A stretch of 64,000 bases of DNA, taken from NCBI GenBank assembly GCA_947624745.1, contig CANQLR010000001.1, positions 62,001 to 126,000 of the forward strand, written 5' to 3'. Position 1 is the first letter of the stretch; the number at the start of each line of letters is the position of its first letter. Below the pieces are notes generated by a model that ran no database searches, was not told the origin of the DNA, and saw nothing but the letters and a program-made list of their open reading frames with translations. This DNA is from an uncultured Clostridia bacterium. GTDB taxonomy: Bacteria; Bacillota; Clostridia; Oscillospirales; Ruminococcaceae. Below are positions 1 to 64,000 of the stretch, one piece after another. The translations under genes and the position numbers were made by a program.

Positions 1-1160
1 AGATACCCCGCGAGGTCGCAGATAAATTTCAGCCCCTTAAGCTCGCGGCCGTTCTCAAAGCAGAGCTTGTATGCGCCCTTGGCAGAAAAGGCGGTCTTTT
101 CGCAGTCGGCGCAAAGATAGTCTAAAATCAGCTCGGCGTCGGAGGTCCTGTAGGCCTTCCCGCCCGAGGCGATCTGCAGCCCGCCGTCCTCCAAAATAAA
201 GAAGGAGGGGGCGCGCTTTATTTCGGAAAGAGCCTCGTCGGTGAGGGGGGCTTCCTCCAGATCGACCGCGGGGGCGGCGGCCTCGGAGGGAAGGTCGGCG
301 GCGCGATCGAGCCCCAATCGGTCGAGGAGCTTGAAGCACTCGAGCTCGGTGAGCATTTTCGAGAGCGCCTCGCGGTCGGGCTCGCCGATCTTATATTCGT
401 TAATGTCCTGCGGCACGGGGGCGTCGCGGACGATGGTCGCCAGCCATTTCGACTCGTAGGCGGAGTCTCGGCCGTTTTCGAGCTTCGACCTCACCCCCGG
501 CGAGACCTTGAGCGCCGAAAGGTCGCCGTAAATGTTATCGAGAGAGCCGTACTCGCGGATAAGAGACAGCGCGGTCTTTTCGCCTATGCCGGGAACGCCC
601 TTTATGTTGTCCGAGCTGTCGCCCATAAGCGCCTTTATGTCGGTGAGGCGGGGAGGCTCGACCCCGTAATTTTCCAAAAACAGGGCGCGGTCGTAGTTTA
701 CCGTCTCGCGCATCGAGGAAAACCTTACCGTAACGCCGTCCGAGATGAGCTGCAATATATCGCGGTCGCCCGAGAGGAGGTAAGCCTCGCCGCCCGCATC
801 TTTAAAGAGCTTTGAGACAGAGCCCAGAATGTCGTCGGCCTCGAAGCCGGGGAGCCCGATCACCCTTACGCCGAGGGCGGAAAGAATCTCCTTGACCTTC
901 GGGAGCTGCTGTGCGAGCTCGTCGGGCATTCCGTGGCGGGTGGCCTTATAGTAGTCGCACTTTAAATGGCGGAAGGTCTTTTCCTTCATGTCAAAGGCCA
1001 CGGCGGCGAAATCGGGGGACAAAAGCTCGGTCTCGCGGAGGTAGATGTTCATGAAGCCGGTGATTGCGTTCGTCGGGAAGCCCTTCGAGCTGTTAAGCAC
1101 CTTTATCCCGTAAAACGCGCGGTTGAGTATCGAGTTGCCGTCGACGATCAGTATTCTCAT
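1..1160 (-). CDS. polA: DNA polymerase I, N-terminal part (5'-3' exonuclease domain and beyond); gene runs off the window start
   Basis: Reverse-strand translation from ATG at 1160: MRILIVDGNSILNRAFYGIKVLNSSKGFPTNAITGFMN...FEADDILGSVSKLF...GDSSDNIKGVPGIGEKTA; no stop before position 1, so absent from the ORF track. Confidence 0.95.
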   Translation of the reverse strand, partial: MRILIVDGNSILNRAFYGIKVLNSSKGFPTNAITGFMNIYLRETELLSPDFAAVAFDMKEKTFRHLKCDYYKATRHGMPDELAQQLPKVKEILSALGVRVIGLPGFEADDILGSVSKLFKDAGGEAYLLSGDRDILQLISDGVTVRFSSMRETVNYDRALFLENYGVEPPRLTDIKALMGDSSDNIKGVPGIGEKTALSLIREYGSLDNIYGDLSALKVSPGVRSKLENGRDSAYESKWLATIVRDAPVPQDINEYKIGEPDREALSKMLTELECFKLLDRLGLDRAADLPSEAAAPAVDLEEAPLTDEALSEIKRAPSFFILEDGGLQIASGGKAYRTSDAELILDYLCADCEKTAFSAKGAYKLCFENGRELKGLKFICDLAGY

Positions 1161-1241
1161 CTCAAAATTCTCCTTTCGTTGCTATAAGTAGTATAACACA
1201 TTCCGCCGCTCTTGAAAAGGGGCAGAAAAAATTTTTTCCGA

Positions 1242-1275
1242 AAAAAAGCCCGCCGCAGGCGGGAACCTGCGGCGG
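1242..1275 (-). terminator. Rho-independent terminator downstream of the ECF S-component gene
   Basis: On - strand CCGCCGCAGG-TTCCCG-CCTGCGGCGG followed by GCTTTTTTT. Confidence 0.75.
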
Positions 1276-1372
1276 AAGGGTGGAAATGAGAGTGAAGAAG
1301 TCATAAATTTATTCTGCAAGTTGCATTATATCACAATTTTCTTCACTTGTCAAGGCCCTGTAAAAAATTTTT

Positions 1373-1960
1373 TCAGACTTTGGCTTTGCGCTTTTTGGCG
1401 TAGTCTATCACCCGGACGATAACCGTGCTGAAGATGAGGTTTATCGGGGTCTCGACGACGAAGTTGAGGCCGGTCATGCCGAACATCATGTAGACGGCGA
1501 GGTTTTCGGCCCCCGCGCCCGCGGCCCAGGTCTTTACGGTGTCAAGGAAGAACACCGCGCAGCCGAGAATGAATATCGCCTTGTTGACGAGCTGGCATGC
1601 GAGGGCGGCCAAAACGGTCGCGACCCAGACGTTTTTCTTCTCCAAAAGCTTATAGACGCCGGCTGCCGCGACGCCCGCGAGCATGCCCTTGAGCATTACG
1701 GTTATGACGGTCCCGGGGATATTTATCGCCAGGAACGTCGCCGCGTCGGTGATGAGAACGACAACGCCGAAGACGAAGCCGAGCCACGCGCCGGCCTTCC
1801 AGCCGTAGAGCGCCGCGCCGACGACTATCGGGACCAGAACGAGGGTAATGCTGAACGGGCCGAGGCGGATGCCTATCGCCATCGACTGCAAAACGATGAC
1901 TATCGCAGTCAGGATGCCCATCATGGTCATTGTCGTGATTTTTTCGTGTGAGTTTGACAT
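1373..1960 (-). CDS. ECF transporter S component (substrate-binding membrane subunit), substrate unknown
   Basis: 195 aa, about 5-6 hydrophobic helices, ECF S-component-like N-terminus (ITTMTMMGILTAIVIVLQ...); SD GGAGGAG. Confidence 0.75.
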   Translation of the reverse strand: MSNSHEKITTMTMMGILTAIVIVLQSMAIGIRLGPFSITLVLVPIVVGAALYGWKAGAWLGFVFGVVVLITDAATFLAINIPGTVITVMLKGMLAGVAAAGVYKLLEKKNVWVATVLAALACQLVNKAIFILGCAVFFLDTVKTWAAGAGAENLAVYMMFGMTGLNFVVETPINLIFSTVIVRVIDYAKKRKAKV

Positions 1961-1987
1961 AGTTTCTCCTCCAGTGCGGCATGGTAT

Positions 1988-2097
1988 CGACGGCGGGGGC
2001 GGACAGGTTTATACATTTTTTCGCATAATAATTTTGCCGAAAAAAGAGTGAGCGAATCCCGGCAAAAGGTCCGCGGGCCCCGCGCTATCAGCCGTCG
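1988..2097 (-). promoter_or_regulatory. Candidate structured 5' leader (possible riboswitch or attenuator) of the ECF S-component gene
   Basis: Closing helix CGACGGC (2091-2097 side) / GCCGTCG (1988-1994 side) on - strand; promoter TTGAAA (2128-2133) - 17 nt - TATAAT (2105-2110) just upstream. Confidence 0.35.
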
Positions 2098-2224
2098 GAA
2101 AATGATTATAATACAATACAGCGAAAGTTTCAAGCCCCCTTCGGCAATTTCGTAGCCATACACAATTTTTCAACAAAGCGTGGGAGGGTTTGTGTGGTTT
2201 TTATAGGGGTTTATGCAATAGAAT

Positions 2225-3025
2225 GAATAAATATACATGGGGAGGAGTGGTAATGGGTGGGGGTGAGGCTGATGCTCGGGTGGGGCGAAGCCCCGAGGCG
2301 CCCACGGAGTGGGCGCCGACTGCGCACGAAGTGAGCAGGGCGGCAGTGGAACTGCCGACGGGGCTTCGCCACGCGGGCTCTATGATTTGTGACTATGGCG
2401 CAGTAAAGTGAAGAGCTGTACGTGAAAGTAGGGGCGGGGATGCTGCGTTCATTTGAAAGGGTGTGGAGAGGCACCTCGGGGCGAAGCCCCATGCGCGGAG
2501 TGGGCGGCAGGGACTTCGCTACGCGGGGGCTGCACTTTTGGTGCGGTGAGGCAGTGGGCGAAGCCCGTGTGCGCCTGCGTAGCAGGCGCACCGCCCTCCG
2601 AGCTTGCTCGGAGGGCATGGCGGCAGCCCCGCTGCCGCCCGGGCTTCGCCCGCACGCGCATACAAAGTTCCCCCTCCCACCGGGAGGGGGCTAACGCTAA
2701 TTTGGAGGTCTGCTCAAACCTTGCTGGGGGAGGGCGCTTAAAATAGCATGAGCGAGCTCGCGAGCGAATACCTTATAGCAGCCCATGCGGGGTCTGCTCA
2801 AGCGTATGGGGGTTACAGAAAGTTCAGCGCACGGCTTGAACCGCTAAGGTACTGCTGACCCGCATGGGCGAAGCCCTTAGCGCGTTTTCAACGCGCTACC
2901 CGCCGTTGCACAGTTTTCAGAATTTTGCTGCATGTCGAATTTTCCACCCTTTAAAAGGTCTGCACAAATCTTTTCTACGGCGGACAACATTCGCTTCGCG
3001 AATGTTGGGGCTTCGCCCCGGTCCC
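2225..3025. repeat. Modular cloverleaf-repeat block R1
   Basis: Contains units 2282-2370, 2556-2651 (type 2) and 2866-3018 (type 1, reverse). Confidence 0.85.
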
Positions 3026-3166
3026 CCCCCGCCAAATAACCCCTCCCCCAAAAAACACTTGCAATTTTTGAGCATTTGTGGTATAATACAAGGGAATATT
3101 GAAAATCGCGGGAAATTCGCCGTAGTTAGGAGGCGGCGGGCTTCTTTTGCGGGAAAGGTAAAAATC

Positions 3167-3586
3167 ATGTTGCATGAAAAATCCTGCGGCGCGATCGTCT
3201 ACCGCAAGTTTCACGGCAACACCGAGATCCTTCTCATAAAACACATAAACAGCGGTCACTGGTCCTTCCCCAAGGGCCACGTCGAGCCCGGTGAGACCGA
3301 GGTCGAGACCGCAAAACGGGAGATCATGGAGGAAACCGGCATCGACGTCATCATCGACCCGAGCTTCCGCGAGACCGTCTCGTATTCGCCCAAACGCGGC
3401 ACCCAAAAGGTCGTCGTATACTTTTTGGCGAAGGCGAAAAATTCCGATTATGTGGCTCAGGAGGACGAGATCGCCGAGATCCGGTGGATCGAGATCGGCC
3501 GGGCAGGCACGGTGCTGACCTACGAAAACGACAAGAGCATAGTGAGCAAAGCGCGGACCGTCCTTTCGGTGCGAAAGCAGAGCTGA
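3167..3586 (+). CDS. NUDIX hydrolase (bis(5'-nucleosyl)-tetraphosphatase-like)
   Basis: Nudix box GHVEPGETEVETAKREIMEETGI; start taken as ATG 3167 rather than the track's 2864. Confidence 0.9.
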   Translation: MLHEKSCGAIVYRKFHGNTEILLIKHINSGHWSFPKGHVEPGETEVETAKREIMEETGIDVIIDPSFRETVSYSPKRGTQKVVVYFLAKAKNSDYVAQEDEIAEIRWIEIGRAGTVLTYENDKSIVSKARTVLSVRKQS

Positions 3587-3725
3587 CCAAACCGAAGCGC
3601 GTGCGGACGACAGAGCGGATCAAAAGCAGGCAGACAAAAAACAAAGGCAGTCCCGCAAGGCGGCTGTCTTTTTTCGTGAGGAGGCGTAAGGCGCGCAGCC
3701 GGGTCAAAAAAGTTTGAAAAACCCC

Positions 3726-3754
3726 TTGACAAACGGCGCTTGCTTTGTTATAAT
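3726..3754 (+). promoter_or_regulatory. Sigma-70-type promoter of tRNA-Lys
   Basis: TTGACA (3726-3731) - 17 nt - TATAAT (3749-3754). Confidence 0.8.
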
Positions 3755-3766
3755 ATTTAGGCTATC

Positions 3767-3842
3767 GAACCATTAGCTCAGTTGGCAGAGCATTTGACTT
3801 TTAATCAAAGGGTCTGGAGTTCGAATCTCCAATGGTTCACCA
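3767..3842 (+). tRNA. tRNA-Lys (TTT), encoded CCA
   Basis: Cloverleaf GAACCAT.TA.GCTCAGTTGGCAGAGC.A.TTTGACTTTTAATCAAA.GGGTC.TGGAGTTCGAATCTCCA.ATGGTTC.ACCA. Confidence 0.97.
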
Positions 3843-3844
3843 CG

Positions 3845-3878
3845 CCGCCGCAAGTAAGCTTGCGGCGGTTTTGTTTTT
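3845..3878 (+). terminator. Rho-independent terminator after tRNA-Lys
   Basis: CCGCCGCAAG-TAAG-CTTGCGGCGG-TTTTGTTTTT. Confidence 0.9.
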
Positions 3879-3954
3879 GAGTGAAGCTGCTTTTTGTGTG
3901 GGGGTGGATAGTGAAGAGGTGTGCGTATAAGTAGGCTTCGGGCGAGGAGTTTAA

Positions 3955-4925
3955 GGGGCTATTTCACGGAGGGGAGAGGGATGGGAGTTGCGACGAAGGG
4001 CGAAACCCGAGTGCGCACTGCCCGCCGCGCGAGCGCGGCGGGTGCGGCGGCAGCGAAGCTGCCGCCCGGGCTTCGCCACGCAGGATCAGCACTTTTGGAG
4101 CGTGGAGCCAGGAATGGCGGCGAGAGTAAGTAGGGGCAGGAAAGCTGTGTTCATCTGCAAAGGTTGTGGAGAGGCGCTGAACGGGGCGAAGCCCCAAAGC
4201 CCATGAAATGGGCTTTGTCCGCCGCTCCTAAGTTCTTCAGAGACCTGTTAAAAGGTAGTAATTTCGACATTTTGCAAATTCACAAATTTGACGAACGGCG
4301 GGAAGCACGTCGGAGACGTGCTTAGGGCTTCGCCCCCGCCTCCTGCGCCTTGCAAAATTTCGCGATAAACCCACATGGGTTGCCATAAGGTATTCGCTTC
4401 GCTCATGCTATCTTTAGCCCCCTCCCCCTTCCCCTCCCCGATGGGGAGGGGGTAGTCCATCGCACTTTGGAGCAAAAATTGTAAGGGGTGAGCAGAACAT
4501 GGGCAAACTGTAAAACGTATTCACTCGCACGCTCTCTCATGCTATTTTCAGCCCCACCCCCTCTAAGCTTGTGCCGAATTATGACTATGAGAAATCCCCT
4601 CCCGGTGGGAGGGGGCACTTTGTAATGCATGCGCGGGTAGGCGAAGTCCCGAGGCGGCTCCGCTGCCGCCGTGCCCGCCGAGCAAGCTCTGCGGGCGGGT
4701 GCGCACTCCGTGTGCACCCCGGGACTTCGCCACCGGCCGCGAGCAGACCCCCCGTTGCGAAGCCCTTGCGCGGGACCCTGTCCCGCGCGGCCGGGAGGCT
4801 GCGCCTCCCGGCCTGACGGACACTCCGTGTCCGTCAGGGGCTTTGCCCCTCCAATCATCACCTTTCGCAAAGTTTCGCGAAAACGCCCGCTTTCCTGACT
4901 CTGCTTGCACGTGCAGACTCGCACT
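3955..4925. repeat. Modular cloverleaf-repeat block R2
   Basis: Units 3998-4077, 4640-4732, 4757-4859 (type 2) and 4184-4335 (type 1). Confidence 0.85.
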
Positions 4926-5150
4926 TTTTTTCGTTACCGCAGCAAAGCGCCCCTCCCCCGCTTAAACAACCCTCCCCCAAGCCCCGCCGTTTTCGGCCAC
5001 ATAACTCCCTCCCCCTAATCGCAACGCAAAATCCCCCGCCCAATCAGGCGAGGGATTATACTATAAGTATAAATTTTACGTTCTGCTTTTTGCTTACTCC
5101 GCTTCGGCCAATTTGTCTAATTTTCCCTTTTTTCGCCTTGCGCGTCGCCG

Positions 5151-6200
5151 TCAGAACTCAATGATCGCCTTCAGCGCGTCCTTGGGCCGGTAATTTTCGT
5201 CAAAGAGGAGGGGGTAGTTGCGGCGGTGCTCCTCGTTCTTGAAGCCGTTCAGCCAGCTGTGGCGGTCCGAGACTCCCCAGACCGTGACGTTCTCGATGAC
5301 CCCCTTGAACTCGCGGAAAATGCCGAAAATACGGCGATATGTCTCTGTGACCTTGTTCTGAAGATCCTCGGGAGGCAACGCTGTCGGGTTCTTCCAGTCG
5401 ATACAGTTGACGTCGAGTTCGGTGATGTGAAGCTTTAAACCGGTGTCGGCGTACATCCCGAGGGAGCGTTTGATCTCCTCAAAATCCTTATCGCCCATTA
5501 ACGCGTTAATGTGGCATTGGCAGCCGATGACGTCCACCAAATTGCGCTCCTTGAGCCTCCCGACGAGCTTTAAAATGCTCTCGCGCTTCTGCGGATTATA
5601 CTCATTGTAATCGTTGCAGCAGAGCTCGGCGTCGGGGAAATACTGCCTCGCGAGCGCGTAGATGTCGAGCAGATAGTCGTCGCCCAGCTTCTCCTTAAAG
5701 ACGGTCTGGCGCAGGTATCCGCCGTGGTCGTCGACCGCCTCGTTCACGACGTCCCAGCAGTAGCAATCGGGGAAGTGCTGCGACACCAAATTAAAGTGCG
5801 AAAGCGTGTTTTTCCTGATCTCCTCGGCGGTGAGCTGCTCGAAGATCCCCCACGGATAGCTCGCGTGCCACATCAAATTGTGTCCGCGGACGGCGATTCC
5901 GTGCTCCTTCGCGAAGCGGTAGATCTTGTCGGCGGGCGCGAAATCGGTCTCGAGCGACGGGTCGACGAACCTTTCGCGGCGGGTGATGACCGGCGGATCG
6001 GGCTTCTCGCCACGGCGCATTTTGCGGAAATCCGGGCGGGGGTAGTCGTGCGGGTGGATCGAATTGTACTTCATTTCGTTTTCGCATGTCACAGTGTTGA
6101 AGTGTTCTGCGACGGTGCTTGCGGCCTCGTCGAGCCAGTGGGCAGAGACTGCCGCGCCGACGGTGAAATAGTTTTTGTAGGCTTCCTTAAGTGTTTGCAT
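5151..6200 (-). CDS. GH10 endo-1,4-beta-xylanase, no signal peptide seen (probably cytoplasmic)
   Basis: GH10 signatures: TCENEMKYNSIHP, RGHNLMWHASYP, WDVVNEAVDD, LHITELDVN, VWGVSDRHSW. Confidence 0.92.
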   Translation of the reverse strand: MQTLKEAYKNYFTVGAAVSAHWLDEAASTVAEHFNTVTCENEMKYNSIHPHDYPRPDFRKMRRGEKPDPPVITRRERFVDPSLETDFAPADKIYRFAKEHGIAVRGHNLMWHASYPWGIFEQLTAEEIRKNTLSHFNLVSQHFPDCYCWDVVNEAVDDHGGYLRQTVFKEKLGDDYLLDIYALARQYFPDAELCCNDYNEYNPQKRESILKLVGRLKERNLVDVIGCQCHINALMGDKDFEEIKRSLGMYADTGLKLHITELDVNCIDWKNPTALPPEDLQNKVTETYRRIFGIFREFKGVIENVTVWGVSDRHSWLNGFKNEEHRRNYPLLFDENYRPKDALKAIIEF

Positions 6201-6360
6201 GGCTGCTCACTTCCTTTTAGATGATAGAGGGTTAGAGTGTTAGAGGATAGATTTTGGGTGGTGGACGTGACGGTTTGAGTGGATATGTATGTGGTTGAGT
6301 GTGGTGCGCAAGCCGGGTAATAATGGGGCTGACTTCTGATTTCTGAATTCTGCGGGTCTG

Positions 6361-6670
6361 ACGGGGGCGAAGCCCCAACGCTCGCGAAGCGAGTATTGTC
6401 CGCCGCGTGGGAGTATACGGGAGTGCGAATTTAAAGCTTTTTGGGTAGAGTTTGAGCGAAGTTTTTAACTTTGTGCAGGCGGCGGGACGCGCGCCGGAGG
6501 CGCGCGTAGGGCTTCGCCACGTGTAGTGCCTCTCCCCCGCCCCGGTTTTTAGGCCGGCCTTTGCGGCTCTGTCCGGCGGGCGACGGACTTTGGTGCGTTG
6601 AGGGAAGTTGGGTGGGTGCCGCGGGCGAAGCCTCGCGGCGGCAGCGGAGCTGCCGCCGGGGCTTCGCCCC
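6361..6670. repeat. Modular cloverleaf-repeat block R3
   Basis: Type 1 unit 6364-6518 and single-hairpin unit 6623-6670. Confidence 0.8.
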
Positions 6671-6679
6671 CCTGCCGCC

Positions 6680-7963
6680 CTAATTCTTCCTAATTTCTTC
6701 CATTCCGCCCATGTACGGCCTCAGCGCCTCGGGGATCGCTACAGACCCGTCGGCCCGCAGGTTGTTCTCCAAAAACGCGATCAGCATCCTCGGCGGCGCG
6801 ACCACCGTGTTGTTCAGAGTGTGCGCGAAATATTTCCCCTTCTCGCCGTTGACGCGGATCTTGAGCCTTCTCGCCTGCGCGTCCGAAAGGTTCGAGCAGG
6901 ACCCGACCTCGAAGTATTTCTGCTGCCTCGGGCTCCATGCCTCGACGTCGACCGACTTGACCTTGAGGTCCGCAAGATCGCCGGTGCAGCACTCGAGCGT
7001 ACGGACGGGAATGTCCAACGTGCGGAAGAAGTCTACCGTATTTTGCAGAAGCTTCCAGAACCACTCGTGGCTCTCCTCCGGCTTGCAGACGACGATCATC
7101 TCCTGCTTCTCGAACTGGTGAATGCGGTAGACGCCGCGCTCCTCGATGCCGTGGGCGCCCTTTTCCTTGCGGAAGCATGGCGAATAGCTCGTCAGGGTCA
7201 GCGGCAGGTCCTTTTCGTCGATGATCTGGTCGATAAATCTGCCTATCATCGAGTGCTCCGAAGTCCCAATGAGGTAGAGGTCCTCCCCCTCGATCTTATA
7301 CATCATCGCGTCCATTTCGGCGAAGCTCATGACCCCCTGGGCGACCGCCGAGCGGATCATAAACGGCGGCACGCAGTAGGTAAACCCGCGCCCTATCATG
7401 AAATCTCGTGCGTAGCTTAATATCGACGAGTGAAGCCTCGCGATGTCGCCCATAAGGTAGTAGAACCCGTTTCCTGCGACCCTTCTTGCCGAGTCCATGT
7501 CTACCCCGGCCAAATTTTCCATAATTTCGGTGTGATACGGGATCTCGAAATCCGGCACTTTGGGCTCGCCGAACCGCTTCAGCTCGACGTTTTCGCTGTC
7601 GTCGCGGCCCACCGGCACGTCGTCGTCGACGATGTTCGGGATCCTCATCATTATAGATGTTATTTTTTCCTGAAGCTCCTCCTCGAGCTTTTCAAGCTCC
7701 GCCAGGCGCTTTGCGTTGTCCGAGACCTGCTTTTTTACCGCCTCGGCCTCCTCCTTTTTGCCCTGCCCCATCAGCGCTCCGATCTGCTTTGAGAGGCGGT
7801 TTCTGTCCGCCCGAAGCCCGTCCGCCTCGGTAATCGCGGCGCGGTTCTTTTGGTCGAGGTCGATCACCTCGTCGACCAGCGGCAGCTTCTCGTCCTGGAA
7901 CTTCTTTTTGATGTTTTCTTTGACCTTTTCGGGGTTTTCGCGTACAAATCTTAGATCAAGCAT
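6680..7963 (-). CDS. serS: Seryl-tRNA synthetase
   Basis: MLDLRFVRENPEKVKENIKKK coiled coil, class II motifs (FRKEKGAHGIEERGVYRIHQFEKQEMIV; NNTVVAPPRMLIAFLENN). Confidence 0.97.
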   Translation of the reverse strand: MLDLRFVRENPEKVKENIKKKFQDEKLPLVDEVIDLDQKNRAAITEADGLRADRNRLSKQIGALMGQGKKEEAEAVKKQVSDNAKRLAELEKLEEELQEKITSIMMRIPNIVDDDVPVGRDDSENVELKRFGEPKVPDFEIPYHTEIMENLAGVDMDSARRVAGNGFYYLMGDIARLHSSILSYARDFMIGRGFTYCVPPFMIRSAVAQGVMSFAEMDAMMYKIEGEDLYLIGTSEHSMIGRFIDQIIDEKDLPLTLTSYSPCFRKEKGAHGIEERGVYRIHQFEKQEMIVVCKPEESHEWFWKLLQNTVDFFRTLDIPVRTLECCTGDLADLKVKSVDVEAWSPRQQKYFEVGSCSNLSDAQARRLKIRVNGEKGKYFAHTLNNTVVAPPRMLIAFLENNLRADGSVAIPEALRPYMGGMEEIRKN

Positions 7964-7983
7964 GGTTTTTCTCCTTTTAAAAA

Positions 7984-7999
7984 TGTTTCACGTGAAACA
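7984..7999. promoter_or_regulatory. parS site (TGTTTCACGTGAAACA)
   Basis: Exact match to the established Firmicutes parS consensus, between serS and parB. Confidence 0.97.
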
Positions 8000-8006
8000 A
8001 TTACTT

Positions 8007-8861
8007 TCAGATCGACACCGAGCATATTGCGTTAGCAATGTCGATAAGGTCGTCGCGGTCATAAAATTCGACCGTGACGGTTCCCCCGCCGTCGGGGTTT
8101 CGGTGCACCCGGCAAACCCTGCCGGTGGTGTTTTTGAGGGATATCTCGACCTCGCGGGCAGTGCTGTCGCGGGGCTTCGGCGTCTCCTCGGCGGGCTTTG
8201 CGGCGGCGTTTTTCGCGAGGTTTTCCGCCTGGCGAACCGAAAGACCCTCTCTTTTTATTCTCTCAAGCAGGGCCGCGCGGGCAGCGTCGTCCTCTACAGA
8301 CAGTAGAGCCCTCGCGTGGCCGGGCGATATGTCGCCCTTCTTTAACTGATCTAACGACTTTTGATCTAAGCTCAAAAGCCTAAGCGAGTTAGCTATCGCC
8401 GAGCGCGACCGCCCGATTATCTTCGAGAGCTCGTCCTGCGTGAGGCCGCCCTCCTCCATAAGGCTGCGGTATGCCTCGGCCTCCTCGACGGGGTTCAGGT
8501 CCTCGCGCTGCAGGTTTTCGACAAGGGCGAGCTGCTGCGTCTCCCGATCGGTCAGCTCGCGGATATAGACCGGCATTTCGTCGAGCCCGGCCATCCGCGA
8601 GGCGCGCCAACGCCTCTCGCCGGCGACTATCTGATACCCCCCGGCGGGCAGCGGCCTCACCAAAATGGGCTGCAAAACGCCGTGCGTGCGTATCGACTGC
8701 GCCAGCTCCTCGAGGGCCTTGTCGTCGAAATCGCGGCGGGGCTGGTTTTTGTTCGGCGAGATCTCGGTGATGCGCAGAAGCCGCGACTGCACCGGGTCTC
8801 CCCCGTTTTCGGAAAACAGGGCGTCGAGCCCCATTCCAAGGTCTTTTTTGCGGTTGGGCAT
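8007..8861 (-). CDS. parB: Chromosome partitioning protein ParB/Spo0J
   Basis: ParB motifs ISPNKNQPRRDFDD, GERRWRASRMAG, LVENLQREDLNPVEEAEAY, HARALLSV; start taken as MPNRKKDLGMGLDALF (track starts at 8876). Confidence 0.96.
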   Translation of the reverse strand: MPNRKKDLGMGLDALFSENGGDPVQSRLLRITEISPNKNQPRRDFDDKALEELAQSIRTHGVLQPILVRPLPAGGYQIVAGERRWRASRMAGLDEMPVYIRELTDRETQQLALVENLQREDLNPVEEAEAYRSLMEEGGLTQDELSKIIGRSRSAIANSLRLLSLDQKSLDQLKKGDISPGHARALLSVEDDAARAALLERIKREGLSVRQAENLAKNAAAKPAEETPKPRDSTAREVEISLKNTTGRVCRVHRNPDGGGTVTVEFYDRDDLIDIANAICSVSI

Positions 8862-8912
8862 TAAATTTCCCCCCAATTAGAAGATAGAATGTTAGAATGT
8901 TAGAAGATAGAG

Positions 8913-9695
8913 TCAGGATTTTCGGGATTTTATGCGCTGCAAAAATTCAACGCAGAAGCTCTCGTAGGCCTCGCTCCCCCGCGACGAACGGTCGTAGTAC
9001 ATGATCGGCTTGCCGTGGCTCGGGGCCTCGGAAAGCGCGACGTTTCGCGGTATCACGGTCTCGTAGACCTCCTTCGGGAAGTACTTTTTGACCTCGGCGA
9101 CGACCTGCGCAGTGAGGTTGTAGCGCCCGACGTACATCGTAAATAGTATCCCTTCGATATACATTTTCGAGTTGTAGCCGTCCTTGATCCGCTTGATCGT
9201 GTCCATCAGCTGGACCAGACCCTCGAGGCTGTAGAACTCGCACTGGATCGGGATCAGAACCGAATCGCAGGCGGTCAGCGCGTTAAGGGTGATCAGGCTC
9301 AGCGACGGCGGGCAGTCGATCAGCATGAAATCGTAGCGCTCCTTCACCGTCAGAAGCTGCATTTTGAGCCTCACAAGGCGGTTTTCAAGGTTCGCGAGCT
9401 CTATTTCGGCGCCCGCGAGCTTTTTCGCCGAGGATATCAGCGACACGCCCTTGAACGCGGTCGGGATCACGGCGTCGGAGGCCCGGCAGCTGCCGATCAG
9501 AACCTCGTAGACCGTCTCGGTGATGCCGCGCTTGCGCACCCCGAGGCCGGTGGTGGTGTTCCCCTGCGCGTCGATGTCGACCACGAGCACCTTTTTGCCC
9601 TTTCCGCCGAGCGCCGCGGCGAGGTTCACGACCGTCGTCGACTTGCCGACGCCGCCCTTCTGGTTCGACACGGCGATTATTTTTCCCATTTTCAT
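8913..9695 (-). CDS. parA: Chromosome partitioning ATPase ParA/Soj
   Basis: Deviant Walker A KGGVGKST, DIDAQGNTTTGLG, DCPPSL. Confidence 0.97.
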   Translation of the reverse strand: MKMGKIIAVSNQKGGVGKSTTVVNLAAALGGKGKKVLVVDIDAQGNTTTGLGVRKRGITETVYEVLIGSCRASDAVIPTAFKGVSLISSAKKLAGAEIELANLENRLVRLKMQLLTVKERYDFMLIDCPPSLSLITLNALTACDSVLIPIQCEFYSLEGLVQLMDTIKRIKDGYNSKMYIEGILFTMYVGRYNLTAQVVAEVKKYFPKEVYETVIPRNVALSEAPSHGKPIMYYDRSSRGSEAYESFCVEFLQRIKSRKS

Positions 9696-9815
9696 CTCCC
9701 CCTTTGGTCAGGTTTTCCTGCGGCGCGTGCGGAAAGGCTCCGCGCGGGCCAAATCTATCTCTTAGTATAGCAATTTTCGTTGCATATTGCAAGGGGTTTT
9801 TGAAATTTTTTTGAA

Positions 9816-9831
9816 TGTTTCACGTGAAACA
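9816..9831. promoter_or_regulatory. parS site (TGTTTCACGTGAAACA)
   Basis: Exact parS consensus upstream of parA. Confidence 0.97.
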
Positions 9832-9958
9832 ATTTTGAGAGCGCAACCGACGATTGCGGAAAAAGAGAAAAAAGCATTTGCCGGGTGGTAGACTTTTCTG
9901 CCGGACGGGGATATAATATCCTTAGCACGGCCGTGCAGAATAAAAAGGAGGAAGTTAT

Positions 9959-10632
9959 ATGAGCTTTGGCAAAAATTTGCAGCACCTGAGGAGGATCAGC
10001 GGAGGGATCACCCAAGAGGCTTTGGCGGAGAAGCTTAGGGTCACGAGGCAGACCGTTTCAAAATGGGAGCTTGACGAATCGACCCCCGAAATGGACAAGG
10101 CAATCGAGCTTTGGGGCTGTTCAACTGCTCTTTAGACAACCTGTTTCGCGAGGAGATGGGCGTTTGCGACGACGCGTACACCGACCTTCGCGTGGAGACC
10201 ATCCCGGGGTTTCGGTATGTAACGCACGCGGTGATCAGCAGGGCTCCCGAGGAGGACGCGATCGGCCGGGTGATCGGGATCGCCCGAGAAAACGGCGTGG
10301 AAAGCCCCCGGATCATCGGGTGGGATTTTCCATATGTTTCCTTAGAACAGATAAATGTTTACCGCATGCACGGCTATGAGGCGGCGTGGATCCTGCCCGA
10401 GGACGTAACGCCGAACGGGGTCGAGATCATGGAGCAGAGGGCTCACAAATATGCCGCGATTCACATTCCCGAGCCCTTCAACAAGCCGTTTGCGGTCATT
10501 CCGAACGCGTATAAGACGCTGGGTGAATTTATGCGTATTAACGGTTTAAAGCGGGTGGATAAGGGCGTGATCCCGTGCTTCGAGACGGAGGGGGAGAGTA
10601 TGGATGTTTATGTTGCGTGCGGGGAGGGGTAA
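9959..10632 (+). pseudogene. Xre-type HTH regulator with C-terminal GyrI-like/effector-binding domain, split by an apparent 1-nt frameshift near 10111
   Basis: MSFGKNLQHLRRISGGITQEALAEKLRVTRQTVSKWELDESTPEMDKAIEL continues in the next frame as GLFNCSLDNLFREEMGV... (10111..10632). Confidence 0.7.
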
Positions 10633-10654
10633 TTTGGAAAAGACGAGAGGGGAC

Positions 10655-12045
10655 GCTTTGTATGCGCGTGGGGCGAAGCCCCAAAGCCTATGAAATGGGC
10701 TTTGTCCGCCGTGGGAAAGGTTTGCGTTGACCTTATAAATAGCAGAAGTTTCGACAAATTGGAAGGACTTGAAAATGCTGCGACGGCGGGAATTGCGCCG
10801 AATGGCGCAATTAGGGCTTCGCCCATGCGGGAATAGCGCTTTGTGCCTCTAACGCAGTAAAGTGCAGGTCTGCACAGGCAAGTGGAGGCAGGAAAGCTGC
10901 GTTCATTTGAAAGAGTTGTGGAGAGGCACCTTGGGGCGAAGCCCCAAAGCCCATGAAATGGGCTTTGTCCGCCGTTGGAAAGGCTTGCGTTGACCTTATA
11001 AATAGCAGACAATTCGGCAAATTGGAAGGACTTGAAAATGCTGCAACGGCGGGAATTGCGCCGAATGGCGCAATTAGGGCTTCGCCCTCACTCCCTGCGC
11101 CTTGCAGAATTTCGCGATAAGCCCATGGGTTGCTAAAAGGTATTCGCTTCGCTCATGCTATTTAAAGCCCCCTCCCCTGCCCCTCCCCGATGGGGAGGGG
11201 AGCTCGACGGACTTTGGGGGAAAGTTGTAAGGGAGAGCAGGGCGAGGGCAAGCAGAAAAAGGTATTCGCTACGCGAATGCTATTTGAAGCGCCCTCCCCC
11301 GTAGGGATTTGAGCAGACTTGCAGCTATTAAGCAACCCCCTCCCGGTGGGAGGTGGCGCTCTTTGTATGCGCGTGGGAGCGAAGCCCAGGGCGGACGCGA
11401 AGCGTTCGCCTGTTCTGCCGCGCAAGCGCGGCAGAACGTGAGCCGAAGGCGAACACGAGGGTTCGCGGTGGGGGTGCTCGCGAATTGGGGCGAAGGCCCG
11501 GGGTGCGCACGGAGTGCGCACCCGCCCGCCGAGCAAGCTCGGCGGGCACGGCGGCAGCTGAGCTGCCGCCTCGGGACTTCGCCGCGCAGGGGCAGTGCTT
11601 TGTGAGCTTAACACGGTAAAGTGCGGGTCTGCAATGTAAGTAGAGGCAGGAAAGCAGCGTTCATTTACAAGGGTTGTGAAGAGGCATCTCGGGGGAGAAG
11701 CCCCAACGCTCGTGGAACGAGCGTTGTCCGCCGTCGGAGAGGTCAGCACAGTCTTTCTAAAAGCAGGAAATTTGGCATTTTACATAGCCTTGGAAATGCT
11801 GCGACGGCGGGAAGCACGCGGTAGCGTGCTTAGGGCTTCGCCATGCGGGTCAGCCGCAGCTTTGCGGTACAAAACCGTGCCGAACCTTTTGCTAAACCCA
11901 TAGTTTGGGCTGGCCCCCGGAAGGTATTCGCTTCGCTCATGCTATCTTCAGCCCCCACCCCTGCCCCTCCCCGTTTGGGGAGGGGTGGCTCGACGGAGCT
12001 CGGAGGATTGCAGGAGGGAACAGAGCTCGCTCCACCGCCGGTTCC
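10655..12045 (+). repeat. Modular cloverleaf-repeat block R4 (forward orientation)
   Basis: Type 1 units 10670-10824, 10933-11087, 11692-11842; type 2 unit 11487-11583. Confidence 0.88.
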
Positions 12046-12058
12046 CGCACCTCCGTTC

Positions 12059-12086
12059 TCTGACCTCTGATTTCTGCCCTCTGTTA
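12059..12086 (+). repeat. Heptad pyrimidine repeat (G-type)
   Basis: TCTGACC TCTGATT TCTGCCC TCTGTTA. Confidence 0.8.
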
Positions 12087-12358
12087 GTGGCTTTCTGCTC
12101 CCCCGCAACCGCCCCGCCTTGCTAAATCGCTGCATTGCAAAACGCGTTTCCTTTCTCGACCCGTCCCCTCCCCTTTCCTGCTTCTCCCGCAAAATTCCCG
12201 AAAAAAATTTATCGCTTCCTGACGCGGGAGGGCGGGAGGAGGCGGAGATTCCCGCTTTTTCGGGGTTTTGGGCGAAAAATTCTTGTGGAAATTTCGGTAG
12301 AATATGGTATAATTAGCTTTGGATAAGTCTACTGTCACGAAAAATAAGGAGGTTAATT

Positions 12359-13189
12359 ATGCCGGCAATCTTCACCCAAAAACGCGAAAAAACGGTCGCA
12401 AAGGTCATCGACGTGCCGGTCGAGCAGATCGCCGCGAACCCCTACCAGCCCCGCGCCGAATTCGTCGAGACCGAGCTTCTGAGCCTCGCCGCAAGCATAA
12501 AGGCCGACGGGATACTTCAGCCCCTCTCGGTCCGCCAAAAGGGCGAGAGGTTCGAGCTCATCGCCGGGGAAAGGCGGCTGCGGGCGGCGATCCTCGCGGG
12601 CCTGAAATCCGTCCCCTGCATCGTCTGCGACGTTTCAGACCGCACCTCGGCGCTTCTTTCGCTCGTCGAAAATATCCAGAGAAAGGACCTCGGTTTTTTT
12701 GAGGAGGCGGACGCAATCGCCCGGCTCATCGACTTCTACGGCATGACTCAGGAGGACGCGGCGCTGCGGCTCGGCTATGCGCAGTCTACCCTCGCGAACA
12801 AGCTTCGGCTTCGCAAGCTTACGGCCGAGGAGCGCGCGATGATCACCGAAGCGGGGCTCACCGAACGCCACGCAAGGGCGCTTTTACGGCTCCCCGAGGG
12901 CGAAAAACGCGTCGAGGCGATACGGAAAATTTCTCGGGGGAGGCTCAACGTCGAATCCACCGAAAGGCTCATCGACACGATGATCGAACGCGAACACTAC
13001 CGCGAGCGGATCCGCAAGGGAAGCGCCATTTTTCGGGATCTGCGGCTGTTCATGAACACCGTCAACAAGGCCGTCGAGACCATGCAGATCGCCGGCGTGG
13101 CGGTCAACGTCGACAAAAAGGAGCGCGACGGCGTGCTCGATTATCATATCATGATCCCGCTCGAGAAGGGGGAGGGGGAGGGCAATTGA
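12359..13189 (+). CDS. noc: ParB-family nucleoid occlusion protein (Noc-like)
   Basis: ParB fold (ANPYQPRAEFVE, GERRLRAAILAG, LVENIQRKDLGFFEEADAI, LRLGYAQSTLANKLRL); second ParB paralogue beside rsmG, the usual noc position. Confidence 0.85.
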   Translation: MPAIFTQKREKTVAKVIDVPVEQIAANPYQPRAEFVETELLSLAASIKADGILQPLSVRQKGERFELIAGERRLRAAILAGLKSVPCIVCDVSDRTSALLSLVENIQRKDLGFFEEADAIARLIDFYGMTQEDAALRLGYAQSTLANKLRLRKLTAEERAMITEAGLTERHARALLRLPEGEKRVEAIRKISRGRLNVESTERLIDTMIEREHYRERIRKGSAIFRDLRLFMNTVNKAVETMQIAGVAVNVDKKERDGVLDYHIMIPLEKGEGEGN

Positions 13190-13235
13190 TATGGTAGGAT
13201 AGGGGGCGGGCGAAGCCCCGAGGCGCCCCGGAGGG

Positions 13236-13485
13236 CGCCTGTTCTGCCGCGCTCGTCGTCGCGGACTACGTATCGTTCGCGACGGCATTCTATAAACCGA
13301 AATATGCCGTCGCTCATTCACTCCGTCGACAGAAGCGATTGCTTTTCCGCAAGACAACCGAACCGGTAATTTAACAACGCGATTAAAACTCTTTGAGCCG
13401 ACCGAGGCAATCGTTGTCGCCGAGGGAAGGCGAAAAGATAGTTTTAACGCTTTGTTTAGTAAGGGCAGTCGAGCGGCAAAAAGCA
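13236..13485 (+). repeat. Family C repeat, copy
   Basis: CGTCGTCGCGGACTACGTATCGTTCGCGACGGC...AAGCGATTGCTTTTCCGCAAGACAACC...AACGCGATTAAAACTCTTTGAGCCGACCGAGGCAATCGTTG... Confidence 0.8.
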
Positions 13486-13562
13486 ACGCTTACTGTTACC
13501 TCCTCTTCCCCACAAAGTCTTACGACTTTGCGGGACCCCTATGTGGCAGAACGTGAGCCGAA

Positions 13563-14110
13563 GGCGAACACGGGGGGTCGCAACGGGGCTGGCTCAAGGC
13601 GGGGGCGAAGCCCCAAAGCCCATTTCATGGGCTTTGGGGCTTCGCCCCCGTTTCGTGCCGCTCCAACACCCTTGCTAAACCACCCGTTTTCAGGCCTCTA
13701 CTTTCATGTGCAGACCCGCACTTTACTGCGTTAATGTCTCAAATCTCTGACCCCGCGCGGCGAAGCCCCGAGGCGGCAGCTCCGCTGCCGCCGTGCCCGC
13801 CGAGCTTGCTCGGCTGGCGGGTGCGCACACCGTGCGCACCCCGGGACTTTGCCCCAGTCCGCAAGCAGCCCCCACCGCGAAGCCCCGTGTGAGCCTTCGG
13901 CTCACGTTCTGCCGCGCAAGCGCGGCAGAACAGGCGGCAGTTCCACTGCCGCCTCGGGGCTTCGCCCCGCACTCGCATACAAATCGCCCCCTCCCACCGG
14001 GAGGGGGCTGCTGCATATCTATAGGTTTACTCAAAGCCTTGGAGGGGGTGGGCGCTTAAATAGTATGAGCGAGAGCGAATACCTTACAGCGCCTCGCCCT
14101 TACCTTGCTC
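13563..14110 (-). repeat. Modular cloverleaf-repeat block R5 (reverse orientation)
   Basis: Collapsed unit 13601-13649; type 2 units 13759-13855 and 13877-13968; linkers inverted relative to R4. Confidence 0.85.
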
Positions 14111-14142
14111 CCCCTTACAGCTTTTCCTCAAGGTCCGACGGG

Positions 14143-14796
14143 CTACCCCCTCTCCACCCCCACCACGGTCCTTCCGTCGCCGTTCGGGAGGGTGTACTTT
14201 TTTGCAAAAACGACCCGGCCCCCGTACCGTTTCAGCGCATTTTCCGCCGCGGCTATCTCCTCCGCGCAGTCGCCGCCCTTGAGCGCCAAAAGCACCCCGC
14301 CCGGCCTCAGAAGCGGCAGGCACCACCCCGCGAGCCGCTCGAGCCGCGACACCGCCCGCGCCGTCACAAAGTCAAACCTCGCGCGAAGCTCCCCCCGGCC
14401 CATGTCCTCCGCGCGGGCGTGAATGCAGGCCGCCTCGAGCCCGAGCTCCGCAGTCAGCTCCCGCAAAAAGTTTACCCGCTTATTTAAACTGTCGAGCAGC
14501 GTGAGCGAAATGTCCGGCCGGAAGATCTTCATCGGCACCCCCGGGAACCCCGCGCCGCTGCCGACGTCGCAAAGGCTCGCGCCCTGCGGAATGTCCACCA
14601 TCGTGAGGGGCAGAACGCTGTCCAAAAAGTGCTTTTCCGCGATGCCGCGCGGGTCGGTTATCGCTGTGAGGTTGAATTTTTTGTTGGTTTCCACCAAAAT
14701 TTCGGCATACTTTTTGAGCATACCGTAGATTTTTTCGTCCAGTTCTATCCCCCGAGAGGCGAAAAGCCACCTCATTTCGTTAAACTCTAAAAGCAT
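14143..14796 (-). CDS. rsmG: 16S rRNA (guanine527-N7)-methyltransferase RsmG
   Basis: NLTAITDPRGIAEKHFLDSVLPL, CDVGSGAGFPGVPMKIFRPDISLTLLDS. Confidence 0.97.
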   Translation of the reverse strand: MLLEFNEMRWLFASRGIELDEKIYGMLKKYAEILVETNKKFNLTAITDPRGIAEKHFLDSVLPLTMVDIPQGASLCDVGSGAGFPGVPMKIFRPDISLTLLDSLNKRVNFLRELTAELGLEAACIHARAEDMGRGELRARFDFVTARAVSRLERLAGWCLPLLRPGGVLLALKGGDCAEEIAAAENALKRYGGRVVFAKKYTLPNGDGRTVVGVERG

Positions 14797-14797
14797 T

Positions 14798-16675
14798 TTA
14801 TACCTGCCTGTTCTGCTCGAGCCAAATCAAAAGCACCGAAATGTCGGCGGGGTTCACCCCCGAAATGCGCGAGGCCTGACCCAAGCTTCGCGGGCGGATC
14901 TTCCCCAGCTTTTCCGCCGCCTCGAGCCGCAGCCCCCGTATCGCCGAATAGTCGATATCCTCCGGCAGAAGCCTGTTTTCGAGCCTTGCCATCTTCTCGA
15001 CCTGCTCCTGCTGGAGCTTAATGTACCCCTCGTATTTTATGCGGATCTCCGCCTCCTCCCAGACCTCCCGCGGAAGCTCGGGGCGGGTAGCATCGAACGG
15101 CGCGAGGTCCGCCCAGCCGATCTGCGGGCGCTTCAAAAGCCGCTCGATCGCGGTCGCCTCGGTTATCGGCGATGTTTCACGTGAAACCAAAAGCGCGTTC
15201 AGCTCCGTTGTCGGGGGGAGCTTCGTTTTTTGCAGGCGCTTCGTCTCCTCCTCGATATCGTTAAGCTTTTTAAGAAATTTTTGATACCTCTCCTCGCTTA
15301 TAAGCCCTATTTTTCGGCCTATCGGGGTGAGGCGCTCGTCCGCGTTATCCTCGCGTAAAAGAAGCCGGTACTCGCTCCGTGAGGTCATCATTCTGTACGG
15401 GTCGGACACGCCCTTCGTCACGAGATCGTCTATAAGCGTGCCGATGTAGGACGACGAGCGCGGCAGCACGACCTCCTCGCGCCCCAAAAGCTTCATCGCG
15501 GCGTTTATCCCCGCCAAAAGCCCCTGCGCGGCGGCCTCCTCATAGCCCGAGGTGCCGTTGAACTGCCCCGCGCCGTAAAGCCCCGGGACCGCCTTGAATT
15601 CGAGCGTCGGTTTGAGCTCGCGGCTGTCGCAGCAGTCGTACTCGATGGCGTAGGCGTTCCGCATAATCTCGACCCGCTCTAACCCCTCGATGGTGTGCAG
15701 AAATTCGAGCTGGACATCCTCGGGGAGCGAGCTCGACATGCCCTGAAGGTAGTACTCGTCGGTGTCGAGTCCCATCGGCTCGATGAAGAGCTGGTGGCGC
15801 GGCTTGTCAGAAAACCGCACGATTTTGTCCTCGATGGACGGACAGTATCTCGGCCCGACCCCCTCGATCCTCCCCGAATAAAGCGGCGAGCGGTCGAGGT
15901 TTTTAAGTATCACCTCGTGGGTTTTTTTGTTGGTATAGCCGATGTAGCAGCTGACCGTGTTTTTCAGCTCTCCCCCCGTTTCAAAGGAAAAGGGCGAAAT
16001 TTCGGGGTCTCCGTCCTGTTTTTCGAGCTTAGAAAAATCTATCGAGCGCTTATGCACCCTCGCGGGGGTGCCGGTCTTGAATCGCCTGAGAGTTATCCCG
16101 AGGCTTTTTAAGCTCTCCGAAAGCCCGGTCGAGGGGAGAGAGTGGTCGGGCCCCGACTCGTAAGATGTCTCCCCCACGTGGACAACTCCCTTAAGATACG
16201 TCCCGGTGCAAACTATCGCCGCGCGGCAGGAATAAACGCTCCCAAGCTTCGTTTTCACGCCCGAGACCGCGCCGTCTTCAAGAAGGATCTCGACCACCTC
16301 GCCCTGATGGATCTCTAAGTTCGGCTCGCTCTCCAAAATTTTCTTGACGTGCGCGTGGTACCTCACCCGGTCGGCCTGGACGCGGTGAGAGTGCACTGCA
16401 GGCCCCTTTCCGCGGTTCAAAACGCGGCTTTGAAGAAACGTCGCGTCCGCGGCCTTGCCCATCTCCCCGCCGAGCGCGTCTATTTCGCGGACGAGGTGCC
16501 CCTTCGCGGTCCCGCCGATCGAGGGGTTGCAGGGCATGTTCGCGATCGAGTCGAGCGAGATGGTGAAAAGCGCCGTTTTCAGCCCCAACCGCGCGCAGGC
16601 GAGGGCAGCCTCGACCCCGGCGTGCCCCGCTCCGATTATCGCCGCGTCGAAGGCGGCCAAAGCTTTTTGAGCCAT
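14798..16675 (-). CDS. mnmG: tRNA uridine-5-carboxymethylaminomethyl modification enzyme MnmG (GidA)
   Basis: [51 protein letters not shown]. Confidence 0.98.
15173..15188. promoter_or_regulatory. parS site inside the mnmG coding sequence (TGTTTCACGTGAAACC)
   Basis: 15/16 match to parS; encodes part of ...[11 protein letters not shown]... Confidence 0.9.
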
Positions 16676-16690
16676 AGTAAAACTCCTTAA

Positions 16691-18040
16691 TTATTTTCCG
16701 ACGCAGAAGCGGGAGAAAACGTCCTCGACCACCGCCTCGGTGACACGCTCGCCCGAAAGCTCCAAAAGCGCCCCCGCGGCCTCGTCCGCAAGGACCGTCA
16801 CCGCGTCAAGCGTCTCGCCCCGTAGAGCCGCCTCCTCCGCCTCGGACACGAATTTCAGCGCCCGCTCGCAGCAAAGCTTCTGCCGCTCGTTCGCATAGAC
16901 CTCCGGCGCGCCGCCCTGCTCAAGACCCAGCGCTTCATACGCCGCCGCCTTGATTTTTTCTACCCCGCGGCCGGTTTTTGCCTCTACTTCAAGTATAATC
17001 TCATCCTTAAAATACTCTTTGTCTATTTTCTGCGGCAGATCCACCTTGTTTATGACGATTATCCGCCGCTTGTTTTCGCAAATTTTCAGGACCTCCATGT
17101 CCTCTGGGGACAGCTCACGGCTGCCGTCAAAGACCGCCAAAACAAGGCTTGCCCTCTCGGCGCTTTTTTCCGAGAGCCTGACCCCCTGCCGCTCGGCCTC
17201 GCTTTTTGCCTCGCGTAACCCTGCGGTGTCGCTGAGCTTAAGTATCAGATCGCCCAGTCTAAGCCGCTCCTCGATGACGTCGCGGGTGGTGCCGGCTTCG
17301 TCGGTGACGATGGAGCGCTCATACCCCAAAAGCGCGTTCATGAGGGTGGATTTCCCGACGTTCGGCCGCCCGACGATGGCGCAGGGCACGCCCTCCTTGA
17401 AAATAAGCCCCTCGTCGTAGCCGGAGATGAGCTTCTTAAGAGCCTCGCGGCACTCGGCGAGCTTTCCGGTTATCTTTTCCGGCTCGGCCTCCGGAAGGTC
17501 TTCGTCGGGATAGTCGGTCCACGCGGCGAGGGAGGAGAGAACCTCCACCAGTTTTTTACTGATCTCCCTTGCCTTTTTATAGATCGCACCCTCGCGCATG
17601 AGATTCGCGCTCGAAAGGGCCGCGTCCCCCTCGGCGGAAACGATGTCCATGACCGCCTCGGCCTGCGTGAGGGAGAGCTTGCCGTTCAAAAACGCCCGCT
17701 TCGTGAACTCGCCGGGGCCGGCGGGCTCGGCGCCCAAGCGCAAAATTTCCCGAAGAATTTTCCGCGAGACGTATATCCCCCCGTGGCAGCTTATTTCGAC
17801 GACGTCCTCGCCGGTATAGCTTTTTGGCGATCGGAAAACGGTCAGGATCCCGTCGTCGAGGCGGTTTCCCCCGGGGGCTATCTCGCCGTAGGCGCAGGTG
17901 TATCCCGCCATCTGCGAGGGCTTTTTGCCGGAAGGGCTCACGAAAATTTCGTCGGCTATTTTCAATGCGCTCTCGCCCGAGATCCTTATCATGGCGATCC
18001 CCCCGACGGCGGCCGGGGTGCTTATTGCCGCAACGGTCAT
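16691..18040 (-). CDS. mnmE: tRNA modification GTPase MnmE (TrmE)
   Basis: MTVAAISTPAAVGGIAMIRISGESAL, GRPNVGKSTLMNALLG, DTAGLREAKSEAERQGV, C-terminal FSRFCVGK; start moved to 18040. Confidence 0.97.
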   Translation of the reverse strand: MTVAAISTPAAVGGIAMIRISGESALKIADEIFVSPSGKKPSQMAGYTCAYGEIAPGGNRLDDGILTVFRSPKSYTGEDVVEISCHGGIYVSRKILREILRLGAEPAGPGEFTKRAFLNGKLSLTQAEAVMDIVSAEGDAALSSANLMREGAIYKKAREISKKLVEVLSSLAAWTDYPDEDLPEAEPEKITGKLAECREALKKLISGYDEGLIFKEGVPCAIVGRPNVGKSTLMNALLGYERSIVTDEAGTTRDVIEERLRLGDLILKLSDTAGLREAKSEAERQGVRLSEKSAERASLVLAVFDGSRELSPEDMEVLKICENKRRIIVINKVDLPQKIDKEYFKDEIILEVEAKTGRGVEKIKAAAYEALGLEQGGAPEVYANERQKLCCERALKFVSEAEEAALRGETLDAVTVLADEAAGALLELSGERVTEAVVEDVFSRFCVGK

Positions 18041-18092
18041 AGCTTCATCTCCCAAAAAAGGGCGACGCCGAAAAAGCTGCCGCCCTTTTGAT

Positions 18093-18893
18093 TTAAAATT
18101 CGATCTTCGAGTAGAGCCCGGTGCCCATTTCGTCCTCGGGCTTGGGCTTTTTGTAATCCTTTTCAAAGCTCGAGGATATGTCGAGGCTTCTCGCCTTGAA
18201 ATCTTCCCTGCGGCGGCCGCCCTTTCTGCCGTTCGGCCTTCCGCCCTTGCGGTCGTCGCGTTTGCGGTACGGCCTGTCCGGGTCGGTAGAGGTGATGAGC
18301 ACCTTTCTGTAGGGCTCCTCGCCGACCGAGCGCGAGCTCGCGTTTTCGATCTGCGAGACCGCAGCGTGGATTATCCTTCTCTCGTAGGGGTTCATCGGCT
18401 CGAGGGCGACGGTGCGGCCGGTTCTCTTGGCCTTTGCGACCATCTTTCCGGCGAGCTCCTCGAGCTGTGCCTTTCTCTTTTCTCTGAATCCGCAGCAGTC
18501 GGTCGCGATGCGGTAGTAGTTTCTATCGCTCCGGTTAGCTACCAAAGACGCGAGATACTGAAGCGCGTCCAACGTCTCGCCCCTGCGGCCGATTATGCCC
18601 TCGACTCCCTCGCCCTTTATTTCAAGAAGCGAGCCGCCCTCGATGTCTCTGATTTCCACCGTCGGGGTGGCGAAGCCCATAGACTCCATCACGGTCACGA
18701 TATAATCCGCCGCTATCTCGGGCTTCGAGGGTTCATATTCCGCCTCAAGCTTAGCCTCGCCCTTCATGCCGAAAAGTCCCTTCTTGGGCTCCTCCAAAAT
18801 GGTGAATGTAATTTTTTCCTCCGGCGCGCCGAACTCCTTCGCGGCGAGCGCCTTTGCCTCGTCTACCGTTTTTGCGGTAAATACCTGCTTCAT
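18093..18893 (-). CDS. jag: Jag/KhpB-type RNA-binding protein (Jag-N, KH, R3H)
   Basis: VFTAKTVDEAKALAAKEFG, GIIGRRGETLDALQYL, LEPMNPYERRIIHAAV. Confidence 0.93.
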   Translation of the reverse strand: MKQVFTAKTVDEAKALAAKEFGAPEEKITFTILEEPKKGLFGMKGEAKLEAEYEPSKPEIAADYIVTVMESMGFATPTVEIRDIEGGSLLEIKGEGVEGIIGRRGETLDALQYLASLVANRSDRNYYRIATDCCGFREKRKAQLEELAGKMVAKAKRTGRTVALEPMNPYERRIIHAAVSQIENASSRSVGEEPYRKVLITSTDPDRPYRKRDDRKGGRPNGRKGGRRREDFKARSLDISSSFEKDYKKPKPEDEMGTGLYSKIEF

Positions 18894-18926
18894 GCTGTTT
18901 CCTCCTTGACTGCCTTATCGGCGCGA

Positions 18927-20261
18927 TCAGATATCGTCGCCGTACTTTTCGGCCATGCGTTTTCTTGCCTCCGCAAGGCGGGGGTCCTCCTCCTCATCGT
19001 CCGCGACGAGCTTTTTGCGGGCCTCGTTTATCTTCTGTCTTTCGATCTCCTTGCGTTCGTTCTTTGAAAGCTTTATCTCGGCGCCGTCGTCGTCCTCCGA
19101 GAGCGCGCTGCCGCCGTTTGCGAGCTTCTGCTGCTCGACGGCCATCTGATAAAGCGTGGGTCTGCCGGATTTTTTCTTCTGCTCCTTGGCGATCATCTTA
19201 TCGAGCCGCGCGGGGGTGAAGTAAAGGTTCACGAACACCGTCACCCCGAGCCCTACGAGCGAGCTGAATATCCAGTAGATACCGATACCGGCGGGGAAGC
19301 TGAACGCTATCCAGAAGGAGATGAGCGGCATTATATAGAACATGGTCATCATGCCCTTGGCCGAGCTCATATCCGCGCCGTTCCGCTTCATGAAATAGTT
19401 ATTTACAATAAGCATTATGACCTGCGACAGAAGCGAGATTATCGGGATAATGACGTATATCGACGACCAGCTCGGGTATCTTCCGAGATAGAGCCCGAAG
19501 ATGGTGTAATCGAAGCTGTCGCAGAAATCGACTATCTCCTGATCAAAGAGGTCGGGATAGTCGTCGACCACCGAGAGCACCAGAAGCTGCGGCCGAAGTA
19601 TCAGCCGGTTCGATACCTTCTTGGTGTCGTTGAAGTATTCATCAAGATCGTTATGAGCCTCGAAGCCCGCTATAACGGCGTTTAAGCGCTCGTCGGTCAG
19701 GTTCGATATCCTCTTTACTCCCGCGGCCGTCGCCAAATCTTCGTTATAGCCCTTAAAGAGTTCCTCAATGTTGGTGCCCTGCGCGAGCCTTTCCGAAACG
19801 GTGGGGGAGTTTTCATACCCCTCCGGCAGATCAAGCTTCACCGCCTGGGACATATAGTAGAAGTCCGTCACGGTCTGCTCGGCTTCGGTTATCTTCGCCT
19901 TGTCTATATTTGAGATATAGCTCATCGGGGCGTAGACGACCTCGATTATCGCGAAAAGTATCACATAAGTGACTATCATCGGCAGGCAGGAGCCCATCGG
20001 GCTGACCCCGTTTTCGGAGTAAAGCTCCATCGTCGCCTCGTTGAGCTTTTCGCGGTTGTTTGCGTACTTTTTTTGCAGCTGCTCGAGCTTCGGGCGAAGC
20101 CGAGCGGTCTTGGCGCTTTCCTTCTGCTGCTTTATCCTCGAGGGGAGCATAAGAAGGTTAATCACGATCGTGAAAAGAAACAGCGCGAGCCCGTAGTTCT
20201 TAACGAGCATATAGGCGAGCTTGAGTATCCACCCAAACGGTATCGCCAGTATCTTCATCAT
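18927..20261 (-). CDS. yidC: Membrane protein insertase YidC/OxaA
   Basis: Gene position plus YGLALFLFTIVINLLMLPSRIKQQKESAKTARLRPKLEQLQKKY. Confidence 0.95.
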   Translation of the reverse strand: MMKILAIPFGWILKLAYMLVKNYGLALFLFTIVINLLMLPSRIKQQKESAKTARLRPKLEQLQKKYANNREKLNEATMELYSENGVSPMGSCLPMIVTYVILFAIIEVVYAPMSYISNIDKAKITEAEQTVTDFYYMSQAVKLDLPEGYENSPTVSERLAQGTNIEELFKGYNEDLATAAGVKRISNLTDERLNAVIAGFEAHNDLDEYFNDTKKVSNRLILRPQLLVLSVVDDYPDLFDQEIVDFCDSFDYTIFGLYLGRYPSWSSIYVIIPIISLLSQVIMLIVNNYFMKRNGADMSSAKGMMTMFYIMPLISFWIAFSFPAGIGIYWIFSSLVGLGVTVFVNLYFTPARLDKMIAKEQKKKSGRPTLYQMAVEQQKLANGGSALSEDDDGAEIKLSKNERKEIERQKINEARKKLVADDEEEDPRLAEARKRMAEKYGDDI

Positions 20262-20282
20262 AAAGGCCGACTCCTTAATTTT

Positions 20283-20546
20283 TTAAACTCTCTTGTCATT
20301 ATCGGTTCTTGTTTTAAGCGTGTAAAGATGAAATTTTTCGGGCACCTTGTCCACTCCGCCCATGCTCCACGGGTTGCAGCGCAGGACCCTCCAGGCGGCT
20401 AAGACGCAGCCCTTTATTGCCCCGTGCTTTTCGATAGCCTCGATCGCGTACTGCGAGCAGGTCGGATAGTATTTGCAGCAGGGGGGCTTAGCCTTGCTCA
20501 GGGTTTTTTGGTAGAGCCTTATTGCGGTGATCAGTATCCTTTTCAG
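20283..20546 (-). CDS. yidD: Membrane protein insertion efficiency factor YidD, apparent CTG start
   Basis: Reverse-strand reading: (CTG)[71 protein letters not shown]...; absent from ORF track because no ATG/GTG/TTG is available; overlaps rnpA 3' end. Confidence 0.92.
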
Positions 20547-20880
20547 ACGCCCTCATCTCCCTTGAAAGCCTCGCGAAAAATCCGGCGAGATCCTGCGGCT
20601 TAAGCGTTGCCGCCTCCGCCCTCGGGGTAATAACGATGTCGTAACCTATCGGCATTTTCAGCTCGCTCTGGCGGTAGCCCTCGCGGATCACCCTTTTTAT
20701 GCGGTTCCGCGTGACCGCGCCCCCCGCCTTCTTCCCGATAGATATACCGAGCCTCGTAAGCGGGAGACGGTTTTTCCGGTAAAAGGCGGCCATACATTTT
20801 CCGCCGAACCTTTTACCTTTTTTAAATGCGGCCGTAAACGCCTTTTCATCCTTTAAAGAAGAAGTGAAGAGCAAAAGCAT
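20488..20880 (-). CDS. rnpA: Ribonuclease P protein component
   Basis: [26 protein letters not shown]; position between rpmH and yidD; start may be 20880 or 20910. Confidence 0.95.
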
Positions 20881-20992
20881 ACCCCGTTTCCGATGAAAAA
20901 CAAAGACCACCTTTATAAAGTGGTCAGAGGATAAGCCGACGACCCGCTAACCCGGTATAAGCGCTGCTTTGTCAGGCCGCCGTAAAACTCGA

Positions 20993-21136
20993 TCAGTAGG
21001 TGAGCCTTGCTCTGCCCTTGGCGCGTCTGCGCGCGAGCACCTTGCGGCCGTTTTTGGTCGCCATTCTCTTAAAGAAGCCGTGCTCCTTCTTGCGATGGAT
21101 CTTCTTGGGCTGATATGTTCTTTTGATCTGGGCCAT
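20993..21136 (-). CDS. rpmH: 50S ribosomal protein L34
   Basis: [47 protein letters not shown] (47 aa, below the track cutoff). Confidence 0.98.
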
Positions 21137-21332
21137 TTTCCAACCCTCCTTACATTATTTTGAGGTCATTCCCTTACAGTGTAGTATTATATAACAAAAC
21201 AAAGGCTTTTGTCAATAGTTTTCTTTTTATTTTTCCGAAATTTCCTGTCTTTTTCCCGCCTCGGGGCAAGCTTTCGGCGAAAGTAACAAAAAACTGCCGA
21301 AAATTCTTATACTATTATTATATAATATGGAC

Positions 21333-21361
21333 TTGATTTTTTGAAAAGGATATGCTATAAT
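21333..21361 (+). promoter_or_regulatory. Promoter upstream of dnaA
   Basis: TTGATT (21333-21338) - 17 nt - TATAAT (21356-21361). Confidence 0.7.
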
Positions 21362-21368
21362 AATACTC

Positions 21369-21430
21369 GGGAAGCTTCTTAGGGGGGAGTCACCCTGCTT
21401 TTTCGCTCCTCCCGGCTTCCCTTTTGTTTT
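21369..21430 (+). ncRNA. Candidate short terminated leader transcript or attenuator upstream of dnaA
   Basis: GGGAAGC...GGGGGGAG...CTCCTCCC.GGCTTCCC then TTTTGTTTT, starting about at the predicted +1 of the promoter above. Confidence 0.4.
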
Positions 21431-21633
21431 CCCTAAAATTGCACCCACCAGGGCCCCGTCGGCTTTTTCGGGAAAGCTTATCCGATAATTTTTTTGGTTT
21501 TCCATCGGTAACACACACCACTAATTATGGGCGGATACTGTCTTTTTTTATGAAGGCGGCACTGCCCGCAATTTGCTTTATCACTTAAAAGTGATCGAAA
21601 AAATCTATTTTTAAAACAAAGGATGGAATTATT

Positions 21634-23007
21634 TTGGACTCATTTTATGAGCTGTTTGAAACTGTAAAAAGGGTCTGCCAGGCAGATCCGAAGGTATCCG
21701 AGGTCGGCTACAACAAGTGGATAAGAAACCTCGAGGCCGTGAAATTTGAAAACGGCGTGGCGACGCTTGCCGCCGCGAACGATTTTATGCGCCGCACCAC
21801 CGCCGAAGCCTACGGCGAAACGTTAAAGCGCGCCTTCGAGCAGGTACTCGGCTTCCCGGTCGAGATCGAATTCACCGTCAGCGGCAAGACCGACGAAAAG
21901 GCCGCCGCCCAGGCAGACGGTTTTTCCGAAATCGAAAAGAGAATGGCGGACCTTCTGTCGAGCCATCAGAGGAGCGACTATGAGCTGACCTTTGAAAACT
22001 TCATCAAGGGCAAGTCGAACGAACTGGCCTACGCCTACTGCATAGCGGTCTCGGGCAGAAACGCCGCCGCCGCGGGCTCGGGAAGAACGGTATTTAACCC
22101 GCTGTTTATCTACGGCGACTCCGGCCTCGGAAAAACCCACCTTTTAAAAGCAATTGAGCACGAGGTGAGAAAGAATCACCCCGAGTACAACGTCATATAC
22201 ACCACCGGCGAGAGCTTCACGAACGAGCTGGTCAAATCCGTCTCCGACAAGGACACCTATTCCTTCCACGAAAAGTACCGCAAGGCGGACTATCTTTTGC
22301 TTGATGACATTCAGTTCATCGCCGGCAAGGAGATGACCCAGGAGGAGTTCTTCCACACCTTCAACGAGCTATACAACGCGGGTAAACAGATAGTAATAAC
22401 TTCGGACATTTCGCCTAACCGTATAAAAAAATTAGAGGAGCGGATCAAATCCCGCTTTGCCTTAGGCGTTCAGGCCGACGTTCAGCCGCCGGATTTCGAG
22501 ACGAGAATGGCTATCGTTCAGCGCAAGGCGGAGCTTTTGGACCTCAACCTCCCCGACCCGGTCGCGAGGATAATTTCCGAGAAAATAAAGAACAACATCC
22601 GCCAGCTTGAGGGCGCGGTCAACAAGATCAAGGGGCTCACAATGTTCTCGAACGAGAGCCCGTCCATCTCGATGGCCCAGCGGGTCATCAAGGAGACCCT
22701 CATCGACGCCCAGCCGGCCGAGATCACCGTCGAGAGGATAATCGGCGACGTCGCGGCGGCATTCGGCGTTTCGGCGGACGACATCAGAAGCGCGACCCGC
22801 AGCTCGCAGGTCTCGATGGCAAGAAAGGCCGCGGTATACATTATAAGAGAGGTAAAAGGCATGAGCTTTACCGCCATCGGCGACGAGTTCAAGCGCAACC
22901 ACTCGACCATGACTATATCCTACAGCGACGTCAAGGAAATGATGAAGCGAAACAGCGACCTGAAGGATACTATTGACGATATTATCAACAACCTGAAGGT
23001 GGTGTGA
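21634..23007 (+). CDS. dnaA: Chromosomal replication initiator DnaA (TTG start; divergent domain IV)
   Basis: AAA+ core NPLFIYGDSGLGKTHLLKAIEHEV, LLLDDIQFIAGKEMTQEEFFHTFN; C-terminus GDEFKRNHSTMTISYSDVKEMM. Confidence 0.97.
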   Translation: MDSFYELFETVKRVCQADPKVSEVGYNKWIRNLEAVKFENGVATLAAANDFMRRTTAEAYGETLKRAFEQVLGFPVEIEFTVSGKTDEKAAAQADGFSEIEKRMADLLSSHQRSDYELTFENFIKGKSNELAYAYCIAVSGRNAAAAGSGRTVFNPLFIYGDSGLGKTHLLKAIEHEVRKNHPEYNVIYTTGESFTNELVKSVSDKDTYSFHEKYRKADYLLLDDIQFIAGKEMTQEEFFHTFNELYNAGKQIVITSDISPNRIKKLEERIKSRFALGVQADVQPPDFETRMAIVQRKAELLDLNLPDPVARIISEKIKNNIRQLEGAVNKIKGLTMFSNESPSISMAQRVIKETLIDAQPAEITVERIIGDVAAAFGVSADDIRSATRSSQVSMARKAAVYIIREVKGMSFTAIGDEFKRNHSTMTISYSDVKEMMKRNSDLKDTIDDIINNLKVV

Positions 23008-23240
23008 CTGCCGAGGGCGGGGGTTTGGGCGTTCTATCATTAGGGAGAGCTGAAAACGGGTTTGAGCAGTTTTGGCTGGATATGAGTGGTAGCAGCAAGG
23101 CGCATCTTTGGGAGTTCTGCCGGGAGTGAGGCAAAGAAACGGGCAGCGTTTTGGGCTCGGCTCGGTCAGAAGCACCCCCTCCGATATCATCTCTGATCCC
23201 GTCGCGAAGCGACACATCGAAACTCTATCTTCTATCCTCT

Positions 23241-23590
23241 AATTCAACATTGTTCTCAACAATGTTGAAACTCTATCTTCTATGAGCGTTCGGCGTTCCG
23301 CATGGGTTTTGATTCTGATTTCAACGATGGGTTTTCAACAAGGGTCGTTTTTTCAAAGAGTTCTCAACTTTAAAACACCGCGCTTTTCGACATTTTAACC
23401 GGAAAAATTTTTTTCGACAGGTTCCCGTTTTTCGGTTGAAAGCCGGTTGAGCCGAAAACCGCTTCGGAACGCGGGTCTGAAACGCCTTTCAACTTTTCGG
23501 CAGCCTCTAATACTAATACTAAAAATATATATTATATATTTCATTCATTCACGCGAAAAAACGTCTTTCGTGCGAATATCTTTCAACGTC
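23241..23590 (+). other. Candidate oriC core: cluster of variant DnaA-box-like 9-mers (consensus TTTTCAACA) next to an AT-rich unwinding region
   Basis: About 12 TCAAC/TCGAC-core 9-mers on both strands; AT-rich CTAATACTAATACTAAAAATATATATTATATATTTC at about 23507-23541. Confidence 0.6.
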
Positions 23591-23608
23591 AGGCAAGGAG
23601 GAAGAAAT

Positions 23609-24712
23609 ATGAAAATAATTTGCTCGAAGCAGAGCCTTTATGAAGCGCTTACAAACGTTTCCAAGGCGTCCGCCGATAAGTCCACCATTCCCGCTTTGGA
23701 GGGCGTAAAAATAAAGCTCTTTAACGGGACCCTCTCGGTCATCGGCTACGATCTTGAGCTCGGGATAATCACCAACGTTCCCGTCGAGTCGGCTGATAAG
23801 GGCGAGGCGGTCATCATGGACGTCAAGGGCTTTTCCTCCATGATAAGAAGCATGCCGACCGACGAAATAGAGATCGAGTTCGACGATTCTTTAGGGATAC
23901 ACATCAGCGGCGGCACCGCGAGCTTTAACATCAACGCGCTCTCGGCCGACGAATACCCCCAGGTCCCCGACACCCACGAGGGCGAGGAAATTGTCCTTCC
24001 GCAGAGCGTTTTAAAGAGCCTCATCACCGAGACGGTATTCGCCGTCGCGACAAACGACACAAAGCCTATTTTCAAGGGGGAGCTTTTTGAGCTCGAGGAT
24101 AATCGGCTGAATATAGTAGCTCTCGATTCGTTCCGCCTTGCGGTCAGAACGGAAGCGGTAAAATACCCCGGGAAATTAAGCTTTGTCGTGCCGTCAAAGA
24201 CCCTTAACGAGGTCTCGCGGCTTTTAAAGGACGAGGACGGCAAGGAGTGCGCGGTCAGAGTCACCAAAAAACAGGTGGTATTTGACTTTTCCGGCTACAC
24301 CGTCTTTTCAAGGCTTTTGGAGGGCGAGTTCCACAACTACCGCGGCTCTATCCCGAAAACGAGCGTCACCGAGGTCATTATCAGTAAGAAGGATCTGACC
24401 GACTGCCTCGAGCGCGCGTCGCTCATGATAAACGAGAGGGTCAAAAGCCCGGTAAAATGTATGTTTGACGGGGGCTCGGTGAAGCTCACCTGCCAGACCT
24501 CGCTTGGAAAATTCGAGGACGAGACCCCGGCGGACCTGACCGGCCCGAAGATCGAAATAGGCTTCAACTGCCGCTATCTTTTAGACCCGTTGAAGGTCAT
24601 CAAGGACGATAAGATAAAGCTCATGATGAACGGCGGCAACCTGCCGATGAAGATAGTCCCCGTTTCGGGCGAGGAGTACACCTACCTCGTCCTGCCGGTG
24701 AGGATGAAGTGA
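23609..24712 (+). CDS. dnaN: DNA polymerase III beta clamp
   Basis: MKIICSKQSLYEALTNVSKASADKSTIPALEGVKI...; C-terminal YTYLVLPVRMK; start moved to 23609. Confidence 0.97.
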   Translation: MKIICSKQSLYEALTNVSKASADKSTIPALEGVKIKLFNGTLSVIGYDLELGIITNVPVESADKGEAVIMDVKGFSSMIRSMPTDEIEIEFDDSLGIHISGGTASFNINALSADEYPQVPDTHEGEEIVLPQSVLKSLITETVFAVATNDTKPIFKGELFELEDNRLNIVALDSFRLAVRTEAVKYPGKLSFVVPSKTLNEVSRLLKDEDGKECAVRVTKKQVVFDFSGYTVFSRLLEGEFHNYRGSIPKTSVTEVIISKKDLTDCLERASLMINERVKSPVKCMFDGGSVKLTCQTSLGKFEDETPADLTGPKIEIGFNCRYLLDPLKVIKDDKIKLMMNGGNLPMKIVPVSGEEYTYLVLPVRMK

Positions 24713-24924
24713 TGGAGGAAATAAGCATCTCGGGCGAGTTCATAAAGCTTGACAGCCTGCTTAAATTCGCCGGAGTGACCGAAACCGGAGGTATCGCGAA
24801 GGAGGTCATTCAGGCCGGAAAAGTCAGACTTAACGGCGAAGTGTGCTTAGAGCGCGGGAAAAAGATACGCCGGGGGGACAGGGTCACGATCCCCGAGGAG
24901 GAAACAGATATCTTAGTTAAATGA
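24712..24924 (+). CDS. rlbA: S4-domain RNA-binding protein (RlbA/YaaA family)
   Basis: FIKLDSLLKFAGVTETGGIAKEVIQAGKVRLNGEVCLERGKKIRRGD; between dnaN and recF, overlaps dnaN stop. Confidence 0.93.
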   Translation: MEEISISGEFIKLDSLLKFAGVTETGGIAKEVIQAGKVRLNGEVCLERGKKIRRGDRVTIPEEETDILVK

Positions 24925-26024
24925 TAATAACTCATTTTTCGGCGGACGGCTTTAAAAATCTTAAAGAGGTCGATTTGACCCCGTCGCCGCAGACAAACAT
25001 CATAAAGGGCGAAAACGCGCAGGGAAAGACTAATCTTTGCGAGGCGATATGGGTCTTAAGCGGCTCGAAAAGCTTTCGCGGCACCAAAGAAAAGGACCTT
25101 GTGGGGTTCGATCGCGAGTACGCGCGACTCGGCCTCACCCTGAAGGATTCGGAGCGGGAGCAGAAGATAGAAGCCGTTCTCTCGAAAAACCCGAAGGAGC
25201 GGAAAATCACCCTAAACGGCGTTAAACAGCGCTATCTGAGCGGGCTTTTCGGGGTCTTGAAGTGCGTGATATTCACCCCCGAGGATCTGGAGCTGACAAA
25301 GGGCTCGCCGGACGTCCGCCGCGATTTTTTGGACCTTTGCGTGTCGCAGATCAAGCCGAGATACCGAAAAACCGCGCAGAACTACGCCGACATTTTAGCG
25401 CAGCGAAACGCAACTCTCAAAAATATCCAGCTCGGCCGGTCAAAAGAGAGCGACCTTGAGATCTGGGACGGCCAGCTCGCACGGCTCGGCGCGTATATCA
25501 GCCTCATCAGAACGCAGTACTCGAAAAAGCTCTGGCAGTTTGCCTCCCGCCTGTACGACGAGATCTCGGGCGGAAAGGAGCGGTTGGAGCTCGGCTATGT
25601 TTCGACGGTTTTCGACAAGATATCCACCCGCGACGACTGGCAAGTGGACCTTTGCAGGCGGTATCTGGAAAGACTTACCGAAGCGCGGGGGGACGATATC
25701 CGCGCGGGGTTTTCGACGGTGGGGGTCCACCGGGACGACCTTTCGGTCATGATAAGCGGGATAAGCGCGCGGGAGTTCGGCTCGCAGGGGCAGAACCGCT
25801 CGGCGGTGCTTGCGATGAAGCTTGCGGAGGCGTACATTTTAAAAGAGGAGACCGGGGAGATGCCGGTGATACTTTTGGACGACGTGCTTTCGGAGCTTGA
25901 CAGGAGCCGGCGGGAGTTCATCATCTCGAAGCTTGAGGATATGCAGGTGTTCCTGACCTGCTGCGACCGCGTGCCGAAGATAGCGGGAAAGAGGGTAACG
26001 GTAAGAGACGGGAGGGTGAAGTAG
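24921..26024 (+). CDS. recF: DNA replication/repair protein RecF
   Basis: GENAQGKTNLCEAIWVLS, GVHRDDL, LLDDVLSELDRSRREFI. Confidence 0.97.
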   Translation: MIITHFSADGFKNLKEVDLTPSPQTNIIKGENAQGKTNLCEAIWVLSGSKSFRGTKEKDLVGFDREYARLGLTLKDSEREQKIEAVLSKNPKERKITLNGVKQRYLSGLFGVLKCVIFTPEDLELTKGSPDVRRDFLDLCVSQIKPRYRKTAQNYADILAQRNATLKNIQLGRSKESDLEIWDGQLARLGAYISLIRTQYSKKLWQFASRLYDEISGGKERLELGYVSTVFDKISTRDDWQVDLCRRYLERLTEARGDDIRAGFSTVGVHRDDLSVMISGISAREFGSQGQNRSAVLAMKLAEAYILKEETGEMPVILLDDVLSELDRSRREFIISKLEDMQVFLTCCDRVPKIAGKRVTVRDGRVK

Positions 26025-26109
26025 CCTGCCGGGATTTCGGGGAGACAGACCTAAGTCACTATCAGACTTTCGGATAAACACGACGAAGTCACTATCAGAC
26101 TTTCGGTGA

Positions 26110-26240
26110 GACATACCAAAAAGGTTTTACCCCGCTTTTCCTCAAAAAGCGGGTGAGAGTCCAGAGGCGAGCAGCCTCTGGTCGCCCGTCGCAACGGGCG
26201 AAATTCCCCTTGGCGTAAGCCAGCGCAGGAGGGGACTCGC
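26110..26240 (+). repeat. Family B structured repeat, copy 1
   Basis: AAAAGGTTTTACCCCGCTTTTCCTCAAAAAGCGGG + hairpins AGAGGC/GCCTCT, GCCCGT-CGCA-ACGGGC, TTGGC-GTAA-GCCA. Confidence 0.7.
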
Positions 26241-26465
26241 CCTTGGGCGAAGCCGCCGCTCCGGCGGGTTCGCTACGCAACGGGCACAAAGGTACGATTC
26301 AGCAGTCGACAAGGCGTTGCGTTCTCGACGGGGGTCTCCCCTTTTGCCGAGCGATGAGCGAGGCAAACTAAGGCCGGCTACTTCATTTAAGATAGACGGT
26401 TGCGCTCCTTCCGTCAAATTCAGCTGTTCCCCGCCCCCTCCTCCGGCAAAGCTTAAACCCCAAAA

Positions 26466-26494
26466 TTATCAACAAATCAACAGAGTTTTCAACA
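26466..26494 (+). other. Secondary cluster of TTNTCAACA 9-mers
   Basis: TTATCAACA (26466), AAATCAACA (26474), TTTTCAACA (26486), about 8-12 nt apart. Confidence 0.45.
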
Positions 26495-26688
26495 TAAATT
26501 TAAGGATATGTCAAAGGTTAAGCTCTTTATTGACAGCAAATGACAAAATATCTCATAATTTTTACACTTTTTCCCCTCTTTTTTCGCGAGGGTTGGCGGC
26601 GCGCTTTCGCCGGGTGAAATCACCCAAAATGTGACGATACGTCAATTTTCCGCCGCAGGAGCTTTTCCGCAGCATAAAGGAGCAAAAA

Positions 26689-28991
<2,303 letters not shown>

Positions 28992-29003
28992 TCAGGAGGA
29001 AAA

Positions 29004-29576
29004 ATGGAAAAACTCATGCTTTGCTATAAGCTTTCCTCCGAGGAGCGGCTCGAGGGCTACGACATCTACTACCGCGTTAAAAAGAGGAAATTTACCTTTA
29101 TAAAGGCGGCGCTCTTCGCTATTGTGCTGATACTTTTTATACAGCAAGTAATAATGGACCCGTATTATACTCTCGGGTGGATATGTATTATCATCTGCGC
29201 CGGGGCCATAGCCTGCATTTTCGCGACCCCGAAGATGGAGCGCAAGAATTTTGAGCGCGCCAACGAGGCCTTGAAGGACGACGCATACCGGCTCGAAACT
29301 GACGGAAAAACTCTGACCGTCTCGACCGTGCTCCCAGACAGCGACGGAGAATACCTTGATATCGGAAAGGACGGCGAGCCGATCCCCCAACCGGAGATAA
29401 AGCCGACGGTAATAGATCTCACGGCCAAGGACTTTAAGTCGTTCGAGAGCGAAAATGTTATCACCGCCTCGGACAGAACGGCGTTTTTCACGGTGCCGAA
29501 GTCGGCGCTGTCAAAATACGAGATCGAGACTTTACGGGACGCGTTAAAGCCGGCCCAGATCGTTTTGAAGAAATGA
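29004..29576 (+). CDS. Small membrane protein, YcxB-like
   Basis: 190 aa; two N-terminal TM helices followed by a hydrophilic YcxB-type domain; between gyrB and gyrA. Confidence 0.55.
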   Translation: MEKLMLCYKLSSEERLEGYDIYYRVKKRKFTFIKAALFAIVLILFIQQVIMDPYYTLGWICIIICAGAIACIFATPKMERKNFERANEALKDDAYRLETDGKTLTVSTVLPDSDGEYLDIGKDGEPIPQPEIKPTVIDLTAKDFKSFESENVITASDRTAFFTVPKSALSKYEIETLRDALKPAQIVLKK

Positions 29577-29606
29577 AAATTATAATAAACAAGGAGCGAA
29601 AAGACT

Positions 29607-32165
29607 TTGTTTGCAGAGGATAAAAAGGTTACGGTAACAGAGATAAACGACGAGATGAGATCGAGCTTTCTTGCCTACTCGATGTCGGTCATAATCCAGC
29701 GCGCGCTGCCCGACGTCCGCGACGGCTTAAAGCCTGTTCACCGCCGTATTCTTTACACCATGTACGAGGACGGGCTGACCCCCGACAAGAAGTATCTTAA
29801 GTGCGCGACCACCGTCGGCGATACTCTGGGACGTTATCACCCGCACGGCGACGCCTCGGTCTATGACGCGATGGTAAGACTGGCGCAGAAATTCTCGATG
29901 AGATATCCCCTCGTCGACGGCCACGGAAACTTCGGCTCGATCGACGGCGACCCGCCGGCCGCCTATAGGTATACCGAGTCGAAGATGGCGAAGATGGCGA
30001 TGAATATGCTCACCGACATCGACAAGGACACGGTCGACTGGATGCCGAACTATGACGACAGGCTTCAGGAGCCGGTGGTGCTGCCGTCGAGGTATCCGAA
30101 CATTCTGGTGAACGGCTCGGTCGGTATCGCGGTCGGCATGGCGACGAATATCCCGCCGCATAATTTGGGCGAGGTCATAGAAGGGCTCAAGCTGGTCGCC
30201 CGCAACCCCGACTGTACCCTTGAGGAGCTCATGGAGTGCGTGAAGGGCCCCGATTTCCCGACCGGAGGCATAATCATGGGCAGATCCGGCATCAGGGCGG
30301 CATACGCGACCGGCCGGGCGAAGATAACCCTTCGCTCCCGCACGAGCATCGAGGAGGTCAAGGGCAGAAACGCCATCATCGTCACCGAGATACCGTATAT
30401 GGTGAACAAGGCGAGGCTTTTGGAATCCATCGCCCAGCTCGTAAAGGACAAGCGGATCGACGGCATACACGAGCTTCGGGACGAATCGGACCGCTCGGGC
30501 ATGAGAATGGTGATCGAGCTCAAAAAGGACGCCAACCCGCAGATAATTTTAAACAAGCTTTTCAGCTTCACGCAATTGCAGGACACCGTCGGCGTTATCA
30601 TGTTGGCGCTTGTGAACGGCGTTCCGAAGGTTTTAAGCCTTAAGGAGATACTGGAAGAATACCTTAAGTTCCAAATTGAGGTCATCACCCGCCGCACAAG
30701 GTTCGACCTTAAAAAGGCGAGAGAGCGCGAGCATATCCTGCAGGGCCTTGTAATCGCGCTCGACTACATCGACGAGGTAATTAAGATAATCCGCGCCTCG
30801 GCGGGGCCCGCAGAGGCCAAGCAGGCGCTTATCGAGAGGTTCGGGATAACCGAGATCCAGGCGGAATACATCGCGAACATGCGGCTTATCCAGCTCTCCG
30901 GCCTCGAGCGGCAGAAGATCTATGACGAGCTGAAACAATTGGAGGAAAAAATTGCCGACCTCGAGGACATTCTTGCGAACGAGCAGCGGGTCGTCGACAT
31001 AGTTATTTCCGAAAGCGAGGAAATCGCCCGCAAATTCTCGGACGAAAGGCGGACGGAGATACAGTCGATCTCGGGCGAGGTCGACATCGAGGACCTCATT
31101 CCCGAGGACATGAACGTCATCGCGCTGACTAACAACGGCTACATAAAGCGCACCAGCTCGTCGGAGTACAGCGTTCAGAAGCGCGGCGGCAAGGGCGTTT
31201 CGGGCATGAAGCAGCGCGACGAGGACTTTGTCAGCTCGATGCACGTCTGCTCGACCCACGACAACGTGCTCTTTGTCACCGACCGCGGGGTCATGTATAA
31301 GCTGAAATGCTTCGAGATCCCCGAGGGCGGAAAGGCGTCGCGAGGGACGAATGTAATCAACCTCCTGCCGCTGCAGCAGGGCGAAAAGATCGCCGCGATA
31401 CTCTACTGCCGCGACTTTGACGAGGAAAAATATGTCACCATGGTGACGAAAAACGGCAAGATCAAGCGCACAAAGCTCGACCAGTACAAGAACGTCCGCA
31501 AAAACGGGCTTATCGCGATCGGCCTCGACGAAGGGGACGAGATCCGCGGGGCGCTGATGTCGGGCGGCGAGGACGAGCTTTTGGTCGCTACGAGAGCCGG
31601 GCAGATAATCCGCTTCGGCGAGGATAAGCTTCGCGTCATGGGCAGGGCTGCTCACGGCGTTCGGGCGATAAAGCTCCGCGAGGGGGACGAGGTCGTCTCG
31701 ATGGAGGCGGGCCGCGAGGGCGCGTATGTCCTCACCGTGACCGACAAGGGCTACGGGCGGCGCGTTCCGATCGAAAGCTACCGCGTACAGAACCGCGGCG
31801 GATACGGGATCCTCAACTATAAAACAGGCGGTGCGAAGGGCGACGTCTGCGGCATAAAGGTGCTTGACGGCGATGAGGACGTCATACTCATCTCGAACGA
31901 CGGGATCATCATAAGGGTGCGTTCGGGCGATATCTCGGTGATGGGGAGATATTCGGGCGGCGTGACGATCATGCGCACCAAGGGGTATGACGATAGGCGG
32001 GTCGCGGCATTCACGAGCGCTGAGCACGACGACGAGGCCGAGACCGAGGAGGTCGAGCAGCTCTCCGCCGAGGAGCTTCGGGCAATCGCCGAGGCAGAAG
32101 CAAAGGAAGAGGGGGAAGAGGTAGAGGAGGAGGTTAATGATGAGGGGGAAGAGGAGGGGGAGTAA
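29607..32165 (+). CDS. gyrA: DNA gyrase subunit A
   Basis: [10 protein letters not shown]-like block [38 protein letters not shown]; acidic C-terminal tail. Confidence 0.98.
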
Positions 32166-32189
32166 AAGGGGAAGACAGATGAGGTAAAA

Positions 32190-33335
32190 TAATGGGCCCC
32201 CTCCCGGGTGTGGGAGGGGGCGATTTGTATGCGAGTGCGGGGCGAAGCCCCAAAGCCCATGGAATGGGCTTTGTCCGCCGTCGGAGAGGTTTGTGCTATC
32301 CTTATAAATAGCAGAGGATTCGACAATTTGCAAAGCCGTGCAATCTCTGTTACGGCGGGAATCGCGCCGAGGGCGCGATTAGGGCTTCGCCCTTACCCCC
32401 CTGCGCCTTGCTGAATTTCGCTTTTGCCCCACCTTGCCGGCAAAAGGTATTCGCTTCGCTCATGCTATCTTAAGCCCCCACCCCTGCCCCTCCCCAGTGG
32501 GGAGGGGTGGCTCGACGGACTTTGGGGGAAATCTGTGAGGGTGAGCAGGACTCGAGCAAGTTGGAAAAGGTATTCGCTCGCAGGCGAGCGAATGCTATTT
32601 TAAGCGCCCTCCCCCGCCAAGGCTTTGAGCAAACCTATAGATATGCATCACCCCCTCCCGGTGGGAGGGGGCGCTCTTTGTATGCGCATGGGGGCGAAGG
32701 CCGGGCGGCAGCGGAGCTGCCGCCGTGCCCGCCGCGCTTGCGCGGCGGGCGGTGCGCGTAAGACGCGCACACGGGCTTCGCCGCGCGGGGTCAGCGCTTT
32801 GTGCCCTTAATGCAGTAAAGTGTAGGCCTGCACAGGCAAGTAGAGGCAGGAAAGCGGGAATATTGCAAGGGTGGTGGAGAGGCACTGACCGGGGCGAAGC
32901 CCCAAAGCCCATGGAATGGGCTTTGTCCGCCGTGGGAGAGGTTAGTGCGGTCTTTTTAAATGGCAGGAAATTTGATAATTTACAAAGTCTTGGAAATTTT
33001 GCTACGGCGGGAATTGCGCCGAATGGCGCAATTAGGGCTTCGCCCCTGCCCCCTGCGCCTTGCTGAATTTCACTTTTGCCCCACCTTGCCGGAAAAAGGT
33101 ATTCGCTACGCTCATACTATCTTAAGCCCCCACCCCTGCCCCTCCCCACCGGGGAGGGGGTAGCTTGTCGGACCTTGAGGAAACGCCGTAAAGGTGAGCA
33201 GACCCCGGGCATATCGTAAAAGGTATTCGCTCGCACACTCGCTCATTCTATTTCAAGCCCCACCCCCTCCGACCCTTGAGCAGACCTACAGCCATAAAAT
33301 TTGCCCCCTCCCGGTGGGAGGGGGCCTTCGCCCTA
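32190..33335 (+). repeat. Modular cloverleaf-repeat block R6, tandem composite
   Basis: Type 1 units 32239-32392 and 32891-33045; type 2 unit 32691-32782; linkers repeated in the same order. Confidence 0.9.
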
Positions 33336-35780
33336 CTGCCTTATCTCATGTCCCCCCACTCCCCCGAGGGCGTACAGCGGGTTTATCCTATCCCCGTAAT
33401 GCCTCATCTCGAAGTGCAGGTGGTTGCCCGAGGCCGAGCCGGTCATGCCGACCTCCGCAATGGTATCGCCCTTTTCGACCCGGTCTCCCTCGGTGACGAG
33501 AAGCTTCGAGCAGTGCCCGTAGTAGCACTCGTACCCGTGGCCGCAGTCGACGATGACGAGCTTTCCGTATGCCGCGTACTCGCCGGCAAAGGTGACCTTT
33601 CCGTCGCAGGCGGCGTAGATAGGCGTTCCGCGCGGTATCCCCGCGATGTCGAGCGCCATGTGGTTAGAGTGATCCCAGCTTCGCCAGCCGGGCAGGGTCG
33701 AAATGTAGCAGGAGCTGTCCCTCGCGACCGGCCAGCAGAATGTGCCGAGGGTGTCGATGATCTCCGTGTCGCCGTCAAGGAATGTGTTCGGCTTAGTGCC
33801 GACCCTGAACTTGCGCGGTACCATTTCCTCTAGGATCGTCCGCGAGACTATCTCCCGCCCGGTTTCTTTTCCGTTCGTGAGGGTGACCAGCGCCGTGACG
33901 TTTTCGTATCCGTCCGAGCCCTGTTGCAAAAGTATCTCGCAGTACTGCTCTCTCCGCGATGTCTCCTCGTATTCGGTGGTGCGCTCGATGACCTGCTCAT
34001 ACGCCTCGTAATAGGTCGTGAGGACGTTCAGATACGGCTCGGTGTAGTGATATGTAACGATGTCGCCCCTGTGGACGCCCTCCGCAAGCTCGGGGTTGTC
34101 CCGCTCAAATTCCTCGCGGGTGATGCCGAGGCTCTCGCAAATTTCCGAGATAGTATCCCCCCGGACGACGGTGTAATATGCCTCGACCTCCGTACCGCCG
34201 GTGATGAGATCTAAAGCCTCGTCGGGCGGCACAAGCACGTCGCCGATGTATCTGCCCTCGCTGAAATAGATGTCGTCCTCGAAGAAAACGTCCACCGCGT
34301 TGACCGTGGAATAGGCGTTCAGCTTTTCGTCGAGCGCCTCGCGTATCTTCTGCATATCCTCCTCGGAATAAACCCCGAAGAGCTCGTCGTTTATGTAGAG
34401 CCCATAGGCGTAAACTATCTGCACGTCCCCCTGCTCAATCATCGTCTCGGAGAGGCTGTCGATGTCGTCGACCGTCTGTTTCTCCGACTCCGGCATATTC
34501 ATCACCGTGACCGAGAATTTCGGGGTGACAAGGATCGGCTTGTCGTTTTCGGTGAAGGTCACCTTGTCCTGAACAAGGCTCATCGCCTCGTTGTATGTCG
34601 CCTCGTTTTCGATGGCGCCGATGTCGCTGCCGTTATAGGTCACCGAAATCGCGTACTGTAGCGTCGAGGCGTATCTTATCAGCGCGACCAGAAACAGTAT
34701 GCAGACCGCCGGGGCGATATAGTTGAACCCGAAGCGGATAATTTCGATTATCGCGCCGAAGAATCGCCAGATAGTGCCGATAATTGATCCGACCGCGCTG
34801 AAAAATCCCTTTTCCTTCGCCTTTGTAAAGCGTATCGCGGCGTTTTCGATTCCTCCCCACGCGTAGGCTATCGGGGTGAGCAAAAACGCTTTTAAGTCCC
34901 ACAGAGGCTGGTTGAATTTTCGCTTGAGCCAGCCGAACACCGCGCCGAAGACTTTTTTCAGCACTCCCCCGACGGCGCGAAAAACAAGCCCCATCGCCCT
35001 GCTTAAGACCTCCCACCCGCAGGCGCCTATCCCCCCAAGGAGGCCCGCCGCGCCCTTTGCGGTGTTTTTTCCGGTGGTCTTGACCGCGTTTTTCGAGGCT
35101 ATAGCCCCGCGTTTAACGCCGCCTGCGACCCCCTTCGCCATGCCGGCGATAACGCCGCAGACCCCCTCGCCCAGATCGCTCAGAAACGCCGCCAAGCCCC
35201 GAAGCACCGCCTTCGAGCACTTCCCTGCCGCCGCCGCGCCAACAGAAACGGCCGCGACAAAGCTCTCCGCGAAGCTCTTTTTCGGCTCCTTCGGCTTGTC
35301 CTTTTCGGGAGGCGTCCCCTCCCCCGCCGCGCTTTCGGCGAGGTCTGCCGCGCTCTCGCCCTCCTCCGGCACTACTGCCTCGGGAGCGGTTTTTTCTTGT
35401 GCCTCCACTGCCGCAATTTCAACGGCTTCGGACGCGCTTTCGCCCTCCTCCGGCGCTATAGCCTCGGGAGCGGTTTTTTCTTCGGCTTCCACAGCCGCAA
35501 TTTCGGCGGCTTCGGGCATGCTCTCGCCCTCCCCCGGCGCTACAGCCTCGGGAGCGGCATTTTCTTCCTTTATATCATCGACGGGCGCGGCCTTTTCGCC
35601 CTTTCCCTTTTTCCGTCTGCGCCCAAACAGCCCCCAAAAAGCCCCTTTCTTGGCGCTTTCGGTGGGCGTTTCGGGAGCCTTAGGCTCCTCGGACTCCTCG
35701 GGCAGAGCCGCGCCGGGCCCCTCGGCGATTTCTTCCTTTGTCTGCGCCTCCTCGGGCGCCGCTGTCAGGTTCAAGGTCAC
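33333..35780 (-). CDS. Large membrane-anchored cell-wall peptidase: acidic repeat N-terminus, TM, LysM, G5-like, M23 metallopeptidase
   Basis: LysM YYTVVRGDTISEICESLGITREEFERDNPEL; M23 HMALDIAGIPRGTPIYAACDGKVTFAG...GYECYYGHCSKLLV...GNHLHFEMR. Confidence 0.9.
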   Translation of the reverse strand: MTLNLTAAPEEAQTKEEIAEGPGAALPEESEEPKAPETPTESAKKGAFWGLFGRRRKKGKGEKAAPVDDIKEENAAPEAVAPGEGESMPEAAEIAAVEAEEKTAPEAIAPEEGESASEAVEIAAVEAQEKTAPEAVVPEEGESAADLAESAAGEGTPPEKDKPKEPKKSFAESFVAAVSVGAAAAGKCSKAVLRGLAAFLSDLGEGVCGVIAGMAKGVAGGVKRGAIASKNAVKTTGKNTAKGAAGLLGGIGACGWEVLSRAMGLVFRAVGGVLKKVFGAVFGWLKRKFNQPLWDLKAFLLTPIAYAWGGIENAAIRFTKAKEKGFFSAVGSIIGTIWRFFGAIIEIIRFGFNYIAPAVCILFLVALIRYASTLQYAISVTYNGSDIGAIENEATYNEAMSLVQDKVTFTENDKPILVTPKFSVTVMNMPESEKQTVDDIDSLSETMIEQGDVQIVYAYGLYINDELFGVYSEEDMQKIREALDEKLNAYSTVNAVDVFFEDDIYFSEGRYIGDVLVPPDEALDLITGGTEVEAYYTVVRGDTISEICESLGITREEFERDNPELAEGVHRGDIVTYHYTEPYLNVLTTYYEAYEQVIERTTEYEETSRREQYCEILLQQGSDGYENVTALVTLTNGKETGREIVSRTILEEMVPRKFRVGTKPNTFLDGDTEIIDTLGTFCWPVARDSSCYISTLPGWRSWDHSNHMALDIAGIPRGTPIYAACDGKVTFAGEYAAYGKLVIVDCGHGYECYYGHCSKLLVTEGDRVEKGDTIAEVGMTGSASGNHLHFEMRHYGDRINPLYALGGVGGHEIRQ

Positions 35781-36151
35781 ACCTCCTTCCGCGAAAAGTT
35801 ACAAAACGGTTACAATTTGTAACCATTATAACACATACTGCATAAAAAATCAACCCCCAAAAGCTGGAAAATGTCCGGGGGACGTTCCCAGCTTAGAAGA
35901 TAGAGATTAGAGGATAGAAAGTTAGAGTTGCGAGGTGTCGCCTTCGGCGACGGGATCAGAGTGCGAACAGAGCGCGGGGTCGAAAAATGTCGAAATTTAT
36001 GGAGGGTGCGACGTTATCAAAGCGCGAACAGAGCGCGGCCGCCGAAAATGTCGAATCTTATGGAGCGGGGCGAAAATTAAAATGTCTCCAAAGGAGACAC
36101 CTTAAAAATCTGACTTCTGACTATCTGACCTCTGTCCTCTGTATGCTTCCG

Positions 36152-36772
36152 TTATTCTTTATTATACGGAAGCATACCGGCCACCTCAAACGCCCCGGAC
36201 TGCTGCCACATCTGCGCGGTCGCAAGGACGGTGAACCCCTCGCCGAAGTCGCAGGCGTACTCGTTCGGCGAATACTTCGGCAGCCCGAAACAGCCCATGA
36301 TGTTCATGATTATCCCCCCGTGGGTGACCACCGCCGCGCTCCCGAAGCCGTTTTTCATCATGTCGCCGATGATGAAGTCGACCCCCTCGTAACAGCGCTT
36401 CACGACCGAGCGAAGGCTCTCGCCGCCCGGCGCGGGGTTGTCGAGCCCGCCCTTGAGAAACTGCTTGTAGCGCGGGTCGGGCGAAAGCTCGGTGAGAAGC
36501 CTGCCCTCGAACTCGCCGAAGCTCATCTCGCGAAATTCCGGCACCACCCGGGCGTACCCCTCGGGGTACAAAAACGCCGCGGTCTCGACGCACTGCCTCA
36601 TCGGGCTGACGTAGACCTTGTCGGCGGGCGGGTAGACGAACTCGGCGGCCTTTTTGACGAGCTCGCGCCGGCCCTTCGCCGAGACCCTCGTCTCGGAAAT
36701 GCCGCAGTACCGCCCCTCCTCGTTGGCCTCGGTGAGCCCGTGGCGGATGAAATGTATGCGATAGGTTATCAT
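36152..36772 (-). CDS. Histidine phosphatase superfamily (phosphoglycerate mutase-like)
   Basis: IHFIRHGLTEANEEGRYCG; MSFGEFEGRL; VTHGGIIM. Confidence 0.9.
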   Translation of the reverse strand: MITYRIHFIRHGLTEANEEGRYCGISETRVSAKGRRELVKKAAEFVYPPADKVYVSPMRQCVETAAFLYPEGYARVVPEFREMSFGEFEGRLLTELSPDPRYKQFLKGGLDNPAPGGESLRSVVKRCYEGVDFIIGDMMKNGFGSAAVVTHGGIIMNIMGCFGLPKYSPNEYACDFGEGFTVLATAQMWQQSGAFEVAGMLPYNKE

Positions 36773-36956
36773 TTTAAGCTCCTTTTAAGGTGATACCCTA
36801 TTTTAGCATATTTGCCCGCAAAATGCAATAGCCGCGAGTAGAATGCAGATGTCAGACCGTCAGAGGTCAGAGTTAAGCGGTGTCGCCTTTCGGCGACGGA
36901 TCAAAGCGGGTCAATGCAGGGGGGAGAAATGCCTCCAGCGAGCCGGTCGAGAGCGT

Positions 36957-36991
36957 TCTATCCTCTATCTTCTATCTTCTAACATCTAAAC
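36957..36991 (+). repeat. Heptad pyrimidine repeat (A-type)
   Basis: TCTATCC TCTATCT TCTATCT TCTAACA TCTAAAC. Confidence 0.8.
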
Positions 36992-37158
36992 GGCGGAAGC
37001 CGGTTCCTGCACCCGTCCCTCTCGAAGCCGCATTCGCCCTTGTTGAGGCATTCTATCCGCCGCTCCTCCGAGGCCGGCACCGAAACGACGATGACGTTCC
37101 TCCCGAGGTGAGTGCAGTAGCGCACGTCGGTGATCTTTAAGTCTTTTAATGTTTTCAT
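36979..37158 (-). CDS. 59-aa cysteine-rich small protein, function unknown
   Basis: MKTLKDLKITDVRYCTHLGRNVIVVSVPASEERRIECLNKGECGFERDGCRNRLPPFRC; five Cys, likely metal-binding; just below track cutoff. Confidence 0.6.
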   Translation of the reverse strand: MKTLKDLKITDVRYCTHLGRNVIVVSVPASEERRIECLNKGECGFERDGCRNRLPPFRC

Positions 37159-37214
37159 GAAGATCCCTCCCGAAGTTAAGATAGGAAATTATATGCAGGA
37201 GGGGCAAGGACGAA

Positions 37215-39116
37215 TTACGGGAGCATATCGTCAGAGTCCCCCTCCCCCTCATAATACCTCGCCTGCGCGTCCCAAAGCTCTTTATACCTTCCCTCCGCCG
37301 CTATGAGGCCGGCGTGGGTGCCGCGCTCGATAATTCCGCCGTCCTCAAAGACGAGTATCTCCTTGCAAAAGCGGCAGCTCGAAAGCCGGTGGCTTATATA
37401 TATCGCCGTGCGGTCGCCGACTATCTCGTCGAATTCCCTGTAAATATCTGCCTCCGCGAGGGGGTCCAAGGACGCCGTCGGCTCGTCTAAAACGATGAAC
37501 GGCGAGTTTTTATAGAGAGAGCGCGCGATCGCGACCTTCTGCTTCTCGCCTCCCGAAAGAACTATGCCGTCCTCGTCGAAATCCTTGCCGAGCCATGTTT
37601 CAAGCCCGTCCGGGAGCTCGCCGAGCCTCTCGCCGAAGCCCGCGTCGACAAGGCACTTCTCCGCCCGCTCCCCGTCGACGTCGCAGGAGCCCGCGACGTT
37701 CTGCCCGAGCTTGTGCGCCATCAGCCAATAGTCCTGAAAGACCACCGAGAAGATCGCCATATACTCGTCGTAGCGGTACTTTTTTATGTTCACGCCGTTG
37801 AGGAGGATCTCCCCCTCCTGCGGGTCGTAAAGGCGGCAGAGAAGCTTTATGAATGTCGATTTTCCCGAGCCGTTCTCGCCGACGACCGCAAGCTTCGTCC
37901 CGACGTTAAAGCTCACCGAAACGTGCCGCAGCGCCCATCTGTCCGAGTTCGGGTATTTAAAGCTCACGTCGCGGAATTCGACGTTGTAGTTTCTGTCGCT
38001 TCGCTTTTCGGTCGTGAGGGTGCCCCGATACATCTTGTTCGGGATGTCTAAAAATTCAAAGATGTCCTTCAAAAACTTCGCGTTTACGCGGAAGACCTCA
38101 AGCACGAGGATCACGTTCATGACCCCCGTGACGAATTTCGTGACCGCGCCGACGTACTGCGTGACCTCGCCGAGGCCGAACGCCCCGCCGAGCGCCTTCA
38201 GGCACACAAACATGTATATCACGCACATCAGAAGCTTTTCGCCCAACTCCGCACCGACGCTCATAAGCCCGCCGAGGCCCTTGTTGTGTCTGTCGAAGAC
38301 TCCGCCCGTGAACCACGGGCCCGAGTCCTTGAGCCAGCGGTAGTGCTTTAAAAATCCCTCGCTTTGGTTATACATTCTGTAATCGACCATCGAATCGGGG
38401 TCGCTGTTTATAAATCCGAAGTGCCCGAAAAGCCTGTTCCCGAGCCTCGCCTTGTCGGCAAGCGACGCGTTCATGTCATGTTTTTTGCTTTGAAGCGCCG
38501 GGGATATCGACGCGCAGGCAAACATCAGTGCCACCGAACCAAACGCTGCGAGCGGGCTGTTCAGAAACGCGTAGGGGCTTCCCTCGGGGACCTTGTTTAT
38601 TATCAGCCCCGCCGTCATCGCGACCGCGCCGACAACGTTGAAAACGTTCGACAAAAGGGCCTCAAAGTTCGCCTGTAATATCGAAAACCCCCAGCCCTGC
38701 CAGTTTCGGTTCTGCGATATCTGATCCCGAAGGTCTCTCACCCGCTGGTCCTCGACGTCGCTGTAGTCCATCGACATGAGCTTTTCGTCCTCGATCCGGC
38801 TCAGGTTGTGCCAGAAGTTCGCGGTCTTGACCTCGTAGGCGTGATACATCACCCCGTTTATGATCGCGAACACCGCCGTCGAGATTATCTGAAACGCCGC
38901 CCAGAATATGAGGGCCTCCGGCCGTCTCTCCCCCGCGAGTTCTCCTATGAGCCTTGCCGTCACGAAAAGCGAGGCGTAGGAAAACACCGTCCCCAGAAGC
39001 GCCTTAATCGTGACGTAGGGGAACATCAGCCTGTTTTTCGAGCTTAAGAGCTTCACCGCCCGAACGTTTATCCGAAACGCCTCTTTCCAAGGCATCTTGT
39101 CCGATTTATTCGCCAT
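37215..39116 (-). CDS. ABC transporter, fused permease/ATPase (exporter type)
   Basis: Walker A GENGSGKST, signature LSGGEKQKVAIARSL, FIVLDEPTASLDP. Confidence 0.95.
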   Translation of the reverse strand: MANKSDKMPWKEAFRINVRAVKLLSSKNRLMFPYVTIKALLGTVFSYASLFVTARLIGELAGERRPEALIFWAAFQIISTAVFAIINGVMYHAYEVKTANFWHNLSRIEDEKLMSMDYSDVEDQRVRDLRDQISQNRNWQGWGFSILQANFEALLSNVFNVVGAVAMTAGLIINKVPEGSPYAFLNSPLAAFGSVALMFACASISPALQSKKHDMNASLADKARLGNRLFGHFGFINSDPDSMVDYRMYNQSEGFLKHYRWLKDSGPWFTGGVFDRHNKGLGGLMSVGAELGEKLLMCVIYMFVCLKALGGAFGLGEVTQYVGAVTKFVTGVMNVILVLEVFRVNAKFLKDIFEFLDIPNKMYRGTLTTEKRSDRNYNVEFRDVSFKYPNSDRWALRHVSVSFNVGTKLAVVGENGSGKSTFIKLLCRLYDPQEGEILLNGVNIKKYRYDEYMAIFSVVFQDYWLMAHKLGQNVAGSCDVDGERAEKCLVDAGFGERLGELPDGLETWLGKDFDEDGIVLSGGEKQKVAIARSLYKNSPFIVLDEPTASLDPLAEADIYREFDEIVGDRTAIYISHRLSSCRFCKEILVFEDGGIIERGTHAGLIAAEGRYKELWDAQARYYEGEGDSDDMLP

Positions 39117-40967
39117 TTAAACCGCCTCCTCCTTGTTAAAGTCCTTCTGATAATACCGAGCCTGTATCCTGAAAAGCTCCGCATACTCTCCGCCGCGTTT
39201 CAGAAGCGTCTCGTGGGTGCCCTCCTCGGCGATTTTTCCGTCCTTAAGATAGAGTATCCTGTCGCAGAACTGGGTCGAGGCCAGCCTGTGCGATATAAAG
39301 AGCGATGTCTTCCCCTCGGCCATCGAGTTGTATTTTTCATACATATCCCGCTCGGCCAAAGGGTCCAAGGCCGCCGTCGGCTCGTCCAAAACAAGCACCG
39401 CGCCGTTTTTATAGAGCGCCCTCGCAAGCATGAGCCTCTGGGTCTGTCCGCCCGAGAGCACCACGCCGTCAAGGTATACCTCCCTCCCAAGGTGGGTGTT
39501 TATCCCGTTCGGAAGATCATTTACCGCCTTAGTCAGCCCGGCTTTTTCGATGCAGTCCCGAACCCGCGGCAGGTCGATATCCGTTGCCGACTGCGCGACC
39601 GTCTCGGCGACGGTTATGTCGTACATATTAAAGTGCTGGAAAACCGCGGAAAAGAGCTTATAATACTCCGTCCTGTCGAATTTTCTGATGTCGACCCCGT
39701 TTAAGAGCACCCTGCCCTCGTCGGGGTCCAAAAGCCCGGTCACAAGCTTTATGAGCGTGGTCTTTCCCGCTCCGTTAAGGCCGACTATCGCGACCTTCTC
39801 GCCCCGCTTTATCGTAAGATCCATGCCGTCGATTATCTTCCTGTCCGACTCGGGGTATGTATAGCTCACGTTTTCGAGCTTTATTTCATAGGTAAAGTCC
39901 TCGGGGATATCCTCGCCCTCCCCGAAGTTATACGGCTCGGGGTAGTTAAGGTATTCAAGCATCGAGGAGAAGTCGACGCACTTGTTTTTAAGGTCCAAAA
40001 GGTTGTTTAAAATGCCGCTGAACTGCGCGTTGAAGGAATTTACCGCCGAGAAATAGAGCATAAACTCCGCCGCGCTCATTCCGCCGTCTATGCACATTTT
40101 AAGGAGAATGAAGATCGCCGCCCCGCCCCTAAGAAGCTCTATCGCGGCGCTCGAAAACGTCCCGATGAGATAGAAGCGGTGCTCCCGTCTGGCGTATGCC
40201 TCCTTTGCGGCGAGCGCCTTGTCGGTAAGCCGGTTTATCCAGCTCGCGAGGCCGAAAAGCCGTATATCCTTCGCGACCGAGAGGTTCCCCGGCAGCCCCG
40301 CAAGATACCACGCCTGCCGGTCGATGTGTGAAAGCTCCTCGCGGTGGCGATAGTTATACTTGTAAACATAGCTCGAAATGGCAAAATCGGCGACGCTCAG
40401 AACGGCCGTTATCCCGAAAACGAGCGGGTGGATATAGGTGAGCATCGAGGTGAAGAAGCCGAACATGACTATGTTCACGCCGAGGTTCTGGAGCGTGTTC
40501 CACGTCCCCTCGGCCGAGGCGCTGTTGCTGTTGCAAGCGTAGCCCGCGCGCTCGCCCGCCCGCAAAAATTTGTTGTCGAGGCAGTGGCAGTAGGAGGTCT
40601 CGGCGGTCTTGCCCGCGATCTCGTCCATTATCCGCGAGCGCAGCTCGATCTGATAGGCGGATTTTGCGCCCGATCCGCCCACGCCGTTTCCGATATAGCT
40701 TATGAGCGCGTCGGAGATAAAGCACCCGCCGATCAGAAACAGCGCGGTCAGGATAAGCTCCTGCGCGGGGCTGTGATTTTCAAGACGAGAGAGTATCATC
40801 GGGGACATATAGAACCCGAAAATCGCGCTTGAAACGTTTAGAAGTATCTGGAAAAACAGCAGGACTATGGTCTCGGGCCGGTATTTAGCCGCCCGCGAGA
40901 AGAAATATCTCAGGCATTTGAGCATACCGTACTGCGGCTTTTCGCGTTCCTTTTTTTCCTTTGACAT
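39117..40967 (-). CDS. ABC transporter, fused permease/ATPase (exporter type), partner of preceding gene
   Basis: Walker A GLNGAGKTT, signature LSGGQTQRLMLARAL, LVLDEPTAALDP; immediately adjacent to 37215..39116. Confidence 0.95.
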   Translation of the reverse strand: MSKEKKEREKPQYGMLKCLRYFFSRAAKYRPETIVLLFFQILLNVSSAIFGFYMSPMILSRLENHSPAQELILTALFLIGGCFISDALISYIGNGVGGSGAKSAYQIELRSRIMDEIAGKTAETSYCHCLDNKFLRAGERAGYACNSNSASAEGTWNTLQNLGVNIVMFGFFTSMLTYIHPLVFGITAVLSVADFAISSYVYKYNYRHREELSHIDRQAWYLAGLPGNLSVAKDIRLFGLASWINRLTDKALAAKEAYARREHRFYLIGTFSSAAIELLRGGAAIFILLKMCIDGGMSAAEFMLYFSAVNSFNAQFSGILNNLLDLKNKCVDFSSMLEYLNYPEPYNFGEGEDIPEDFTYEIKLENVSYTYPESDRKIIDGMDLTIKRGEKVAIVGLNGAGKTTLIKLVTGLLDPDEGRVLLNGVDIRKFDRTEYYKLFSAVFQHFNMYDITVAETVAQSATDIDLPRVRDCIEKAGLTKAVNDLPNGINTHLGREVYLDGVVLSGGQTQRLMLARALYKNGAVLVLDEPTAALDPLAERDMYEKYNSMAEGKTSLFISHRLASTQFCDRILYLKDGKIAEEGTHETLLKRGGEYAELFRIQARYYQKDFNKEEAV

Positions 40968-41071
40968 ATATTTATCACTCCTTTTTGCGATAGCTTAAGC
41001 ATATCACAAAAGCCCCCGAAAATGTAATTCCGGGGACGAAATGTATTCTACAGGTGATGAATTGCATAAAG

Positions 41072-41761
41072 CTACTCTGTTTTTCCGATTTTCTCCTGAC
41101 CGCTCTCCGCCAGCGGAAGGAGAACCTCGGTAGTAAACGCGCCCTCCTCCGAATTTCGGGAGATATATCCCCCGAGGCGCTTTACCACGTCGTCTATCCG
41201 CCCGAGGCCGAGGCCGTGCTCGCCGCCCTTGGTGCTCTTAAACAGGTTCCCGACCTTTTTGAGCTTCCCGCCGGAGGTGAAATTCAAAAACGAGATGTAG
41301 AGCTGATTCCCCTTGAGGTCGATGTAAACGCGTATCACCCGGCGCTCCTCGGGCAGGCTCTCGCTCGCCTCTATCGCGTTGTCAAAGAGGTTCCCGAGTA
41401 TCGTGCAGAAATCCACCGCCGAGACCGCGAGCAGCACCGGTATGTGCGCGTCGATGTCGACCCTGATTTTTCGGTCGTTCGCGAGCGCGATCTTGGAATT
41501 GATGATGGCGTCGGTCATGGGGTTCCCGGTCTTTATCACCGTGTCGACGGTGTAAAGGTCGGTCTCGAGCTCGTCAAGGTACTTGGCGATGGCCTCAAGG
41601 TCGCCCCTGTCGGCGTAGGATTTCAGGACCTGAATGTGGTTTCGGTAGTCGTGCCGCCAGCCCCGCATCTTGCGGTACATGTTGTCGACCTCCAAAAAGT
41701 GCGTCTTCAGAAGCTCCTGCTGATAGGCTTCTATCCGCCTGTTTGCGCGTTTTCCGAGCAT
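41072..41761 (-). CDS. GHKL-family sensor histidine kinase without an N-terminal transmembrane sensor
   Basis: RGWRHDYRNHIQVLKSYADRGD; GNLFDNAIEASE; GLGLGRIDDVVKRLGG; AgrC/VirS-type ATPase domain, only 229 aa. Confidence 0.88.
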   Translation of the reverse strand: MLGKRANRRIEAYQQELLKTHFLEVDNMYRKMRGWRHDYRNHIQVLKSYADRGDLEAIAKYLDELETDLYTVDTVIKTGNPMTDAIINSKIALANDRKIRVDIDAHIPVLLAVSAVDFCTILGNLFDNAIEASESLPEERRVIRVYIDLKGNQLYISFLNFTSGGKLKKVGNLFKSTKGGEHGLGLGRIDDVVKRLGGYISRNSEEGAFTTEVLLPLAESGQEKIGKTE

Positions 41762-41767
41762 ATTTTT

Positions 41768-42478
41768 CTATCCTTTCATCGCGATTATCGCGCGGTTGAC
41801 CTTTTCATAGCCGCCCCTCGGCAGGGGGACGGTTCCTCCGCCCTTGAGAAAAATTTCGGAGCGGGTCACCCGAACGATATACCGAAGATTGACTATATAC
41901 GAACGCCCGACCCGCAGAAATCTGCCGTCAAGGTCACGCTCGATGTCCTTAAGCGGCATTTTGAGGGTATAGTCCCTCTCGGCGTGGACGGTGACGTAAT
42001 TTTTGATCACCTCAATGAATTTTATGTCGCAGATCGGCACGAGGGCGGTCTCGTCGGGAGTCTCCAAAACGAGCTTTTTGCCGTCGTCGGCGATCCTCTC
42101 GACTGCGCGCGACAGCACCGAAAAGAGCTTTTCGCGCTCGACCGGCTTTAAAAGGTAGTGAAGCGCCGCGACGTCGTAGCCCTCGGCGATGTAGTCGGAG
42201 TAGGCGGTGATGAAGATTATTTGCAGAAGCCGGTTGCCGTCCTGCCGCAGCCTTTTCGCGAGATCTACCCCCGAAAGCCCCGGCATTTCGATGTCAAGAA
42301 GCAGTATGTCGGGCGGCTCCTCGGCATATGAAAACAAAAGCGCCTCGGCCGACGGATATTCCCGAACGCGCACGCCGTCCGGCGCCCCCGCCCCCGGCAG
42401 CGCCGACCATTCCGAAACGAGCTGCCCGAGAAACGCACGCTCCTGCGCACTGTCGTCGCAAAGGGAGATGTTGAGCAT
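41768..42478 (-). CDS. LytTR-family response regulator (AgrA-like)
   Basis: MLNISLCDDSAQERAFL receiver; C-terminal LytTR FIEVIKNYVTVHAERDYTLKMPLKDIERDLD...FLRVGRSYIVNLRYI. Confidence 0.93.
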   Translation of the reverse strand: MLNISLCDDSAQERAFLGQLVSEWSALPGAGAPDGVRVREYPSAEALLFSYAEEPPDILLLDIEMPGLSGVDLAKRLRQDGNRLLQIIFITAYSDYIAEGYDVAALHYLLKPVEREKLFSVLSRAVERIADDGKKLVLETPDETALVPICDIKFIEVIKNYVTVHAERDYTLKMPLKDIERDLDGRFLRVGRSYIVNLRYIVRVTRSEIFLKGGGTVPLPRGGYEKVNRAIIAMKG

Positions 42479-42644
42479 AGTAAGCCCTCCTTTGGGGATA
42501 TTATAGCACAAAGTTGCGAGGAGGGCAAGCGGTTAGAGAATAGAAAATAGAGGATAGAAGATGAACCTGTACGCCGGCGTGAAAGAAAGCGAAAAAGGGT
42601 CGTTGGGATTTCCGAAAAAGGTGGAGGGGTCAAATGCAAGCCGG

Positions 42645-42770
42645 GTTTGTTTCTGCTCGACTGCCCTCGGCAAACAAAGCGTTAAAACTTCCTTTTCGCC
42701 TTTCCTCGGCAAAAACGACCGCCTCGGTCGGCTCAAAGAGTTTTAATCGCGTTGTTAAACGATCGCCTCG
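42645..42770 (-). repeat. Family C repeat, partial copy
   Basis: Inverted match to 13236-13485 (GCTCGACTGCCCTCGGCAAACAAAGCGTTAAAAC...GTTTTAATCGCGTTGTTAAA). Confidence 0.75.
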
Positions 42771-42775
42771 TTTGT

Positions 42776-42862
42776 CTTGCAGGCAAAATCCCGCGTGCAG
42801 AGGGCAGAGCCTTTGGTCGCCCGTCGAAACGGGTGAAAGTCCATAAGCGAAAGCTGGCGCAG
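42776..42862 (+). repeat. Family B structured repeat, copy 2 (partial)
   Basis: GAGGGCAGAGCCTTTGGTCGCCCGTCGAAACGGGTGAAAGTCCATAAGCGAAAGCTGGCGCAGGAGG; GNRA-like loops. Confidence 0.65.
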
Positions 42863-43450
42863 GAGGGGGTGTCCCCGGGCGAAGCCCCGAGGCGGCAGTG
42901 GAGCTGCCGCCGTGCCCGACCCGCAAGCGGGTCGGGCGTGTGTGCACGGAGTGCGCACACGGGGCTTCGCGTGTGCGCGCATACAAAGTGCCCTCCCGTC
43001 GGGAGGGGGCAAACGCGGGGTTGAGATCTGCTCAAAGGGCGGAGGGGGTGGGGCTGAAGATAGTATGAGCGAGCTTGCGAGCGAATACCTTATAGCGCCT
43101 TGCCCGGGGTCTGCTCACCTTTACGGCGTTCCCTTAAAGTCCGACGAGCTTCCCCCTCCCCACCGGGGAGGGGCAGGGGTGGGGGCTTAAGATAGCATGA
43201 GCGCGAGCGAATACCTTTTGCCGGCAAGGTGGGGCAAAAGCGAAATTCAGCAAGGCGCAGGGAGCAGGGGCGAAGCCCTAATCGCGCCCTCGGCGCGATT
43301 CCCGCCGCAGCAGTAATTACAAGGCTTTGCAAATTGTCGAATTCCTGCCATTTAAAAAGACTGCACTAACCTCTCCAACGGCGGACAAAGCCCATTTTAT
43401 GGGCTTTGGGGCTTCGCCCCGGTCAGTGCCTCTCCTAAGGCTTGGCAATA
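42863..43450. repeat. Modular cloverleaf-repeat block R7
   Basis: Type 2 unit 42877-42970 and type 1 unit 43268-43420 (reverse). Confidence 0.85.
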
Positions 43451-43538
43451 ACTCCCGCTTTCCTGCCTCTACTTGCCTGGGTAGACCTGCATTTACTGCG
43501 TTAAGGGCACAAAGCTCTGACCCCGCGCGGTCTTTACT

Positions 43539-43775
43539 GCGGCAGCTCGTCGTCGCGTACTACGTATCGTTTGCGGCGGCATTTTAAAAGCTGAAGTATG
43601 CGCCGCTCATTCACTCCGCCGACAGAAGCGATTGCTTTTCCGCAAGACAACCAAGGCTGTCGTTTAACAACGCGATAAAACTCTTTGAGCCGACCGAGGC
43701 AATCGTTGCCGCTGAGGGAAGGCGAAAAGATAGTTTTAACGCTTTGTTTACCGAGGGCAGTCGAGCAGCTGCCAA
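43539..43775 (+). repeat. Family C repeat, copy
   Basis: Near-identical to 13236-13485. Confidence 0.8.
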
Positions 43776-43812
43776 ATCCCATTTCATAGGCTTTGTGCCT
43801 TCTCCCACCCCC

Positions 43813-44388
43813 TTACTCCCCTATGTCGTTTTCAATATCCCTCATCTTCCTCGCCGGCACTCCACCCACGACACAGTTATCCGGCACGTCCTTCGTCACC
43901 ACGGCCCCCGCGGCGATGACCACGTTGCTGCCGACCGTCACGCCGGGGAGAATGGTTACATTACCACCGATCCATACATCATTTCCGATGGTAACCGGCT
44001 TGCCGATCCCGAGGTGCTCGCGCCTGCCCTTTGGGGTGATCGGGTGGTTGACGGTGGTGATCAGCGTGTTCGGGCCGATCATCACATAATCCCCGATGCG
44101 CACCGGCATGATATCAAGAATCGTCACGTTGTAGTTGGCGAGAAACTGATCCCCCACATGGATATTCTTCCCGTTGTCGCACATGAACCCGGGGCAGAGG
44201 CAGACGTCACGCCCCGCCGAGCCGAAGTATTTTTTGATCAGCACCGCCTGCTCCTCCTCGGTCGCGTCCGCGTCCTGCATTTTTCTCAGCTCCCGGCAAA
44301 ACTTTATCGCATTAAGCTTTCTACGGTTGACCCCGGGGTCCCCAAAATCATAGTACATCCCCGCGTCAAGCTTTTCTTCCTCCGTCAT
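43813..44388 (-). CDS. Sugar O-acetyltransferase (maltose/galactoside acetyltransferase-like, hexapeptide repeats)
   Basis: FHVGDQFLANYNVTILD-like region, PITPKGRREHLGIGKPVTIGNDVWIGGNVTILPGVTVGSNVVIAAGAVVTKDVPDNCVVGGVPARKMRDI. Confidence 0.95.
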   Translation of the reverse strand: MTEEEKLDAGMYYDFGDPGVNRRKLNAIKFCRELRKMQDADATEEEQAVLIKKYFGSAGRDVCLCPGFMCDNGKNIHVGDQFLANYNVTILDIMPVRIGDYVMIGPNTLITTVNHPITPKGRREHLGIGKPVTIGNDVWIGGNVTILPGVTVGSNVVIAAGAVVTKDVPDNCVVGGVPARKMRDIENDIGE

Positions 44389-44389
44389 T

Positions 44390-45784
44390 TCAGCACACTT
44401 CCTTTATCAGCTTAACTGTTTTCCTGTCCTGATTCTGATTCCCCGCCGTAACATAAAACACCGCCAAGAACCCCGCGCAGAGGCACCATATCACCGGTTC
44501 GGTCACCGCGACCCCCAAATACCCCGCCTTCGGCACCAAAAACGCCGCGGAGAGCACCTTCACCGTCAGTTCAATTGTGCTCGACAGCACCGGCAGCACC
44601 TTGTGCCCCATCGCCTGCATGGTGTAGCGCAGGATAAACAGCGCCCCGAGCGGGAAGAAGCACGCCGTGCTGAGCCGCAGGTTCAAAAGCGCGTTTGAGA
44701 CGATCTCCCGGTTGTCTGTGCCGGTCAGGAGCAGGATAAGCGGCCTGCCGAGCGTCCAACAGACGATCACCGAAAACACCGACCACAAAAGCTCGACCCA
44801 AAGCATTTTGCGGTTTGCCTCGCGGATGCGGCGGAATTTTTTCGCCCCGTAATTCTGCCCGACGAAGGTGCTGGTCGCGCTCGAAACGGTGGACATCGGT
44901 ATCATCAGCATCTCATAGACGCGTCGCGAGGCGGTGTGCGCGGTGATGATGTCGGTGCTCAGGGCGTTTATCGAGCGCTGCATGATGACCGAGCCGAGCG
45001 AGAACACGCACTGCATCATCGCCATCGAAAAACCGGTCGTGAACATTTCTGCGGAGAGCGTGCGGTCGGGCTTCCAATCGGACCTCCTCGGCAGGTAGTC
45101 GCGGTAATTTTTGAAGATATACCCCATGCAGAGCGCCGCAGAGACCGCCTGTGCGATTACCGTGGCGAGCGCCGTCCCCGCGATCCCCGCCTTCAGCCAG
45201 ATCACGAAAACGGTGTCAAGCAGAATATTCAGCAGGCTCGAAAGTATCAGAAAATAAAGCGGTGTTTTACTGTTTCCGATCGCCCGCAAAAACCCCGCGC
45301 AGCCGTTGTAGGCGATCGTCGTGAGCATTCCGCCTAAGATTATGACGATGTAGAGATACGACTGCTCGAAGACCTCGTCGGGCGTGAGCAGCAGCCTCAT
45401 CATCGGCCTTAAAAACGCCACCGAGCCCGCCGTCAGGAGCAGCCCTATGCCGAGATCGAGCTTTATCATCGCCGCCGCGCCGCAACGGAATTCGCCCCGA
45501 TCCCCGCCGCCGAAAAGCCTCGACAGCACGACGCAGCAGCCGTTGTTCAGCCCCCACGCAAGGTTCATGAGGAGCGAGTAGAGCACCGCCGTCGCGCCTA
45601 TCGCGGCGATCGCCCCGTCGCCGAGAAAATGCCCGGCGATCATCGTGTCAACGAGGCTGTAGACCTGCTGGAAGATGTTTCCGATAAAAAGCGGCAGGGC
45701 GAAGGCCAAAATCAGCCTTGCGGGCGAGCCCTCGGTCATGTCGGTCACGCGGGAAGCGGACGGGTTTTCCTTGAGTTTTTGCAT
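44390..45784 (-). CDS. MATE family efflux transporter
   Basis: TEGSPARLILAFALPLFIGNIFQQVYSLVDTMIAGHFLGDGAIAAIGA. Confidence 0.95.
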   Translation of the reverse strand: MQKLKENPSASRVTDMTEGSPARLILAFALPLFIGNIFQQVYSLVDTMIAGHFLGDGAIAAIGATAVLYSLLMNLAWGLNNGCCVVLSRLFGGGDRGEFRCGAAAMIKLDLGIGLLLTAGSVAFLRPMMRLLLTPDEVFEQSYLYIVIILGGMLTTIAYNGCAGFLRAIGNSKTPLYFLILSSLLNILLDTVFVIWLKAGIAGTALATVIAQAVSAALCMGYIFKNYRDYLPRRSDWKPDRTLSAEMFTTGFSMAMMQCVFSLGSVIMQRSINALSTDIITAHTASRRVYEMLMIPMSTVSSATSTFVGQNYGAKKFRRIREANRKMLWVELLWSVFSVIVCWTLGRPLILLLTGTDNREIVSNALLNLRLSTACFFPLGALFILRYTMQAMGHKVLPVLSSTIELTVKVLSAAFLVPKAGYLGVAVTEPVIWCLCAGFLAVFYVTAGNQNQDRKTVKLIKEVC

Positions 45785-45902
45785 ATAATTTCCTCCTGCT
45801 TCAAATGATTTAGTCAGCGAAAAAAATAATATCACGAAGCGGCGCGAAATTATTGCATATTTATTGGACTTATGATATAATCATTGGCAAAGAGGTGATC
45901 TC

Positions 45903-46637
45903 ATGGAAAACGCCGTAAACGAAAAGAAGCTGCGATACATTGAATTTATCCACCGCGAGACGGCGGTCAGGCATCACACGACGACCGAGGAGATGTATCA
46001 GTACGACCTGCTGCGAATGGGCGATCCGCGGGCGGTAGACGAGGGGATAAAAATGTTTTCCTCGAACCTCCCGGGACATATCTCGGACGACCCCTTGCGA
46101 AACTACAAGTACCTGTTCGTCGCGTCGGTGACGCTCGCGAGCCGAAGCGCCATCGCCGGGGGAATGGACGCCGAGCGCGCCTACAACATCAGCGACCTGT
46201 ATATCCTTAAAATGGATACGCTTTCGACCGTCGACGAGGTAAAGGCGCTCCACGCCGAAATGTTCGCGTTTTATACCCGCGAGATGGCCGCGATCGACAA
46301 GGGCAGCGTGTTCTCGAAGCCGATAGTTATCTGCCTTGACTATATCTACAACCACCTGCACGAGGTCATCACCGTGAAAATTCTCGCCGAGACCGCCGGG
46401 CTCAATCCGAGCTACCTCTCGACGCTGTTTAAAAAAGAGACCGGGCAGACGGTCTCGGGTTATATTCTGTCGAAGCGAATGGAGGCGGCGCAGAACATGC
46501 TTCGCTTTACGGATTATTCCTGCGCCGACATCGCCGCCACCCTCGCGTTCAGCTCGCAGAGCCACTTTATCCGCGCGTTCAAAAAGGCCACCGGCCAAAC
46601 GCCGAGGGAGTTCAGGAATAAAAGGTGGGTGGGGTGA
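45903..46637 (+). CDS. AraC-family transcriptional regulator, divergent from the MATE exporter
   Basis: C-terminal double HTH: LAETAGLNPSYLSTLFKKETGQTVSGYIL...FSSQSHFIRAFKKATGQTPREFRNK. Confidence 0.95.
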   Translation: MENAVNEKKLRYIEFIHRETAVRHHTTTEEMYQYDLLRMGDPRAVDEGIKMFSSNLPGHISDDPLRNYKYLFVASVTLASRSAIAGGMDAERAYNISDLYILKMDTLSTVDEVKALHAEMFAFYTREMAAIDKGSVFSKPIVICLDYIYNHLHEVITVKILAETAGLNPSYLSTLFKKETGQTVSGYILSKRMEAAQNMLRFTDYSCADIAATLAFSSQSHFIRAFKKATGQTPREFRNKRWVG

Positions 46638-46652
46638 GGGTTGTCCGCCCCG

Positions 46653-46862
46653 TCAATCCCCCTCCCCGAGCCTGCGCAGAAGCCTCAAGAGGTAGGAATA
46701 GCGAGCGAGGAGAGCGGAACGGTCGTATATCGCGGCCTCGATGAGGTCCGAGTCGCTTACCTCGTTAAAATCGCGCTCGGCGGCCTCGATCAGCGCGGAA
46801 ATTTTCCGCAACTCCTCCTCGATCTCCGCCGCGCGGCGTTGTTTTTTCAGTGCAGACAGCAT
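46653..46862 (-). CDS. DUF2508/YaaL-like small protein
   Basis: ERDFNEVSDSDLIEAAIYDRSALLARYSYLLRLLRR resembles the YaaL core (..VTDPDLIDxAIYxxxAAExRYxYLLK..). Confidence 0.65.
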   Translation of the reverse strand: MLSALKKQRRAAEIEEELRKISALIEAAERDFNEVSDSDLIEAAIYDRSALLARYSYLLRLLRRLGEGD

Positions 46863-46914
46863 TTTTCATCCTCCTTTTTTCAAGTATATGAGGAGGGAGG
46901 GGGAAAAATGCTTA

Positions 46915-47613
46915 GGGCGGGAAAGGCGGGGGGTATGGGGCGAAGCCCGGGCGGCAGCGGAGCTGCCGCCATGCCCGACCCGCTTGCGGGTCGGGCGGTG
47001 CGCCTGCGAAGCAGGCGCACACGGGCTTCGCCCGCGCCAGGTCTGCGCTTTGTACCTCTAACTCAGTAAAGCGCGGGTCTGCACATGCAAGTAGAGGCAG
47101 GAAAGCGAGGCGTTTTGCAAAGGCGATGGAGAGGCACTGACCGGGGCGAAGCCCCAAAGCCCATGAAATGGGCTTTGTCCCGCCGTCAGTCGGGTTTGTG
47201 CTATCCTTATAAATTGCAGAAAATTCGACATTTTGCAAAGGCTTGTAAACTCTGCTACGACGGGAAGCATGCGGTAGCATGCTTAGGGCTTCGCCCCTAC
47301 TCCCTGCACCTACCCAACCTCGATATAGCCCAACCTTGCGCATAAGGTATTCGCTCGCGAGCTCGCTCATGCTATCTCAAGCCCCACCCCCTTTGCCCCT
47401 TGAGCGGACCTGTAATTATGCAGCAGCCCCCTCCCGGTGGGAGGGGGCCCGAAGCTTGCACCAAAGTGGTACCCCGCAACTTTGTCCCCGCCCTCCGCTT
47501 TCTGCTCCTCCCGACCGGGCGAAGCCCGGGGTGCGCGCGGAGCGCGCACCCGCCCGCCGCGCTCCGCGCGGCGGGCTCGGCGGCAGTTTCACTGCCGCCC
47601 GCGGGCTTCGCCC
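46915..47613 (+). repeat. Modular cloverleaf-repeat block R8
   Basis: Type 2 units 46938-47033 and 47517-47613; type 1 unit 47143-47296. Confidence 0.85.
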
Positions 47614-47659
47614 CACGCAACCCCCGCCCCCGCCGAAGGCTCAAAATTATGCGCTGTCC

Positions 47660-48604
47660 CTACCCCGCCAGTATCTCCGCCAGCTTTTCGACCGATTCGG
47701 GGCAGTGCTCTATCTCTCGGGACAGAAACATTGCATTTTCTGCAAAATTTTCGCCGCAGGTTTTAGCGAGCCTATACATCAGCACGATAAAGCGGCACTG
47801 CGTCAGCAGGTCCTCGCTGCCGACCGCCTTGAGAAAATACCGGTAGACGAGGTAGCCGAGACACCCCCGCCGCTCGGTCTCGCTGCCCGAGGTGATCCCG
47901 CCGCTCCGTGCGGTCCGCAGCCTCTCCTCCCGCCGGTCGCAGAGCGGCTCGGTCTCGCTTATGATGAAGTCGACCGCCCTCTCAAACTCGCCGTCCGAAA
48001 ACGCGCAAACCGGCCTGTCATCGGCATCCGCAACGTATTCGAGCTCGTCGAAGTCGATCATCTCCTGCCAGCTGCACGCGAGCCCGACAAGCCTCTCCGC
48101 CGCCTCATCGGCGCCGAAACGCCTGTCGAAAACCGTCGAAAACGCCTGCTCGCGAGCCCTGACCAGAAACGCCAGCAGCCTCTCCTCGGCGGGGCGGGAG
48201 CCGATTTTTTCATAGTCGCGCTCGTCGCTTTTGAGGATCATCTCCGCCGCGACGGGGCAGGAGACCGACAGCCCGGCCTCCGAAAAACCGTCATATTCCT
48301 CAAAAAATCGGGGGTATTTTCGGCAGATTTCACACATCTCCCCAGTCGTTCGGTAGAGCCCGCAGAGCCGATCCCCGTCGAAAAACACGCATTTTCGCCC
48401 GTTCATCTTAAAAATTACGTCCCCGTCCGGGTCGGTTATGACGTTTTCTGCAAAATTTTCGAGCTTGCTTTCAAACGCCCGGAGCGCCTCCCCGTCGATG
48501 GGAATTTCCCAGCCCGCCTCGCAGCAGCTCTCGGGGCAGGCCCCCGCGGCGCAGCGAAACCGGTCGAAATACCCCGGCCGGAAAAAGTTATCATAGTTAT
48601 CCGT
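47660..48604 (-). CDS. FliB-like (flagellin lysine-N-methylase family) Cys-rich protein; apparent non-ATG start
   Basis: ORF extends upstream of track start 48406: TDNYDNFFRPGYFDRFRCAAGACPESCCEAGWEIPIDGEAL...; SD AGGAGG 8 nt before ACG at 48604. Confidence 0.7.
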   Translation of the reverse strand, partial: TDNYDNFFRPGYFDRFRCAAGACPESCCEAGWEIPIDGEALRAFESKLENFAENVITDPDGDVIFKMNGRKCVFFDGDRLCGLYRTTGEMCEICRKYPRFFEEYDGFSEAGLSVSCPVAAEMILKSDERDYEKIGSRPAEERLLAFLVRAREQAFSTVFDRRFGADEAAERLVGLACSWQEMIDFDELEYVADADDRPVCAFSDGEFERAVDFIISETEPLCDRREERLRTARSGGITSGSETERRGCLGYLVYRYFLKAVGSEDLLTQCRFIVLMYRLAKTCGENFAENAMFLSREIEHCPESVEKLAEILAG

Positions 48605-48638
48605 CTTGAGCGCCTCCTCCCGAAAAAGCTTAGCCCGA

Positions 48639-49073
48639 TTATTTATTTTTGTCCCGCCGGCGAAAGATCAGAAGCTTCTGCACAAAAAAGTTGAAAACGA
48701 ACATAACTGCCTCTGCAAGGGGCTTTGCGAGGGCAAGCGGCAACCCGACGAGCCGGACCAGCGCCTCCAAAAGGACAAAGGTTTTCACCGAAAAGCTCAC
48801 GAGCGCGAGGGAATAGTATCCGACAAGCTCGGGCCAAATTTTTTTGTGAGAGCGGAACACCCACGCCCGGTTAATGTGAAAATTTACCTGCGAGCTGCAC
48901 GCAAACGCGACCGTCGCCGCGAGCTCCATAGCCATCGGAACCAGCCCCCCGAGCGCAGCGCTCAAAATCAGTGTTATCGCGTAGTCGACGGCGAACGCCG
49001 CGCAGGAGGACAGAAAATATCTCACCGCCTGCCGCCCGAGCAGGCCCTTTATCGCGCCGGAAAGCTTTTTCAC
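48639..49073 (-). CDS. GtrA family membrane protein
   Basis: AVRYFLSSCAAFAVDYAITLIL...SSQVNFHINRAWVFRS...FVFNFFVQKLLIFRRR; GTG start chosen. Confidence 0.85.
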   Translation of the reverse strand: MKKLSGAIKGLLGRQAVRYFLSSCAAFAVDYAITLILSAALGGLVPMAMELAATVAFACSSQVNFHINRAWVFRSHKKIWPELVGYYSLALVSFSVKTFVLLEALVRLVGLPLALAKPLAEAVMFVFNFFVQKLLIFRRRDKNK

Positions 49074-49310
49074 GCCGCCGCCCCCTTCGTTTTTTCCTAT
49101 TATACCACACGGCGAGGCGTTTGTCCAGCGGGCGCGCGGGGCAATACTCCCCGAAATTTCTTTAAAAATGTGCATTATAAACAAAATTTCCCTGAACTAG
49201 TTGTCTAATCCGTCTGTTGAAAATATTTCTTTATTGTGTTATGATGTATATAGCAGAAGTTGCAGAAAAACCCGCAAATTCTGCAAATTTAATTACTTGG
49301 AGACATTAAA

Positions 49311-50783
49311 ATGAAAAGGATCATCGCCATCGCGCTTGTGCTCCTGACCGTTTTCGGCGCCGTAGGCTGCGGAAAACAGAAGCGCAAGCCCATTCAGCTT
49401 ACCCTTTCGACGGAGGATTCGGAGGCCATAATGAGGGCCGCGGGCATCGTTCTGCCCGACGCCGAGACCGCCGCGGGGGCAAACTCGGTCGTCCAGTGGT
49501 ACAGCTGGATAGACCTTTTCCAGAACTACAGCGACGAGGAGATCATTCAGACCGGTTATTGGACCTTCCAGAACAAATACGGCGGGTCGATAAAGTGGGT
49601 CGAGACGACCTATGACACCAGAAACACCGACCTTGCGAACCTTTTGGTCGCGGGGACCCCGCCGGACATGACCAACGCCGGCACCGCGATGCACGCGACC
49701 TTCCCCCTGAACGTCACCAAGGGAATGTATCAGCCGGTGGACGCGTGGGTCGACTATGACAACGACCCGCTGTGGAAGGAAATGAAGGACGCGGGCGAGT
49801 ATTACGAGCTCGGCGGAAAGCATTTCGCGATAGTTTACGACCTGACCTTCAAGGACGTCATACCCTACAACCGCCGTGTCATCACCGAATGGGGCTTCGA
49901 CGACCCGTGGGAGCTCTACCTTAACGACGAGTGGACGTGGGACGTTTTCTATGAGATGTGCCTCGACTTCAACTCTCCCGACGACAACCGCTTTGCCGTC
50001 GACGGGTGGTATGTGACCTGCAGCTTGGTCGAGGAGTCGACCGGCCACTATCTTATCGAGCGCGACGACGAGGGGCATTATATCTCGAACCTCTACGACC
50101 CCGTCATCGAGCAGGGTCACGACCTTGTTTATAATCTCGCCAAGAACGACTGCATGTTCAGGGTCGGCAACGACTACTGGGGGATAAACTCCTACGGCGG
50201 CTCGGCCTCGAACTACGGCTACCGCGTAAAGGACGGCCTCACGCTGTTCTGGCCCTGCGACGACGAGGGCTTTATCCGTCCCGTCGAGGAGCTTAAAAAC
50301 ACCTTCGGCGACGTCACCGACGGCGAGTTTATGATCTGCCCTCTGCCGAGGAACCCGAAGGGCGACGGCATATACTATCTCAACGCGATGCCCGACGCCT
50401 TCAACCTTATAAACGGCGCGCCGAACCCCGAGGGCGCGGTGCTTCTGGCGATGTGCACCCGGTTCAAGATCATGGACCCGACGGTCGTCGACATCGACCG
50501 CAAGCAGCTGAAGGAAAAATATTACTGGAGCGAGGAGATGCTGAGCGCATGGGACGAGTGCATGGCGATCACCCGCGCGAACGTAAGGCTCTACTATAAC
50601 GGCAACCTGACCGACCGCGTGGAGCAGCTTTACAACCAGTTTGACTGGGGCGTAATGCGCACCGGCGGCGCGAATACATACACCCAGCTCCGCGAGCAAA
50701 ACGCCGACACGCTCGAGTATTACCTCGACGAGCTGAATAAGATGATAGACGACTACGCGTATACGGAGGGGTATACGGGGTAG
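49311..50783 (+). CDS. Extracellular solute-binding lipoprotein (ABC type), orphan
   Basis: Lipobox LTVFGAVGC; solute-binding fold features (IQWVETTYDTRNTDLANLLVAGTPPDMTNAG-like). Confidence 0.8.
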   Translation: MKRIIAIALVLLTVFGAVGCGKQKRKPIQLTLSTEDSEAIMRAAGIVLPDAETAAGANSVVQWYSWIDLFQNYSDEEIIQTGYWTFQNKYGGSIKWVETTYDTRNTDLANLLVAGTPPDMTNAGTAMHATFPLNVTKGMYQPVDAWVDYDNDPLWKEMKDAGEYYELGGKHFAIVYDLTFKDVIPYNRRVITEWGFDDPWELYLNDEWTWDVFYEMCLDFNSPDDNRFAVDGWYVTCSLVEESTGHYLIERDDEGHYISNLYDPVIEQGHDLVYNLAKNDCMFRVGNDYWGINSYGGSASNYGYRVKDGLTLFWPCDDEGFIRPVEELKNTFGDVTDGEFMICPLPRNPKGDGIYYLNAMPDAFNLINGAPNPEGAVLLAMCTRFKIMDPTVVDIDRKQLKEKYYWSEEMLSAWDECMAITRANVRLYYNGNLTDRVEQLYNQFDWGVMRTGGANTYTQLREQNADTLEYYLDELNKMIDDYAYTEGYTG

Positions 50784-50797
50784 GGAAGGCCTGAATA

Positions 50798-50838
50798 ATG
50801 AAAAGATCAGGGCGCCGTAAGGCTCCCTGATTTCTTTT
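50798..50838 (+). terminator. Rho-independent terminator after the solute-binding protein gene
   Basis: GATCAGGGCGCCGTAAGGCTCCCTGATTTCTTTT. Confidence 0.75.
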
Positions 50839-50848
50839 GGGCGAAAAA

Positions 50849-51108
50849 GCGTCGTAAGCGATAAAGAGCTTGTGATTGGGGCCCCCAAAATGCCCGCATT
50901 TTGGGGAGAAGGCGGAGCAGCGGAATGAGTTAAGCGGCGATTTCGAGTGCGTAGCACGAAGAAAGCGCCGCAAGCGATATGGAGCTTGCGATTGGGGTCC
51001 CCAAAATGCCCGCATTTTGGGGAGAAGGCGGAGCAGCGGAATGAGTGAAGCGGCGATTTCGAGTGCGTAGCACGAAGAAAGCGCCGCAAGCGATATGGAG
51101 CTTGCGAC
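50849..51108 (+). repeat. 116-bp tandem repeat, about 2.2 copies, each with a CCCCAAAATGC/GCATTTTGGGG hairpin
   Basis: Copies start at 50849, 50965 and 51081. Confidence 0.92.
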
Positions 51109-51112
51109 GCCG

Positions 51113-51188
51113 TGGTCGGAGTGAAGGGATTTGAACCCCCGACATCCTGCTCCCAAAGCAGGCGCGCTGCCAACTGCGCTACACCCCG
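51113..51188 (-). tRNA. tRNA-Pro (TGG), encoded CCA
   Basis: CGGGGTG.TA.GCGCAGTTGGCAGCGC.G.CCTGCTTTGGGAGCAGG.ATGTC.GGGGGTTCAAATCCCTT.CACTCCG.ACCA. Confidence 0.95.
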
Positions 51189-51393
51189 GCCTGTATATTA
51201 TACAGCAAATTGCGCGAGTTGTCAAGACGGCAGGCTTTAAAAAAGCGCCCCCGCAGGCGGGGACACCGCTGCGCGGTTTCCCCGCACCCCTTCCGTGCCG
51301 TGCGGACTTCGGGGAGGGCGGCTTTGTTTGGGGCTTGTGCGGCGACAAGTTGGGTCTTGCTTCGCTCGACCCCGCCGCCTCGCTTCGCTCGGC

Positions 51394-51415
51394 GGGGGGG
51401 GGGGGGGGGGGGGGG
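51394..51415 (+). repeat. Homopolymer G22
   Basis: Uninterrupted G run. Confidence 0.9.
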
Positions 51416-51649
51416 ACACCGCTGCGCGGTTTCCCCCTAAACCCCCTTTTTGTGCCGCGCAGCGTCGGGCAAGCCGCGCTGCGCCTGCTGAACTCCCACT
51501 TGCAGTGCAGCAATAAGCTAAGATGTAGCCCCGACCTTCTCTTTGCCTCGCTCGTCGCTCGGCAAACGGGGAGACCCCCGGCGAGGGTCTCCCCACGTCG
51601 CAACAGCCCACCGGGCTGATTGCTCCTCCCTGTCCTGCGCTGACTTACG

Positions 51650-51745
51650 CCAAGGGGTATTTCGCGACTGCGGTCGCGACCAAGGGCGCTGCCCTTGGAT
51701 CCTGCCCGCTTTTTGAGGAAAAGCGGGGTAAAACCTTTTCGGTTT
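51650..51745 (-). repeat. Family B structured repeat, copy 3 (inverted relative to 26110)
   Basis: Reverse strand: AAAAGGTTTTACCCCGCTTTTCCTCAAAAAGCGGGCAGGATCCAAGGGCAGCGCCCTTGGTCGCGACCGCAGTCGCGAAATACCCCTTGGCGTAAGTCAGCGCAGGA. Confidence 0.75.
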
Positions 51746-51770
51746 ATCTCTTTGTAAACCAAGCTAAATC

Positions 51771-51805
51771 TCTATCTTCTATCCTCTATCCTCTACCCTC
51801 TAAAA
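51771..51805 (+). repeat. Heptad pyrimidine repeat (best A-type copy)
   Basis: TCTATCT TCTATCC TCTATCC TCTACCC TCTAAAA. Confidence 0.8.
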
Positions 51806-51833
51806 AGCTGCGGCGCCCCTCGTCGGGACGCCA
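51803..51833 (-). terminator. Rho-independent terminator after zinc-ribbon gene
   Basis: - strand GTGGCGTCCC-GACGA-GGGGCGCCGC-AGCTTTTT. Confidence 0.75.
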
Positions 51834-51838
51834 CGTTT

Positions 51839-52108
51839 TTACTTTTCTTCCTTCATCTTGGCGAAGCACTCGCTGCAGTAAACGGGTCTGTCGTCGTGCG
51901 GCTGGAAGGGAACTCTCGCCTCTTTGCCGCAGGCCGCGCAGGTCGCTGTGTAGAACTGCTTGCCTTCCTCTTTCTTCTTCTTGCGGCAGTCGCGGCACAT
52001 CTTGGGCTCGTTCTCGAAGCCCTTTTCTGCGTAGAATTCCTGTTCACCCGCGGTGAAAACAAATTCATTCCCGCAATTGCGGCATACCAATACCTTGTCT
52101 TCAAACAT
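51839..52108 (-). CDS. Zinc-ribbon protein (three CxxC-containing knuckles)
   Basis: MFEDKVLVCRNCGNEFVFTAGEQEFYAEKGFENEPKMCRDCRKKKKEEGK...CAACGKEARVPFQPHDDRPVYCSECF. Confidence 0.9.
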   Translation of the reverse strand: MFEDKVLVCRNCGNEFVFTAGEQEFYAEKGFENEPKMCRDCRKKKKEEGKQFYTATCAACGKEARVPFQPHDDRPVYCSECFAKMKEEK

Positions 52109-52288
52109 TGTCTGTCCCTCACTTAATTTATTTACCAAGTGTGCTTTCACCGACCGACTTGAATCGCCGCCGATATTTCTGCGGCCGCGGGCTTCGTTTC
52201 GGTGAACTGGCGGTTGAAGCCTTGTTAAACCTATCGGTAAAGGTTGTTTGGTATAGTTTATATAAAAACCCGCAGGTTTTTACCGAGA

Positions 52289-52867
52289 TCATTGCTGCAA
52301 AAACTTCTTCCGCAGCTTTTTCCGCACCCTCGCGAGCGCGTTGTCGACCGACTTTCTGTCGGTGCCCAAGATTTTCGCGATGTCCTGATAGCTCGCCCCG
52401 TCGATGTAAAGCGACAGCGTATTTCTCTCAAGCTCGGTCATCGACGCCGAGGTCTCCTCAAAAATCTCCCGTATAAACTCCCGATCTATCGCGATTTTTT
52501 CGGGAGATACGCCCGCCGCCTCCGGCTCGTCAAGGTCCTCGATGGGATCCTCTCTGCCCTTTATCCTTGCGGCTTTTTTGAGGGCGTTTTTCATTCTGTT
52601 CGCGGCGCAGTGCCCCGCATATGTCGAAAAGCTCGCTCCCGCTCCGGCGGAGTATGTCCTGATTGCGTTCCAAAGGCCCAGTATCCCCTCGGACACCAGA
52701 TCGTCCCTGTCGGCGCCGCTCACCCGATAGATGGCGGCCATTCGCCTTAAGGACGGCAGATAGCGGGAAATAAGCTCCTCACAGGCCGCGACGTCCTGCT
52801 CGGCTGCCGCCAGAAGCTCGTCGTCGCTTCGCCCGTCAAATCTTTCATCGGTACGCATTTTTGCCAC
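52289..52867 (-). CDS. RNA polymerase sigma-70 family factor (SigH-like)
   Basis: DRDDLVSEGILGLWNAIRTYSAGAGASFSTYAGHCAANRMKNALKK; region 4 SYQDIAKILGTDRKSVDNALARVRKKL. Confidence 0.88.
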   Translation of the reverse strand: MAKMRTDERFDGRSDDELLAAAEQDVAACEELISRYLPSLRRMAAIYRVSGADRDDLVSEGILGLWNAIRTYSAGAGASFSTYAGHCAANRMKNALKKAARIKGREDPIEDLDEPEAAGVSPEKIAIDREFIREIFEETSASMTELERNTLSLYIDGASYQDIAKILGTDRKSVDNALARVRKKLRKKFLQQ

Positions 52868-53165
52868 CTCTGCCCAAAAATCCCGCCGCTTCTTCGCTTC
52901 GGGACCCTATGCCTTTATAACCGCTATATAATAATAGCATTTTCTTGCACGTTTGTCAAGTGAAAAATGTATTTTTTAACAGTTTTCGTCGAACCATACA
53001 AAAATAACCATGCGCCGTGCAATAAATAGACAGTTTAAGCGCTAAAAAACCGCCGAAATTCGCCGCTTTAACGCGCTCCCCCACGAATATTTTCCCCCGG
53101 GAGGAGCACTTTCCGCCCGGGGGTACACATCTGATTTCTGATTATCTAACCTCTGCCCTCTGTCG

Positions 53166-54875
53166 TCAGCCCTGCCTCATTCTGAACGTCACCGACAGCG
53201 TTCTCTTGAGCTCGTTGTTGGTGTCGCTGAACTTCTGGTTCGTGACTCTCTTCGAGGTATAGGGCTTGACTATCTCGCTCTGGAAGGTCTTGAGCGTGAA
53301 GTGGTTCGAGAACTTCATGAACTCCTCCTCGTTCGAGAACTGAACCCGCAGATAGCGGTAGGCTGTCTTGGTGTCGGCGGCCGCGCTCTCAAGCTGCTTC
53401 TTGAGGATAGCGACGCCCTCGTCGTATGTATCGGCGTAGTAGCCGTTCAGCTTATACCAGTTGAGGTCGTTCGAGGTCGCCGACGGCATGGTGTAGTACT
53501 TCGACAGGTCGTAAACGGTGCTCCTCGTGTTTTTCATGTACTGGTCGGTCACGCAGAGGAAGTCATAGTTTAGGTAGCTCAGGTCCTGTTCGAACACGTC
53601 GCCGTCCGGGTCGCCCCATGTGGTGTCGATGTTGTACCAGTTTCCGTTGATCTTGACCTTCACCCACGCGTGCATGGCCTCCATTCCCACGCCGACGTCG
53701 TAGACAACGTCAAATCCCGCGCGGGAGAGGAGATAGAAGGTGCCCTTCGCATAGCCGAGGCAGGTCGCGCCGCCGTCGACTATCGGGCCGTAGGTCGAGC
53801 CCTCATAGCTTCCGCCGTATCTGACGTGCTGGCAGAGATACTCGTAAATATACTTGACCTTATTGTAGTCGGACATACCCGAGCAGCCCGCAAGTATCGA
53901 ATCTGCCTTGGAGCTTAAGTCGTTCATCATCTTTTTCGCGGCGTCAAGGTTGTCGACGTAGTAGTCGAGATAAAGGGTCGAGCCTCTGCGCGAGCCCACG
54001 CCCTCGAAGTAGCAGTAGCCTGTCCCGACGATGTGCGCGATCTTGCTCGCAATCTCGCCGGCCTCGTCGTCCGAAACATACTCGCCGATATTGACTACCG
54101 GCAGAAGCTGCTCGACGGCAAGGGCGATCTTATTGAGGGCCGACTTGAAGCGGTCCTCTTTAAACAGGCCGTACATATACTCGCACTCGTTCGCCTTCAC
54201 CCAGTCCCCTCCGATGGCGGTAGCGGTGGTCGACGGAGTGGTGTCGGAGGTCCCGGTCGAGGCGGTTGTAGCCGGGGTCTTCGAGCCCTCGCTGACGTTT
54301 TCGGTCTCGGTCCTGCCCTCGTCGACGTTCTCGGTCTCGTTGTCCTCTTTCTTGGTCGTGACTGCGGCCGCGGCGGGCTTGTCCGCGCTTATATAAAGAT
54401 TCGATACAAAGCCCTTTCCGCCCTTGAAATCAATTTCATACCAGCCGGTAGAGGCGCGACCGGTGACGTTTACCTCGTCTCCCTCGGCCAGAGCGCCCAG
54501 CTTGCCGAAATCGGTCGACGGGCCCTTTCTCACGTTAAGGGACATCGTCGCGTACATGGTGGCGCTCATCGGCTCGACGGTGTAATCGTCCTTGGAGGAC
54601 GTTTCGCTCTTGGTCTCGGGCTTGGTCTCGGCCGTGGTGACGGTTGTTTCGGGAGCGGGGGTGGTCACGGGCTCGGGGGTCGTCTCGGGAGCGGGAGTTG
54701 TTTCGGGAAGGGTGGTGGTCGGCTCGGGGGTGGTGATCGGCGGCTCGGTCACGGAAGGGTCAATGCTTCCCGAAGGCATGGGCAAAGGCTCGTCCTCGAC
54801 CTGTCCGCAGCCCGCGAGCATCGTGACCGCCATTACCGCCGCAAGAAGAAGGGCGGCTAAGCGTTTCAAGTTCAT
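53166..54875 (-). CDS. Lipoprotein with SH3-like and transglutaminase-like domains
   Basis: Lipobox VTMLAGC; SH3 MSLNVRKGPSTDFGKLGALAEGDEVNVTGRASTGWYEI; GGATCLGYAKGTFYLLSRAGFDV...HAWVKVKINGNWYNIDTTWGDPD. Confidence 0.9.
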   Translation of the reverse strand: MNLKRLAALLLAAVMAVTMLAGCGQVEDEPLPMPSGSIDPSVTEPPITTPEPTTTLPETTPAPETTPEPVTTPAPETTVTTAETKPETKSETSSKDDYTVEPMSATMYATMSLNVRKGPSTDFGKLGALAEGDEVNVTGRASTGWYEIDFKGGKGFVSNLYISADKPAAAAVTTKKEDNETENVDEGRTETENVSEGSKTPATTASTGTSDTTPSTTATAIGGDWVKANECEYMYGLFKEDRFKSALNKIALAVEQLLPVVNIGEYVSDDEAGEIASKIAHIVGTGYCYFEGVGSRRGSTLYLDYYVDNLDAAKKMMNDLSSKADSILAGCSGMSDYNKVKYIYEYLCQHVRYGGSYEGSTYGPIVDGGATCLGYAKGTFYLLSRAGFDVVYDVGVGMEAMHAWVKVKINGNWYNIDTTWGDPDGDVFEQDLSYLNYDFLCVTDQYMKNTRSTVYDLSKYYTMPSATSNDLNWYKLNGYYADTYDEGVAILKKQLESAAADTKTAYRYLRVQFSNEEEFMKFSNHFTLKTFQSEIVKPYTSKRVTNQKFSDTNNELKRTLSVTFRMRQG

Positions 54876-54910
54876 ACAAATTCCTCCAATGCGATTTTAT
54901 CCTAAAGCGT

Positions 54911-56209
54911 TTACTGTTCCTTGTCGTTGAGGGTGACTATAAAGGTGTACTGTCCCTCGCCGTCCTCGAATCCGTTGTAAACGCCCCATTTACGGTTGTT
55001 GAAGTTGGGCCCGTAGTCCTCGATGAGCTGCATTATCTCGCCGTGGCTGCCGTCGTCGCGGTTCGCCTTGAGCATCTTGTCGCGGACCTCGGTGTATACC
55101 TCCTCGTTCGGGAAGCGGAGGTAGATATAGTGCTTGTTGTTTGCGTTGCAGTTTTCGAGCTGCTTGATGACCGACTGCCTCGCCGAGTCGTAGGAATCGC
55201 AGACGAAGCCCTCGGTGGCGTGGAAGTTGTGCTCCATCGAGGTCGCGACGGGCTCGTCGAAGTAGTAGTTTTCGTTCTTGGCCTTGTGGTCCTTAAGGAG
55301 CTCCTCGTCCGAAACGAGGAAGTAGTCATAGTTGACGTATTCGGGGTCGGTCTGGTCGGCGGGGTCGGCCCATGTCGGGTCGACGATATACCACTGCCCG
55401 TCCGAGAGCTTGACATAGTTCCACTTGTGGGTGACGCTTTCGTTGTTTCCCACGCCGATGCAGTAGACGGTCTCGAAGCCGGCTCTCGAAAGAAGCAGGT
55501 TCATGGCGTCGGCATACCCCTGGCAGGTCGCGGTGCCGTCGCAAAGGGCACCGTATGCGGTGTAGTAGGTCGGGTTGTCCTCGGAATAGCGGCAGTTCAG
55601 GACGAGGGCGTCGTGGAGATATTTTATCTGCTCATACTCGCTGCCGTCCGGCATTGCGGAAACGATCTCGGCGATCTTTTGGTTGAGCGCGGCGGTAATG
55701 CCCTGCGCGTCCTCGGCGGTGTTGATGATGTCGAGGTTGAAGGAGCATATCAGCGCAGTGACCATGTTGGGGTCGTTCTCGTCATAGATTATGCGGAAGG
55801 ACCTGCCGAGGTAGGGATAACCCATGCAGCAGTCGGTGATGAGGTGCATGAAGTATTCGGAGTTTTCCTCCTTGGTGATGGGATATTCGAGCGAGATGAA
55901 CTGCGTGACGTTTTTGATGGAGGTCAGCGCGGCGGCAAGGTTGGCCTTGGTCTCGTTCGAGAGGTGATCCCAGACGTATTCGATACCGTTGTCATAGACG
56001 AAGCTCGTGTCATAGCCGTTCCACATCTCGGCCTCGGGCACGGCAAGGGTGACAGGCTCATCGGTCATCGGGAGGACGGTGTTCTGGTCGGCGGTGGTCT
56101 GCGCGGGCTCGGTAGAGGCCGCGGGGCCGTCTTCAATGGTATTGCCGCAGGAAACGAGCAGGCACGCGCTCACGCATATCGCGAGAAAAAGAGACAGAAA
56201 ACGTTTCAT
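54911..56209 (-). CDS. Transglutaminase-like lipoprotein, tandem paralogue
   Basis: Lipobox ACLLVSC; DGTATCQGYADAMNLLLSRAGFETVYCIG...HKWNYVKLSDGQWYIVDPTWADP. Confidence 0.9.
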   Translation of the reverse strand: MKRFLSLFLAICVSACLLVSCGNTIEDGPAASTEPAQTTADQNTVLPMTDEPVTLAVPEAEMWNGYDTSFVYDNGIEYVWDHLSNETKANLAAALTSIKNVTQFISLEYPITKEENSEYFMHLITDCCMGYPYLGRSFRIIYDENDPNMVTALICSFNLDIINTAEDAQGITAALNQKIAEIVSAMPDGSEYEQIKYLHDALVLNCRYSEDNPTYYTAYGALCDGTATCQGYADAMNLLLSRAGFETVYCIGVGNNESVTHKWNYVKLSDGQWYIVDPTWADPADQTDPEYVNYDYFLVSDEELLKDHKAKNENYYFDEPVATSMEHNFHATEGFVCDSYDSARQSVIKQLENCNANNKHYIYLRFPNEEVYTEVRDKMLKANRDDGSHGEIMQLIEDYGPNFNNRKWGVYNGFEDGEGQYTFIVTLNDKEQ

Positions 56210-56419
56210 AAAAAGATCCTTTCGTTATTGATAAACTTGCTTCTTATCGGCCCCGTATCCGGGGAATTTTGGTTTTCCCGCTGCGAGGCCATATTATTAC
56301 TTCTTAATAATAACCGCAAATCGGCAGTTTGTCAAGAGGAAAATTCAGTGAAAGGCAACAGAAAACAGAAATCAGAGGTCAGATTTACAAGGTGGCGCCT
56401 GCGGCGCGATCAAAGCGCG

Positions 56420-56825
56420 GGGAGGATGGGGCGAAGCCCGGCCGCCCGCGAAGCGGGCGGCACGCCCTGCCGGGCAGGGGTCTGCGCGGAGCTCGTTAGG
56501 GGCTTGCCGGGGGCGTTTTACGCGAAAAAGCGAAATAGTCCGCAGCCGGCAGGGCGGGAGCGCCCTTTAGGGCGCTCCCGGGCTTCGCCCGTGCGTTGCA
56601 GCAGCCGAGTGCAGACATACAGCCTCACGCGGGACAAAGCGCCTCTTACCCGGGGCGCGCGCAGGCCGCGGGCAAAGCGGCGGGGAACCCCTGCGGGGTT
56701 CCCCGCACCCCTCCCGCCTTGTCGGCGAAGCCCCGCGCGAGCCTTCGGCTCGCGCGCCCCGCCGCGCGGGGCGCGGCGGGGCCGTGGGCGGACGCTCCGC
56801 GTCCGCCCACGGGGCTTCGCCCCAC
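56420..56825. repeat. Modular cloverleaf-repeat block R9 (type 2 only)
   Basis: Unit 56724-56822 with three hairpins; degenerate units around 56428 and 56560. Confidence 0.75.
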
Positions 56826-56841
56826 CCCCATCCCCCTGCAC

Positions 56842-57720
56842 CTAACTCCCAGCAACCTCCCCCACAGCCCTCACGCTGTCGGCGCACGCCTGCTCCACCC
56901 GCGCAAAGTCTATCTCCACAAGCTCCGAGTGCGGAAACTCCCTCTCCACGTCGTCCCTATCCACCTTATCCGAGTAGTAGACCACGTCCGGGGCGAGCTC
57001 ATACAGCTCCTCCTCCGTCGCGGTGTATTTTTCCTCCGTCCATGCCGGCTTCCCCAAAAGCCCGAAAAGCTCGGCGGCAAAGCTCCCCTGCGGGGTCAGC
57101 ATCATCCCCTCGGGCGCATAGTCCTCAATAACTATCCACGTCCTGTCCGGCGCGGCCGAACTCAGCGCCATGAACACCTCGTTCATCTCCGAGATGATCT
57201 CGTTCGGCCTCTCGCGGCCGCTCACCGCCCCGTAAAACGCAAGTCCAAGCTTCATATACTCGTCGCACAGCTCGGCATAACTCTTCGGCGCCGCCATCTC
57301 CAGCACCCTCACCCCGGCCTCCTTCAGCTTCAGCCGGTCCGTCGCCGCGATCGGAGACTGCGTGATCAAAAGCTCCGGCGCGGCCTCTTTTATCGCCTCA
57401 ACGTCGGGAAGCGCCGCCGAGCCTATCCTTTTCATATCCTCCGGCGCGTCGCAATAGTCGCTCACCGCGCATATCCTGTCCCCCAGCCCCAGATCGTTCA
57501 GTATTTTCGTGATCGCGGGCGACAGCGAAGCCACGCTCGCGGGGGATGTCTCAAACGTCTCCCCGTCAAAGCTCACCGGGTATTCCGGCATGACCGGCGG
57601 CAGATCCTCAATAGGCGCGGGGGTATTTTCGCTCACGAGCGGCTCGGGTATCGCGTCGGCGCAGGCCGATAACATCATCGCCAGCCCGAGCGCCAAAAGT
57701 ATAAACCTTTTTCTTTTCAT
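56842..57720 (-). CDS. Periplasmic-binding lipoprotein, BtuF/FhuD-like (class III SBP), orphan
   Basis: Lipobox AMMLSAC; ASLSPAITKILNDLGLGDRICAVSDYCDAPEDMKRIGSAALPDVEAIKEAAPELLI. Confidence 0.9.
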   Translation of the reverse strand: MKRKRFILLALGLAMMLSACADAIPEPLVSENTPAPIEDLPPVMPEYPVSFDGETFETSPASVASLSPAITKILNDLGLGDRICAVSDYCDAPEDMKRIGSAALPDVEAIKEAAPELLITQSPIAATDRLKLKEAGVRVLEMAAPKSYAELCDEYMKLGLAFYGAVSGRERPNEIISEMNEVFMALSSAAPDRTWIVIEDYAPEGMMLTPQGSFAAELFGLLGKPAWTEEKYTATEEELYELAPDVVYYSDKVDRDDVEREFPHSELVEIDFARVEQACADSVRAVGEVAGS

Positions 57721-57733
57721 GTAAACTCCTTCT

Positions 57734-58750
57734 TTAAATGCTTATCTCCTCAAGGCTCATGGTCGCGGCGGCATTCAGCGACATATCCGCCCGCCTGCCC
57801 GCCAAAAAGTCGTAATAGCCCTGCGCCGCGATCATCGCGGCGTTGTCCCCGCAGTATCTGAGCTCCGGCAGCCAGAGCTTCGCCCCCAAGCTGTCCGCGA
57901 GCGCCTTCATCTTCCGCCTGATCTCGGTGTTCGCGCTCACCCCTCCCGCGACGACCAGCTTTTTGCTCCTGAGGTCCTTGGCAGCCCTCCCGAACGTCTC
58001 CCCCAAAATGTCCGCGACGGTCTTTTGGAACGAAGCCGCAACGTCCTCGCGCGATAGCTCCTCACCCCGCTGCTCGGCGTTGCGAACAAGGTTTATCACT
58101 GCGGTCTTGAGCCCCGAAAAGCTCATGTCATACCCCTCCCCCGAAATTTTCGGGTGGGTGAACCGAAACGCAGTTCTGTCCCCGTTTTCGGCCGCGCCGT
58201 CGATATACTTCCCCCCGGGGTACGGGAACCCTATCGTCCTTGCGACCTTGTCGAAGCACTCCCCCGCAGCGTCGTCCCGCGTTCTTCCTATCACCATATA
58301 AGAGGTATAGCTCTCCACCGAAACGATGTGGCTGTTCCCTCCGCTTATCACAAGGCACAAAAACGGCGGTTCAAGGTCGGGGTGGGTGATGTAGTTCGCC
58401 GCGATATGCCCTGCGACATGGTGCACCCCGACGAGCGGCAGCCCCGCCGACAGCGAAAGCCCCTTGGCATAGCTAAGGCCCACCAAAAGCGCCCCTATAA
58501 GCCCCGGAGCATATGTCACCGCGACCGCGTCGATGTCGGAAAACCCGAGCCCCGCGCCGTCCATCGCTTCTTTCACGACCTGCGAAATGCTCTCGATATG
58601 CCTCCGCGAGGCGATCTCCGGCACCACGCCTCCGTAAAGCCTGTGCTCGTCTATCTGCGAGGCGACGATATTTGAAAGCACCCTCCTGCCGTCCTCGACG
58701 ACCGCCGCCGCCGTTTCGTCGCAGGAGGACTCTATCCCCAGTATTTTCAT
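57734..58750 (-). CDS. tsaD: tRNA N6-adenosine threonylcarbamoyltransferase TsaD
   Basis: MKILGIESSCDETAAAVVEDGRRVLSNIVASQ; HHVAGHIAAN; LVISGGNSHIV. Confidence 0.98.
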   Translation of the reverse strand: MKILGIESSCDETAAAVVEDGRRVLSNIVASQIDEHRLYGGVVPEIASRRHIESISQVVKEAMDGAGLGFSDIDAVAVTYAPGLIGALLVGLSYAKGLSLSAGLPLVGVHHVAGHIAANYITHPDLEPPFLCLVISGGNSHIVSVESYTSYMVIGRTRDDAAGECFDKVARTIGFPYPGGKYIDGAAENGDRTAFRFTHPKISGEGYDMSFSGLKTAVINLVRNAEQRGEELSREDVAASFQKTVADILGETFGRAAKDLRSKKLVVAGGVSANTEIRRKMKALADSLGAKLWLPELRYCGDNAAMIAAQGYYDFLAGRRADMSLNAAATMSLEEISI

Positions 58751-59205
58751 CCCCGCTCCTCCTTTTTATACGTCTTTATCATCGTGATCGCGTCCTCCTC
58801 GGGGTTGCTGTAATACCCCCGCCGAACGCCCATACATTCAAACCCGAGCGAGCGGTAAAGCGCCTTTGCCGCCTCGTTCGATCTTCTTACCTCCAAAAAA
58901 GCCCGCTCGGGCTCATATATCCTCTCAAGCTCCGATATCAGCGCCGCGGCTGTCCCCCGCCGCCGAAACTCCTTTTTCACCGCGACGGAATATATCTCCG
59001 CCTCCCCGAAAACGCAGCTCCCGCAGACATACCCCGCGACCTCCCCGTCATAGACCCCAACCAGCGCGGTTATCGGCCCCTCCTTTTCCCGGGAAAGGCT
59101 CAAAAAATCGTCCTTGGGCCACGCCTCCGAGGTGAAGCACTCCATTTCTATCCCCGCAACCGCGTCGACGTCCTCCTCGCGAAGCGGGCGGATCTCAAGC
59201 TCCAT
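58747..59205 (-). CDS. rimI: Ribosomal-protein-alanine N-acetyltransferase RimI
   Basis: GNAT fold: SVAVKKEFRRRGTAAALISELE, RRSNEAAKALYRSLGFECMGVRRGYYSNPEEDAITM; adjacent to tsaD. Confidence 0.93.
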   Translation of the reverse strand: MELEIRPLREEDVDAVAGIEMECFTSEAWPKDDFLSLSREKEGPITALVGVYDGEVAGYVCGSCVFGEAEIYSVAVKKEFRRRGTAAALISELERIYEPERAFLEVRRSNEAAKALYRSLGFECMGVRRGYYSNPEEDAITMIKTYKKEERG

Positions 59206-60046
59206 CCCGCTCCTCCTTCATCGCCGCGAGCTCGTTATATATCTCGCTCTTGGAAAACCCGGTCTCCTTCGCGGCCTCGCGGCAGGCATCCGTCGGCTTC
59301 ATTCCGCCGTCCGCCTTTTTTTGGGCGATCAGCGCCGCCTCGCGAACGCTCATCTCCGCCCTCGGGGGAGCCTTATACCCCTCCACGATAAGAACAAACT
59401 CGCCCTTCGGCTTTCTGTCGCTGTCGTTATATATGTTCACCGCATCGGCGAGGCTTGTCCGTATGATCTCCTCGTGCAGCTTTGTCAGCTCGCGGCATAT
59501 TGTAATTTTTCGGTCTCCCAGTGCCCTTAAAAGGTCTTTAAGCGTGGCGCAGAGCTTGTGCGGCGCCTCGTAGAATATAAGCGTTTCCGGCCGCTTTTCG
59601 ACCTCTTCAAGAGTAACTTTTCGCGAGCTCGGCGAGGTCGACAAAAACCCCACGAAGGTAAACTTCGAGGTGTCGAGCCCGCTGACCGACAGCGCCGTAA
59701 CCCCCGCGCTCGGTCCGGGAACGGGAATTACCGGCACCCCGTGCTCGGCGCAGAGCCTGACAAGGTCCTCCCCCGGGTCGGAAATGCAGGGCATACCCGC
59801 GTCGGTGACGACGGCGCAGCTCTCCCCCGAAAGAATACGTCTTATTATCGCGTCCCCGGCGTATTTTCGGTTGTGCTCGTGATAGCTCATCAACGGCTTT
59901 TCAATCCCGAAGTGCTTCAAAAGCTTCCCGGTGACCCTTGTGTCCTCGGCGGCGATGAAATCGGCCGATTTAAGCGCCTCTACCGCCCGGTACGTCATGT
60001 CCGACAGGTTTCCTATCGGCGTTCCGACAACATAAAGCTTTGCCAT
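59195..60046 (-). CDS. rsmI: 16S rRNA (cytidine1402-2'-O)-methyltransferase RsmI
   Basis: LYVVGTPIGNLSDMTYRAVEALKSADFIAAEDTRVTGKLLKHF, VTDAGMPCISDPGEDLV. Confidence 0.97.
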   Translation of the reverse strand: MAKLYVVGTPIGNLSDMTYRAVEALKSADFIAAEDTRVTGKLLKHFGIEKPLMSYHEHNRKYAGDAIIRRILSGESCAVVTDAGMPCISDPGEDLVRLCAEHGVPVIPVPGPSAGVTALSVSGLDTSKFTFVGFLSTSPSSRKVTLEEVEKRPETLIFYEAPHKLCATLKDLLRALGDRKITICRELTKLHEEIIRTSLADAVNIYNDSDRKPKGEFVLIVEGYKAPPRAEMSVREAALIAQKKADGGMKPTDACREAAKETGFSKSEIYNELAAMKEERDGA

Positions 60047-60053
60047 TTTACCC

Positions 60054-60761
60054 TCACAGTCTGTAAATACGCTTCATTTCCTCCGAATATCCCCCGCTCC
60101 CGTCGGTGACGGCAAGCGGCGGCTCGATCTTCAAAAACGGCGCCCCGCCGAGCCTGCCCTCCAAAAGTATCAGCCACGCGGGGTCGCGGAAAGTCTTATG
60201 AACGCTCCGAAGGCGCTTCGGCTCTATCCCCGCCCGGCGCATCGCGCTCACGCAGTCCCCGAGGCGCTCCGGCCGGTTGCATACGCAGAGCCTCCCGCCA
60301 TAGCGCAGGTTCCTCCTTGCCGCCTCGCAGACGTCGAAAATGCTGCATTCCTGCTCGTGCCGCGCGATGGCCTCCGCCTCGCTTCTGCTTTTCGCCCCGG
60401 TGCCGAGGCTTTTGTACGGCGGGTTGCAGGTGATGAGATCCGCCTTTTCCTCCAAAGTAAACTCCCGAAGATCCGCGTTTATCGGCTCGAAATCGCTAAG
60501 CCCCGAGCGCTCCTTCGACATTATCGCCAGTTCATGCGCGCTTTTTTGAAGCTCGACCCCTATAACCCGCTTCGGCGCGAAGTCGCGGATCATCAAAAGC
60601 CCGACTATCCCGCAGCCGGAGCAGAGATCAATTACAAAGTCCTTTCGCCTCGGCGAGGAAAAATCGGCAAGCAAAAAAGCGTCCGTCCCGAAGCGGTGCT
60701 CGCCCGAAACGGCGGCGTAAATGCTTTCAGACAGCCGCTCGAAGCTTACTTCCCCGACCAT
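60054..60761 (-). CDS. trmN6: tRNA1(Val) (adenine37-N6)-methyltransferase-like
   Basis: GTDAFLLADFSSPRRKDFVIDLCSGCGIVGLLM; ADLITCNPPYKSLG. Confidence 0.9.
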   Translation of the reverse strand: MVGEVSFERLSESIYAAVSGEHRFGTDAFLLADFSSPRRKDFVIDLCSGCGIVGLLMIRDFAPKRVIGVELQKSAHELAIMSKERSGLSDFEPINADLREFTLEEKADLITCNPPYKSLGTGAKSRSEAEAIARHEQECSIFDVCEAARRNLRYGGRLCVCNRPERLGDCVSAMRRAGIEPKRLRSVHKTFRDPAWLILLEGRLGGAPFLKIEPPLAVTDGSGGYSEEMKRIYRL

Positions 60762-60762
60762 G

Positions 60763-61746
60763 TCACCCTCCGCTCTCCTCGCCCGAGAGCGCCCTGTCGA
60801 TAAGCCGCAAAACGTCCTCCCGCGAGGTTATTTTTCCTGCGGCAGATCGAAGGGCCGCCGCGCCCCTTGCTCCCTTAAAATACCACGCGACCTGCTTTCT
60901 GGCCTCACGAATGCCCTGCTCCTCGCCCTTATACTCGATGAGCCGGTCGATGTGCTCAAGCATTATCCGCGTTTTTTTGTACAGCCCCGGCTCGGGTATT
61001 ACCTCCCCCGTCCGGAAATATTCGTTTATCTCTTTAAATATCCACGGCCTCCCGCAGGCAGCTCTTGCAAGCGTCACGAGGTCGCACCCCGTCTCGCGAT
61101 ACATTCTCTCGGCGTCATATGCCGAGCGCACGTCGCCGTTTCCTATGACCGGGACCGAGACCGCTTCCTTTACCTTTTTAATTATGCTCCAGTCCGCGGC
61201 GCCCGAATACATTTGCGTTCTCGTCCTCGGGTGGACGGCTATTGCCGCCGCGCCGGCTCTTTCCATCAGCCCCGCGAATTCCACGGCGTTTATATGTTCA
61301 CTGTCCCACCCCGCGCGGATCTTCACCGTAACGGGGCAGTCTGCCTCCGCGACCGTCGCCTTAACTATCTCCGCCGCGAGCTCGGGGGTCTTCATGAGAG
61401 CGCTGCCGCCCCCGGGGTTCACGACCTTCGCGACCGGGCAGCCCATGTTTATGTCGATGATATCCGGCCTAAAGGGCTTTAAAAGCCTCACCGCGCGGGC
61501 GAAAAACTCCGGCTCCTCGCCGAAAAGCTGAATGGCGAAAGGGCGCTCGGGCTCGGTTATCTCGCAAAGCTCCAAGGATCCCGCCCCGCCGTAGCAAAGC
61601 CCCTTTGCCGAGACCATCTCGCTCACGAGATATGACGCGCCGAAGGCCTTTGCGGTCTCCCGAAAGGCCCTGTCCGCGACGGAAGCCATCGGCGAGAGCC
61701 CGCAGCTTTTTTCGATTTTCACCCCGCCGATGAAAACGCTCTCCAT
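60763..61746 (-). CDS. dusB: tRNA-dihydrouridine synthase
   Basis: [65 protein letters not shown]; start moved to 61746. Confidence 0.95.
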
Positions 61747-62024
61747 CAGCTTATGTCGTAGGTACGGTAGCCCGTCCTTTCGATGCGGCTCTGGATGATC
61801 CTGAACCGAAGCCCCTTGAAGAGCCCGTGCAGCCGCACCTCGATCCTCGGCTCGGAATAAAACACGAACCGATATCTTCTTATGTCCCGCGAGCAAACGC
61901 TGTGCCCCGAGCCTCCGCAGTCGATCTTAAAATTCTCGGCGCACTCCTTAAAGGATACGCTGACCTTTTCCCTGTTCACCAAAAACGTCGCCCCGTCCTT
62001 TCTGACGGAAAGTAACTTAGCCAC
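61746..62024 (-). CDS. Conserved-looking 92-aa hypothetical protein, overlapping dusB start
   Basis: GTG start: [97 protein letters not shown] overlap with dusB. Confidence 0.65.
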
Positions 62025-62176
62025 TTCGGAATTTCCTTTCAAGCATATTTTCTTCTCTCTCACACGCGCCGGAAAAATTTTGTCGGCACGTCCCAAAATA
62101 GTATAACACACTTTGCGAAAAAAAGCAATACGGATATAAAATTTAATCTTTATTATCAAAAGAAATATTTTGCGAA

Positions 62177-62211
62177 TCTGATTTCTGCCCTCTCCCCTCT
62201 GTTTTCTTTCT
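62177..62211 (+). repeat. Heptad pyrimidine repeat (G-type)
   Basis: TCTGATT TCTGCCC TCTCCCC TCTGTTT TCTTTCT. Confidence 0.75.
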
Positions 62212-62215
62212 TTGC

Positions 62216-62244
62216 TTGACATTTTCCCGAAAATAGGGTATACT
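62216..62244 (+). promoter_or_regulatory. secA promoter
   Basis: TTGACA (62216) - 17 nt - TATACT (62239). Confidence 0.75.
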
Positions 62245-62283
62245 TATAATAACTATAGAATTTTTACGAAAGGAAATCTCTAA

Positions 62284-64000
<1,717 letters not shown>

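Follow-up and report, generated by a model that had tools for sequence, protein, structure and literature searches.

Gut bacteria around Ruminococcus seem, from sequence comparison, to use TTTTCAACA as the DnaA box of the chromosomal origin and almost never TTTTCCACA, with the recognition helix of DnaA changed to match. DnaA and its box are usually regarded as a near-universal pair. In the 64,000-nucleotide stretch of DNA analysed here (the window), we place at about 0.78 the probability that the dnaA–dnaN gap is the chromosomal origin and that the sites with a TTTCAAC core are the boxes for this organism's DnaA. The box change is not peculiar to the window genome and is common to Ruminococcus and its relatives. 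The comparison covered a single genome from each genus of the family, together with named public relatives (uncultured rabbit-gut Clostridia, Ruminococcus albus, R. bicirculans, and Candidatus Faeciplasma).

Candidate origin between dnaA and dnaN

The genes in the neighbourhood of dnaA, named by sequence resemblance, follow the order dnaA, dnaN, an S4-domain gene, recF, remB, gyrB, and gyrA, with the opposite strand carrying the genes immediately left of dnaA (Table 1). The encoded DnaA has the AAA+ domain III and the Bac_DnaA_C domain IV of the initiator family, matches Bacillus subtilis DnaA (8btg) over nearly its full length (E 4e-82, phmmer), and is the sole match in the genome to the DnaA C-terminal family PF08299, over the cut-off and in single copy. 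Based on the gene order, the box density, and the basal unwinding system (BUS) described below, the dnaA–dnaN gap is read as an oriC candidate; comparison among relatives supports this reading, which had been proposed in the initial annotation, and the gap is very probably oriC.

Table 1. Positions of the genes, putative DnaA boxes, and unwinding elements in the window.
Feature	Positions	Strand	Remarks
dnaA	21634–23007	+	ORF, 457 aa, TTG start
DnaA residues 421–428 RNHSTMTI, start of recognition helix 5	22894–22917	+	From alignments
oriC candidate, dnaA–dnaN intergenic region	23008–23608		601 bp; gene order, box density, BUS
Weak box AATTCAACA	23241–23249	+	Within 12-bp perfect inverted repeat
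Box TTCTCAACA	23253–23261	+	In 23243–23269 inverted repeat
Box GTTTCAACA	23263–23271	-	In 23243–23269 inverted repeat
Box ATTTCAACG	23318–23326	+	Position 9 relaxed in window clade
Box TTTTCAACA	23332–23340	+	Clade consensus
Box TTCTCAACT	23361–23369	+	
Box TTTTCGACA, G6 variant	23384–23392	+	G6: 8 vs 1.0 expected in window clade
Box TTTTCGACA, G6 variant	23411–23419	+	
Box CTTTCAACC	23434–23442	-	Relatives repeat an inverted box at about the same distance from the BUS box
Weak box GGCTCAACC	23445–23453	-	Second inverted box
BUS box CTTTCAACT	23486–23494	+	First trio 12 bp downstream
Spacer TTTCGGCAGCCT	23495–23506		12 bp
DnaA-trios CTA-ATA-CTA-ATA-CTA, CTAATACTAATACTA	23507–23521	+	Other strand 3'-GAT-TAT-GAT-TAT-GAT-5'
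AT-rich stretch AAAAATATATATTATATATTTC	23519–23541		From sequence; probable unwinding element
Box CTTTCAACG	23580–23588	+	Adjoins dnaN
dnaN (sliding clamp)	23609–24712	+	ORF, ATG at 23609
recF–remB gap cluster	26466–26494	+	TTATCAACA 26466, AAATCAACA 26474, TTTTCAACA 26486

The 12 9-mers that the initial annotation had listed as candidate boxes were all recovered at the same positions and on the same strands, and the canonical boxes, of which it had seen none in the gaps flanking dnaA, are indeed absent, TTWTNCACA occurring 0 times across all 64 kb. In the whole genome this canonical form shows no enrichment (147 sites versus 138 for a reversed control). The 2.57-Mb genome contains 365 copies of TTTCAAC, which gives an expectation of 0.085 for the 601-bp gap, where six are found (Poisson p ~5e-10); the stricter TTWTCAACA occurs 67 times genome-wide, with three in the dnaA–dnaN and recF–remB gaps together versus 0.033 expected (p ~6e-6). 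When the pattern [ACGT]T[TAC]TC[AG]ACA is counted, no other 600-bp bin on the 160-kb contig is as dense as the gap (5 versus 0.15). The loose core NNNTC[AG]ACN is found 12 times in the gap (mean, 3.9), with 13–14 in other bins of the contig, and the density of a loose TC[AG]AC core was rejected as evidence because equally dense bins lie elsewhere. Thus, the claim that the motif is dense against the genome background stood for TTTCAAC and the strict forms and failed for the loose one; since the loose core is unexceptional, density alone gives no support to the weakest sites (GGCTCAACC and AATTCAACA).

The sites at the dnaA-proximal end of the array fall in a perfect inverted repeat with 12-bp arms (TTCAACATTGTT CTC AACAATGTTGAA), on either side of which lies a direct repeat, AAACTCTATCTTCTAT (23218–23285). 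No boxes were seen in the ~470 bp upstream of dnaA. The smaller cluster that had been noted in the recF–remB gap is real, though small; a congener (L298) has a 30-bp recF–remB gap with TCAACA and CTTTCAACA on the minus strand, and other relatives mostly have no boxes in this gap. Elsewhere in the same genome, five TTTTCAAC boxes in inverted arrangement occupy an intergenic region outside the window (C1:139980–140105; L247/L248), a candidate DnaA-titration or regulatory cluster, and about six TTTTCAAC boxes are densely clustered in a further intergenic region (C12:15540–15660; L306; CGTTGAAAAaagCGTTGAAAATGTTGAAAA...), possibly a regulatory DnaA-box cluster.

Basal unwinding system and DnaA-trios

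The BUS is defined by a DnaA box at most 16 bp from at least three 3'-NAN-5' trios (PMC8287927). This arrangement is found at 23486–23521, at the dnaN end of the gap, with a 12-bp spacer and five trios followed by AT-rich DNA. The first part of the spacer together with the preceding T (23494–23502) reads TTTTCGGCA; several relatives have at this place a tandem second box with A at position 6 (A6), giving TTTTCAACATTTCAACAGCCC and then the trios, comparable to boxes 6 and 7 of B. subtilis. The module is conserved in 19 of the 21 genomes of the clade to which the window belongs (window clade), with TTTCAAC invariant in all 19 aligned, and most of these 19 also carry inverted boxes ~40–50 bp upstream of the BUS box. 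In the window clade the trios often switch between GAT and TAT (CTAATACTAATA), those of the relatives with ordinary DnaA being mostly CTACTACTA; it is possible that the alternation reflects a co-change in the single-strand code.

In a further comparison, the BUS box was identified only from its location ahead of the trios, and any base was allowed at position 6. Position 6 was A in 19/19 window-clade genomes, which bore out the proposed shift from TCCAC to TCAAC, and in 13/13 Ruminococcus genomes with a detected BUS. Only C was found in 23 of 39 relatives with ordinary helix 5 and in 19 of 28 other Clostridia, and T appeared in two genomes of the rewritten-helix group, one of them a doubtful hit. 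The contrast in A6 gives a Fisher p of ~2e-10, phylogenetically uncorrected and with the two T-containing hits excluded.

Box code across the family

The family-wide DnaA box is TTTTC[C/A]ACA. Among 78 genomes with the ordinary helix 5 (RDHSTIVYA), position 6 is A in 153 boxes, C in 127, G in 2, and T in 4, with shuffle expectations of 9.3, 5.6, 3.8, and 3.3, respectively; across the class C6 is dominant (136 C, 69 A). The 71 genomes with a rewritten helix 5 (Ruminococcus and relatives) have 245 A, 6 C, 8 G, and 2 T, and the 6 C against 245 A place C6 at about background. The 62 boxes scored in the window clade (21 genomes) comprise 54 A, 0 C, and 8 G at position 6, so that none of them (0/62) is a canonical E. 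coli-type TTWTNCACA (C6). The clade is also permissive at position 9 (54 A, 36 C, 25 T, and 18 G), and position 5 of the scored boxes is mainly C (54, with 11 T and 6 A), not the T5 of Epsilonproteobacteria. As for the TCGAC form, which had been put beside TCAAC as part of the same shift, its enrichment is confined mainly to the closest relatives of the window (8 versus ~1 expected). The local norm that has been replaced is thus the clostridial TTTTC[C/A]ACA and not the E. coli TTATCCACA; A6 is tolerated family-wide, and what is novel is that C has been lost and helix 5 of DnaA rewritten.

A nested subclade with the helix NRNHATITLNYQ (L130, L132, L137, L138, L140, and L309–L311; HATITL), which carries S435A, has TTTTAAACA at 36 sites versus 2.3 expected, with only 3 sites of TTTTCAACA, an apparent second change of the box judging from these counts. 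The TTTTAAACA pattern recurs in L309–L311, which were taken from the whole-genome set and are perhaps identical with the organisms already counted. The sister group of this subclade (KRDHSTMTINYK) has kept A6 and admits A, C, or T at position 5.

Recognition helix of DnaA

In E. coli, the 5'-TnCACA-3' part of the box is covered in the major groove by the DnaA helix of residues 434–451, and the TTA part in the minor groove by Arg399 (review, PMC5742627); bases are contacted by residues 399, 423, 432–435, and 438–439, those of helix 5 being 432–435 and 438–439 (PMC5043019). Aligned with R432–H439 of E. coli (RDHTTVLH), the window DnaA shows D433N, T435S, V437M, L438T, and H439I, and one Gly is missing just before the helix. 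The clade helix has changed from RDHSTIVYA to R[D/N]HSTMTIS, including the E. coli contact positions 438 and 439, and the rewritten pattern at large is R or K, D or N, and HSTMT..., with one Gly missing. The arginine aligned to E. coli R399 is kept in the clade, which, with 438 and 439 changed, fits a change limited to the 3' half of the box. A structure model of the window DnaA has an intact helix-turn-helix (helices 412–419 and 423–439; domain IV pLDDT ~85–91); among solved structures, the B. subtilis BUS complex 8btg matches it best.

Several factors that might account for the loss of C6 were compared. At GC >0.45, the ordinary helix goes with 26 A : 50 C and the rewritten helix with 22 A : 0 C, and the helix term of a logistic regression that also includes GC has an LR chi2 of 112 (genomes treated as independent); both results reject AT content as the whole cause of A6. 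Likewise rejected were D433N, since D433 genomes with T438 have 38 A : 0 C, and the missing Gly, since its loss together with a hydrophobic 438 leaves C6 in place (L029 and L073, and at class level L188, L198, L205, L208, and L237, without the 438 change). T438 also occurs in another genus, which has not lost the Gly and has 35 A : 1 C; this genus is AT-rich, and its nearest relatives are also without C6. A6-only origins occur in some ordinary-helix genomes as well, mostly AT-rich ones. Five genomes with the ordinary helix and A435 (L028, L037, and L276–L278) lean to A6 in small counts, a lead for residue 435. On a DnaA tree from which domain IV was left out, T/N438 requires four changes, with about three origins; a phylogenetic pair test with these three independent pairs is powerless (median p 1), and so few pairs allow no phylogenetically corrected p-value. 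From the residues that accompany the loss in the alignments, we infer that the 438/439 substitution causes it.

Proposed mechanism and alternatives

Domain IV of DnaA would read TTTTCAAC(N) via helix 5, in which a polar residue at 438 and an aliphatic one at 439, replacing V/Y, would abolish the acceptance of C at position 6. As in B. subtilis, DnaA at the BUS box and the inverted boxes would nucleate an ATP-DnaA filament on the trios, and the filament would then melt the AT-rich stretch. Within the one family, we lean towards a stepwise rewriting of the box code, each step with a matching change in helix 5: from TTTTC[C/A]ACA (V438, Y439) to TTTTCAACA with C6 lost (T/N438, I/L/T439), and from there to TTTTAAACA in the nested subclade with S435A, with TTTTC[A/G]AC[N] in the window clade.

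It is also conceivable, though rather unlikely, that no recoding took place, all these DnaAs accepting C or A at position 6 and A having risen by mutation bias or chance. Such drift would agree with the frequency of A6 beside ordinary DnaA and its rise with AT content, as well as with the rare C-to-A change tolerated at position 6 in Epsilonproteobacteria (PMC5043019), but the GC-matched bins still differ, the window clade has no C among its boxes and eight G, and the shift to A6 coincides with new residues at 438/439, also in a second lineage. Much less credible is the view that the motifs are the sites of another regulator or parts of the repeats and hairpins of the gap: the sites at 23241–23271 do belong to a perfect inverted repeat, and pieces of the adjacent direct repeat are present at three other places in the genome, but the 27-bp inverted repeat itself has no match elsewhere in the genome, and in 19 of 21 clade genomes the motif stands where the BUS has its DnaA box, with 12 bp between it and the trios.

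The least probable alternative, by a small step, is a true origin elsewhere in the genome with canonical boxes. The GC skew near dnaA on the window contig has the sign expected for an origin; more than ~10 kb to either side it is weak and of the sign opposite to expectation, which, like the other TTTTCAAC clusters, would speak for an origin elsewhere. Against it stand the lack of enrichment of canonical boxes genome-wide, the conserved BUS in the dnaA–dnaN gap, and the skew in a near-complete relative (G114; 20 sampled 20-kb stretches, individually noisy), where the sign switches to positive within 3.06–3.24 Mb (dnaA lies at 3.10 Mb) and to negative within 1.26–1.44 Mb, about half a chromosome off, consistent with an origin at dnaA.

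Comparison with known origins

The mollicute box consensus is TT(A/T)TC(C/A)ACA, with TTTTCAACA and TTATCAACA named there (PMC3322544). The 9-mer is identical, including the choice of C or A at position 6, and the family around the window, taken as a whole, matches it, whereas the window clade has A6, no C6, some G6, a relaxed position 9, and a rewritten DnaA helix 5; the comparison with mollicutes concerns box sequences only. In Epsilonproteobacteria the box core is TTCAC, and helix 5 differs at 435 and 438–439 (PMC5043019). The present case resembles these origins in that the box has shifted along with the same helix positions, but there position 5 has become T, and here position 6 has become A (with A at position 5 in one subclade). 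The B. subtilis origin, with boxes 6/7 and DnaA-trios (PMC8287927, PMC10721633), shares the box, 12-bp spacer, trios, and AT-rich DNA in the dnaA–dnaN gap, and the tandem boxes of several relatives; it differs in that the boxes here are A6, the trios often alternate instead of repeating GAT, and the ~470 bp upstream of dnaA show no boxes. Thermotoga maritima also combines species-specific boxes, AAACCTACCACC (PMC10225481), with a divergent DnaA helix (RSHPVV), but its box is a 12-mer of unrelated sequence.

The consensus TT(A/T)TC(C/A)ACA in mollicutes (PMC3322544) and the co-variation of helix 5 and box in Epsilonproteobacteria (PMC5043019) were thus already known. Our literature search found no paper combining DnaA box, Ruminococcus, and oriC, and the loss of C6 with the helix-5 change in the Ruminococcus group, the TTTTAAACA subclade, and the alternating trios appear to be new within the searchable literature.

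Altogether, a normally conserved lock and key, DnaA and its box, seem to have changed in step. At position 6, where the E. coli consensus (TTWTNCACA) is fixed as C, a clade with R. albus and R. bicirculans among its members appears to have fixed another base, and the accompanying helix-5 substitutions point to specific residues. The default box of Ori-Finder is TTATCCACA; the oriC and DnaA-regulated sites of these gut bacteria should be searched for with TTTTCAACA. Such a clade would offer natural intermediates in which to study how the specificity of an essential initiator can shift while its origin is kept.
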